From Candidatus Omnitrophota bacterium (GTDB taxonomy: Bacteria; Omnitrophota; Gorgyraeia; Zapsychrales; Zapsychraceae): DNA of 46,053 bases. The notes beneath the pieces were generated by a model. The model saw only the letters and a list, made by a program, of their open reading frames with translations, had not been told where the DNA came from and ran no database searches. Position 1 is the first letter of the stretch. The number at the start of each line of letters is the position of its first letter. The position numbers and the translations under genes are program-made. The stretch is taken from the NCBI GenBank assembly GCA_020053475.1, contig JAGVNC010000027.1, forward strand, positions 1 to 46,053, written 5' to 3'. This document shows positions 1 through 46,053 of the stretch, piece by piece.

Positions 1-2
1 CG

Positions 3-632
3 GGACGACATTTATCTCTGAAGAACCGGTTCAAGAAATATTTTATTTCCGGATTACTGATTTTTTTGCCGTTGGTGGTGACCATCCAGCTGTTGGGGTG
101 GGCCTTTGCCGTGGCGGATAATTTTTTAGGGAAGTACCTGTCGCCGTACATGACGCAGGAGGTGGGATTTTATTTCCGCGGCTTAAGCATCCTGTTGTGC
201 CTTTTCTTGATTCTTCTCGTGGGCTTTGTCTTCAATAATTTTATCGGCCGACGGGCTTACGCGTCGTTTGAACGATTTTTGCTCAACATCCCTTTTTTCA
301 AGCAGGTCTATCCCGCGATTAAAGAAATGCTGATGTTCATTTTTTCCCAGCAAAAGTTGGCGTTTAGCCAAGTGGTTCTGGTGGAATACCCGTGCGCGGG
401 CATTCACACCATTGGATTCCTCACGAACGATACCGATAAGAAAATTTGTGATCAACTGGCAATAAAAGATTTGATTAATGTCTATATTCCGCAAACACCG
501 GCGATCTTAGGCGGGTTTCTCATTTTGATTCCTAAAAGCAAGGCCGTTTTTTTGGACATGTCGATTGAAGAAGCGGCCAAAATTATTGTATCGGGCGGAG
601 TGGTCAAAGCGGAAATCGGCAAACAAAAATAA
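3..632 (+). CDS. DUF502 family membrane protein (5' end probably outside window or non-ATG start)
   Basis: Frame open from base 3 (GRHLSLKNRFKKYFISGLLIFLPLVVTIQLLGW...), two TM segments typical of DUF502. Confidence 0.75.
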   Translation, partial: GRHLSLKNRFKKYFISGLLIFLPLVVTIQLLGWAFAVADNFLGKYLSPYMTQEVGFYFRGLSILLCLFLILLVGFVFNNFIGRRAYASFERFLLNIPFFKQVYPAIKEMLMFIFSQQKLAFSQVVLVEYPCAGIHTIGFLTNDTDKKICDQLAIKDLINVYIPQTPAILGGFLILIPKSKAVFLDMSIEEAAKIIVSGGVVKAEIGKQK

Positions 633-714
633 GCACGGCTGTTCGGCCTGCACATTAGGAGCGCGGGGCGTTCTAAAGAAATCGGCCATCAACAACTCCC
701 TATTAACGTTGAGC

Positions 715-1308
715 GTGAAAGCCAAAAAACTTAACCGTTTGCGCGAAGCCATGGCGGCCGCGGATTTGCCGTTGCAGAAAACAGCCACAAATCTTGTCTT
801 CGGTGAAGGGAACCCTTCGGCCAAATTATTTTTTATCGGCGAGGCTCCGGGGAAAAAGGAAGACTTAAGTGGGCGGCCTTTCGTCGGTTCGGCGGGCAAG
901 CATTTAGATGCGCTGTTTGATTCGATCGGGTTGGCGCGCGGCGATGTTTACATCACGAGCCTTCTTAAATACCGTCCCCCGAACAATCGCTGCCCTACAC
1001 GCCCAGAAATTGAGGCCCACACGATTTTTTTGATTAAACAGGTCCTCATTGTTAACCCCCAAATGATTGTCCCTCTAGGGAATTTTGCCACGCGTTTTGT
1101 GTTGGGTGGCTTTTCGGTCGATAAAATGGCCGGTATTCCCGGCATTTCGGCCCTGCACGGTCAAGCGGTCAAGATGAACCTGGCCCGCCGCCATTTCCTC
1201 GTTTTTCCTTTGTATCACCCTGCCGCGGTCCTTTACAACTTCGGCCTGAAGAAGACACTTTGGGGGGATTTTAAAAGCCTTAACAATCTTGCCTTCGCCC
1301 CGATGTGA
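715..1308 (+). CDS. Uracil-DNA glycosylase, family 4-like (start uncertain; ORF open from 565)
   Basis: Motifs FIGEAPGKKEDLSGRPFVGSAG, YITSLLKYRPPNNRCPTRPEIEA, PLYHPAAVLYN. Confidence 0.85.
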   Translation: MKAKKLNRLREAMAAADLPLQKTATNLVFGEGNPSAKLFFIGEAPGKKEDLSGRPFVGSAGKHLDALFDSIGLARGDVYITSLLKYRPPNNRCPTRPEIEAHTIFLIKQVLIVNPQMIVPLGNFATRFVLGGFSVDKMAGIPGISALHGQAVKMNLARRHFLVFPLYHPAAVLYNFGLKKTLWGDFKSLNNLAFAPM

Positions 1309-1400
1309 GTCAAATCAGCTTTCCCAAGAATTTCTTGTAACTTAACTCATTTCTCATATATACTTCTATTACTTATTGATTATTCGGGAGAGGTTTCTTT

Positions 1401-3974
1401 ATGATGTTTTTTATAACTGATCATCTAAAAAACAGAAAATTATTGTTTTTTTTCTTAAGTATTGTCCTCCTGCCGCTTCCGGCGTTGGCCGGAATCCCTT
1501 TCCTTAATAATTCCCAGCATAAGGCCTGTTTGTTCGGTGATAACCAGGTAACATTTTCTGCCCCCCGGCATCTTCTTGTCTCATCTCTAGATCAAATGGT
1601 TATCATCGATGACAATAATGATGTCATCCGCAAGACAACTTCATTAGATTCATCGGGCGTTGTCTTCACGCTGGCGGGAGGAGCCTCAATGGGGGGGCCG
1701 TGCGGGACTACGGCATTTGATTCGTTTTGTAAGGATGGGCAGGGAGATCAAGCCAAATTTGCCGATCCTCACAGCCTGGCGATGGACAGCCAGGGAAATG
1801 TGTATGTGTCGCAGTTATCCCGGATCAGAAAGATCAGCCCTTTAAAATATGTGAGTACGGTAGCCGGCAGCCAAAGTTTTGCTCCTACCATGATCGACGG
1901 GGACGCGTTAACCCAAGCAACGTTAAGTACCGCTGTCACCGGCCTGGCGTTAGATGAGGAGAACCATGTCCTTTATTTCGCGGATCGGAATTTTAATGCG
2001 ATCCGCAAACTGAATTTACAAAACAATCAGGTGACAACCATTGCCGGAGGGAGTTCGGGATATCAAAACGGTCCGGGGGCGAGTGCTAAACTCAAATTAC
2101 CAACGTATTTATTGTTGGATCAATCAAGAAATTGCTTGTACGTTTCGGACACCGGGAATCATTCCATCCGGAAAATACAGTTGAACAGTCCGTATACCGT
2201 CAGTACGCTGGTGGGAGTCGGAGTCGCGGGATATTTAGATGGATGGGCAACCAACGCTCAATTAAATATTCCGAAGGGCTTAGCGTTGGATAGTACATCC
2301 CAGAACCTTTATATCGCTGATAGCGGGAATGAACGAATCAGAAAGCTGGATTTTTCCACTAATCAATTATCAACCTACGCGGGCAGCGGCCAGCAGGGGT
2401 ATGTGAACGGGCCGCTTAATCAGGCTAAATTTCATTTTTTAGAAGGGCTTGTTGTTGATGAGAACGAAGACATGTATGTCGCTGATGAATTTAATCATGT
2501 GATTCGTCGATTAAGCGGCAATATGGTCAGTACATTTGCCGGGAACGGACAACAAGGATACCAAAATGGCTATTTGATGGGAGAGCCTTATTGCGGGACT
2601 GTGGCTGCCCCAGGCATTGACCAATGCCACGTGGATCAAGAGTGTCAAGGGAGAAAGGACTTTGAGGCGTTTCCTTCTGGCGCCGGCGGGAGTTCTTCTC
2701 AACCGCCTTTGGTTCCTCCCATTTTTGAGAACGGCCCCCCCGATTCTCCCATTATTTCTATTTTCGTCGGTATGGGCGTGACGTATACCATTGAGCAAGG
2801 TATTTTATATTCTTACGAACCTTTGTTGGGTAGTTTGAATTACAAAAAAGTATTTCAGAATTCATCAGCGCCGCCTTCTCAGATTAAGTATGGGATCAGA
2901 GACGTGACCGTGGTCCCGGATGTTAATCACGACCTTCGGGACGATTTTGCGATGACATTCCCAACAGGGGAGCTTACAAGCCCCTACTTAATGATTGGGT
3001 TATTCTACGGGGCGACGGGGAAATTGCGGTGGCAAGCCCCTTACCCGGGGTACGCCTTAATAGGCCCTAGTTCATTAATCGGAACACCGGATATCAATGG
3101 CGATGGGACAGCGGACGTGCTGTTTTCTTACTACAACGATTTCCCCGGAGAAATTTTCGCTTACTCCGGAGTTCATGGCAGTATCATTTGGCAGATGCTC
3201 AATCCTTACGGGGGCCTCGGCCAGACATCTTCTTCCGGACTGCATACGACAGGTGTTCTGGTAAAAAGTGTGGATGATTTCGATAATGACGGCCGGGACG
3301 ATTTAATTTTTCAATATGATGGGACTAGTGGCCGAGGATTTTTACCAATCCATTCCAGCCAGGATGGAAGCCTCATCAGCGCGGGGATTCAAGGAGAAAA
3401 TCCAAATGACCACTTAAACTTTCAAAGTAAACTCAAGGACATTAATAGCGATGGGAAAGATGAAATCATTGCCTGTTCATTATTTTACTCAGGCACCAGT
3501 CCGTTCCAGGGGAAGGTATATATTTACTCGGGAGACGGGACTTTGTTGTGGTCTGTGGCCGGGGATCCAACGATTTCCCAGAGATTTTGTTTTTCCGCCA
3601 GTGCGATGATGGATGTCAACAGTGATGGGAAAGACGATGTTGTCGTCGGAGCTAAGGATTTTAATGCCTCGATGGGAAAAATCTATGTTTATTCCGGGGC
3701 CAATGGCCAATTATTATGGACGAAGACAGGAGAAAAACAAAATGATGCTTTTGGCTTTGTGGTCAAAGGCCTTGCGGATATCAATGAAGATCAACAAGGG
3801 GACATTGTTGTTGCGGCCCCAGGGTATGAAGATCAAAATTTTGTATTCCCCGGGCGGCTTTATGTTCTTTCCGGGAAAGACGGCGCCATGATTAAATTCA
3901 TTGATGGCGAGTATCCTTCCCCAGCCGACGAATCCGAATTTGGACAAAATATCGCGGTAACCCCTTATTATTAA
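1401..3974 (+). CDS. Secreted NHL-repeat plus FG-GAP/integrin-alpha beta-propeller protein
   Basis: Signal peptide, repeated [12 protein letters not shown] / [14 protein letters not shown] motifs, then [12 protein letters not shown]-type FG-GAP repeats. Confidence 0.85.
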
Positions 3975-3979
3975 ACTTT

Positions 3980-5518
3980 ATGTCGAATGTTGTCCAGCCT
4001 CCAACGACAAAATACTCCGATGAGGATGTGCAGGCCTGTCTTGACCTCCTTCAACATTTGATCCAAAATACGGATGAGTTTGCAGCTTTGACCCAAGAGC
4101 AGAGAATTGCGCTTCTCAAGGCCGCCGGACAATTGTCCCGGCCGGACCGTAATGAAATCCGTAAACGTAAGGCGGCCATCCGTCGGGCCGAATGTCAGAA
4201 AATCGAACAATATGAACGCAGGGCCCGGGCAGCGACAGGGATCCGCAGCGCCCGCAAAGAAGCTGTCTTTACCGCGCCCTTGCCCGTGGCCGATCAAGGT
4301 GTTTTGGCAATCTCACGCCCCGAATTAACATCGCCGCGTAATTGTTATGTCTGCAAAGCCGAATATACCCGCCTGCATTTTTTCTACGATGCCATGTGTT
4401 CGAACTGCGCGGAGTTTAATTATCAAAAACGTTTTCAGGCGGCACATTTGGATGGGCATGTCGCGCTGATTACCGGGTCGCGCTTAAAGATCGGCTATCA
4501 GGCGACATTAATGATGCTGCGCGCCGGCGCGAGGGTGATTGCCACGACGCGTTTTCCGGTCGATTCGGCGCTGCGTTACGCGAAAGAAAAGGATTTTGCC
4601 GCGTGGAGGAATCGCCTGCACATTTATGGATTGGATTTACGCCACACGCCCAGTGTCGAGCTTTTTTGCAAATACATCGAGCAAGCGTACGATCGCCTTG
4701 ACATTTTAATCAATAATGCAGCGCAGACCGTGCGCCGTCCGCCGGGATTTTACGCCCATCTTTTGTCTAACGAAATGAAAGGCTTCGATGCGTTGCCGGC
4801 CGAGGCCCAGCAATTGTTGTCTTCTTTTGAAGAATGTAAAAAGAGATTGCGATCAACGCAAAGGGAGAGGGCCCTTTCCGTCAGTTGGGACGGCAAGGCC
4901 CCTGGCCTGGGGATCCGCGCGTCAGCGCAGTTGTCGCAAATCCCTTACGCCTACGATCACGGCTTACCCGTCGAAAAAGTGTTCCCTCAAGGAAAGCTCG
5001 ACGCGGATTTGCAGCAAGTGGATCTACGCGAAACCAACAGCTGGCGCCTGCGTTTGGGTGAGATCGACACTGCCGAATTGTTGGAACTCCAGCTTGTCAA
5101 TGCCATCGCGCCGTTTGTCTTGTGCAACAAGTTGACGCCGCTGCTCAAACGCGACAATACAGGCAAGAAACATATCGTCAATGTTTCGGCGATGGAAGGC
5201 AAGTTCCACCGTTATGTCAAGACAGACCGCCACCCGCACACCAACATGGCCAAGGCCGCACTCAACATGCTCACTCACACATCCGCCAGCGATCTGGCGA
5301 AATCCGGAATTTTTATGAATTCCGTGGATACAGGATGGGTCACGGACGAAGACCCCGCTGCCCTTTCCCTGCGCAAACAACAAGTGCACGATTTCCAGCC
5401 GCCCTTGGACATTGTTGACGGGGCGGCGCGGGTGTGCGACCCGTTTTTTCACGGCATCCTGTCCGGCAAGCATTGGTGCGGCCAATTCCTCAAGGATTAT
5501 TTCCCCATCGATTGGTAA
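3980..5518 (+). CDS. SDR family oxidoreductase with N-terminal extension carrying CxxC-type pairs
   Basis: [31 protein letters not shown] Rossmann motif, [32 protein letters not shown]. Confidence 0.8.
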
Positions 5519-5602
5519 TAAAATTTAATTCTATTTTAATCTTCTTTTAAATTCCACAGAAAACTATTGTTCCGGCTTCACCCTCCGCCTACAATAAATT
5601 CT

Positions 5603-6967
5603 ATGATTCTTTATGGGCGTTGGATCGCCGCTTCTTTTTTGTTTTCTTGTCTAGCTGGCTGCGCAACGCCGCCTGCATTGATCCTTTACGCGCCCCCTAG
5701 CCAGTTGCCGCATACTTCCCCATTGATGAAAACAGCCGGGTTTTGGATCGGCCGGCATCCTGACCCGGACAAGATGATTCTTTCCGGCGAGGCCATTGGC
5801 CAGTTCAACGCCGATATTCGGGAACGCTTAACGTTGACAAAAGATCTACGAACCAGGGCCGTGGCGATCGATGGTCTCAGTCTCAAAGTTTCGATAGATC
5901 AATTGTTGGTGGATATGGCAACAAAAGAATATTTTTTGGCGAATGGGCAGCGTGCCCAACAGGATTTTTTCACAAAACAAAGAGAGAATGTGTATCTGGA
6001 TGGTATTCCTTTGAATGTTGAGCCGCGATTTGGATTGATCGCGCATTATGCGGATCAGCGGTTTTTCCCAACGTCCCAAGGATTGTACGCCCAAGCCTTT
6101 GATATTGACTTTGACGAGCTGCAGAACAGCGCCTTGGATGTGGGCACGCCCGTCGTGGTCCGGCATCAGAGCGCGGATGGGCAATGGGTTTATGTGGAGG
6201 CGGATAGCAGCGAAGGCTGGGTCGAAGCGAAAAACGTGGCCATGTGTTCTCGGGAAAAATTTAGGGAATTTTTTGATGCTCCGTCATTTGTTGTCGCCAC
6301 GGATGCCAAGGCGGATATTTTTCTGGATCCCGCATTGCGTCAACATTATGATTCTGCCCACATGGGGACGAAGTGGCCCCTCGTCCAGGAAACCGATATG
6401 TCGTATGCCGTTTCTTTGCCTTTACGCGATGCCAACGGCCAATGTGATTGGCAGACAGGATACATCGCGAAGGCCCAAGCGCATCGTGGTTTTTTGGCTT
6501 ACACGCCGCGGACGATTTATCAACAGGCCTTTAAGCTCTTGAACGCGCCTTATGGATGGGGCGGGATGTATGGAGGGCAGGATTGTTCCAAATTGATTCA
6601 GGAAGTGTTTGCCACCGTCGGGCTTATTCTTCCGCGGGATTCCAAGAACCAAATCCGTGTCGGGCGAGTTCAAGATTTAATGGTCCTTAAGAATAGCGAT
6701 AAAGAGGAAACGATTGAACAACAAGCACAGCCGGCCATCACACTATTGGGCCTTAAAGGCCACATCATGCTTTATCTGGGAACGTGGGAGGGGCGGGCTT
6801 ACGGCATCCACGCCATTTGGGCGTACCGTCAACAAGCCGGATCCAGGGACGATGTTTTTGTCCTCAATCGAGTTGTCCTTTCTGATTTGTCTCTAGGCGC
6901 AGGATCGCACAAAGGATCGTTGGCCGATCGAATCATTTCTTTTAACATTTTGGACCTCAATCCATGA
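5603..6967 (+). CDS. SH3-domain NlpC/P60 family lipoprotein (peptidoglycan endopeptidase)
   Basis: Lipobox LAGC; SH3-like middle; NAPYGWGGMYGGQDCSKLIQEVFATVGLILPRDS NlpC catalytic motif. Confidence 0.85.
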   Translation: MILYGRWIAASFLFSCLAGCATPPALILYAPPSQLPHTSPLMKTAGFWIGRHPDPDKMILSGEAIGQFNADIRERLTLTKDLRTRAVAIDGLSLKVSIDQLLVDMATKEYFLANGQRAQQDFFTKQRENVYLDGIPLNVEPRFGLIAHYADQRFFPTSQGLYAQAFDIDFDELQNSALDVGTPVVVRHQSADGQWVYVEADSSEGWVEAKNVAMCSREKFREFFDAPSFVVATDAKADIFLDPALRQHYDSAHMGTKWPLVQETDMSYAVSLPLRDANGQCDWQTGYIAKAQAHRGFLAYTPRTIYQQAFKLLNAPYGWGGMYGGQDCSKLIQEVFATVGLILPRDSKNQIRVGRVQDLMVLKNSDKEETIEQQAQPAITLLGLKGHIMLYLGTWEGRAYGIHAIWAYRQQAGSRDDVFVLNRVVLSDLSLGAGSHKGSLADRIISFNILDLNP

Positions 6968-8040
6968 AAGAAAAATCAGGGATCATTAAGAAAACATCCG
7001 TCAAGATTTTACGCCGGCCGTTAAATCAGCCGTTTCGTACTGCCACCGGCGAGCACAAATCTTTAGAGAACGTTTTGTTTTCGCTTGAATTAGCTGATGG
7101 GGTCCGCGGATGGGGAGAAGCCGCGGTCGCGACGCACATCACCGGCGAAACGGTCGAGAAAACGCAAAAGAACCTTAAACATCTCGGGCCTCTATTGCGC
7201 GGGCAGAATGTCAGCGATTATTTGCGTTTGAGCACCAAGCTGCGTGAAGTTTTGGCCGGGAATCCGGCGGCGTTGGCGGCCGTCGAAATCGCGTTGGTCG
7301 ATGCGCTGACACGCCAGAAGAAAATTCCATTATGGAAATTTTTTGGGAAGAAATGCGCGCTGCTCAAAACAGATATCACAATTGTGATCGGGAGCCTAGT
7401 AGAGACCCAGGCCGCCGTAGAACAATTCTTTAAACAAGGGTTTCGTACGTTTAAGATCAAAATCGGCCGTGATTTTGACTTGGATTATAAGAGAATCTTG
7501 GCTGTTCATCGGCTTTCCCACGGGAGTGATATTTATCTGGATATTAATCAGGGATATTCGGCCGAGGAAACGTTAAGCCTTCTCAAAGAGTTAGGGGTCG
7601 ACGGCATCCGTCCGGCGTTGTTAGAGCAGCCTGTCCCCCGCCAAGACTGGGACGGGTTAAAGAAAATATCGCGGTCGACCGATATCCCGGTGTGTGCCGA
7701 TGAGAGCGTGCGCCACGTGGGGGACGCGGCCTTGGCGATCCGTGAAAAAGCGGTTTCCGTCATCAATATTAAATTAATGAAATTCGGTTTGTTTGAGGCG
7801 CTGGAAATTATTGCCTTGGCCCAATCGAATAACGTCGGGTTGATGATCGGCGGGATGATGGAATCGTCCTTAGCCATGACAGCGGCGGCGCACATGGCGG
7901 CGGGGATGCGGTGTTTTCAATATATTGATTTGGATACGCCTTTTTTTCTCAAACACGATATTGTCCGTAACCGGTATTTAAGCAAAAATGGTGTTTATGA
8001 TTTACGTGACGTGAAAGCAGGGATCGGCCTGCGGTTGTAA
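6964..8040 (+). CDS. Dipeptide epimerase (L-Ala-D/L-Glu epimerase type, enolase superfamily)
   Basis: FKIKIGRDFDLD, DINQGYSAEE, EQPVPRQDW, CADESV, INIKLMKFG motifs. Confidence 0.85.
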   Translation: MKEKSGIIKKTSVKILRRPLNQPFRTATGEHKSLENVLFSLELADGVRGWGEAAVATHITGETVEKTQKNLKHLGPLLRGQNVSDYLRLSTKLREVLAGNPAALAAVEIALVDALTRQKKIPLWKFFGKKCALLKTDITIVIGSLVETQAAVEQFFKQGFRTFKIKIGRDFDLDYKRILAVHRLSHGSDIYLDINQGYSAEETLSLLKELGVDGIRPALLEQPVPRQDWDGLKKISRSTDIPVCADESVRHVGDAALAIREKAVSVINIKLMKFGLFEALEIIALAQSNNVGLMIGGMMESSLAMTAAAHMAAGMRCFQYIDLDTPFFLKHDIVRNRYLSKNGVYDLRDVKAGIGLRL

Positions 8041-8046
8041 TCTTCA

Positions 8047-9216
8047 ATGATGATTAAACATCCTTTCCTCATTATTTTTGTTCTCTTGACGATCGAAATC
8101 ACGATCCTGTGGTTGAGCAAGCAGGAGCGATTTAAGAAATATTTCTCATTTTTACCGTCCATTTTTTGGATTTATTTTATCCCGATCATCGCTTCTTCGG
8201 TTGGCTTGATTGACCCGAAAAGCCCCATTTATTCAAGCATTTCAACGCATTTATTGCCGGCAAGTTTATTCCTTCTATTAATCGCCGTTGATATTAAAGC
8301 GATTTTGCGTTTAGGGAAACCTGCTCTCATCATGTTTCTGGCGGGGAGCTTTGGCATTATGGTGGGTGCTCCGTTGGTCTTTTTCTTATTTAAGCCATGG
8401 ATTGGAGAGGCCTTTTGGTCGGGGTTTGGAGCGTTGGCCGGTTCGTGGACAGGAGGGAGTGCCAACATGATCGCTGTTAAAGAGGCGATCAATACTCCTG
8501 ACGAAGTTTTTCTTCCCATGGTCATTGTGGACACGATTGTCCCTTATGTTTGGATGGGGCTTTTGGTGGCGGCCTCTTCCCGGGCAGCGATGTTTGACCG
8601 ATGGACAAAGGCCGACCGTCACTACCTGGACGAGCTAAGCCATCGCGTGGAGAAATTAGCTTCCCAGGAACCCTTGTCCTGGCGCGTGGATACCACACTG
8701 TTGATTTTAGCCTTGGCGGTGGGAGGAGGTTTTCTAGCTTCAGCGTTAGCAAAGTTTCTTCCTGTGATTAAGGACGTCATCTCGACGTACGCGTGGACAA
8801 TCATCATTGTCTCGATGTTAGGGATAGGGATTTCGTTCACCCCGGCGCGCCGGTTAAGCCATTACGGTTCGACATGGATTGGTTATTTTATTTTGTATTT
8901 TGTTTTAACGACCATCGGGGCGAAGGCCAGTTTGGTGAATATTCAATCAACAGCTGTCTTGATTTTGGCAGGAGTTGTTTTGACATTATTCCATGCCGCC
9001 GTTCTTGTCGCGGTGGCCAAATTGATCCGGGCTCCTTTGTTCTTGGCCGCGACGGCCAGCCAGGCAAATGTGGGAGGGGTGGCCTCGGCCCCGATTGTGG
9101 CGGAAATTTATCAGCCCGGATTAGCCGCCGTCGGATTATTGATGGCGATTTTAGGGAATATCATTGGCACGTATTTAGGGATCCTGGCCGCGCAAATGTG
9201 CCGGTGGTTTATTTAA
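8047..9216 (+). CDS. DUF819 family membrane protein
   Basis: Multi-TM; LAGSWTGGSANMIAVKEA and ASQANVGGVASAPIVA motifs. Confidence 0.8.
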   Translation: MMIKHPFLIIFVLLTIEITILWLSKQERFKKYFSFLPSIFWIYFIPIIASSVGLIDPKSPIYSSISTHLLPASLFLLLIAVDIKAILRLGKPALIMFLAGSFGIMVGAPLVFFLFKPWIGEAFWSGFGALAGSWTGGSANMIAVKEAINTPDEVFLPMVIVDTIVPYVWMGLLVAASSRAAMFDRWTKADRHYLDELSHRVEKLASQEPLSWRVDTTLLILALAVGGGFLASALAKFLPVIKDVISTYAWTIIIVSMLGIGISFTPARRLSHYGSTWIGYFILYFVLTTIGAKASLVNIQSTAVLILAGVVLTLFHAAVLVAVAKLIRAPLFLAATASQANVGGVASAPIVAEIYQPGLAAVGLLMAILGNIIGTYLGILAAQMCRWFI

Positions 9217-9244
9217 GCCCCGCCCAGGCGGGGTAGGGAGGCTT

Positions 9245-10483
9245 ATGAATATGAAAAAAAGTTTTTTAACAAGTTACGCGTCTTCGTTGATCCTGATCGC
9301 CGCGATTATTGTGGGGTGCATTCTAGGCCTCATCTTTAAAGAACGCGCCTCCCTGCTAAAACCATTTGGCGATGTTTTTTTAAATCTTCTATTTACCGTC
9401 GTCGTGCCGCTTGTGTTTTTTTCGATTGCCTCGGCCGTAGCCGGCACGGCCAATACCCACCGTTTAGCCAAAATATTTATTGCCATGCTTTTAGTTTTCA
9501 TTGCCACAGGGATTGTGGCTTCGATCTTGATGATCGTGGGGGTGTTGGCCTACCCGCCGGCGCAAGGCTTGCAGATCGCGCTGATCCCGCAGATGGCGGC
9601 AGAGCCGGTCAAAATATCGGACCAGATTGTCCGCGCGTTCACGGTCTCGGATTTCGGCGATCTTCTTTCGCGCAAAAACATGCTGGCCTTGATTGTTTTT
9701 GCCTTAATCGTCGGATTAGCGACGCTAGCGGTGAAAGAAAAAGGGAAACCATTTGCCCAATTCTTGGCTTCCGGGAATGAAGTGATGACGCACGCGATTG
9801 GCATTATCATGTTGTACGCGCCGATCGGGCTGGGAGCGTATTTCGCTTATCTCGTTGGGGTGTTTGGCCCGGAACTGTTGGGTTCTTACGGCCGGGCCAT
9901 GTTGTTGTATTATCCGTTAGCGATTTTTTATTTTTTTACCGCCTTTACCGTTTACGCCTATATCGCGGCGGGCAAGCGAGGTATTCAGCATTTTTGGAAG
10001 AATATTATTCCCGCGTCTCTGACGGCTTTAGGGACAGGAAGCAGCGTGGCCACGATCCCTTTGAATTTGGACGCGGCGCGCAAAAACGGTGTCCCCGAGG
10101 ACATCCGGGAAGTCGTGATTCCTATTGGAGCAACGATCCATATGGAAGGGTCGTGTTTATCGGCGATATTAAAGATCGCTGTTTTGTTCGGAATTTTTCA
10201 AATGGATTTTTCCGGGCCTGGGACGATTTTTACCGCGATCGGGATTGCTCTTTTGAGTGGGACGGTGATGAGCGGCATTCCGGGAGGAGGGTTTATCGGT
10301 GAGCTCTTGATTGTCACGCTTTACGGCTTTCCCATCGAGGCATTGCCGATTATCTCGATGATTGGGACGCTCGTGGACCCGCCGGCGACAATGGTGAATG
10401 CCATTGGGGATAATGTGTCGAGCATGCTCGTGGCCCGTATTTTGGGTGGGAAAAATTGGATGCCTGCACATGAAATCGTTTAG
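9245..10483 (+). CDS. Dicarboxylate/amino acid:cation symporter (DAACS)
   Basis: TALGTGSSVATIPLNLDAA, GATIHMEGSCLSAI, SGIPGGGFIGE, VDPPATMVNAIGDN. Confidence 0.9.
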   Translation: MNMKKSFLTSYASSLILIAAIIVGCILGLIFKERASLLKPFGDVFLNLLFTVVVPLVFFSIASAVAGTANTHRLAKIFIAMLLVFIATGIVASILMIVGVLAYPPAQGLQIALIPQMAAEPVKISDQIVRAFTVSDFGDLLSRKNMLALIVFALIVGLATLAVKEKGKPFAQFLASGNEVMTHAIGIIMLYAPIGLGAYFAYLVGVFGPELLGSYGRAMLLYYPLAIFYFFTAFTVYAYIAAGKRGIQHFWKNIIPASLTALGTGSSVATIPLNLDAARKNGVPEDIREVVIPIGATIHMEGSCLSAILKIAVLFGIFQMDFSGPGTIFTAIGIALLSGTVMSGIPGGGFIGELLIVTLYGFPIEALPIISMIGTLVDPPATMVNAIGDNVSSMLVARILGGKNWMPAHEIV

Positions 10484-11156
10484 CCGAATTTATTTTTTCG
10501 TCCTATTAATTCTACTGTTAGGTTCGACAAGTTTTGGTGATGAATTCTTTCCGCCGGCTGAGTTACAACGGTTAGGCCCGGATGTTAAACAGGCGATTGT
10601 CGTGCACGGTCACGGCCCAAACGATTTAACCGCAACGTTGTCTGTTTGGCAGCGTCGTGAGGAGGGGAATCAATGGCAAAATATTCTTCCCGAAATCAAC
10701 GCTGTTGTCGGGCGAAACGGCATCGCCCCTTTGGGTGAGAAAAGAGAAGGGGACGGCCGAACACCGTCGGGAATCTTTTCTTTACAGCGCGCGTTTGGGT
10801 ATGGCCGGGAAGTCAAAACAGGATTATCCTATCAGCAAGTCACCGAAAATGACCTATGGATCGATGATGTCGCCTCGCCGCAATATAATCAATGGGTGAA
10901 GGCGCCATCCGAAGCGCAATCGTTCGAGCGGCTTAAGCGTGATGACGATTTATACAAATATGGGATTGTTGTGGAATATAATACCAATCCAGTCGTCCCG
11001 GGGAAAGGAAGCGCGATCTTTATTCATGTGTGGCGCGGCCCCCAGCAGCCGACGGCGGGGTGTGTGGCTTTGTCAGAAGAAAATATTCTAAAATTATTAG
11101 ATTGGTTAGGTGTGGTTAATCAACCGGTCATTATTGTCAACAAAGAAGCAATCTAG
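10470..11156 (+). CDS. L,D-transpeptidase (YkuD-like) secreted protein
   Basis: Signal peptide from M at 10470; IFIHVWRGPQQPTAGCVALSEENI catalytic motif. Confidence 0.85.
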   Translation: MKSFSRIYFFVLLILLLGSTSFGDEFFPPAELQRLGPDVKQAIVVHGHGPNDLTATLSVWQRREEGNQWQNILPEINAVVGRNGIAPLGEKREGDGRTPSGIFSLQRAFGYGREVKTGLSYQQVTENDLWIDDVASPQYNQWVKAPSEAQSFERLKRDDDLYKYGIVVEYNTNPVVPGKGSAIFIHVWRGPQQPTAGCVALSEENILKLLDWLGVVNQPVIIVNKEAI

Positions 11157-11168
11157 TTAGGATGAGTT

Positions 11169-12947
11169 ATGGTTAGGCTGTTGTATGTATTCGTTTTATT
11201 TGTTTTGATGGGATGTGCCTCGTGGCCCCCGCTGCTTCAAGAAAAGATTTTTCCTCCTTCGGCCCCTCATATCATTGTTGATGATTTTTCTCTTTTGGAT
11301 CAAGATGGGAATTTTCATCAACTCTCTTATTATTCCGATCAAAAAGCCATCGTCCTGATTACACAAGGGAATGGCTGCCCTATTATCCGGCATCAAATCG
11401 GGTATTTGAATCAATTAAAGGAACAGTACGAACCTTTAGGCGTTGTGTTTCTCATGCTGAATGCTAATCCTCAGGACGATCGTCAGGCCATCGTCAAGGA
11501 AGCCCAAGAGTATGGGATTCAAATTCCTATTTTAAAGGACGACGCGCAAATCGTTGCTTCCCAATTGAGTCTTACACGCACCGCCGAGGCCATTGTCATC
11601 GATCCTCGCAATGGATCAATTGTTTACCGGGGGGCCATTACGGATCGGATGGATTATGAATCGCAAAAAAATACGGATGAACACCATTATTTGCGCGATC
11701 AATTAGACGCGATCTTGGCCAATAAACCGGTTTTGTTGGCGCAAACACCTGTTAAAGGGTGCCTGATTCAGATAGGTGATAAAGACACGGCACGTTCTCC
11801 CAATTATGTCCAGGATGTTGCTCCCATTTTGATTGAAAAATGTTTGCTGTGCCATTCGCCGGGCGCGGGAGCACCGTGGAGCATGGAGAATTATATCAAA
11901 GTCCGGGGGTGGGGGCCGATGATCGGCGAAGTCGTGCGGACTAAAAGAATGCCCCCGTGGCATGCGGATCCTCAATACGGGTCGTTTAACGATGATTTAT
12001 CTTTGTCGCCACACCAAGTTCACACGCTTGTCCGATGGGTTGAGCAGGGCATGGCGCGCGGCGAGGGAGAAGATCCTCTGCTGAAAGCCCCGCGTCCGTC
12101 GAAGGAATTCTGGCCTTCGGGTAAACCGGATTTAGTCTATTCGATCCCTGTGCAGGATATTCCGGCCACGGGGGTTTTACCTTATCGAATTATTGAAATG
12201 ACCCAACCTTTACAAGAAGACGTCTGGGTCAAGGCTGTTGATCTGCGTCCCGAGAATAAGCAAGTTGTCCATCACGCGAACGTCACCGCCTCTTTACCCA
12301 ATCAATTGACTCAAGAAAATTTCCCATCGCGCACCGGCTTACAGGTCGAAGGCGTCGGCCAGGTGATCGCCAGTTACGCGCCGGGGTACCGGCCTTTTGT
12401 TTTGCCGCCCGACACGGGGCTTTTTATCCCCAAGGGCTCGCGGCTGACGTTTTGGATCCATTATGTCACGACGGGAAAGCCAGAAAAAGACGCGGTTTTG
12501 TTAGGGCTTTATCTGCATCGCACTCCCCCGCCAAAACCCTATATTGTCGATCAAATTTCCAACAAGAACTTTCGTATTCCTCCGGGAGACAAACATTATA
12601 AGGTTAGAGGGGAATATCGTTTCGCGAAAGACGCCCTTCTTTACATTTTGGTCCCGCATATGCATTATCGGGGAAGAAGCATGCGGTTTACGGCCAAGTA
12701 TCCCAACGGGAAGACAGAAATTTTGCTTTCAGTCCCTAATTATAAATTCCCTTGGCAGCGTCGATATATTTTTCAAGAGCCTAAGAAAATCCCCGCCGGG
12801 ACAACAATGATGGCTGAGGGGATTTATGATAATTCGGCACAGAATCCGTTAAACCCTAATCCTTCGCAGGAAGTCACATTCGGCCAGCAAAGTGATGATG
12901 AAATGTTCTCCGGGTTTTTGGGGTATACATGGGAAGAGAGACGATAA
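11169..12947 (+). CDS. Redoxin plus copper type II monooxygenase-like multidomain lipoprotein
   Basis: Lipobox MGCAS; redoxin segment; CLLCHSPGAGAPW and KRMPPWHADPQYG; VHHANV, PHMHYRGRSM. Confidence 0.75.
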   Translation: MVRLLYVFVLFVLMGCASWPPLLQEKIFPPSAPHIIVDDFSLLDQDGNFHQLSYYSDQKAIVLITQGNGCPIIRHQIGYLNQLKEQYEPLGVVFLMLNANPQDDRQAIVKEAQEYGIQIPILKDDAQIVASQLSLTRTAEAIVIDPRNGSIVYRGAITDRMDYESQKNTDEHHYLRDQLDAILANKPVLLAQTPVKGCLIQIGDKDTARSPNYVQDVAPILIEKCLLCHSPGAGAPWSMENYIKVRGWGPMIGEVVRTKRMPPWHADPQYGSFNDDLSLSPHQVHTLVRWVEQGMARGEGEDPLLKAPRPSKEFWPSGKPDLVYSIPVQDIPATGVLPYRIIEMTQPLQEDVWVKAVDLRPENKQVVHHANVTASLPNQLTQENFPSRTGLQVEGVGQVIASYAPGYRPFVLPPDTGLFIPKGSRLTFWIHYVTTGKPEKDAVLLGLYLHRTPPPKPYIVDQISNKNFRIPPGDKHYKVRGEYRFAKDALLYILVPHMHYRGRSMRFTAKYPNGKTEILLSVPNYKFPWQRRYIFQEPKKIPAGTTMMAEGIYDNSAQNPLNPNPSQEVTFGQQSDDEMFSGFLGYTWEERR

Positions 12948-13681
12948 TGTCATCCCGAGAATCTCCCCTACTTTATGCTGTTTCCAAAAAAGCCGGCAAG
13001 GCGATTATGGATTACGGTATGATCCAGGAAGGGGACAAGATCGCCGTGGCTGTTTCCGGCGGCAAGGACAGTTTGTCGTTGCTGCATATTTTGCGGCACC
13101 GCCAAAAGGTCAGCCCCGTTGATTTTGAGTTCACCGCTGTCCATGTCGATTTTGACTTTGCCGATTTTGATCCGCAACGTCTTGTCGATTATCTGGGAGC
13201 CCACAATTTCCCTTACATGGTTGAGAAAGTCGATTCGCTCAAAGGGGAACGTTACGAGGACATTGATTGTTTCCGGTGGTCGGGGAAACGGCGCAAAGCC
13301 CTTTTTGACCTGGCCGGCCGCCAGGGGTTTACCAAGATCGCCTTCGGCCATCATTTGGACGATATTGTCGAGACAATCCTCCTTAATCAGTTTTATCGAG
13401 GAGAAGTCAGCGCGATGAAACCCAAGCAGGTGTTATTCCAGGGAAAAATCACGATTATCCGCCCGTTGGCTTACGTCCGCGAAGAAGCGATGGCCGCGTT
13501 GGCGCAAACATTAAATATCCTGTCGGTCGGGCAATCCAAGTGCGCCAATGACGACACGTCGCATCGCATGAAAATCAAGCACATGCTGCGCCAAATGGAA
13601 AAAGATAACCCCGCCATTGTCAGCAATATTTTTAAGAGCCTCCAAAACATTAAAGAAGAATATTTATTGAACCCCGTGTAG
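12947..13681 (+). CDS. ttcA: tRNA 2-thiocytidine biosynthesis protein TtcA-like PP-loop ATPase
   Basis: AVAVSGGKDSLSLLHIL PP-loop, GHHLDDIVETILLNQFYRGEVSAMKPK. Confidence 0.85.
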   Translation: MSSRESPLLYAVSKKAGKAIMDYGMIQEGDKIAVAVSGGKDSLSLLHILRHRQKVSPVDFEFTAVHVDFDFADFDPQRLVDYLGAHNFPYMVEKVDSLKGERYEDIDCFRWSGKRRKALFDLAGRQGFTKIAFGHHLDDIVETILLNQFYRGEVSAMKPKQVLFQGKITIIRPLAYVREEAMAALAQTLNILSVGQSKCANDDTSHRMKIKHMLRQMEKDNPAIVSNIFKSLQNIKEEYLLNPV

Positions 13682-13765
13682 TTTCCCCGGGAAGTTCAGC
13701 CCTCCACGAGCCTTGACATTTGCGAAGAATGGTAGGAAAATGAAATCACTTAGAGGAGGTTTTTC

Positions 13766-15127
13766 TTGCCCAGGAAATTATCCGCACGTAACTTATCTGA
13801 AACATTCTTCGATGCTGACCAGCGTCAAAAAGTTTTTGCCCAGTCCCCCTTAAGTTTTCGCATGCGGCCAACGGATTTATCGGGATACATCGGCCAAAAG
13901 CACATTTTGGGCCCCGGGAAATTATTGACACGCGCGATCGAGTCCGATCGATTAAGTTCCCTGATCCTTTACGGCCCGCCGGGTGTCGGGAAAACCACAT
14001 TGGCCCAGTGCATCAGCACTAAAACCGAGGCTGTTTTTGAGAGGATCAACGCCGTTTCCTCGAATGTTGAAGAGATGCGCAAAATTTTGGCCGCGGCCCA
14101 GAACCGCCGCTTGCAAACACAAAAGAAAACAATCCTTTTCATTGATGAAATTCACCGTTTTAATAAGTCCCAGCAGGATGTGCTCATGCCTGATTTGGAA
14201 GAAGGGTACGTAACCTTAATCGGCGCGACAGTGTTTAATCCTTTTTTTGCGTTAATCGGGCCGTTGTTGTCACGATCACTTGTGTTTGAATTAAATGCTT
14301 TAAGCCGGGAAGAAATTGGGAGCATTCTTAAACGCGCCCTGGCGGACAAAGAAAAGGGATTGGGGCTATTGCCGATCAACGCTTCGGACGAGGCGTTAAG
14401 ATTGATCGCGGATGTTTGTGAAGGCGATGCCCGTCGGGCGTTAAACGCGTTAGAGGTCGGATGCCTGACCGCACCCCGCAACGCCAAGGGAGAGATTGAT
14501 TTTGATCTCAACGTGGCGCAGGAATCGATCCAAAAGAAACAAGTGAATTATGACCGTGCCGGTGACCAGCATTACGATACCGCGTCGGCGTTTATCAAAT
14601 CGATGCGCGGGTCAGACCCGGACGCGGCGCTTTATTGGATGGCGAAGATGCTTTACGCCGGTGAAGATCCGCGTTTTATTGCCCGGCGGATTTGCATTTG
14701 CGCGGCTGAAGATGTCGGCAATGCCGATCCCCAGGCGTTGGTGTTGGCAAACGCGGCGTTACAGGTGTCCGAATTTGTCGGCCTCCCGGAAGCCCGGATC
14801 CCGTTGGCGCAGGCGGCGGTGTATGTGGCTTGCGCGCCCAAATCCAACGCGGTATACTTAGGCATCAATAAAGCCATTGATGCCGTCAAAAATAACCGCG
14901 TCCAGGAAGTCCCTGTTCATCTCAAAGATTCACATTATCCGGGCGCAAAGAAGTTGGGCCATGGGCAAGGCTATCAATACGCCCATGATTACGAAGGCCA
15001 TTACGTCGATCAATCGTACTTAGGCGTTAAAGAAACCTTTTACGAACCTACCAATATCGGCTTTGAGCAAAAAATTCAAGAACGACTTAACGCAAGAAAG
15101 GGGAAGGCGAAAGATCCGCAAGAGTAA
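13766..15127 (+). CDS. rarA: Replication-associated recombination protein A (TTG start, GAGGAGG upstream)
   Basis: RPTDLSGYIGQKHIL, LYGPPGVGKTTLA Walker A, ILFIDEIHRFNKSQQD Walker B, YPGAKKLGHGQGYQYAHDYEGHYV. Confidence 0.9.
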   Translation: MPRKLSARNLSETFFDADQRQKVFAQSPLSFRMRPTDLSGYIGQKHILGPGKLLTRAIESDRLSSLILYGPPGVGKTTLAQCISTKTEAVFERINAVSSNVEEMRKILAAAQNRRLQTQKKTILFIDEIHRFNKSQQDVLMPDLEEGYVTLIGATVFNPFFALIGPLLSRSLVFELNALSREEIGSILKRALADKEKGLGLLPINASDEALRLIADVCEGDARRALNALEVGCLTAPRNAKGEIDFDLNVAQESIQKKQVNYDRAGDQHYDTASAFIKSMRGSDPDAALYWMAKMLYAGEDPRFIARRICICAAEDVGNADPQALVLANAALQVSEFVGLPEARIPLAQAAVYVACAPKSNAVYLGINKAIDAVKNNRVQEVPVHLKDSHYPGAKKLGHGQGYQYAHDYEGHYVDQSYLGVKETFYEPTNIGFEQKIQERLNARKGKAKDPQE

Positions 15128-15174
15128 ACAAATCTTTATTAACTATTTCAAATATCCACGGGGGACGGAGAAAG

Positions 15175-15549
15175 ATGATGAGTGCATCAAAAGGAAATGT
15201 TTTGATCGTCGATGATGAAATAGAAATGCGCAGGAAATTTAAAAAGCTTCTTAAAGAAGACGGCTTTGACGTCTATGAGGCTAAAGACGCGCTGGACGTT
15301 GCCAACGTCCTGATGCGGGATGGAAGAAAATTAGATTTAGTGCTTTTGGATATCAACATTGCCGAAATTAATGGCCGGGATATCTTTGATATTATCATAG
15401 GGTATTCACCGAATGTCAAAGTGATTGTCACCAGCGTCTTCCCTGTGAAAGATCAAAAGTTGCGCGTGCCTAAGGCAAACGATTATTTCAATAAAGCCGA
15501 TGAGGGCCCCTTATTGCTTAAGAAAATCAGCGATTTGATCGGTTTCTAA
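15175..15549 (+). CDS. Response regulator receiver (CheY-like)
   Basis: VLIVDDEIEMRRKFKKLLKEDG, LDLVLLDINI. Confidence 0.85.
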   Translation: MMSASKGNVLIVDDEIEMRRKFKKLLKEDGFDVYEAKDALDVANVLMRDGRKLDLVLLDINIAEINGRDIFDIIIGYSPNVKVIVTSVFPVKDQKLRVPKANDYFNKADEGPLLLKKISDLIGF

Positions 15550-15836
15550 CACGGTTTCTAACATTGATTATTAGAAAGTTATTGTTAGCAACTTTTTAAA
15601 AGTGGACACTTTTTGAATTAAAAGTAGACAGGTAAAAAGTTCTTGTTCTTCGACTTGTTGTGCAGTTATTTGTTCAAAGACGATAAAAATGTCCGTTACG
15701 GCATGACCAGATTAGATGCCTGGGTTTATCGTCATTGCCCTGTTTTTCACAAGTACAGCTATCGTCAAATCATCAAACTTGTTAAAAATTGATTTCTGAT
15801 GGAACAGGGTCGTTTTTTCAAAGCTGGGGGAGTCTT

Positions 15837-17492
15837 ATGCTAAAGTATCTGCGCCTTCTGATCGCCTTTGTGTCCATTTCATGGGGAACGCTTGCCGCTG
15901 CTCCGCTCCTCCAGGCCGAAGCTGTTTTCCCCAAGATCAATATTCGCGGTGATAAGATCTACGCGGGGGATGAGGAGCTTCTCCTGGTCACGGTAGGGTA
16001 TTCCCATCTGCGTCCCGGGCAGGATTTCGGCGACCCGGTGCCCTACAAGGATTTCGGGTATGATCTTCTTGATCTGGATATGAAAAGGATCAAGGAAGCT
16101 GGTTTTAATTCGATACGGACTTGGGATCTTTCTGATAAAAAGTATCTTGAGCTGGCTCAAAAACATGGCCTTTGGGTTGTCGGCGGTATTTGGCTCAATC
16201 AGAAGATTGATTTATCGAATCAAGCTGAACTAGAAAGGCAGATTGAAAAAGTACGGGCCGAGGCCAGTGCATATGCCGAGTACCCTAACGTGGCAATGCT
16301 TCTTATTCTTAATGAGCCTGATTTCACCATGATCGCCGGCCGGGATCCCGGGAAATTAAAGGCGTACTTTGACCGCCTAGTCGTGGCGGCGCACGCATCC
16401 TGCCCGGGGGTTCCGGTCAGTTTTTCGAATTGGCCAAACGCGGCCTTCATTGATTCATTATCGTGGGATATTATTTCATATAATCTTTATGCCACGATGC
16501 CTAGGTTTCAGAATTCGATCGGCTATCGGGGATATGTTGAGGGGATGATAAAAGCCAAAAGTGCCGGTAAGCCCTTTTATGTTAGCGAATACGGGTTTTA
16601 TACACCCACCCCCAATCTGGATACTGCAGATATATTTTCTTATAATTACGTTGATAGTGAGAAGAAACAGTGTGATTTTCTGCTTCGGGACATGGAAACA
16701 TTGTATCAGCTCCCAATCGCTGGCGGAGCATTGATGAGCTGGACGGATAATTGGGACCTCGCTTCAGCTATGCCATCGCCATCAATCATCCGACCATCCG
16801 GCTGGATCGATAGGGAAACGCACGACAATGACTGCGTCGAATGGGCTGGAATCTTGGGAATGGATAGAGATGTTAAGGGCCTTCCGCGGCTTAGTTATAG
16901 CGTTATTTCACGTGCAAATCAGAGCATTCTTACTCAGCCGGATGCTGAGACGCTTTATTCAGCCCAGGTTCCTGTTTCGATTTATATCGGGGATCGCGTG
17001 AACCGGGTGAATTTGATTATTGATGGAACAGAAATTAAAGATCTCCCGAAATCCTCTAATCACTGGGTGCGTTACCAATATGTGGCAAAGAAGAAAGGAT
17101 TAAAGAATCATTCTATCAAGGTCATGGCAATTGATCAGTCGAATCAGTTGATCCATACGATTGAACGATCTTTTTGGACGGCTCAAGATAGCCGCTTGCC
17201 TAAGATTGCGATCTCACAGTTGAAAGATGAGAAGACTGGGGATGTATATTTTAGTTTTTTACTGAAGGATAGGAACGAAGATCCGATCATTAACGCGCCA
17301 GTTCAGTGGGTGATCTTTGATGCTTATTCCTGGAAAGAAAGTGAGGGCTCCTGTCTAACAGGAACGGATGGGGCCTGCCGCGCTAGACGTGTGTCATTTT
17401 CTCAGGTTCAACTTGTTGGTGCCCGTTATGATTATATGCGCGATGGCTTTAGGAAAAAGATCACTGACTTGTATATTTACACCTATCACTAA
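15837..17492 (+). CDS. Secreted glycoside-hydrolase-like TIM-barrel protein (GH2/GH5 clan type)
   Basis: Signal peptide; RIKEAGFNSIRTWDLSDKKYLELAQKHGLWVVGGIW, LILNEPD, FYVSEYGFY. Confidence 0.75.
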   Translation: MLKYLRLLIAFVSISWGTLAAAPLLQAEAVFPKINIRGDKIYAGDEELLLVTVGYSHLRPGQDFGDPVPYKDFGYDLLDLDMKRIKEAGFNSIRTWDLSDKKYLELAQKHGLWVVGGIWLNQKIDLSNQAELERQIEKVRAEASAYAEYPNVAMLLILNEPDFTMIAGRDPGKLKAYFDRLVVAAHASCPGVPVSFSNWPNAAFIDSLSWDIISYNLYATMPRFQNSIGYRGYVEGMIKAKSAGKPFYVSEYGFYTPTPNLDTADIFSYNYVDSEKKQCDFLLRDMETLYQLPIAGGALMSWTDNWDLASAMPSPSIIRPSGWIDRETHDNDCVEWAGILGMDRDVKGLPRLSYSVISRANQSILTQPDAETLYSAQVPVSIYIGDRVNRVNLIIDGTEIKDLPKSSNHWVRYQYVAKKKGLKNHSIKVMAIDQSNQLIHTIERSFWTAQDSRLPKIAISQLKDEKTGDVYFSFLLKDRNEDPIINAPVQWVIFDAYSWKESEGSCLTGTDGACRARRVSFSQVQLVGARYDYMRDGFRKKITDLYIYTYH

Positions 17493-17642
17493 CGAAGTTG
17501 CCATTCATGGTATCGCTGTTTAATCCAATAATTCTAATTTACAATAAGAATTCCCCTTGTTTGTGGGCATTACCCACTTGACATACAGTGGGCATTATGT
17601 TATATTTATAACAGAAAATCGAACGCAAGGAGGGATGTTAAA

Positions 17643-17882
17643 ATGTTAGTCGAATTAGACTCTCGAAAACGGGTGCCACTGGGAAGACTTGTAAAGGGAT
17701 TATCGACAAAACTCTTTAATGCGAAGCTCATTAACGGAAAGATCATCCTAGAACCGATGAGAGTCGTTCCCGAAGATGAAGCGTGGCTTTACGAAAATCC
17801 TAAAGCATTTGCCAGCGTCAAACGGGGATTAAAAGATGCACGAGAAGGTAAAGTTACAAAATTCGATCCCAATAAGGAATAA
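17643..17882 (+). CDS. Putative antitoxin of a type II TA pair
   Basis: 79 aa, own promoter, 2-nt gap to RelE-like ORF. Confidence 0.55.
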   Translation: MLVELDSRKRVPLGRLVKGLSTKLFNAKLINGKIILEPMRVVPEDEAWLYENPKAFASVKRGLKDAREGKVTKFDPNKE

Positions 17883-17884
17883 TC

Positions 17885-18178
17885 ATGTTTCAGATTTTCT
17901 TAACGGGTGAGGCCCAGAATCAATACCTGTATTTAGAAAAAGATAAAGGGCTTAATAAAAGATTCAAAGCCGTCCGCAAAACTCTTCGGATTCTTGAGAG
18001 CAACCCACGCCATCCAGGTCTTCAAACCCACAAGTTCACGACACTTAATGGTCCTAATGGCGAAGAAGTTTTTGAGTCTTACGCTGAACAGAATACCCCG
18101 GCCGCCTACCGAGTATTTTGGTATTATGGGCCAAAGAAGAATGAAATTACAATCATCTCAATAACGTCTCATCCTTAA
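17885..18178 (+). CDS. RelE/ParE-superfamily-like toxin
   Basis: FQIFLTGEAQNQYLYLEKDKGLNKRFKAVRKTLRILESNPRHPGLQTHKF...AAYRVFWYYGPKKNEITIISITSHP. Confidence 0.65.
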   Translation: MFQIFLTGEAQNQYLYLEKDKGLNKRFKAVRKTLRILESNPRHPGLQTHKFTTLNGPNGEEVFESYAEQNTPAAYRVFWYYGPKKNEITIISITSHP

Positions 18179-18467
18179 AAAAATCCTAACATAACATTTG
18201 ACCTCTGGCCGAGGTTATTTTAAAATACTTTTAACTTATCATCAGGACTTTTCCCACATAGTTCTTATGGGGAATCCGTCGAAAATTCCTCAAAACACGC
18301 CCCAACAGTGCCTCCCAGCCATCTTTAGTCATGAAATAATGGCTTCCTGGTTTAAGAACATCAATACAGCCGGGTGAAAAGCTGGGGCACATACTTGAAC
18401 CCGACGAATAGAAAATTTTTAACAGGGATTTGCTTTTTATAAGAGGAGGGTGGTATACTTTAATCGA

Positions 18468-18645
18468 CAAATGGTAGTGCAAGGGTAAACCATTCGTAAG
18501 GATGGGACACAAAGCTATCCCGCCGTTTCTTAAGAAATTTAAGGAAAGCGGGACCCCGTCTTCCACTAAGAAATTAGATAGGCGGGGCAGGGCCTTACCC
18601 CGCCAGAAAAGAGTTGGGCGGGGAGGGTAGCCAGTTACCACGATC
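18468..18645 (+). ncRNA. Cyclic di-GMP-I (GEMM-I) riboswitch aptamer with greatly enlarged P3
   Basis: TGGTAGTGCAAGGGTAAACCATTCGTAAGGATGGGACACAAAGCTATCC ... GGGTAGCCAGTTACCACG; P1 TGGTA/TACCA, P2 CCATTC-GTAA-GGATGG with GNRA loop, P3 GCTATCC/GGGTAGC. Confidence 0.85.
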
Positions 18646-18672
18646 GAAAAAATCGAAAGTGAGAAAATGTGG

Positions 18673-18701
18673 CCTATTCTTTACGAAGAATAGGTTTTTT
18701 T
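18673..18701 (+). terminator. Intrinsic terminator, probable riboswitch expression platform
   Basis: CCTATTCTTTACGAAGAATAGG followed by T7. Confidence 0.8.
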
Positions 18702-18736
18702 ATGATGGGATAAACATCCAACGAAAGGAATTCAAC

Positions 18737-19186
18737 GTGCGTTTTGGAAAAAACCGAGAGGGGTTAACGCTGGTCGAGCTGTTAATGGCCCTGCTGATTT
18801 TGATGCCGATTTTTGTGACCGTCATGTTTGCTTTTATTAAAGCCATTGAATTAAGTGAGATCGCGCGGAATACGTCGCTGGCGGTTTGGGCTTCAAAAAA
18901 CAAAATGACAGAAATCGAAAATGACGACTTTATCGATGTGCCAGGCTATCACCAGGTTTCATTTACGAGCACTTCGTTGACGGGCACAGGGGTTACGTAT
19001 GTGGATAGTTCAAACCCGAACCTTTTAAAGGTGACGATTAGCTTTAGCTGGCGTCAGAAGAACGGGAGAATTATTGGTGAAGATCAGGACCTGGACGGCC
19101 AATTGGATGCAGGCGAAGATGCCAATGGCGACAATCAATTGAGCTCACCTGTGGGATGGACGACATTGATTGCGGATGTGTCATGA
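18737..19186 (+). CDS. Prepilin-type N-terminal cleavage domain protein (GTG start)
   Basis: FGKNREGLTLVELLMALLILMPIF type IV prepilin motif. Confidence 0.8.
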   Translation: MRFGKNREGLTLVELLMALLILMPIFVTVMFAFIKAIELSEIARNTSLAVWASKNKMTEIENDDFIDVPGYHQVSFTSTSLTGTGVTYVDSSNPNLLKVTISFSWRQKNGRIIGEDQDLDGQLDAGEDANGDNQLSSPVGWTTLIADVS

Positions 19187-19197
19187 GGACAAAAAAT

Positions 19198-19950
19198 ATG
19201 AATAAGAACCAATCAGGATTTTCTTTAGTGGAGATGTTAGTGGGGATGTTGATCCTTAGCATCATCTCAGCCGCCGGCTTTATGCTGTTTATCTCCGGGG
19301 AATCGGCTTGGTCGTTGACGGATACACAAATCCGCTTGCATCAAAGTTTACGCCAAACATTACAGCACGCTTCCATGGAATTGCAGGAGTCAAACAGCGG
19401 GCAATTAACGATATTTAACAATACGGGGACGAACAATACGGACATTGTCCGGTTTTCAATCCCCCTGTGTGCTTGCGGGACAAGCCCGATGGATGAAAAT
19501 GGAGATGTCAAAAGTTGGGGGGCGCCGCTGAATTGGGGAAGCTCCGGGTGCCTCACCAGTTTTCCTGTCGAGATAGGCGGAGACGTCAAAATTTGTCATT
19601 TGGTTGCCGGCGATCCCAATGATACACAGGATTTAACTGTGCTTCCTTCCGCTGTTAATGCCCATTTGTCTCACGGAGACTGGCTGGGGGAATGCAGCAA
19701 TTGTACCCCGACGGACTATACAAACCGGTTTGTTGAATATCAAGTCAATGCGAGCAGTCAGTTAATCAGGCGGATTTTAAATAGTACATTTGACGAAATC
19801 AACCAGGCTGTTGTGGGAGAAAATATTTCAGATTTTCAAGCTTCTTTGGCCGGCGAAATTGTGACATTGACAATTACAGCCTCCGGGACAACGAATCAAC
19901 ACAGACAAGTTACGACAAACCAAGCGATCAATGTGGCTTTGCGTAATTAA
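19198..19950 (+). CDS. Prepilin-type N-terminal domain protein (PilW-like)
   Basis: NQSGFSLVEMLVGMLILSIISAAGF. Confidence 0.8.
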   Translation: MNKNQSGFSLVEMLVGMLILSIISAAGFMLFISGESAWSLTDTQIRLHQSLRQTLQHASMELQESNSGQLTIFNNTGTNNTDIVRFSIPLCACGTSPMDENGDVKSWGAPLNWGSSGCLTSFPVEIGGDVKICHLVAGDPNDTQDLTVLPSAVNAHLSHGDWLGECSNCTPTDYTNRFVEYQVNASSQLIRRILNSTFDEINQAVVGENISDFQASLAGEIVTLTITASGTTNQHRQVTTNQAINVALRN

Positions 19951-19960
19951 AGGAACGAGT

Positions 19961-21664
19961 ATGCGTAAACTGAAGAATGAAAAGGGAATGGCTTTAATTC
20001 TCACGTTGCTGTTTAGTGTCATTCTGTATGCCTTAAGCGGGATATTTCTTTTACGGGTGGTCAACGAAAGTAATATGGCCCGTGTCGAACGCGAAACGAC
20101 CAAATCTTTTTATGCCGGGCAGGCCGCCTCGCAAGCCGCCGTTCGTCAGTTAAATATTCTGATTAACGATTTTCTGACAAATACGATTTTGAATTCTGAC
20201 CCCAGCGGGGTCATCAGTTATGCCACGGGAAAAGTGGCTTCAGGCGACGGCATCGGTTGGCTTGTCTTTGCTGTTCGCGATAATAATGCCCCTGTCTTAA
20301 CACCAAACGGCGAGCAGGCGGAATATACATTAACATCGGATCTTCTCCCGAGCACGAGTACCTATACTTACAAAATCATTTTTACCGAGAAAGAAGATCC
20401 TTCCGTTTCCGGAGACGATGCCTGGGATTTTCCCTTTAATTATAAGGTGGAAGCCAAGGGGACCACTGGTAATTTCAACAATGATGTTTTTATCAACGGG
20501 GATTTTACGGTGAGAGTCCAGCGGGATAATTTTGCCAAGTACGCTCTTTTTACCAATAGTCAAACAACCCCTTCGGGAACGAATGTATGGTTTACGGATA
20601 AAACAAATTTTGCCGGCCCGGTCCATACCAACGACCGTTTTAATTTTGCGTGGAACCCCAGCGGGACGTTTGAAGAAATTGTCACCCAATTCCAGCAGAC
20701 AGCACGATTTTATAATAATGGTTCGTCTATTTTACTCGACGCGGCCCTGAACGGGACGAAAGACGTGCCGACGTTTAATAATGAGTTTACTCGCGGAGCC
20801 GAGACGGTTACATTGGGGACATCCGCGCAAGAATCCGATATGATTAGTCAAGCCAAAGGCTCCGGGACGTATGCCAGCAAAGGGGTTTATATCCCTAACA
20901 GTTCAGGGGCTCTGACGGCAGGCATTTATGTCAAAGGAGATGGGACCATCAGTATGAGTGTCGATGGAAGCAACAATGCTGTTTATACAATCACTCAGGG
21001 GTCAAGTACAAAAGTCGTAACCGTTAATCAAACGAGCGCTCAAACAACGGTCCAAGATGTTTCCGCCGGGACAACAACAACTTATTCGGGGATGCCGGAT
21101 GGCGCGGAGGATGTGGGGACCATTATTTATGTCGATGGGAATGTGACGAGTTTAGGCGGCACGGTTCAATCCGACACTCAATTAACCATTTCAAGTAAAA
21201 CAGACATCGTGATTACGAATCATGTCAAATATACCGATTACACCCCAGCGACGGGCACACCGGGAGTCGCAGGGTATGTCCCTCCGACGGCCGATGGGAC
21301 AAATAATATGTTAGGGCTCGTTAGTTGGGGCGGGAGTGTGCGGATCGGAACGGCTGCGCCTAATAACATCGAAATTCACGGGACGGTATTGGCCCAAGAC
21401 GGAATTTTTACGGTGGATAATTATAGCTCGGGTTCGCCTCGCGGAACCGCAACGTTGTTGGGAGGAGCGATTACCGACGATTACGGAGCCTTTGGGACGT
21501 TTAATAGTTCAACAGGGACCCAGGTGTCCGGATACGGGCGTAACTTCGTTTATGATGACAGGATGCAGAACGGACAATCTCCGCCGTATTTCCCGACGTT
21601 GGACGCTTTTATTGCCTTTAGTCCCGACATTATGGATAAAATGATTTGGCAACAAGGAGAGTAA
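19961..21664 (+). CDS. PilX-like/DUF4900-type pilus-assembly protein
   Basis: NEKGMALILTLLFSVILYALSGIFLLRVVNESNMARVERETTKSFYAGQAASQAAV. Confidence 0.7.
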   Translation: MRKLKNEKGMALILTLLFSVILYALSGIFLLRVVNESNMARVERETTKSFYAGQAASQAAVRQLNILINDFLTNTILNSDPSGVISYATGKVASGDGIGWLVFAVRDNNAPVLTPNGEQAEYTLTSDLLPSTSTYTYKIIFTEKEDPSVSGDDAWDFPFNYKVEAKGTTGNFNNDVFINGDFTVRVQRDNFAKYALFTNSQTTPSGTNVWFTDKTNFAGPVHTNDRFNFAWNPSGTFEEIVTQFQQTARFYNNGSSILLDAALNGTKDVPTFNNEFTRGAETVTLGTSAQESDMISQAKGSGTYASKGVYIPNSSGALTAGIYVKGDGTISMSVDGSNNAVYTITQGSSTKVVTVNQTSAQTTVQDVSAGTTTTYSGMPDGAEDVGTIIYVDGNVTSLGGTVQSDTQLTISSKTDIVITNHVKYTDYTPATGTPGVAGYVPPTADGTNNMLGLVSWGGSVRIGTAAPNNIEIHGTVLAQDGIFTVDNYSSGSPRGTATLLGGAITDDYGAFGTFNSSTGTQVSGYGRNFVYDDRMQNGQSPPYFPTLDAFIAFSPDIMDKMIWQQGE

Positions 21665-21665
21665 G

Positions 21666-22001
21666 ATGGCGTTAGAACAAAAAAATGTATCGGCCATGCT
21701 AGGTGTCTTTATGATGTTAATCGTCGGGCTTTGGGGGATCAATCATTACCTCTCCCAACAGATCCAACAAATGGATGAGTCATCAATGGTGACAGGATCG
21801 GCTCGTGCCCCGTCTAAAGATCATCAAGCTGCCATTGTTAATCAGCCTCACGTCCTGGTGATTGATCCTGACAATGATCCATTAGCCCCAATGGCGTTGA
21901 AAGCGAAGCCTAAGGATTCAGCGCCTTCTGCATCGACGAACCCGCCTGTTGGGGAGCCCATTTATGAGCCTCCTACCGATAACGTGATTTTAGTTCAATA
22001 G
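21666..22001 (+). CDS. Hypothetical membrane-anchored protein of the pseudopilin operon
   Basis: Contiguous with preceding CDS; one N-terminal TM, proline-rich tail. Confidence 0.55.
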   Translation: MALEQKNVSAMLGVFMMLIVGLWGINHYLSQQIQQMDESSMVTGSARAPSKDHQAAIVNQPHVLVIDPDNDPLAPMALKAKPKDSAPSASTNPPVGEPIYEPPTDNVILVQ

Positions 22002-22140
22002 TGCCCAGGCCTTCCCGAAAGATTATCTTTTCTCATTGTTAAAATCGATTCTTTTATTTTTCAACAATATCTTTAGTGTTACAATAACGGTTGATTCTTT
22101 TAGATCATCTCCCCGTTTCTTAACCATCATTCATTGCAAT

Positions 22141-22995
22141 ATGGGAATCATCCTCGCGATCGTCGTGGCCTTTTTAACATCCGTTCAGGATATTGTGAGT
22201 AAGCGTTTGTTGCGCCGCCTGGATGTGATTGTCGTCACCTGGGGGTGGTGGACATTTTCTTTAGTCCCGTTAGGGATGCTGGCCATGCGCGAACGTCCTT
22301 TAATCCCAACGGAGAATTTCTGGCCGGTCCTTGGGGCGGCCGCATTTCTCGTCGTGATTTCCGTCATTTATTACATCAAAGCGCTCTCGGTTAGCGATCT
22401 GTCATTAGCGGTCCCCATCCTTAATTTGACCCCATTGTTTTTACTGATCACTTCTCCTCTGATGCTCCACGAGTCGCCCCATCCTTTAGGCGCGGTAGGA
22501 GTGGTGTTGATTGTCGCAGGAATGTATCTTCTGTTTTATCAGAAAGAGGATTGGCATGTGTTCGCGCCCTTTCGCAATCTGTTGAAAGGATCGGGCACGC
22601 GCTCCATGTTGATTGTCGCCGCGATTTTTAGCATTTCCGGGAACTTAGACAAAATGGGCGTCGTGTTATCCTCGCCATTCCTTTGGGTCTTCTGGCTCAA
22701 CTTAGCGGTCAGTGTTGTGTTAACAGGAATTTTGATCAGGGACAGAAAATCCATCAAGATGTCTTTTGTCCTTCCTTTATTAGTGCTAGGAAGCCTTAAT
22801 GCCTTTTGTTTTCTGCTTCAGATGAATATCATTCAATCCATGCAGGTTCCTTATCTGATTGCCATCAAACGAACAAGCGTCATTTTTACCGCCCTTTATG
22901 GCTTTACCTTCCTTAAAGAGAAGCAGAAGGGTAAGAGGCTGTTAGCCATTCTTTTGGCTATTGCCGGTGTCTTTTTGGTGGCCCTATCTTCATAA
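22141..22995 (+). CDS. EamA/DMT-family transporter
   Basis: Approximately 10 TM; ILNLTPLFLLITSPLMLHESPHPLGAVGVVLIVAGMYLL. Confidence 0.8.
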   Translation: MGIILAIVVAFLTSVQDIVSKRLLRRLDVIVVTWGWWTFSLVPLGMLAMRERPLIPTENFWPVLGAAAFLVVISVIYYIKALSVSDLSLAVPILNLTPLFLLITSPLMLHESPHPLGAVGVVLIVAGMYLLFYQKEDWHVFAPFRNLLKGSGTRSMLIVAAIFSISGNLDKMGVVLSSPFLWVFWLNLAVSVVLTGILIRDRKSIKMSFVLPLLVLGSLNAFCFLLQMNIIQSMQVPYLIAIKRTSVIFTALYGFTFLKEKQKGKRLLAILLAIAGVFLVALSS

Positions 22996-23113
22996 GTTTT
23001 CAAAGTTATCATAACATATTCCAACATATATGCTTATAAATCAGCCGGACCATTGACAAATATGGAAAATATGGTATATTAAGATTAACAAGAAATATAG
23101 GAGAATTAAGAAG

Positions 23114-23716
23114 ATGACAGAGGGAACGAAGATGAGAAGCCAATTATTAACTACCGGAGAAATTGCTAAATACTGCCAGGTATCCCAACGGGCAGTTTAC
23201 CAATGGATCAGTGCCGGTAAAATGAAATCTTACAAAACCCCCGGGAGCCACAGCCGTGTCAATCGAGAGGATTTCTTGAGTTTTTTAAGATCCTATCATA
23301 TGGCGATTCCCCAAGAATTTCATGCTCAATCTCCCGAAGAAAAATGGCTTAGAGTTTTAATCGTTGAAGATGACCGCGGGATTGTGAAAGTTATCCAAAA
23401 TACGTTAGCTTCCAGCGAACGATTTTTGACGAAAGTCGCTTATGATGGGTTTAACGCCGGGCTTTTATTTTCTCAATTTAGGCCTGATATCGTGACATTG
23501 GACTTAAGGATGCCGATGGTTGATGGGTTTGAGGTATGCGCGCAAATCCGTAAAGATCCGGCGAATAAAGATGTAAAAATTTTAGTTATTTCGGATGTTG
23601 ACGATCCCCAAGAGCAAAAACGTATTCTGCAAATGGGCGCCGATGATTTACTTGTGAAACCAATTTCGAGTGCTGAATTGATGAAGCGTGTTGAGCGTTT
23701 AGCGGCGCTTTATTAA
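23114..23716 (+). CDS. Excisionase/MerR-type HTH fused to response-regulator receiver
   Basis: LLTTGEIAKYCQVSQRAVYQWISAGKMKSYKTPGSHSRVNREDFLSFL then VLIVEDDRGIVKVIQN...PDIVTLDLRMPMVDGFEVC. Confidence 0.85.
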   Translation: MTEGTKMRSQLLTTGEIAKYCQVSQRAVYQWISAGKMKSYKTPGSHSRVNREDFLSFLRSYHMAIPQEFHAQSPEEKWLRVLIVEDDRGIVKVIQNTLASSERFLTKVAYDGFNAGLLFSQFRPDIVTLDLRMPMVDGFEVCAQIRKDPANKDVKILVISDVDDPQEQKRILQMGADDLLVKPISSAELMKRVERLAALY

Positions 23717-23888
23717 GAGCTTGTGATAAAGACAATGGCCCCCCAAATATCATGAACATCAACATTTGTGCAAAAAAGTTTTTCTCAAGAAACATTATAA
23801 GCAAGAGATGTTGCGTTCCCAAACGCACATGCACGCCGCGGCACTGTTACGGGGTTGCGGCGTGCCTCCCCCTGGCAACCCTCACGAT

Positions 23889-24524
23889 TTATTCGTCAAC
23901 GAGATTAAGCAATTCGGCAGGTTTATCGATCAGAAAAGTGGGATGATGCCGGCGTAACGAATCAGAGGAATTATACCCCCACGTCACCGCCGCCACACGA
24001 AGATTTAGCCGCTGCGCCGCCACAATGTCACGGATTTCATCGCCAATATAAATGGTATCTTTCACGGCAAGTTTTTTGTCACGAAGCAATTTGGCCAGGA
24101 CAATATTTTTGCTCCAAACATTGGATGTCGTGTGGATAAAATCAAAAATATCCAATTGGTGGGTTTGAAGGAACCGGTGAATATTGGCCGCTGTGTTAGA
24201 GGAAAGGATCCCCATGGTGATGTTTTTGGATTTGAGTTGATCAAGGACTTCTGTCAACCCCGCGAAAGGATCCAGTGAATCCATATTTTCGTAAAACAAC
24301 TTTTTTGCTTTCGCAATAATCGCCGGAATTTTTAACATTGGAACTTTGAGATGTTGAATGACTTCTTGCGATGTCTTGTTTTTCAATAGGGGGATCTCTC
24401 CGGGTGGGATCGTTTTGTAATGAAACTCAGAAGACAATTGATTACTGATCTTAATCAGATAATGGTGCGTGTCGGCGATTGTTCCGTCAAAATCAAAAAT
24501 GAGGACAGTGTTTTTGAGTTTCAT
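23889..24524 (-). CDS. HAD family hydrolase (phosphoglycolate phosphatase-like)
   Basis: TVLIFDFDGTIADTHHYLI, MGILSSNTAANI, DTIYIGDEIRDIVAAQRL; start M at 24524. Confidence 0.85.
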   Translation of the reverse strand: MKLKNTVLIFDFDGTIADTHHYLIKISNQLSSEFHYKTIPPGEIPLLKNKTSQEVIQHLKVPMLKIPAIIAKAKKLFYENMDSLDPFAGLTEVLDQLKSKNITMGILSSNTAANIHRFLQTHQLDIFDFIHTTSNVWSKNIVLAKLLRDKKLAVKDTIYIGDEIRDIVAAQRLNLRVAAVTWGYNSSDSLRRHHPTFLIDKPAELLNLVDE

Positions 24525-24645
24525 GTTGGAGGTCATTATAGCACAAGGATAGATGATTGTGAACGCACGCTCCAATTCCAGTTGCGCGCGTTCACGCGCG
24601 TTCGCAATTGATTGACTCCACACATGCGAGTGGTATAATGATTTT

Positions 24646-25728
24646 ATGGAGCCGGATGAAATTTTTAAGCCGTCGAACAAAAAACTCGCCCGCGGGCGCG
24701 GGGCGACACTTAACCCCGCCAATCGTTTTGATCTGATCTCCGTTGAACGTGATCCTGAGTCCGAAGAACCTCTGGAACAAACGATCCCCACCCAATATTA
24801 CGATGACACAACCAAATCGATTTTGAGCACAAGCGACAGCCCGGATTTGGGCCGGATGACCAATGTTAACGCTTACCGTGGGTGCGAACATGGCTGTATC
24901 TATTGTTATGCCCGCCCGGGGCACGAGTATTTTGGGTTGTCCAGCGGATTGGATTTCGAAACAAAAATATTTGTTAAGCGCCGCGCCGCCGAGCTTCTGC
25001 GCAAAGAATTAAGCAAGCCGACCTGGAAACCGCGCGTGGTGACGATGAGCGGGGTGACCGATTGTTACCAGCCTGCGGAGAAACATTTCAAAATTACCCG
25101 AGGGTGTTTGGAGGTTTTGCGGGATTTTCGCAATCCCGTTGTCATCATCACCAAAAACCATTTGGTCACGCGCGACATGGATCTATTAAAAGAGTTAAGT
25201 GAATATCAAGCCTGTTTCGTTATTGTCTCCGTCACGACATTAGACCGTCAGCTGGCCCGTAAAATGGAGCCGCGCGCGTCTTCGCCCACGGACCGGCTGA
25301 AGGCGATTGCCACGCTCCATGCCACCGGGATTCCCGTCGGTGTCAATGTGGCGCCGATCATTCCGGGATTAACTGATCACGAAATTCCCGCCATTCTGAA
25401 AGCCGCGGCCAAGGCGGGAGCCCAGTCAGCGTCCTACACGATTGTCCGTTTGCCCTACGCTGTGAAAGATTTGTTCGCGGCGTGGCTGCAAGAACATTTT
25501 CCTTTAAAGAAAGAAAAAGTCTTAAACCGCCTGCGCGCCATGCGCGGCGGCAAACTCTACGACGCCAAATGGTCGGCGCGGATGACCGGGGAAGGGGTCC
25601 ACGCCCAACAAATTGCCTCCTTTTTTGACGTGGCCTATAAAAAGGCGGGATTCCCTTCTGAGGGCCGTCAGTCGCTTAGTGCCAAACATTTTCGTCCACC
25701 ACCGTCCGATCAATTGACATTTTTTTAA
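24646..25728 (+). CDS. Radical SAM protein (PA0069/SplB-like family)
   Basis: NAYRGCEHGCIYCYARPGHEYFGLSSGLDFETKIFVK. Confidence 0.9.
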   Translation: MEPDEIFKPSNKKLARGRGATLNPANRFDLISVERDPESEEPLEQTIPTQYYDDTTKSILSTSDSPDLGRMTNVNAYRGCEHGCIYCYARPGHEYFGLSSGLDFETKIFVKRRAAELLRKELSKPTWKPRVVTMSGVTDCYQPAEKHFKITRGCLEVLRDFRNPVVIITKNHLVTRDMDLLKELSEYQACFVIVSVTTLDRQLARKMEPRASSPTDRLKAIATLHATGIPVGVNVAPIIPGLTDHEIPAILKAAAKAGAQSASYTIVRLPYAVKDLFAAWLQEHFPLKKEKVLNRLRAMRGGKLYDAKWSARMTGEGVHAQQIASFFDVAYKKAGFPSEGRQSLSAKHFRPPPSDQLTFF

Positions 25729-25875
25729 AAAGAAAGACAAGAGAGGGTGGGAAAATGTTATTGACTCGTTCGACCCCGCCGTTGGCGGGGAGAGTCGAAT
25801 GGGTTGACAAAAAGCCAGGCCGGGGCTAACATAAAACAAATTTTATCAATGTCCTGAGATTGAAGGGGGGAAGCC

Positions 25876-26976
25876 ATGACCGTCCGTTCACAGATAACCA
25901 AGATCAGAGAGACCGCCGGCTACAAAGCCCTTTTGAAAAAAGTGAGTGAAACCCTCATCGAAGGCCGGCGGCGCGTCGAGAAAGAAGGCCTGCGCACTTA
26001 CTGGGAGACCGGCCGCGAGGTCAACGCCCACCTCGCGCGGTACTCTGGGGGCGAAGTCCCGGCTAAAGGCCGGGGCAACGCCGCCTACGGCGAGCAGGTC
26101 GTTATCCTTTTGGCCGAAGACCTTGAGATGGGCGAACTGCTTCTCTACCGCTGTATCAGGTTCCATCAAACCTACCCCGATTTCCAAAAAGTATCCGGCT
26201 GGAAACTTTTCAAGTGGAGCCATTACCGGGGACTGATCACCGTCCCCGACGACAAGAGGCGTTCTTCCCTTGAGAAGGCCTCTCTCAAAAATGACTGGAC
26301 GTCCGGAGAGCTCGCCCTGCGGATCAAAGAGGCGCGGCCCGTCAACGCGTCCTCCGGCGTTACTGTCCCCGCGCGGTCCGCGGCTTCCGGCAAACAAGGC
26401 CTGCTCACGCCTTTGCGCGGCGAGCTTTATACGTACCGGCTGGTCGAGCGTCCCAACCTTTCACCGGGCGCTGAAGGGGGCCTGCTGGTCGACCTGGGCT
26501 TCGGGGTCTTTCACGAAGTGGACGCCCACCTCTTGTCGGCGTTCAGCAAGGATCAGATCATCGAGTCCCGCCCCAAAGACGACGCCTACAAATTTTATCA
26601 AACCGGCCGCACGGTCAAAGACCTGTTCACCTACGCCGCGTACGTTGAGAGAGTCATCGACGGCGACACGCTCAAAGTCCGTTTTGATCTAGGGTTCAAC
26701 GTGTGGATGCGCGAGACCTTGCGCCTGCGGGACATCGACTGCCCCGAAGTGGGCACGCCGGAAGGCGACGAAGCCAAGGCATTCGTCCGCTCGCATTTGA
26801 AAGAAGCCCAGCAGATCATCGTGCGCAGTTCCCGTTCCGATAAATATGCCCGGTATTTGGCGGATGTGTTTATCCCTTCAGTGGATCCAGGCTCGAGAGA
26901 CGAACAACGAGAAACGAGCGACGACATTTATTTAAACAATCTGCTTTTGGAAACCCGAAGAGCGGTGAGGATGTAG
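25876..26976 (+). CDS. DUF1016-N domain fused to SNase/thermonuclease-like domain
   Basis: N-term ETLIEGRRRVEKEGLRTYWETGREVNAHL...; C-term YVERVIDGDTLKVRFDLGFNVWMRETLRLRDIDCPEVGTPEGDEAKAFV...SDKYARYLADVFI. Confidence 0.75.
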   Translation: MTVRSQITKIRETAGYKALLKKVSETLIEGRRRVEKEGLRTYWETGREVNAHLARYSGGEVPAKGRGNAAYGEQVVILLAEDLEMGELLLYRCIRFHQTYPDFQKVSGWKLFKWSHYRGLITVPDDKRRSSLEKASLKNDWTSGELALRIKEARPVNASSGVTVPARSAASGKQGLLTPLRGELYTYRLVERPNLSPGAEGGLLVDLGFGVFHEVDAHLLSAFSKDQIIESRPKDDAYKFYQTGRTVKDLFTYAAYVERVIDGDTLKVRFDLGFNVWMRETLRLRDIDCPEVGTPEGDEAKAFVRSHLKEAQQIIVRSSRSDKYARYLADVFIPSVDPGSRDEQRETSDDIYLNNLLLETRRAVRM

Positions 26977-27221
26977 GACAAAAATAAGTATTTTATGTGT
27001 ATATGGAAAATAATTATTCTAAATGACATCCATTATATAAAATTATTTGACAAAATGTATGTTTTAGGCGGAACGTAAAATTATTTTATCGGACGGTTAC
27101 GGATCGGAAGGCATCAGGCGTCCCCTGTTTTTGTTCGGGTTCCTGTCAAAGGATAACCAGGGCGGGGGTGAATGACAAATCATCGGATCCGAAAGATTTG
27201 ATACAGGAAGAGAGGTGAGGC

Positions 27222-27488
27222 ATGATCTTCGAGATACGAAAAGCCCGCAATGGATATGTGTTGAAAGTGAGCGGGCGGGAAGGCGCCCCGGAGGAAGTCG
27301 TCTACCAGGAAAAATATGGCGATGAAGTTGAATGCTTTGCCGATTTTCTGCGTTATTTGGACGAAGAGTACGGGCCGTCCACCAGCCGCTATTCGGAAAA
27401 AAGGATTTATGTCAACGTCGAGCCGGGAGACAAGTTTGAAGGGAAAAACGAAACCGCAAATGGACGATCTCGTTCAACGCATAGATGA
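27222..27488 (+). CDS. Hypothetical protein
   Basis: ORF with GAGAGGTGAGGC upstream; overlaps next CDS by 29 nt. Confidence 0.55.
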   Translation: MIFEIRKARNGYVLKVSGREGAPEEVVYQEKYGDEVECFADFLRYLDEEYGPSTSRYSEKRIYVNVEPGDKFEGKNETANGRSRSTHR

Positions 27489-27795
27489 GCTGGCTCGGGG
27501 TACGCAAATGCTCACCCGTGTGGCCGCGCGCCAATACTCGGTGGAAGTTGAAGCTGTTCTTAAGGCGCGAAGCCGTGATCCGAGGCGTATCGAAAGATGT
27601 CTTGACGGCATGCTCGATTTTTGTTTCCACGACGGGGTTCTGGCGCTATATAAAAAACTCTGCCGGTATTACTTTGATATTGACCCGGAGGAGGTGGTTT
27701 CATACGTCCACGCTTATCGTGAAATGTGGGATGAGTCCCGGACATTTCAGCCGGAAAAAGAAGGAAAAAGGAACGGGAAGAAGATTGGAAAATAA
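27460..27795 (+). CDS. Hypothetical protein (ATG start downstream of the track start)
   Basis: MDDLVQRIDELARGTQMLTRVAARQYSVEVEAVLK...; translational overlap with preceding ORF. Confidence 0.55.
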   Translation: MDDLVQRIDELARGTQMLTRVAARQYSVEVEAVLKARSRDPRRIERCLDGMLDFCFHDGVLALYKKLCRYYFDIDPEEVVSYVHAYREMWDESRTFQPEKEGKRNGKKIGK

Positions 27796-27867
27796 GATCG
27801 GCAAAGAAATGAATTTTAACTCCCCCGAATTCGAGGGAATTAAAAGGTCCGCCTGAAAAAAGGGAGA

Positions 27868-27954
27868 ATGAAAATGAAGAAAATGTATGAAGTGTCCATG
27901 GAGATCGCGGGCCCGGCGGCGATGTTTACGCGGCCGGATACGGGGGCGGTTTAA
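27868..27954 (+). pseudogene. N-terminal remnant of a Cas5-like protein
   Basis: MKMKKMYEVSMEIAGPAAMFTRPDTGAV*; resembles the Cas5 N-terminal beta-strand plus FTRP(D/E) motif, stops after 28 aa. Confidence 0.5.
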
Positions 27955-27977
27955 TGAGTAAAAATAAGGAAAATTGA

Positions 27978-30350
27978 GTGACCCAATATTTTGCACATAG
28001 CGCCAACAAAGCTGGTAGTCCATGGGAGCCGCTGAAAGAACATCTCCAATGCGTTGCTAAGCGTGCGAGTGAATACGCCGATGTGTTTGGAGCCAAAGAA
28101 GAAGCCGCAATCGCTGGGTTATGGCATGACCTCGGCAAATATTCAGAATTATTCACCAAACGATTGAGAGGAGAAATGAGCGGGCTTGATCACTGGAGTA
28201 CGGGAGCATTGGCAACACTTATTAGTTTTAGAGATAAAGCTGTGGCGGCCGGTTTAGCTGTTCAGGGACATCATATTGGACTTCAAGAAGGTTTTAGCCA
28301 GAGAATCCGAGACGATCTTGATATCACCCGATTATCTGACCCGGCGACACACCCACTTGGATTGACGTTGACTGAACCTAACATCAAAGCCCTTCTTGAA
28401 CGTTTTAAAGCCGATGAATTTGTAATGCCTTCCGCTCCCCAAGTGCCACTTTATGATTTTGTTGCACCATCGGCTGCTGCTATGCTGGATGTGCGAATGC
28501 TTTTTTCTGCTTTGGTGGATGCTGATTATATTGAAACTGAAGCACATTTTGAGGGAAAGTCAGACGGGACAAAGGTGTATCGTTACGAAGGTCCAGGTCT
28601 GCAAGCCAAAAAGGCCTTTGAAATTCTATCGGTGCACTTGGAGGAGCTTGAACGCGTAACGAAATCTTCTCAAAGCGTGCGAAGAATTCGCAAACATCTG
28701 CTCGACACTTGCCTGAAAAAAGCTGGCTTGCCTACGGGTATTTTTACTCTTACGGCTCCAACTGGTGCGGGAAAAACATTGGCGATGCTGGCCTTCGCGT
28801 TAAAGCATTCCATCGCTAATACCAAAATCCGCCGTATTGTTATGGTCGTGCCATTTTTAAGTATTATTGAGCAAACGGCAAAAGTCTATCGACAGTTATT
28901 TGAACCTCATTTGGGGTCGCTTTACATTCTTGAACATCATAGTCTCGTTGGGGCAAGTAGAGAAGGGCGTGGAGATCAATTGAATCTGGATAATGAAGAG
29001 GAGGCCCGTCGTTTGGCTCGGCTATTGGCGGAAAATTGGGATGCGCCGCTGGTCATCACAACAAGTGTACAGCTTTTTGAGTCACTTTTTGCCAATTCAC
29101 CTGCCAAGTGCAGGAAACTGCACCGCCTTGCCGACAGTATTATCCTGTTCGATGAAGTTCAGACGCTTCCGTCTCGTATCGTGATTCCTTCATTAGCCGC
29201 TTTGTCGCGCTTTACAGAACGCTACGGTTGTACGGTTGTTTTCTCAACAGCTACGCAGCCAGCCTTTGATCACCTAAGCGAGAAAGTGAAACCATACGCA
29301 ACAACAGGTTGGCGTCCCCAGAATATTGTGGAAGATTCACTATCTATTTTTAATCAGGCGCGTCGGGTCCAAATTGATTGGCAAGTTGAGCAAACTCGTT
29401 CTTGGGAGTCCGTTGCCGGAGACTTGGCAAAAAATGAAAATTCGCAGTCTCTTTGCATTGTGAATCTAAAACGACACGCGCAAATACTCACAATGCATTT
29501 GTACAAATTAATAGATAAAGACGGGTTATTCCACCTTTCCACGAACATGTGCCCTGCTCACCGCGTGAAAGTTTTGAAAGAAGTTTGCGTGCGGCTCAGA
29601 CCAGACAATTTGCGTCCGTGTCGTTTAATTTCGACTCAATGTGTTGAGGCTGGTGTGGATATCGATTTCCCCGTTGCCTGGCGCGCCTTCGGGCCGCTTG
29701 ATGCTATCGCCCAAGCTGCTGGACGCTGTAATAGGGAGGGGCGGCTGGACGGCCTTGGCCGAATGGTTGTTTTTCTACCTGAAAAAGAACATGATAGGGA
29801 ATACCTCTATCCACCTGGTGGCTATAAGCAGGCGACGGAGACTACAAGAACGCTATTTGAGGAAAAAAAGAATGAGGCTTTTAGAAAAGGTATTTCTTTC
29901 GAGAATATTTTTGACATTTACGATCCTGAGTTATTCAATCAATACTACAGATTGCTTTACAGTTTGACTCGCGCAACTGAATTGGATCTCGATCTCGAGG
30001 ATGCATTGCAACGGCGTTCTTTTGTGGATGTGGCCCAGCATTACCGTTTGATTGGTCCAAGTATCAATGTGCTCGTGCCCTATTCGGATGAAATTGATTT
30101 ATTTGAATCATTAAAGAGGCGGCTCGATAAGGAGGGGCGATTAACGCGTCAATGGATCCAGGACGCGAGACCACTGACCGTCAGTTTGTACCGTCCTAAA
30201 AGCGGTGATACTGTTTGGAATTATCTTTATCCTGTGCCTTTGGGATGTGGTGAACAAGCCGACGACTGGTTTATTTATTTAAACAAAGAAGATTACGATT
30301 CGTTGCTTGGTCTCAAACCGCCTGATGAGGGTGGAGCGTGGATGACATAA
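27978..30350 (+). CDS. cas3: CRISPR-associated helicase/nuclease Cas3 (HD + DEAH), type I-C
   Basis: GLWHDLGKYSELF HD, LTAPTGAGKTLAMLAFAL Walker A, ILFDEVQTLP, STQCVEAGVDIDFPVAWR; GTG start. Confidence 0.93.
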   Translation: MTQYFAHSANKAGSPWEPLKEHLQCVAKRASEYADVFGAKEEAAIAGLWHDLGKYSELFTKRLRGEMSGLDHWSTGALATLISFRDKAVAAGLAVQGHHIGLQEGFSQRIRDDLDITRLSDPATHPLGLTLTEPNIKALLERFKADEFVMPSAPQVPLYDFVAPSAAAMLDVRMLFSALVDADYIETEAHFEGKSDGTKVYRYEGPGLQAKKAFEILSVHLEELERVTKSSQSVRRIRKHLLDTCLKKAGLPTGIFTLTAPTGAGKTLAMLAFALKHSIANTKIRRIVMVVPFLSIIEQTAKVYRQLFEPHLGSLYILEHHSLVGASREGRGDQLNLDNEEEARRLARLLAENWDAPLVITTSVQLFESLFANSPAKCRKLHRLADSIILFDEVQTLPSRIVIPSLAALSRFTERYGCTVVFSTATQPAFDHLSEKVKPYATTGWRPQNIVEDSLSIFNQARRVQIDWQVEQTRSWESVAGDLAKNENSQSLCIVNLKRHAQILTMHLYKLIDKDGLFHLSTNMCPAHRVKVLKEVCVRLRPDNLRPCRLISTQCVEAGVDIDFPVAWRAFGPLDAIAQAAGRCNREGRLDGLGRMVVFLPEKEHDREYLYPPGGYKQATETTRTLFEEKKNEAFRKGISFENIFDIYDPELFNQYYRLLYSLTRATELDLDLEDALQRRSFVDVAQHYRLIGPSINVLVPYSDEIDLFESLKRRLDKEGRLTRQWIQDARPLTVSLYRPKSGDTVWNYLYPVPLGCGEQADDWFIYLNKEDYDSLLGLKPPDEGGAWMT

Positions 30351-30365
30351 AGGTCAGGCTAATAC

Positions 30366-30391
30366 AAAAGGGGGACAATAGTCCCCCTTTT
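30366..30391. terminator. Bidirectional intrinsic terminator between cas3 and the minus-strand crRNA-like gene
   Basis: AAAAGGGGGAC-AATA-GTCCCCCTTTT, perfect 11-bp stem. Confidence 0.85.
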
Positions 30392-30412
30392 GATTTAAAA
30401 ACACTAAATTTT

Positions 30413-30444
30413 GTTTCAATCCACGCGTTTCTATTAGACGCGAC
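30413..30444 (-). repeat. Orphan degenerate type I-C CRISPR repeat
   Basis: 24/32 identity to array repeat; first 6 and last 15 nt identical; stem changes C7-G17 to T7-A17 and C9-G15 to T9-A15. Confidence 0.85.
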
Positions 30445-30451
30445 TATAGAT

Positions 30452-30479
30452 ATAATAGCAAAAAATTTAAATGTTGCAA
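30452..30479 (-). promoter_or_regulatory. Promoter of the crRNA-like RNA
   Basis: TTGCAA (30479-30474), 16-nt spacer, TATTAT (30457-30452); predicted start at the first base of the repeat. Confidence 0.55.
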
Positions 30480-30503
30480 TATAAAAACAATATATTTTGA
30501 ATG

Positions 30504-30532
30504 TTGACAATTCCTGATTTTCTTATTAATAT
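30504..30532 (+). promoter_or_regulatory. Promoter of the NYN gene
   Basis: TTGACA-N17-TAATAT. Confidence 0.7.
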
Positions 30533-30574
30533 AATCGTAAGTATTCATTAGGATCATTGAAACGAAGGGTGTTT

Positions 30575-31066
30575 ATGATCAATAAATCCAACAATTTTGC
30601 TTTTCTCGACAGTCAGAATCTCAATTTGGGGATTAAACAGCAAGGCTGGATCCTCGACTTTAAAAGGTTCCGGGTTTATCTTCAAGAGAAGTACGGGATT
30701 TCAAAGGCTTTTTTGTTTATCGGTTATATTCCGACGAATCAGAGCTTGTACACGGCTTTGCAGTCGTTCGGCTATATCCTTGTTTTTAAACCGACACTAC
30801 AGGGGGCAAAGGGGAAGATCAAGGGCAATGTCGACGCGGAATTGGTGTTACATGCTATGAAGGAGTTGCCGCATTATGACAAAGCGTTAATTGTTTCCGG
30901 AGACGGGGATTTTGCTTGCTTGATCGAATATTTGAACAAGATGAAAAAGCTCTTAAATTTGATGATTCCCGATCAAGGCCAATATTCATCGCTTTTAAGA
31001 AAATTTAATGCGGAGATTATTTTTATGAATAATTTGCGCGCAAAATTGGAATATCACCAGCCATAA
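30575..31066 (+). CDS. NYN-domain (LabA/DUF88-like, PIN-superfamily) putative RNase
   Basis: NFAFLDSQNLNLGI, GNVDAELVLHAMKE, ALIVSGDGDFACLIEYL; ATG at 30575 with GAAGGG upstream is better than the TTG at 30557. Confidence 0.85.
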   Translation: MINKSNNFAFLDSQNLNLGIKQQGWILDFKRFRVYLQEKYGISKAFLFIGYIPTNQSLYTALQSFGYILVFKPTLQGAKGKIKGNVDAELVLHAMKELPHYDKALIVSGDGDFACLIEYLNKMKKLLNLMIPDQGQYSSLLRKFNAEIIFMNNLRAKLEYHQP

Positions 31067-31160
31067 AAAAAGAGAGGCATTGCCGCGGGACGGAACCCTT
31101 TGGATAGCCTCTCATCGTGATACATTGTAAATATACTACGTTTTTCACGTAAGTCAAGGG
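31065..31160 (-). repeat. 96-bp direct repeat copy A with minus-strand promoter/operator and hairpin + T7 terminator
   Basis: Identical by eye to 31399-31494. Confidence 0.9.
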
Positions 31161-31175
31161 GAAAACCCCTTTTTT
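31158..31175 (+). terminator. Probable short terminator after NYN gene
   Basis: GGGG-AAAA-CCCC followed by TTTTTT. Confidence 0.5.
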
Positions 31176-31193
31176 CCTCCACTATTTCGGTTC

Positions 31194-31364
31194 CTAGCCG
31201 GAGCGATGTTTGCGGTACAACTGCAAGAGGTACGCGCTAACGTTATCCAGCCCGGCGGCCTTGGCGTCGGACTCGATTTGGGCTTTGTCAGTCGCCGTTG
31301 CCCGGATAGTTATCCATTCGGATTTTATTTTTTTAGTTCTGGGTGCGGCTTTTGGGTTTTGCAT
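31194..31364 (-). CDS. Small ribbon-helix-helix-like protein, 56 aa (absent from ORF track)
   Basis: AAGGAG then ATG: MQNPKAAPRTKKIKSEWITIRATATDKAQIESDAKAAGLDNVSAYLLQLYRKHRSG*. Confidence 0.7.
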   Translation of the reverse strand: MQNPKAAPRTKKIKSEWITIRATATDKAQIESDAKAAGLDNVSAYLLQLYRKHRSG

Positions 31365-31398
31365 TTTAGCTCCTTTTTATAATTTATTTGCCTCAACA

Positions 31399-31494
31399 AA
31401 AAAAAGAGAGGCATTGCCGCGGGACGGAACCCTTTGGATAGCCTCTCATCGTGATACATTGTAAATATACTACGTTTTTCACGTAAGTCAAGGG
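31399..31494 (-). repeat. 96-bp direct repeat copy B (promoter/leader of the 56-aa ORF)
   Basis: Minus strand TTGACT-N16-TATATT, TACGT-N5-ACGTA operator in spacer, GAGAGGC...GCCTCTC hairpin then T tract. Confidence 0.85.
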
Positions 31495-31552
31495 ATGAAT
31501 TTAGTAGAATTCGGAATGCTTTCATGGACTTGAATCGAAAGGAGTAAGGTAG

Positions 31553-32344
31553 ATGAAAATATCCTCTAAACCCCAAATACTCGAAGTTTGGGGCGAGTTT
31601 GCTTGTTTTTCGCGCCCTGAATTAAAAGTAGAACGTTTTAGTTATCCCATTATTACCCCCAGCGCGGCGCGGGGGATTTTTGACGCGATTTATTGTAAAC
31701 CTAACAGAAATCCGGTTGAGGCGCAGTTTCGCTGGCAGATTACGAAGATCGAAATGCTTGCGCCCATCGCTTATATTGCCCTGCGGCGCAATGAAGTGAA
31801 GGAGAAAATTGCTCTTGGTACGAAAACAGACCCAACAAAGTATGTCGGAGATTGGTTAGAAGGAATTGCCATGCCCGATCTTATATATGCAGACGCGGAT
31901 AAGGATTTTAGTGGAAATGATACAAAAGGTCGCACCCAGCGGCAAACCATGGCGCTTAAAAATGTGCGGTATCGTCTGACTGCTGAAATACGTCCCTTCC
32001 CTGGGCATGAAGACAAACAGCAGGCGCTTGAAGCGCAGTTCCGGCGGCGTGCCTCTCACGGGAAATGCTTTCATCAGCCGTGCATGGGCTGCCGTGAATT
32101 CCCGGCTTATTTTGAGTTGAAGGAGGTTGGTGAGGAATTGAGTGCGGTGGTTGATTATTCCCAAGATATCGGATGGATGCTCTATGATGTCTTCGACTTG
32201 CGCCGTCCCGGTTTGCCGTTGATGGAAGGAAAGAAGCCGTTTATTTCTCTGTTTCACGCGCAGATTGAGAAAGGCGTACTCGACGTTCCCGATTTCGACA
32301 GCCCCGAAGTTCTGAAACCCGAACAGGAGGCCGCCCATGCTTAA
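31553..32344 (+). CDS. cas5c: CRISPR-associated protein Cas5, type I-C (Cas5c/d)
   Basis: LEVWGEFACFSRPELKVERFSYPIITPSAARGIFDAIYCKP. Confidence 0.93.
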   Translation: MKISSKPQILEVWGEFACFSRPELKVERFSYPIITPSAARGIFDAIYCKPNRNPVEAQFRWQITKIEMLAPIAYIALRRNEVKEKIALGTKTDPTKYVGDWLEGIAMPDLIYADADKDFSGNDTKGRTQRQTMALKNVRYRLTAEIRPFPGHEDKQQALEAQFRRRASHGKCFHQPCMGCREFPAYFELKEVGEELSAVVDYSQDIGWMLYDVFDLRRPGLPLMEGKKPFISLFHAQIEKGVLDVPDFDSPEVLKPEQEAAHA

Positions 32345-34142
32345 TTTATTGATTGATTACGCAAAAACGCACGGTTTAACTATTGAACCTGGTTTCAAAC
32401 CTAAAACGGTCCGCTGGGCAATTGTTTGCGATAAAGCCGGACGCTTTCTTAATGTTCAGGAATTGGGCAATTCTGATGACAAAAAGAACAGGGGCCAAAT
32501 TTTCTCTGTATGTCCTGACCTTTCACAGCCTGAGATGAAGGCGGGCGGTTCCGGATGCCGGCATTTTCTGGTGGATAATGTTGAGGTCGTTACCTTACTT
32601 GGTAAAGAGGGCGACGTATCCGGTGATAAGAAGGCCAAAGCCAAACATGATTTTTTTGTTTCACTTCTACGGCAAGGAGCGAACGCGATGAAAGTACTCG
32701 ATAATCTCGCAGATCTTTTGGATTCAGAGGATGCGCTCTCTGCAATCCAACGGGCGTTTGCCGCGAAACGCTTTAAACCGACGTATAGTGTAACGTTCGC
32801 CATTACCGGGCGTGTGCCGATGTTTTTGGTTGAAGACAATGCTTGGCACGACTGGTGGCGAGGCTTCCGCCAATCCCTGCTTGCCGGGAAATCCGCAAAG
32901 AGAAGAGGGTCTTCTAAAACAGTTTCAGATCAGATTTCCATGAACAAATCGATGCGCTGTTTTGCCAGTGGTGGATTTGTGGAACCCGCATCAACTCATC
33001 CTAAAATCGAAGGATTGTCTGATGTCGGCGGATTGTCCATGGGGGATGTCCTGGCGGGATTTAAACAGGAATCTTTTTGTTCATATTTTCTGATTCAATC
33101 AGAAAATGCCGCTGTCTCCGGAGACATGGCCGCGGCTTATCGCGGTGGCTTGAATGATTTAATCAAAAATCATTCACGGCGTTTGACCAGTGCCAAAGTT
33201 GTTCACTGGTATGCGGGTAAGAAGGAAGTTCCCAATGAACTGGATCCATTAAACTGGCTTGTCGATGTTGAGGATACCGATACGGCTGAGCGTGACGCTC
33301 AGAACAGGGCACGTTCTTTGCTGGATTCCATTCGCTCTGGTGAACGTTCGGAACTGTTGCATTATCGTTTCTACTCATTGACGTTATCGGGAGCTTCCGG
33401 CCGCGTTATGATCCGTGATTGGATTGAGGGGCAGTTTGGGGAATTGGCCGCGAATATTGATGCGTGGTTCAGTGATCTCGCCATTGTCCGGCGAGACGGA
33501 GACACACTTGCCAAGCGTCCCAAATTTCTGGCAGTTTTGGGCGGACTTGTTCGCGAATTGAAGGATATTCCTCCTCCCGTTGAAGCAAAGCTTTGGCGTG
33601 TGGCCGTTCGCAAAGAACCGATTCCAGAGTTCGTTATGGCCCAGGCGCTTTCCCGTGTCAAAGTGGATGTTATTCAAGATGAACCCATGAGCCATGCCCG
33701 CATGGGATTACTAAAAGCCTATCACATAAGGAAAGGAGACAAGAATATGCAGCCTTACTTAAATGAGGACCATCCAAATCCGGCGTATCATTGCGGGAGG
33801 TTGATGGCAATGTATGCCGACCTGCAGTATGCGGCGTTGGGAGACGTAGGTGCCGGTGTGATTCAGCGCTATTATGCCTCCGCCAGTGCCACCCCCGCAC
33901 TGATTCTCGGGCGGCTCAGCCGCGGCAGCCAGTTCCATCTTAACAAGCTGGAGGGAGGCCTTGCGCATTGGTACGAGCAACGTTTGGCTTCCATTTGGGG
34001 GCGTATTCAAGACGCACCTCCGAAAGTTTTGACGCTTGAAGAACAAAGTCTTTTTGCCTTAGGATACTATCAGCAAAAGGCAGCCCCGCGAAAGAGTGCT
34101 AGTGATAATAATCAGCAACAATCTAATGTGAAGGAGAAATAA
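32337..34142 (+). CDS. cas8c: CRISPR-associated protein Cas8c/Csd1
   Basis: Position between cas5c and cas7c; [46 protein letters not shown]. Confidence 0.9.
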
Positions 34143-34144
34143 TT

Positions 34145-35128
34145 ATGATTACACCTATCGCCAACCGTTATGAATTTCTATTTCTTTTCGACTGTCAGAA
34201 CGGTAACCCTAACGGTGACCCGGATGCCGGCAACGCCCCTCGCATGGATCCGCAAGACATGCGTGGTCTAGTTTCCGACGTTGCCATTAAGAGACGCATT
34301 CGTAATTACGTGCAGGTCAGTCGAGGCAACGAGCCGCCTTATTCCATATTTGTGGAACATGCAACAAACCTGAACAGGCCTATTGCTAAGGCCCATGAGG
34401 AGACCGGTGGTCTCCCTGATGAAAAGAAAGGTGCAGGAAAGGATAAGGTGGAGGCGGCCAAACAATGGGTTTGTCGCAATTTTTATGATGTGCGTGCTTT
34501 TGGTGCTGTGATGAGTACTGGAGCTAACGCTGGCCAGGTGCGTGGTCCTGTTCAAGTCGCATTTTCACGTTCAGTGGATCCAATATTGCCTCTTGACGCT
34601 TCAATTACCCGCATGGCTGTTACGGAAAATGTTAAAGGAATCAGATCCAGTGCTGAAATTAAAAAATGGGAGGATGATCAACCAGAAGATAAACTCCGAA
34701 CCATGGGTCGTAAATCATTGATTCCTTATGGCCTTTATATCGGCAAAGGATTCATCAGCGCTAACTTGGCTGACCCAGTTCATGGCGGCACGGGTTTTTC
34801 AGAGGACGATCTAAAATTGCTTTTTGAAGCGATTCTTAACATGTATGAGCATGATCGTTCCAGCAGCAAGGGATTGATGACCGTTCATCCCGAATATACG
34901 TTCGTCTTCAAGCACGTTGGCACAGACAAAGACAAAGAGCAGCGTGCCAGGCAAGCCAAGCTTGGCTGTGCTCCAGCCCATAAACTTTTTGACTTGGTGG
35001 AAAGCAAGATTCCCCATATCAAAGAGCCCCGGTCAATCAAAGACTATGGCAAGTTGCCAACTCTGGAAGAGATCCGATTGGCATTACCCGTAGGTATGGA
35101 AGTCTATCGGATGGATAAATTGAATTGA
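34145..35128 (+). CDS. cas7c: CRISPR-associated protein Cas7/Csd2, type I-C
   Basis: [50 protein letters not shown]. Confidence 0.95.
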
Positions 35129-35151
35129 TTACAATATAAGGTGAACCCAGT

Positions 35152-35739
35152 ATGACCTTAAAACCTTCCATTTACCCCCTCAAACTCACCCTCTCCCACA
35201 CCCGTCCACCCATCTGGCGGAGGGTGGAGGTGCCGGCGGATATTTCGCTTTACCGTCTGGCGGCGGTCATCATAACGGCCATGGGCTGGTCCGGCGGGCA
35301 TTTGCACCAGTTTCGGATCGGAGAGGAATATTACGGCATTCCTCACGAAGATGATCTCTCGGAAACAATTGACGAACGGAAGGTATCGCTCAAAAGTATT
35401 GTCGACCAGGGAATTAAGAAATTCATTTTCGAATACGACTTCGGCGACGGCTGGGAGCACGTGGTCGAGTTTGAAGGGACCATAGAGCCGTCGAAAGGTG
35501 CCAAGTACCCGCGCTGTACCGCCGGCGCGCGGTGTTGTCCGCCTGAAGATTGCGGCGGCCCTCCGGGTTATGAGGATTTCCTGCAAGCGATCCGTGACCC
35601 AAAGCATCCTGAACACGAGTCCATGCGTGAATGGATCGGCGGGGATTTTGATCCAGAAAAATTTTATCTTAATGCCCTCTCTGATCTTGCCGACGCCTCG
35701 GAAAGCATGGAAGAAGAGTGGAATGAACATTTTGAATAA
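35152..35739 (+). CDS. Plasmid pRiA4b ORF-3 family protein
   Basis: LKLTLSHTRPPIWRRVEVPADISLYRLAAVIITAMGW...HLHQFRI, FEYDFGDGWEHVVEFEG. Confidence 0.9.
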   Translation: MTLKPSIYPLKLTLSHTRPPIWRRVEVPADISLYRLAAVIITAMGWSGGHLHQFRIGEEYYGIPHEDDLSETIDERKVSLKSIVDQGIKKFIFEYDFGDGWEHVVEFEGTIEPSKGAKYPRCTAGARCCPPEDCGGPPGYEDFLQAIRDPKHPEHESMREWIGGDFDPEKFYLNALSDLADASESMEEEWNEHFE

Positions 35740-35773
35740 AGAAAGGTCACAATTTCTCTCTTCTGAAAGATAA

Positions 35774-36058
35774 TTGGATGAAAAGGCAGTTGTCGAGGAA
35801 TCCTCGATAACTGCTTCGGACGGAAAAAAGTATAAAATGAAACATTACAGCCTCGAAGCGATCATCGCTGTAGGTTACAGGGTCAATTCCGCCCGCGGCA
35901 CTCAGTTTCGCATTTGGGCCACGGACCGGCTGAAAAGCTATATCCTCAAAGGTTTCGCAATCGATAAAGACAGGTTTATTAAAGGCTCGAAATTTGACGC
36001 GCGGTATTTTGATGAATTGCTCGAAGAGTGGCGGGTGGGGGCAAATAACTTAGCATAA
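35774..36058 (+). pseudogene. RhuM-family fragment
   Basis: SSITASDGKKYKMKHYSLEAIIAVGYRVNSARGTQFRIWATDRLKSYILKGFAIDKDRF...FDARYFDELLEEWR; N-terminal domain missing, in-frame stop just upstream, only a TTG start. Confidence 0.7.
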
Positions 36059-36070
36059 TGTCTCAGGCGT

Positions 36071-36100
36071 ACTCTGAAAAAGTCTTGACTTTTTCAGAGT
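36071..36100. promoter_or_regulatory. Perfect 14-bp inverted repeat over a TTGACT -35-like box, upstream of the AAA ATPase
   Basis: ACTCTGAAAAAGTC-TT-GACTTTTTCAGAGT. Confidence 0.75.
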
Positions 36101-36118
36101 ATAGTATAGACTTCAAGT

Positions 36119-37348
36119 ATGGATAAAAGAGCCCTTTACAAAGAGATATGGCGCCAGTTGTCCGCTGACAAATCTTTAGTGATCCTTGCCGGGCCGAGGC
36201 AGGCCGGTAAAACGACATTCGCCCGCGAGATCGCGGCAAAAGATTTTTCGGACACGGTCTATTTTAACTGGGACCTGCCGAAAGATAAAAGGCGGATCAT
36301 TGAAGACCCTGTTTTTTTCTCCAAAGAGCCCCGTGCCAGCGCTTCTTCCCGTCCGCTGGTCATTCTCGATGAAATTCATAAATACCGTGACTGGAAAAAT
36401 TACCTTAAGGGAATTTATGACCAGTTTGCCGGAGAGTACCAATTCCTTGTTACGGGCAGCGGCCGCCTGGAGTTTTCCCGTAAAGCGGGGGATTCGCTGG
36501 CCGGCCGGTTCCTTAAATTCCATATCTTTCCTTTCACGTTAGCGGAGCTTTCCGCCCGCCGAAAAACGCTGCGGGATTTCATGGACCATCCTTTGGCCGG
36601 CTTTGACGATTCTGCGGCTAAAGAGACGGCGTTGGCGTTTGGATCCCTTTGGGAGTTCAGCGGTTTCCCTGAACCTTTTATGAAGGCAAGAAAGAATTTT
36701 TGGTCGACATGGAGCACGGCCTACGGCCATCAGATTGTCCGCGATGACCTAAGGACTCTCGCCGACATCCGCAACCTCGACGTTGTTGAAACCCTTTTCG
36801 CGCTCGTGCCTTCCAGGGTGGGGAGCCCCTTGTCAATGAATAACCTGGCGGGAGACCTTCAGGTCGCTTTTGAAACCGTCAAAAATTGGCTTCTTCTTTT
36901 TGATTCGTTTTATCTGACGTTCCGCCTGAGCCCCTGGACGGCAAAAATTTCAAGGAGTATCCTTAAGGAAAAGAAAATCTATCTGTTCAATTTCCCGGTC
37001 ATCGAGGATGAGCCGGCGCGCTTTGAGAATCTGGCGGCCTTGGAATTCTTGCGGGCCGTTGAAACCTGGAATGATCAGGGGCTCGGCAAATTCAGCCTGC
37101 ATTATCTCAGGAACAAAGACAAGCAGGAGGTTGATTTTCTGCTGGCGGAAGGCAACCGGCCGTTCCTTTTGATCGAAACCAAGCTGTCGGATGAAACTCC
37201 GGCGACAAACCTCAGGGCCTTTCAAAATTTCCTGAATATCCCCGCCGTGCAGCTCATCAAAAAAGAAGGGGTCAATAAAATTTATAAGAACGGGAAAAAT
37301 GATATCTTGGTTGTGACGGCCCACCGCTGGCTGTCAGCGCTTCCGTAA
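36119..37348 (+). CDS. AAA ATPase with DUF4143 domain
   Basis: VILAGPRQAGKTTFAREIA, LVILDEIHKYRDWKNYLKGIYD, FLVTGSGRLEF, NKDKQEVDFLLAEGNRPFLLIETK. Confidence 0.9.
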   Translation: MDKRALYKEIWRQLSADKSLVILAGPRQAGKTTFAREIAAKDFSDTVYFNWDLPKDKRRIIEDPVFFSKEPRASASSRPLVILDEIHKYRDWKNYLKGIYDQFAGEYQFLVTGSGRLEFSRKAGDSLAGRFLKFHIFPFTLAELSARRKTLRDFMDHPLAGFDDSAAKETALAFGSLWEFSGFPEPFMKARKNFWSTWSTAYGHQIVRDDLRTLADIRNLDVVETLFALVPSRVGSPLSMNNLAGDLQVAFETVKNWLLLFDSFYLTFRLSPWTAKISRSILKEKKIYLFNFPVIEDEPARFENLAALEFLRAVETWNDQGLGKFSLHYLRNKDKQEVDFLLAEGNRPFLLIETKLSDETPATNLRAFQNFLNIPAVQLIKKEGVNKIYKNGKNDILVVTAHRWLSALP

Positions 37349-37372
37349 CGAAAATACAGGAAAATAAGGATT

Positions 37373-38005
37373 ATGTATCTCGAGGACGACCTTCTGCCCA
37401 TCTCCGCCCTTCAGCATCTTTTGTTCTGCGAGCGCCAGTGCGCGCTGATCCACATCGAGCAGGTGTGGGTCGAGAATATTTTCACGGCCCAGGGGCGGGT
37501 GATGCACGAGTGCGTGCACAGTGAGGCGGCCGAGAGCCGGCGGGACACGCGTGTTGAATTCGGAATGCCGGTGCGCTCTCTTCGGCTGGGGCTTATCGGA
37601 AAAACGGATGTGGTCGAATTTCACCTTATGCCGGATAAAAGCTGGCGGCCCTTTCCGGTCGAATATAAGCGCGGAAAAAAGAAACCGGACAACCGCGATA
37701 ATGTCCAGCTCTGCGCCCAGGCGTTGTGTTTGGAAGAAACGCTGGGGGCAAGCATTCCGTCCGGCGCCATCTTTTACGGCAAAGAGCGCCGCCGGACAGA
37801 CGTGGCATTTGACGCCGCATTGCGGGAAGAAACGGAAAGGACCGCGCGCCGTTTACGCGATCTGATCCAGTCAGGGCAGACCCCCAAGGCGGTTTATAAA
37901 CCGGAGTGCGACAGCTGTTCCTTGATCAACTATTGCCTTCCGAAAACAATGCAGAACGCGAAACCTGTCCGGCAATATTTTGATGAAATGATCCAACGTT
38001 TATGA
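37373..38005 (+). CDS. cas4: CRISPR-associated exonuclease Cas4
   Basis: PISALQHLLFCERQCALIHIEQVW, EYKRGKKK, CDSCSLINYCLP. Confidence 0.93.
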   Translation: MYLEDDLLPISALQHLLFCERQCALIHIEQVWVENIFTAQGRVMHECVHSEAAESRRDTRVEFGMPVRSLRLGLIGKTDVVEFHLMPDKSWRPFPVEYKRGKKKPDNRDNVQLCAQALCLEETLGASIPSGAIFYGKERRRTDVAFDAALREETERTARRLRDLIQSGQTPKAVYKPECDSCSLINYCLPKTMQNAKPVRQYFDEMIQRL

Positions 38006-39033
38006 AAAAACATCTTAACACTTTATTCGTGACGACCCAGGGGGCTTATCTTCACAAAGAAGGCGAGACTATTGTTGTTAAGATCGAGGATGAGGCCAAA
38101 TTAACACTCCCCATACATACGATCGGCGGGGTTGTGTGTTTCGGCCAGGTGGGGATGAGCCCGTATTTAATGGCGTTCTGCGCCGAGAATGACGTGGGGG
38201 TGAGTTTTCTGACGGAGACGGGAAGTTTTTTGGCCAAAGTGCAGGGGTTTGTTGCCGGCAACGTTTTATTGAGGAGGGAGCATTACCGCCGGGCGGACGA
38301 TACCGATACGAGCGTCAAGATCACCAAGTCTGTTTTAACGGCAAAGTTCGCCAACGCGCGTTCCGTTTTGCAAAGGGCGTTGAGAGACCACGGGCACAAG
38401 ATCAATGAAGCGGAAGTCGGCAAGGCCGCCGATCGGATCACGCAGTCTTTAAAACGCCTGGATATGCCTTTGGGCATGGATGAACTGCGGGGGCTGGAAG
38501 GGGACACGGCGCATTCTTATTTTCAGGTGTTCGATCATTTGATCGTTTCGCAGAAAGATGATTTTTCCTTCCATGAGCGCAGCCGCCGGCCGCCGTTGGA
38601 TAACGTGAACTGCCTGCTCTCTTTTATTTATACGATCCTGATGCACGATGTGCGATCAGCGCTGGAAGCTGTCGGGCTGGATTCCGCCGTCGGATTTCTT
38701 CACCGCGACCGCTCTGGCCGTCCGGGGCTGGCATTGGATATCATGGAAGAATTCCGGCCCTTTTTGGCGGACCGGTTGGTGCTTTCATTGATCAACCTCG
38801 GGCAGGTCCATAAAAAAGGTTTTCAAAAACATCAGTCGGGGGCGGTTTTAATGGATGATGAAACTCGTAAGACACTTCTGACCGCGTATCAAACGCGCAA
38901 GCAGGAAGAGATCGTTCATCCTTATTTGGAAGAAAAGGTCACGATAGGCATTTTGCCCCATATCCAGGCGCTCCTTTTGGCCAGGCACTTAAGGGGAGAT
39001 CTCGACGGGTATCCCGCGTTTATTTGGAAATGA
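38002..39033 (+). CDS. cas1: CRISPR-associated endonuclease Cas1, type I-C
   Basis: LNTLFVTTQGAYLHKEGETIVV, GLDSAVGFLHRDRSGRPGLALDIMEEFRP. Confidence 0.95.
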   Translation: MKKHLNTLFVTTQGAYLHKEGETIVVKIEDEAKLTLPIHTIGGVVCFGQVGMSPYLMAFCAENDVGVSFLTETGSFLAKVQGFVAGNVLLRREHYRRADDTDTSVKITKSVLTAKFANARSVLQRALRDHGHKINEAEVGKAADRITQSLKRLDMPLGMDELRGLEGDTAHSYFQVFDHLIVSQKDDFSFHERSRRPPLDNVNCLLSFIYTILMHDVRSALEAVGLDSAVGFLHRDRSGRPGLALDIMEEFRPFLADRLVLSLINLGQVHKKGFQKHQSGAVLMDDETRKTLLTAYQTRKQEEIVHPYLEEKVTIGILPHIQALLLARHLRGDLDGYPAFIWK

Positions 39034-39045
39034 AAGGAGGGCGGC

Positions 39046-39336
39046 GTGTTTGTTTTGGTAACTTATGACGTGGCTGTCACTGCGGAAGGCGGAGTAAGGC
39101 GTTTAAGGCGGGTGGCGCGCGCCTGCAAGGACTGGGGCCAAAGGGTCCAATTCTCCGTCTTTGAATGCATCGTTGATCCGGCGCAGTGGACAATGTTAAA
39201 GAATCGGCTGATGGAAGAAATGGACCAGGAAAAAGACAGCATGCGTTTTTACTTTTTGGGGTCGAACTGGGAGCGCAGGGTCGAACATGTCGGCGCCAAT
39301 AAACCGCTGGACCAGCAGGGCCCTTTGGTTGTTTAA
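39046..39336 (+). CDS. cas2: CRISPR-associated endoribonuclease Cas2
   Basis: FVLVTYDVAVTAEGGVRRLRRVARACKDWGQRVQFSVFEC. Confidence 0.95.
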   Translation: MFVLVTYDVAVTAEGGVRRLRRVARACKDWGQRVQFSVFECIVDPAQWTMLKNRLMEEMDQEKDSMRFYFLGSNWERRVEHVGANKPLDQQGPLVV

Positions 39337-39389
39337 GAATGCGAACCGCTCGGAGCCATCGTTTTTATTGAATGTTCGCAAATGCTGTA

Positions 39390-39515
39390 AGCTTTTTAAT
39401 TTTATGAAGTAACGGATGTTGGGGAAGGGTGGTATGATATTTTCGTGGGGAAAAATAGGCGGTTCGTGGAAATGCCAAATTAAACCACTCGTAATAAATA
39501 AGTTATAAGAAGTAA
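39390..39515 (+). promoter_or_regulatory. CRISPR leader 1
   Basis: AT-rich region between cas2 and first repeat; last 55 nt are gaplessly alignable to 41430-41484. Confidence 0.75.
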
Positions 39516-39871
39516 GTCGCGCCCCATGCGGGCGCGTGGATTGAAACAAATCTTTTGAATTTATTGACCATATTTTCATTGTCGCGCCCCATGCGGGCGC
39601 GTGGATTGAAACGTTTTTAGGCGACGTGGCGGCGGAATTGAAACGTCGCGCCCCATGCGGGCGCGTGGATTGAAACCACGGACACCCGTGAAACTGTTAA
39701 CCCTTGTAGGTCGCGCCCCATGCGGGCGCGTGGATTGAAACAATGCCTGATCGGGTAAAAGGCTTTCCAGTTTAGGTCGCGCCCCATGCGGGCGCGTGGA
39801 TTGAAACATTAATCGCGGGGGTTAGGATGCAGGAAATTTGTCGCGCCCCATGCGGGCGCGTGGATTGAAAC
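39516..39871 (+). CRISPR. Type I-C CRISPR array: 6 x 32-nt repeats, 5 spacers of 32-34 nt
   Basis: GTCGCGCCCCATGCGGGCGCGTGGATTGAAAC at 39516, 39581, 39645, 39710, 39776, 39840, all identical. Confidence 0.98.
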
Positions 39872-39905
39872 AATTGACCTTGCCGCCCACGCCAAGAGTG
39901 AGGGG

Positions 39906-40139
39906 GTCGCTTTAACGATTGATGAGTTCGAGGCGATTCGTTTGGCCGATCTTGAAGACCTGACCCATGCTCAAGCGGCGGAACTGATGAAGGTTTCGCG
40001 CCCGACCTTTACACGGATTCTTGCCTCAGCTCATTTGAAGGTTGCTGATGGACTGGTGAACATTAAGGCTATCAAGATCGAGGGCGGTTGTTGCCGCGTT
40101 GAACAGAGAGGAAGAAAGAATGACTCAAGAATCCATTAA
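39906..40139 (+). pseudogene. DUF134 family DNA-binding protein, 5'-truncated by the CRISPR array
   Basis: [61 protein letters not shown]; usual N-terminal segment absent. Confidence 0.8.
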
Positions 40140-41184
40140 AAAGTTGGCATTTTTAGATCGGTATTTGACATTGTGGATATTTTTCGCCATGGGTTTGGGC
40201 GTTGGTGCAGGATTTGTTTATCCGCAGATTGTCGGGTTCTGGAATAGATTTCAGGTCGGCACGACGAATATACCCATTGCCATCGGCCTTATTCTGATGA
40301 TGTATCCGCCTTTGGCAAAAGTCAAATATGAGGAAATCGGCAAGGTTTTCCGTAACAAAAGGCTTCTTGCGCTTTCACTGGTCCAAAACTGGATTATAGG
40401 ACCGATCGTTATGGCGGCTTTGGCGATTATTTTTCTACGCGGGGTCCCGGAATATATGATTGGCATTATCATGGTTGGCCTCGCGCGGTGCATTGCCATG
40501 GTTATTGTTTGGAACGACCTTTCGGATGGCGACCGGGAGCTGGCGGCCGGGTTGGTGGCCTTTAATGCGGTCTTTCAGGTTTTATTTTATGCACCGTATA
40601 TTTATCTTTTTATAACGGTTCTTTTGAATGTTTTGGGCATAGCCAAGGGATTGAATATCAGCATCTCGATGGCTGAATCGGCGAAGACTGTTTTGATTTA
40701 TCTGGGCATTCCGTTCTTCACTGGTGTTGTAAGTCAATTTGCTCTTATTAAACTGAAAGGGCGGGAGTGGTTCGATAAGGTTTACATTCTACGGATCAGT
40801 CCGATTACGTTGGTCGCGCTTCTCTTTACGATTTTTGTGATGTTTTCCTTAAAAGGGGAATATATCGTTCGTTTGCCTTTGGATGTCGTTCGAGTCGCAA
40901 TTCCTCTTACCATTTATTTCATTGTTATGTGGTTTGTCACGTATTGGCTCTCCAAGAAGTTACGCTCGAACCACGCAGAGGCAACGGCAGTATCATTTAC
41001 GGCGGCAAGCAATGATTTTGAATTGGCTATTGCTGTGGCCGTGGCTATTTTTGGGATCAATTCCGCGCAAGCATTTGCCACTGTCATCGGGCCTTTGATC
41101 GAGGTCCCCGTGATGTTGTTTTTGGTTAATGTCGCGAAGGCTTTTCAGAAGAAGGCTGAGATCGTTAAATCGTGTTGTTCATGA
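40120..41184 (+). CDS. ACR3 family arsenite efflux transporter
   Basis: [79 protein letters not shown]. Confidence 0.92.
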
Positions 41185-41196
41185 TGAGGTGATCTA

Positions 41197-41360
41197 CGGC
41201 AAAAGAGGAAGTTCTGTTCGTCTGTATTCACACCTCGGCCCGCAGTCAGATGGCCGAGGAGCTTTTGCGAAAACTGGCGGGTGACAGATTGGAAGTTGAA
41301 AGTGCGCCGATCGAACCGGAGAAGCTGAATCCCATTGTTGTGGAAGATTCGCAGAGCGTG
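41197..41360 (+). pseudogene. Truncated arsenate reductase (LMW-PTP-type ArsC) fragment
   Basis: KEEVLFVCIHTSARSQMAEELLRKLAGDRLEVESAPIEPEKLNPIVVED; no start codon, loses homology to ArsC at 43542 after NPIVVED. Confidence 0.8.
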
Positions 41361-41484
41361 GAAATTTTTGATGTAAATGACGTTGGGTTAAATTGAGATG
41401 AACTCCGCGATGATTTTTGATTAATGACAGGTTCGTGGAAAAGTCAAAATAAGTCTTTTGTATTAAATAAGTTGTAATAAGTGA
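41358..41484 (+). promoter_or_regulatory. Second, diverged CRISPR leader (leader 2)
   Basis: 43/55 identical, no gaps, to the repeat-proximal part of leader 1; weaker similarity further upstream. Confidence 0.75.
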
Positions 41485-41536
41485 GTCGCGCCCCATGCGC
41501 CTGCCTGACGACAGGCAGGGGCGCATAGACTGAAAC
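41485..41536 (+). repeat. Orphan CRISPR repeat interrupted by a 20-bp palindrome
   Basis: GTCGCGCCCCATGCG-[CCTGCCTGACGACAGGCAGG]-GGCGCATAGACTGAAAC; removing the insert gives 32 nt with 3 mismatches. Confidence 0.9.
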
Positions 41537-41629
41537 TGGTATCCGCACAACTTTTCTTGCTCTCTCCAGGCATTTTCCTTATAATAAATTTCATTATTCC
41601 TAAGATCGATCAGCGAAAAAGATTTTCTT

Positions 41630-43039
41630 ATGGTCTCCCAACCTTCAAAATCATTCCTGCGAAGTTATCGCGTCAAGGTCACGTTGGCGATGATCTTCTC
41701 CATTTTATTTGTGATGGGGTTGAGCAACGCCTTGATCTACCGATTCATGCTCGATTCCAAATTTGATAGTATCCGCAGCCGCTTGATGGTGATTGCGCAA
41801 ACAGCCGCACTTCTGGTCGATACACAAACGTTGTCCGAAATCCCGTTGACGCACGAAGGAATTCATTCTCCCGCCTATCAAACAGTGGCTAAAAAATTAA
41901 ATCGGGTCCGCCTCGTCAATCCCCAGATTACCTACATCTATGTCATGGCCAAAACTCCTCAAGAGGGGATTTGGCAATTTATTGTTGATCCCGACGCGTT
42001 AAAGCAATCCAAATCGGGGATGTCGTTGCCGGGAGATCAATATAACGCCGCGCGTTTCCCGGAAATGATGAAAGCTTTTGATGTGCCGTCGGCGGATCAA
42101 CGATTGGAAATTGATGAGTGGGGGGCGACACTTTCGGGATACGCCCCGATCCGCAATGAAAACGGCCAAGCGGCCGCTATGCTGGGGATCGACATGAAGG
42201 CCGACGACCTGTATTTGATTCAAAAGGAAGTGCATCAGCGCGCGCGGTTTGTTTTAGCGTTAGGTGTGCTCTTGTCCTTCATCGTGGGATTTTTCATCTC
42301 TCGAAGAATTACAGGATCTGTTAAAGAGTTGGTGAGAGGGATCCGCCATATCAGCCAAGGAGATCTTCAGTGTCGTGTTAACGTCAGTGGAGACGATGAA
42401 GTGGCGGAATTAGCGACAGCGTTTAACCAGATGGCCAAAAGCCTCCATCAGTCCCGGCGCCGAATCAATAGTTATTTTTACAGTGTGGTCCGCTCATTGA
42501 TCCGCATTTTGGAATTACGCGACCATTACACCAAGGGGCATTCGGAGCGGGTGGCGGATTATGCGAGCAAAATTGCCGAAAAGTGGGGGTTTCCAAAAGA
42601 AACCGTCAAGATGTTACGGCGAATCACGCTTCTTCATGACATCGGAAAAATAGGGATCCGCGACAGCATTCTGCATAAAAAAGACACGTTAACACAAGAA
42701 GAGTGGATAACGATTAAGCAGCATCCGACGATCGGTGAAAATATCCTAAAGCCGATTCTTGTGGGAAAAGATTTTTTATCGATCGTCAAACATCATCACG
42801 AACGATTCGATGGGAAAGGCTATCCGGATCAATTAAACAAAGACAGCATCACGACGTTCGCCGCGATTGTTGCGGCGGCTGATGCGTTTGACGCGATGAC
42901 GTCGGATCGGTCTTACCGGCGTTCATTGTCGCGCGCCCAGGCGATGGAAGAATTAAAAAAGAACAGCGGCAGTCAATTCGATCCCAAAGTCGTGGATATT
43001 TTCTTAAAGATTTTAAAAGAAGAAGAGGAGCAAGGTTAG
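41630..43039 (+). CDS. HAMP + HD-GYP domain protein (putative c-di-GMP phosphodiesterase)
   Basis: TM-sensor-TM, HAMP; LRRITLLHDIGKIGIRDSIL, HHERFDGKGYPDQL. Confidence 0.9.
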   Translation: MVSQPSKSFLRSYRVKVTLAMIFSILFVMGLSNALIYRFMLDSKFDSIRSRLMVIAQTAALLVDTQTLSEIPLTHEGIHSPAYQTVAKKLNRVRLVNPQITYIYVMAKTPQEGIWQFIVDPDALKQSKSGMSLPGDQYNAARFPEMMKAFDVPSADQRLEIDEWGATLSGYAPIRNENGQAAAMLGIDMKADDLYLIQKEVHQRARFVLALGVLLSFIVGFFISRRITGSVKELVRGIRHISQGDLQCRVNVSGDDEVAELATAFNQMAKSLHQSRRRINSYFYSVVRSLIRILELRDHYTKGHSERVADYASKIAEKWGFPKETVKMLRRITLLHDIGKIGIRDSILHKKDTLTQEEWITIKQHPTIGENILKPILVGKDFLSIVKHHHERFDGKGYPDQLNKDSITTFAAIVAAADAFDAMTSDRSYRRSLSRAQAMEELKKNSGSQFDPKVVDIFLKILKEEEEQG

Positions 43040-43043
43040 GGGC

Positions 43044-43538
43044 ATGAAGTTAATTTTAGTGCGTCATGGAGAGGCGGTCCAGGAATCAGAAGATATTTCT
43101 CGGCCCTTAACCCGGCCGGGCAAAGAGGCGATCCAACGCCTGGCTTACCTTTTGAAGAAAATGGATGTAACAATGGACCGGATTTTGTGCAGCCCCAAAC
43201 TCCGGGCCCAGCAAACAGCGTTGATCCTTAGAGAAGCCCTCAGTCCCCATTGCCCGATGGAAGAGAAAGAATATTTATCGCCTGCCTCGCCGAAGGCTCA
43301 CCGAGGCGGGCCGAACGCGCCCTTAGATCAAGTGTTAGAAGCGATCGCGCGGAACCATGAGACGTTAATGATTGTCAGCCATTTTCCTTTGTTGCCCCTG
43401 TTAACGTCGCAATTACTGATCGGGAAAGATGATCCTGTTTTTGTGAAATTTTCCGAAGGGACGACAGCGCTTTTGGAGAGGGACCCTTACGGCCAATGGC
43501 AATTCATCTCGCTGGTTTCTCCATCTTGGGGAAAATAA
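43044..43538 (+). CDS. SixA-like phosphohistidine phosphatase with an in-frame palindromic insert
   Basis: LILVRHGEAVQESEDISRPLTRPGKEAI; LSP-ASPKAHRGGP-NAPLDQVLEAIA. Confidence 0.85.
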   Translation: MKLILVRHGEAVQESEDISRPLTRPGKEAIQRLAYLLKKMDVTMDRILCSPKLRAQQTALILREALSPHCPMEEKEYLSPASPKAHRGGPNAPLDQVLEAIARNHETLMIVSHFPLLPLLTSQLLIGKDDPVFVKFSEGTTALLERDPYGQWQFISLVSPSWGK

Positions 43539-43541
43539 ATC

Positions 43542-43964
43542 ATGACTAAACAAAAAGTCCTTTTTGTGTGCGTCCATAATTCGGCCCGCAGCCAGATGGC
43601 TGAAGAGCTTTTAAGAAAATTGGCCGGTGGGCGTTTTGACGTCGAAAGTGCCGGGATCGAGCCAGGCCAATTAAATCCGGTTGTTGTCGACGTGTTAAAA
43701 GAAGAGGGGATTGACATTTCCGGCAAACAGACGCGTTCTGTCCAAACATTATTGAAGGAAAAGCGTCAATATGATTATGTCGTCACGGTTTGTGATGAAA
43801 CGGCCGCTGACCGATGCCCATTGTTCCCCGGGAAACATCAGCGCTTGCATTGGGGATTTGAAGATCCGTCACAGGTAAAGGGAAGCGATGAGGAGAAATT
43901 TTCACGGACGCGGGACATTAAAGAAAAAATCAAAGCCGCGATTCAGGCATGGATCAACCAATGA
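43542..43964 (+). CDS. arsC: Arsenate reductase ArsC (LMW protein tyrosine phosphatase type)
   Basis: VLFVCVHNSARSQMAEELL, YDYVVTVCDETAADRCPLFPG. Confidence 0.9.
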   Translation: MTKQKVLFVCVHNSARSQMAEELLRKLAGGRFDVESAGIEPGQLNPVVVDVLKEEGIDISGKQTRSVQTLLKEKRQYDYVVTVCDETAADRCPLFPGKHQRLHWGFEDPSQVKGSDEEKFSRTRDIKEKIKAAIQAWINQ

Positions 43965-43965
43965 A

Positions 43966-44140
43966 ACGGTTCATCCTCCTACGCCGGAAACCCCGGGCTT
44001 GCCCTGGGAGGCCAGGAAGGCTTCGGCGGATGTTTACTCTTATATAGATAAGGCGGATGAACCCCCAGCGTTTTGATCCGCCTTTGGCGGATCAGCAGGG
44101 GGTAATCTAGAAAGGAACCACGGCTTTAGCCGTGGGGTTC
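43966..44140. repeat. Cluster of nested GC-rich palindromes (REP-like)
   Basis: ACCCCC..GATCCGCC-TTT-GGCGGATC..GGGGGT (44061-44103); GGAACCACGGCTTTAGCCGTGGGGTTCC (44114-44141). Confidence 0.7.
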
Positions 44141-44243
44141 CATGTTGAATGGGAGTAAGGTTATTGAAGGGCTTTCTTGACATCTTATAGGAGAAGTTAT
44201 AGGATGATAAAATCGTTTAAAACAACCAAAGAGGAGAAAAGGT

Positions 44244-44636
44244 ATGAAAAACAAACTCATCATGTTTTACGCTGTAACGTTATTGTGCGCCCCAGGAGCT
44301 TGGGCCCAAGAAGCCATGACTTCTAATAGCGTCCCTGTCGTCGAGCCTCAAGCCCCAGAAGTGATAGTTCCCAATGTTGGGAATAAGATCTGTCCTGTCA
44401 GTAAAAAGGAAATCGGGAGCGTGGGGGAACCGGTGCAGATTGAACACAATGGGAAAATGTATAATTTGTGCTGTCCCATGTGTGTGAAAGATTTTCAATC
44501 TGATCCGGATAAATATTCTAAAATTGCCGATGATGAAGTCGCTCAAAGCCAAGGTTCCATGATGGAAGATAAAGGCGCGATGATGGATCAAGGCCAAGGC
44601 GAACAGCAAATGCCGCCAGCAGCTCAAGGGTATTAA
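44244..44636 (+). CDS. Secreted YHS/TRASH-like metal-binding domain protein
   Basis: Signal peptide; NKICPVSKKEIGSVGEPVQIEHNGKMYNLCCPMCVKDFQSDPDKY. Confidence 0.75.
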   Translation: MKNKLIMFYAVTLLCAPGAWAQEAMTSNSVPVVEPQAPEVIVPNVGNKICPVSKKEIGSVGEPVQIEHNGKMYNLCCPMCVKDFQSDPDKYSKIADDEVAQSQGSMMEDKGAMMDQGQGEQQMPPAAQGY

Positions 44637-44728
44637 TTTTTTATCCTCGATCCCTGGGCCTGCCTTTAGGCAGGCCTGGGGATTTTTAATTTCTTCGTCC
44701 CTTTGAAAGAAATTATCTATCCCTCAAG

Positions 44729-45787
44729 ATGCAACATCATCTCCCTTCAGATCATTTCGGTCCCTGTTCCTCACCCCGTCAGCACGGTTCATTGTTGAAG
44801 AATAAAACAGTTTTAGTTGCTTTGATGTTGGGGATGTTGATGATACTGTCATTTGCCATCCCTGTGTTGGTCCCTTTCCGGCAAGCGTTGGCGATGTATT
44901 TTAGGTCGGTATGGTGGGCGATTCTGTTAGGGTTAACGGTCGGTGGGATCATCGATTATTATATCCCGCAGGAATACTTTTCATTTTTGTTGGCGAAACA
45001 TCAGAAGCGCACGATCCTCAATGCAGTCGGTTTGGGTTTTTTGATGAGCGTCTGTAGCCACGGGATTTTAGCCATCGCTGTCCAACTTTACAAAAAGGGC
45101 GCCTCCACCAGCGCGGTCATCGCTTTTTTACTTTCCAGCCCGTGGGCCAATCTTCCGATTACATTGATGTTAATCGGATTTTTCGGGTTAACGAAGGCCC
45201 TGTATATTATGTTTTCCGCGATTATCATCGCGTTAACCACCGGATGGATTTATCAATTATTGGAACACCATCGCCTTGTTGAAACGAATTCACAGACTCT
45301 TGATGTCACACAAGATTATTCAGTCCTTGGTGATATGAAAAAGAGATTTCGTCAGTATCGGTTTTCCGGTGAACAGTTGAAAAAAGATATTTGTGGAATT
45401 TCTTCAAGCAGCGCGGCGTTATCCAATATGGTATTGTGGTGGATTTTGGTAGGGATCGGATTAGCGAGTTTGGCGGGGGCGTATATCCCGCAACATTTTT
45501 TTCACCAGTATATGGGCCCGACGCTGGGCGGGATGCTTGTGACGTTGGCGACAGCGACGGTCATCGAAGTTTGCTCCGAAGGGACTGCGCCATTGGCATT
45601 TGAAATTTTTAGGCAAACAGGGGCCTTGGGAAACAGCTTGGTTTTCTTGATGGCCGGCGTGGCGACGGATTACACGGAAATCGGGATTTTGTGGCAGAAC
45701 ATTGGCCGCAAGGCCGCTTGTTGGCTTCCTGCCATTGCCGTTCCGCAGATTGTTTTTTGGGGCACGATCGCTAATATCATTTTTTGA
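44729..45787 (+). CDS. DUF318-type permease (ArsP/SO_0444-like metal or metalloid efflux)
   Basis: MSVCSHGILAIAVQLYKKGASTSAVIAFLLSSPWANLPITLMLIGFFG; EVCSEGTAPLAFEIF. Confidence 0.75.
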   Translation: MQHHLPSDHFGPCSSPRQHGSLLKNKTVLVALMLGMLMILSFAIPVLVPFRQALAMYFRSVWWAILLGLTVGGIIDYYIPQEYFSFLLAKHQKRTILNAVGLGFLMSVCSHGILAIAVQLYKKGASTSAVIAFLLSSPWANLPITLMLIGFFGLTKALYIMFSAIIIALTTGWIYQLLEHHRLVETNSQTLDVTQDYSVLGDMKKRFRQYRFSGEQLKKDICGISSSSAALSNMVLWWILVGIGLASLAGAYIPQHFFHQYMGPTLGGMLVTLATATVIEVCSEGTAPLAFEIFRQTGALGNSLVFLMAGVATDYTEIGILWQNIGRKAACWLPAIAVPQIVFWGTIANIIF

Positions 45788-45807
45788 AATTTAAAAAATA
45801 TTTGACA

Positions 45808-45966
45808 AGAAATTTTCATATGGTATATTGAATAACAATTACGTTCTTTTATAACTTATTTGATTGCCGCACGAAATGATCCGTCTTAACTAAGAATTTC
45901 CGAGAGCCAGCGATCTTTTACGAATCCCGAGCCCATTTCTCAACAACGAGAGATGGGTTTTTTATT
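45808..45966 (+). ncRNA. Candidate leader RNA or sRNA with promoter and intrinsic terminator
   Basis: TTGACA-N16-TATATT near 45805-45832; CCCATTTCTCaacaacGAGAGATGGG + TTTTTT near 45930-45963; no ORF between. Confidence 0.5.
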
Positions 45967-45970
45967 AACC

Positions 45971-46053
45971 CCGAAGGGCAGAATACCACGGGTTTACCCG
46001 TGGATGAATGGCTTTTCGCCCAAAGGGCGTCGAGCGAAGCTCGAAATGTGGAA
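45971..46053. mobile_element. Possible end of an IS200/IS605- or RAYT-type element (runs off window)
   Basis: GAATACCACGGGTTTACCCGTGGATGAATGGCTTTTCGCCC: imperfect terminal hairpins; no transposase inside window. Confidence 0.4.

What the first reader, a model, noticed from the sequence alone, without database searches (positions are those of the whole stretch)
30366..30479. Stand-alone crRNA-like gene (mini-CRISPR) hidden between cas3 and the NYN gene
The minus strand has, in order, TTGCAA-N16-TATTAT, a predicted start at the first base of a 32-nt repeat, a spacer-like segment, and a perfect 11-bp terminator hairpin. The RNA would be about 80 nt. The repeat GTCGCGTCTAATAGAAACGCGTGGATTGAAAC keeps all of the last 15 nt, including the 11-nt Cas5c-type 5' handle TGGATTGAAAC, and the 5' GTCGCG. 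The stem has compensatory changes (C7-G17 to T7-A17, C9-G15 to T9-A15) despite 8 substitutions. Preserved processing features with a diverged loop suggest selection for an RNA still used by Cascade, as in CreA/CreR crRNA-like RNAs of type I systems.
Basis: partly seen in the sequence, partly recalled or inferred. Interest (0 to 1): 0.92.

Follow-up and report, generated by a model that had tools for sequence, protein, structure and literature searches.

The report
CRISPR-derived RNA guarding nuclease promoter
A tiny gene beside a bacterial CRISPR system makes a CRISPR-like RNA that probably steers the immune complex to switch off a neighbouring nuclease gene and itself, instead of attacking viruses, and similar elements turned up in eight other type I-C systems from distant bacteria.

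Summary
On the minus strand lie a promoter (TTGCAA-N16-TATTAT), a 32-nt degenerate type I-C repeat at the predicted start site, a guide segment and a perfect 11-bp terminator hairpin. That site lies between the RNA gene and a divergent NYN-nuclease gene, covering the RNA gene's own -35 box and ending 2 bp from the NYN -35 box. Two mismatches fall at positions 6 and 18, which type I Cascades flip out. Chance was below 2e-4 in shuffles. In 95 type I-C loci I found eight more such elements in distant bacteria, mostly in the cas3-cas5 gap. Each matches its own local TTC site and all nine mismatch at position 6. So this is a member of a type I-C class of crRNA-like regulators (CreA/CreR type). It most likely represses the NYN gene and itself. 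Whether NYN is a guarded toxin (CrePA-like) or the first gene of a Cascade-autoregulated operon (CreR-like) is open. NYN homologues elsewhere lack CRISPR but carry a convergent, covarying sRNA gene absent from Rfam. Everything is sequence inference; no transcript was tested.

The parts
30413..30444 (-). degenerate type I-C repeat (psi-R): GTCGCGTCTAATAGAAACGCGTGGATTGAAAC, with intact 11-nt Cas5c-type handle TGGATTGAAAC
   Evidence: 24/32 identical to the array repeat
30393..30412 (-). guide segment (psi-S) AAAATTTAGTGTTTTTAAAT that matches the target
   Evidence: 17/20 to 30498-30479; mismatches at 6, 9, 18
30366..30391 (-). perfect 11-bp intrinsic terminator hairpin of the RNA gene; works on both strands and also ends cas3
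30452..30479 (-). promoter of the RNA gene: TTGCAA-N16-TATTAT with extended TG
30479..30501 (-). target: TTC PAM 30501-30499 plus 20-nt protospacer 30498-30479; overlaps the RNA gene's own -35 region
   Evidence: chance <2e-4 in region shuffles
30504..30532 (+). promoter of the NYN gene: TTGACA-N17-TAATAT; -35 box begins 2 bp from the PAM
30575..31066 (+). NYN-domain (LabA/DUF88-like) putative nuclease, 163 aa; Asp12, Asp87, Asp110, Asp112 conserved
31063..31121 (-). conserved sRNA gene (copy 1) convergent with and overlapping the NYN 3' end; its own TTGACT-N16-TATATT promoter at 31157-31130
31156..31177 (+). short + strand terminator-like hairpin AAGGGGAAAACCCCTTTTTT after NYN (weak, -8 kcal/mol, no better than shuffles)
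31194..31364 (-). small ribbon-helix-helix-like ORF (weak NikA-like match) between the two sRNA copies
31397..31455 (-). sRNA gene copy 2, inside a perfect 96-bp repeat 31399-31494 of 31065-31160
27978..30350 (+). cas3 (type I-C)
31553..32344 (+). cas5c, pre-crRNA processing nuclease
32337..35128 (+). cas8c and cas7 (rest of Cascade)
37373..39336 (+). cas4, cas1, cas2
39516..39871 (+). ordinary CRISPR array, 6 repeats GTCGCGCCCCATGCGGGCGCGTGGATTGAAAC

Best explanation
The element is a gene for a crRNA-like regulatory RNA. It is transcribed from its own promoter and stopped by its own terminator. Cas5c should cut the degenerate repeat and leave the TGGATTGAAAC handle plus a guide of about 20 nt and a 3' hairpin. 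Loaded into the local type I-C Cascade, it binds the TTC-flanked site in the shared divergent promoter. The match (about 20 bp with mismatches) allows binding but is too short for Cas3 cleavage. Bound Cascade blocks the RNA gene's own promoter (autoregulation) and the promoter of the NYN-nuclease gene. When Cascade is lost, blocked by an anti-CRISPR or titrated by crRNAs, NYN expression rises. The anatomy, target and class membership are shown from sequence; processing, binding, repression and any NYN toxicity are inferred. My first choice for the purpose is a CrePA-like guard, with NYN as the guarded effector (about 0.4); a CreR-like autoregulated NYN-cas5-cas8-cas7 operon comes next (about 0.3).
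For: Target: 17/20 match behind TTC at 30498-30479; chance <2e-4 (0 of 5000 region shuffles) or 6e-4 (guide shuffled); expected 0.00 in the window; the only TTC-flanked site in the 2-Mb assembly within 3 mismatches. Similarity stops outside the guide, so it is not a plain duplication. TTC is a working I-C PAM, and at least 27 bp of guide were needed for I-C interference in Xanthomonas (PMC8406640), so about 20 bp suits binding without cutting. Class: eight other I-C loci (Tautonia, Desulfonema, Delftia, Kushneria, Chamaesiphon, Burkholderiales, Desulfarculales, Verrucomicrobia) carry an element with a different guide that matches its own local TTC site; mismatches over the nine at position 6 are 9/9, at 12 7/9, at 18 6/9, and almost none elsewhere in 1-11. 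With unweighted scoring (>=15/20), 5/5 hits mismatch at 6 against 11/79 control hits; the clustering has P = 1.7e-8. Seven of the eight lie between cas3 and cas5, as here; two (L120, L121), like here, have the RNA gene divergent from the gene it faces. Cas5c, Cas7 and Cas8c are intact.
Against: No transcript, cleavage or binding data. The stem is weakened by a C-A mismatch, and the RNA is predicted to pair handle with guide. No close relative carries the same element, so conservation of this very copy could not be tested: NYN homologues elsewhere have no cas genes, and the nearest Cas3 relatives have a 20-100-nt cas3-cas5 gap without it. NYN homologues live in genomes without this control, so NYN need not be toxic. 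Position 9 is also mismatched.
Confidence: 0.8

Rival explanations
1. CreR-type autoregulation: the same RNA and target, but the point is to limit Cascade itself, because the repressed promoter also drives cas5-cas8-cas7 by read-through past NYN. NYN and its sRNA would then be a later insertion into the regulated gap.
For: In L140, L146 and L147 the regulator sits in the short leader of cas5 with little or no room for another gene, and in L120 it faces cas3. In the window the NYN promoter is the only + strand promoter-like site found between 30300 and 31600, and cas3 ends in a strong terminator, so cas5 needs some promoter in the gap.
Against: NYN is followed by a terminator-like hairpin (weak), two convergent sRNA genes and a minus-strand ORF before cas5. 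No target lies directly at cas5 or cas3.
Confidence: 0.3
2. Decaying remnant: the last repeat of an old array, with accidental promoter and terminator.
For: Only one repeat remains and it has 8 substitutions. A genuine remnant exists elsewhere (truncated repeat behind a second leader at 41430-41499).
Against: A PAM-flanked 17/20 local target is not expected of a remnant. There is no leader, and the handle is intact while changes concentrate in loop and stem. The same anatomy recurs in eight unrelated loci.
Confidence: 0.08
3. Racr-like decoy: a solitary repeat RNA that sequesters Cas proteins, brought in by a mobile element.
For: A solitary repeat with terminator resembles RNA anti-CRISPRs (abstract of PMC10651486), and the neighbouring NYN-sRNA unit looks mobile.
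Against: The window shows no phage context; the guide matches the adjacent promoter behind a PAM, which a decoy does not need.
Confidence: 0.03
4. One-spacer immune mini-array acquired from an invader.
For: It has a repeat plus a spacer-like segment.
Against: No second repeat, no leader, a terminator inside the spacer length, and a self-target next door.
Confidence: 0.03

Closest known systems
CreA of CreTA modules (Haloarcula hispanica, one-psi-R form; PMC8501985, PMC9458426)
   Same: Degenerate repeat, guide partly complementary to a nearby promoter behind TTC, terminator instead of a second repeat, located in a cas locus.
   Different: Type I-B with Cas6; the toxin there is an RNA. Here type I-C with Cas5c, and the gene under the target promoter encodes an NYN protein.
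CrePA (protein toxin plus crRNA-like antitoxin; review PMC12737573)
   Same: crRNA-like RNA aimed at the promoter of a protein gene.
   Different: CreP toxins described typically have KilA-N domains that act on FtsZ; here an NYN nuclease that also has its own sRNA, and toxicity is untested.
CreR (cas-regulating RNAs, reported for types I-B, I-E and V-A; PMC13131331, PMC12737573)
   Same: Mini-CRISPR RNA acting on a promoter in the cas locus; several of the other type I-C elements found here look like CreR.
   Different: Type I-C is not among the tested types named in the reviews; in the window the first gene under the target promoter is NYN, not cas.
Racr (RNA anti-CRISPRs; PMC10651486)
   Same: Solitary repeat-like RNA gene.
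   Different: Viral decoys that mimic repeats; no local promoter target is required.

Membership tests
CreA/CreR-type crRNA-like regulator (general) | degenerate repeat of the co-resident CRISPR type with conserved handle | tested here: met
   24/32 identity, last 15 nt identical
CreA/CreR-type crRNA-like regulator (general) | guide partly complementary to a PAM-flanked site in a promoter of the same locus | tested here: met
   17/20 behind TTC, P<2e-4
CreA/CreR-type crRNA-like regulator (general) | RNA is made, processed and loaded into the effector | not testable with these tools
   no RNA data
CreTA (type VIII toxin-antitoxin) | regulated gene is a small toxic RNA | tested here: not met
   the gene facing the target is a 163-aa NYN protein gene
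CrePA | regulated gene encodes a protein | tested here: met
   NYN CDS with its own promoter 2 bp from the PAM
CrePA | that protein stops growth when released | not testable with these tools
   catalytic Asp residues intact, but homologues occur without Cascade control
CrePA | KilA-N toxin (typical) | tested here: not met
   Pfam NYN, PF01936
CreR | target lies in a cas promoter | tested here: inconclusive
   first gene is NYN; cas5 is downstream past a weak terminator, with no other clear + strand promoter
CRISPR array | two or more near-identical repeats with leader | tested here: not met
   single repeat; leader copies only at 39461 and 41430
Racr | repeat-mimic RNA encoded by a virus or other mobile element, acting without a DNA target | tested here: inconclusive
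   a local PAM-flanked target exists, against a decoy; the mobile-element origin was not resolved

The most novel reading that the evidence does not exclude
A type I-C guard module in which a Cas5c-processed crRNA-like RNA makes Cascade hold down an NYN ribonuclease that is itself paired with a dedicated convergent sRNA, so that anti-CRISPR attack on Cascade releases an RNA-cutting abortive response; the RNA would belong to a type I-C regulator class spread over several phyla.
Probability: 0.35. Interest if true: 0.86.

Novelty: new variant of a known kind. Interest (0 to 1): 0.74.

Why it matters
If true, RNA-guided self-regulation of the CRISPR effector extends to type I-C, a common minimal subtype with no Cas6, and the elements share a computable signature (handle, TTC target, mismatches at 6/12/18). 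That makes it possible to scan genomes for hidden regulator or guard modules that standard CRISPR finders skip because there is only one degenerate repeat. It also offers an NYN nuclease with a linked sRNA as a testable candidate effector.

Tried and rejected
1) Close relatives of the window locus: single-sequence genome contigs and viral-contig scans with Cas3 and NYN gave nothing; an alignment-based scan gave 80 Cas3 loci. 2) Other Omnitrophota type I-C loci: none has a comparable element. 3) L056 has a degenerate solitary repeat at 1964-1995 near a KilA-N gene, but no convincing target; not claimed. 4) Unweighted guide-target search at >=14/20 is not discriminating (controls average about 5 hits); only the position-weighted search and the sixth-base mismatch pattern separate real from control. 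In one search one scrambled handle gave 300 hits, which I attribute to array sequence without checking. 5) Conservation of the other elements in plasmid records: no match. 6) Rfam: nothing for the element or the sRNA. 8) The full texts of the original CreR and CrePA papers were not found in the library; I relied on reviews.

Full report
OBSERVATION. The repeat is a degenerate copy of the array repeat at 39516-39871 (8 substitutions, last 15 nt identical). The neighbourhood is a complete type I-C locus (cas3, cas5c, cas8c, cas7, cas4, cas1, cas2). The host belongs to Candidatus Omnitrophota: contigs of genomes that the genome search ranks in the same class have the same lengths as Omnitrophota records (inference).

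THE MISSED TARGET. The guide AAAATTTAGTGTTTTTAAAT matches AAAATATATTGTTTTTATAT at 30498-30479 (minus), directly behind TTC. No second site in the window and no other TTC-flanked site in the 2-Mb assembly comes within three mismatches. In 5000 dinucleotide shuffles of the AT-rich region none reached 17/20 behind TTC; shuffling the guide gave 6e-4. The similarity does not extend into the repeat or past about guide position 20, so it is not a tandem duplication. TTC is a demonstrated type I-C PAM, and in Xanthomonas at least 27 bp of guide was needed for interference, so this match should allow binding without self-destruction. The mismatches are at 6, 9 and 18; positions 6 and 18 are among the bases that type I Cascades flip out (general knowledge).

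GEOMETRY. The target covers the -35 region of the RNA gene's own promoter, and its PAM is 2 bp from the TTGACA of the NYN promoter (30504-30532). Bound Cascade would sit on both. The only + strand promoter-like site found between 30300 and 31600 is the NYN one.

A CLASS, NOT A SINGLETON. I scanned 95 type I-C loci (80 from a Cas3-alignment search of GTDB genomes, two of them dropped as duplicates, the rest from Omnitrophota) for a handle-like motif followed by 20 nt that recur behind TTC within 600 nt, ignoring positions 6 and 12 and demanding matches elsewhere. Nine loci passed: the window plus Tautonia (L121), Desulfonema magnum (L140), Delftia tsuruhatensis (L168), Kushneria aurantia (L127), Chamaesiphon (L133), a Burkholderiales (L146), a Desulfarculales (L147) and a Verrucomicrobia genome (L120). 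Scrambled handles gave 0-2 hits, with one outlier that I put down to array sequence without checking. Every one of the nine mismatches at position 6, seven at 12, six at 18. Because that scan ignored 6 and 12, I repeated it unweighted: five hits at >=15/20, all mismatched at 6, against 11 of 79 control hits; concentration of mismatches at 6/12/18 has P = 1.7e-8. The guides differ in every locus, yet each fits its own local site. A tenth candidate (L152, GTC flank) looks similar. In seven of the eight other loci the element sits between cas3 and cas5, as in the window; in L120 it is upstream of cas3 with the target over the cas3 -10 box; in L121 and L120 the RNA gene is divergent from the gene it faces, the window's arrangement. 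Some appear to have a second degenerate repeat (L140, L127, L146; by eye).

WHAT IT REGULATES HERE. Most type I-C loci have a cas3-cas5 gap below 200 nt; the window's is 1.2 kb, and its nearest Cas3 relatives (L091-L103) have about 20-100 nt without any element. So element, NYN, sRNA copies and a small RHH-like ORF look like a lineage-specific insertion. The NYN protein belongs to a family 60-84% identical across the phylum with conserved Asp12, 87, 110, 112, related by sequence to solved protein VPA0982 (2qip). None of its other homologues is near cas genes. It therefore does not need CRISPR control in general, which lowers the confidence that it is a toxin. A CrePA-like guard fits the geometry; a CreR-like circuit through a NYN-cas5-cas8-cas7 transcript is possible because no other clear cas5 promoter was seen, although a weak terminator, two convergent sRNA genes and a minus-strand ORF lie between.

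SIDE FINDING. Nearly every full-length NYN homologue fetched has, overlapping or abutting its stop, a convergent sRNA gene: a TTGACA/TATAAT-like promoter, ATCACGAT, and a three-helix hairpin ending in T-rich sequence. Over 30 sequences 95.7% of pair cells are standard, 7 of 12 pairs show double changes, and 0/500 shuffles reach this. It is not in Rfam. In a scan of 197 genomes nearly all copies sit beside NYN; five sit beside other genes. The window has two copies.

JUDGEMENT. Shown: anatomy, target, statistics, recurrence across phyla with the Cascade mismatch signature. Inferred: transcription, Cas5c processing, Cascade binding, repression, NYN function. By kind it is a CreA/CreR-type RNA; as a type I-C case facing an NYN gene it is a new variant, as far as the open literature searched shows (reviews read).

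Noticed in passing
window 31063-31121 and 31397-31455 (-); L009-L016, L069-L090: A conserved, covarying sRNA gene convergent with the NYN gene in nearly all homologues of the phylum, absent from Rfam; a possible NYN nuclease plus sRNA two-part module. Two copies in the window; five copies elsewhere stand next to other genes.
   Followed up: partly
L121, L140, L168, L127, L133, L146, L147, L120 (L152 possible): Apparently undescribed type I-C crRNA-like regulators with TTC targets in the cas3-cas5 gap or upstream of cas3; Kushneria (L127) also has a HicAB pair in that gap.
   Followed up: yes
window 41430-41499 (+): Second copy of the array leader (83% over 70 nt) with only the first 15 nt of a repeat, 1.97 kb beyond the array leader: a genuine array remnant.
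   Followed up: no
window 35152-37348 (+): Accessory genes between cas7 and cas4: PRiA4_ORF3, a short RhuM fragment (PADLOC PDC-S05) and an ATPase matching PADLOC PDC-S01; RhuM- or PRiA4-like genes also occur near other type I-C loci (L056, L065, L093, L098, L153).
   Followed up: partly
window about 27870-27955 (+): A short ORF just upstream of cas3 looks, by eye, like the N-terminus of another Cas5 (MEIAGPAAMFTRPDTGAV), perhaps the remnant of an earlier operon.
   Followed up: no
L056 1964-1995 (+): Solitary repeat with a nearly intact 3' half between a KilA-N gene and an ATPase gene, upstream of a type I-C locus; no convincing target found.
   Followed up: partly
L022 251-733 (+): The nearest NYN homologue (84%) has an in-frame TAG yet keeps the sRNA.
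   Followed up: no
window 18474-18533 (+): c-di-GMP-I riboswitch aptamer at the gathering threshold (35.3 bits), a little upstream of pilin-like genes.
   Followed up: no

Follow-up and report, generated by a model that had tools for sequence, protein, structure and literature searches.

A probable CreA/CreR-type crRNA-like gene that may direct type I-C Cascade to the promoter of an NYN ribonuclease gene in an Omnitrophota CRISPR locus

An uncultivated Omnitrophota bacterium carries, in its type I-C CRISPR locus, a degenerate repeat that lies outside the array; a short guide and a terminator follow it, and a plausible promoter precedes it. Judged from its sequence, this repeat–guide–terminator unit is a CreA/CreR-type crRNA-like gene. 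The guide partly matches a site between the promoter of its own gene and that of a divergently oriented gene for an NYN-domain ribonuclease, and by analogy with known systems the I-C Cascade carrying this RNA probably represses the divergent promoter pair. We hold with moderate confidence the full form of this reading, in which Cascade forms an incomplete R-loop at the site, represses both the NYN promoter and that of the RNA itself, and holds NYN down. What the DNA itself shows is the unit, the match and how rare it is, and the geometry; the rest of the account leans on analogy.

The window considered here is the whole stretch of 46,053 nt that was analysed; it comes from a genome of 2.03 Mb and contains a type I-C CRISPR locus. 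The cas3 gene, with HD and helicase domains (27978..30350, + strand; Pfam and NCBIfam), is followed by the complete set of I-C Cascade genes (31553..35128, +), namely cas5c (31553-32344), cas8c (32337-34142) and cas7 (34145-35128), with TIGR01876, TIGR01863 and TIGR02589 matches above cut-off. The Cas5c protein aligns with structures of Cas5c enzymes that process pre-crRNA. The cas4-cas1-cas2 genes (37373..39336, +; TIGR00372, TIGR03640 and TIGR01573, each above cut-off) precede a CRISPR array of six repeats and five spacers (39516..39871, +), which was delimited from the sequence and by pattern search and has the repeat GTCGCGCCCCATGCGGGCGCGTGGATTGAAAC. The interval between cas7 and cas4 (35152-37348) holds three non-cas genes: a PRiA4_ORF3-like gene, a RhuM N-terminal fragment and an AAA_14/DUF4143 gene. 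At 41430-41536 are the remains of another CRISPR leader with its repeat; about 60 nt of this leader resemble 39461-39515, and the repeat is broken by the palindrome CCTGCCTGACGACAGGCAGG. Elsewhere in the window, a c-di-GMP-I riboswitch at 18474-18533 scores barely over the Rfam threshold.

The crRNA-like gene lies on the minus strand between cas3 and the NYN gene. Its ectopic repeat, GTCGCGTCTAATAGAAACGCGTGGATTGAAAC (30413..30444), agrees with the array repeat at 24 of 32 nt, and all eight differences are confined to the central 11 nt, with the 5' end and the 15-nt 3' end (the handle half) intact. The stem is cut to 5 bp, and one compensatory change, from a C-G to a U-A pair, preserves pairing. 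As in CreA genes, a degenerate ectopic repeat of a co-resident CRISPR-Cas system has thus kept its handle and stem. Outside the array, GTGGATTGAAAC occurs in this repeat and nowhere else in the genome (pattern search). Directly 3' of the repeat is the 20-nt guide, or pseudo-spacer, AAAATTTAGTGTTTTTAAAT (30393..30412, −), followed by the terminator hairpin AAAAGGGGGACTATTGTCCCCCTTTT (30366..30392, −). This hairpin has a stable fold, is terminator-like on both strands and is shared with cas3, which runs in the opposite direction. A predicted promoter, TTGCAA-16-TATTAT (30452..30479, −; 9/12 in a consensus scan), would start the RNA at about the first base of the repeat. In predicted folds, a duplex of guide and repeat is slightly more stable than the canonical hairpin of the repeat (−28.9 vs −28.0 kcal/mol), and the stem of the canonical hairpin has a predicted probability of about 0.4. 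In Rfam, the RNA gives only sub-threshold noise, including a weak CRISPR-repeat match on the ectopic repeat. The exact repeat–guide sequence was not found in viral contigs, and a plasmid DNA search with the cas3-NYN intergenic region as query gave no match. A second degenerate repeat was considered at about 30557-30564 in the predicted NYN 5' leader, where ATTGAAAC equals the 3'-terminal bases of the I-C repeat; this match covers only 8 nt, shows no evident hairpin and is probably due to chance.

The guide pairs with a target, AAAATATATTGTTTTTATAT (protospacer; 30479..30498, −), at 17 of 20 positions, and this is the best TTC-flanked match genome-wide. The alignment had been proposed in an earlier note on this DNA, and a letter-by-letter check bears it out: the mismatches fall at positions 6, 9 and 18, pairing ends at position 21, and TTC directly precedes the target (30499..30501, −). 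The TTC-flanked match starts exactly at guide nt 1; the guide register shifted by −1 also gives 17 matches, but without a PAM. The same note called TTC the established type I-C PAM. This holds for other I-C systems (PMC10865793), but for the system itself the PAM is not derivable from the array spacers. When the five spacers were compared with IMG/VR, a single 20-nt seed match was found, and no PAM was inferred from it because its flank is GCA and the homology stops after about 21 nt.

Could the match have arisen by chance? Guide and target alike are about 90% A+T, and two AT-rich stretches of one intergenic region might simply resemble each other, a caution that the earlier note had itself attached to the match. 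Dinucleotide-shuffled guides, compared with the cas3-NYN intergenic region on both strands and in all registers, do not match equally well: P=0.002 for at least 17/20 with any PAM, 5e-4 with TTC, and 5e-5 with TTC plus seed positions 1-5, 7 and 8. For shuffled guides against the whole window, a best TTC match of at least 17 has P=0.005, and shuffling of the promoter region gives P=8e-4 with any PAM and 1e-4 with TTC. Genome-wide chance was gauged by a search for the pattern TTCAAAATNTAGTGNTTTTANAT with at most three mismatches, which returned the NYN-promoter target (one mismatch), the locus of the guide, and a TTG site with three mismatches. Leaving the guide aside, the target is thus the only TTC-flanked site at this level in the genome, and the reversed-pattern control gave 0 matches. 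Natural sequences behave in the same way. For 99 natural I-C spacers, taken from this genome and from related ones, the best TTC-flanked match is 11/20 in the intergenic region and, over the whole window, 14/20; 0 of 920 natural AT-rich 20-mers reach 16/20 with TTC in the intergenic region. The guide–target match is real, and goes beyond AT-richness. Chance is a weak explanation because the shuffles, the genome pattern search, the 99 spacers, the 920 20-mers and the exact register all disfavour it; although P is about 0.001-0.002 without the PAM, we rate it the least probable of the explanations considered. As in CreA, then, the guide shows partial complementarity, beside a valid PAM and above chance, to a neighbouring gene's promoter.

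The rarity of the match bears on a further explanation, in which the RNA is a Racr-like repeat mimic that sequesters Cas5c/Cas7 and has an incidental guide match. In a Racr, a promoter precedes a solitary repeat, and I-C immunity is inhibited by one such RNA of type I-C (PMC10651486); the mobile appearance of the NYN module would also suit such an inhibitor. However, Racr repeats sit on phages or mobile elements, whereas the ectopic repeat lies inside the cas operon and not in a phage or prophage, and the genome pattern search and the shuffled promoter region mark the guide match as too rare to be incidental. We regard this explanation as highly improbable. That the unit is instead the decayed remnant of a one-repeat array, its spacer long ago taken from the genome itself and its function lost, is less far-fetched but still unlikely. 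In favour of this are the degeneracy of the ectopic repeat, the imperfect match of the guide to DNA close by, which is what drift of a self-spacer would give, and another leader–repeat relic in the window at 41430-41536. Drift, however, would favour neither an intact handle half nor a stem saved by a compensatory change, neither a promoter nor a terminator, and it would not place two of the three mismatches at positions 6 and 18, which are not read in type I hybrids.

How might Cascade act at this site? The target sits between two divergent promoter-like sites. On one side is the predicted NYN promoter, TTGACA-17-TAATAT (30504..30532, +; 10/12 in a consensus scan), with its −35 element at 30504-30509, 2 bp past the PAM. 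On the other side, the −35 element of the crRNA-like RNA (TTGCAA, 30479-30474) shares its first base with the end of the 20-nt match and falls within a 34-nt Cascade footprint. Both positions had been pointed out in the earlier note and agree with the sequence and the consensus scan. At TTC-flanked sites, I-C Cascade that lacks Cas3 acts as a promoter repressor (PMC10865793), and by analogy Cascade bound at the target is expected to hinder both promoters. In the mechanism that we propose, Cas5c would cleave the transcript of the repeat–guide–terminator unit at the short hairpin of its repeat, and the processed RNA would be loaded into the resident I-C Cascade. This complex would then bind the partly matching, TTC-flanked site that separates the two divergent promoters. 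The mismatch at position 9 and the end of pairing at about 20 nt would keep the R-loop incomplete, and Cas3 would not be triggered. The bound Cascade would block the −35 element of NYN and, by its footprint, that of the RNA's own gene. The NYN ribonuclease would be held down while Cascade is intact, and would rise if Cascade were lost, titrated or inhibited. We infer expression, processing, binding, repression, the lack of cutting and any NYN toxicity from published CreA and I-C biology.

The earlier note had likewise read the site as one of Cascade repression. The crRNA-like gene, the above-chance match, its PAM and register, a mismatch pattern that fits an incomplete R-loop, and the geometry all agree with this reading, but position 9, which belongs to the seed in CreA, is mismatched. 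In CreA of H. hubeiense, pairing is needed at all of positions 1-5 and 7-11, and mutation of position 6 or 12 is harmless (PMC8501985); full seed pairing of this kind is not found here. The mismatch at position 9 may be offset by pairing at positions 10-17, 19 and 20. Moreover, a complete seed is not universal in CreA, because Acinetobacter I-F CreA lacks a canonical seed (PMC10097628).

What does the NYN promoter regulate? It might also feed cas5c-cas8c-cas7 by read-through, in which case the RNA would chiefly adjust Cascade levels, with NYN carried along as a passenger. This CreR-like autoregulation has Cascade repression in common with the preferred reading and differs in the unit regulated; we consider it a serious contender, if the less probable of the two. 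Shmakov et al. 2023 is said to be the main survey of CreR and other cas-regulating crRNA-like elements. Reviewed CreR RNAs repress cas promoters (PMC12737573). Eight ordinary I-C loci from plasmids served for comparison; in the seven with annotation, about 10-200 nt separate cas3 from cas5c, so about 1.2 kb is inserted here and NYN splits the normal operon. Furthermore, the predicted NYN promoter is the only promoter-like site on the + strand from 30330 to 31560 (consensus scan), and the autoregulation reading stays because no other such site lies ahead of cas5c. Nevertheless, regulation of NYN alone is tentatively favoured, because a terminator-like hairpin 3' of NYN (31156..31171, +; consensus scan) and two convergent small RNA genes precede cas5c and would part NYN from it. 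The earlier note had described the NYN locus without the convergent small RNA and the terminator-like hairpin that accompany NYN. The 96-nt identical copies of the small RNA gene also weigh against read-through, as they could hide an assembly misjoin between NYN and cas5c; the cas3–RNA–NYN junction is unaffected. The NYN promoter runs straight into NYN, which has a ribosome-binding site, and no separate small gene (creT) is seen.

The gene that would be held down under the preferred reading encodes a predicted ribonuclease of 163 aa with an NYN (PIN-like) domain (30575..31066, +; PF01936 E=7e-15; similarity to PDB 2qip, E=2e-11). Candidate acidic residues, read directly, are present at D12, D87 and D110/D112. 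In a profile search, the NYN domain stands alone in the protein, and the KilA-N domain typical of known CreP is absent. The first copy of the convergent small RNA gene (31062..31165, −) has the promoter TTGACT..TATATT and an RNA of about ATCACGATGAGAGGC...GCCTCTC, and its U-tract overlaps the NYN stop codon; the second copy (31396..31499, −) is 100% identical to it over 96 nt. Between the identical copies lies a small gene for a NikA-like mobilisation protein (31161-31398, −; PF21983 E=1e-7), which suggests a recent insertion or duplication. The NYN family is present in 32 of 386 genomes of the phylum, away from I-C repeats in the fetched loci, and a small RNA gene 3' of NYN, convergent and at the NYN stop codon, is conserved in about 30 genomes (L002-L006, L029-L056). 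In nearly all NYN-family loci of the phylum, the convergent RNA has a promoter CTTGACA...TATA.TT, a near-invariant ATCACGAT start and a U-tract, and its terminator lies across the NYN stop codon. The RNA is about 55 nt long and structured, with compensatory change at 6 of 11 stem pairs. A covariance model detects it in 39 of 386 phylum genomes, with two copies at the present locus; it also adjoins NYN in WOR-3/Stahlbacteria MAGs, and it has no Rfam match. Five of the 30 fetched loci with this RNA have no adjacent NYN match in the fetched flanks (L100, L102, L103, L118 and L121), and one lies at a contig end with the NYN tail only. At L121, the RNA is near an ORF6N/RhuM-type gene (named by eye). 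NYN and its convergent RNA have the look of a mobile module of two parts, which came to lie next to the ectopic repeat by insertion. A more tentative idea, which we think possible but doubtful, is that Cascade and the solitary crRNA-like RNA control this module within the cas operon, and that loss or inhibition of Cascade frees the RNA-cutting enzyme. A protein-toxin guard of CRISPR would then have been made from an unrelated mobile pair.

Does a similar arrangement occur elsewhere? A homologous repeat–NYN pair was not found in 386 phylum genomes, and in the fetched loci (6 GTDB loci and 32 phylum genomes) no ectopic I-C-like repeat that keeps its 3' end was seen beside NYN. Across other I-C loci (9 genomes of the order, 19 genomes of a phylum sample and 8 plasmid loci), an ectopic repeat was seen only in one genome of the same order, G016, where cas5c is preceded, at a distance of about 90 nt, by one sequence that resembles the I-C repeat (L020, 11164-11195). 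In G016, a block that looks like type III-B (Cmr-like; named by eye) lies between cas3 and cas5c and is followed by the repeat-like sequence. Cas5c could cut the leader that carries it. For this repeat, no TTC-flanked target within two mismatches of the extended seed was found; because it is without a convincing target, ectopic repeats need not have local targets.

What would be the implications of such control, if it is real? First, CRISPR-guided gene control would extend to an Omnitrophota type I-C locus, with a ribonuclease as the guarded gene. Second, it would suggest that a mobile gene landing by an ectopic repeat can become a guard or an effector. The target site is small, so the proposal is testable by moving the divergent promoter to a host with a known I-C Cascade. 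The NYN-linked small RNA, conserved across phyla and absent from Rfam, is a separate lead.

On present comparison with published systems, the locus is best filed as CreA/CreR-type Cascade-guided promoter control, here a putative variant aimed at an NYN ribonuclease in an I-C locus. CreA RNAs use the same TTC PAM and a seed at 1-5 and 7-11, and combine autoregulation with target repression; the one-repeat creA of H. hispanica consists of a repeat, a guide and then a terminator, a layout that the crRNA-like gene matches (PMC8501985). With CreTA of haloarchaeal I-B and Acinetobacter I-F systems (PMC8501985, PMC10097628), the locus shares a degenerate repeat, a short guide, a terminator and, by analogy, autoregulation. 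The partial seed match after TTC recalls I-B, and the position in the gap between cas3 and the effector genes recalls I-F, where CreTA homologues were sought and found in this gap (PMC10097628). However, CreT is a small toxic RNA, none of which is evident here, position 9 is mismatched, and pairing is longer (to nt 20). Like CreR and other cas-regulating crRNA-like RNAs (PMC12737573), the RNA lies beside a cas operon and is aimed at a promoter able to feed Cascade genes, but NYN is the first downstream gene and a terminator-like hairpin lies ahead of cas5c. The type III-B locus of Bacteroides fragilis also encodes an NYN ribonuclease inside a CRISPR locus, although that enzyme is beside cas6 in a Cmr system and has a proposed role in crRNA trimming (PMC11346440), whereas the NYN family here is otherwise away from I-C repeats in the loci seen and has its own convergent RNA. 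Finally, in CrePA (PMC12737573), as here by analogy, a crRNA-like RNA directs Cascade to the promoter of a repressed protein gene; the known CreP is typically a KilA-N protein that interferes with FtsZ, whereas the protein here is a predicted NYN ribonuclease and the locus is of type I-C.
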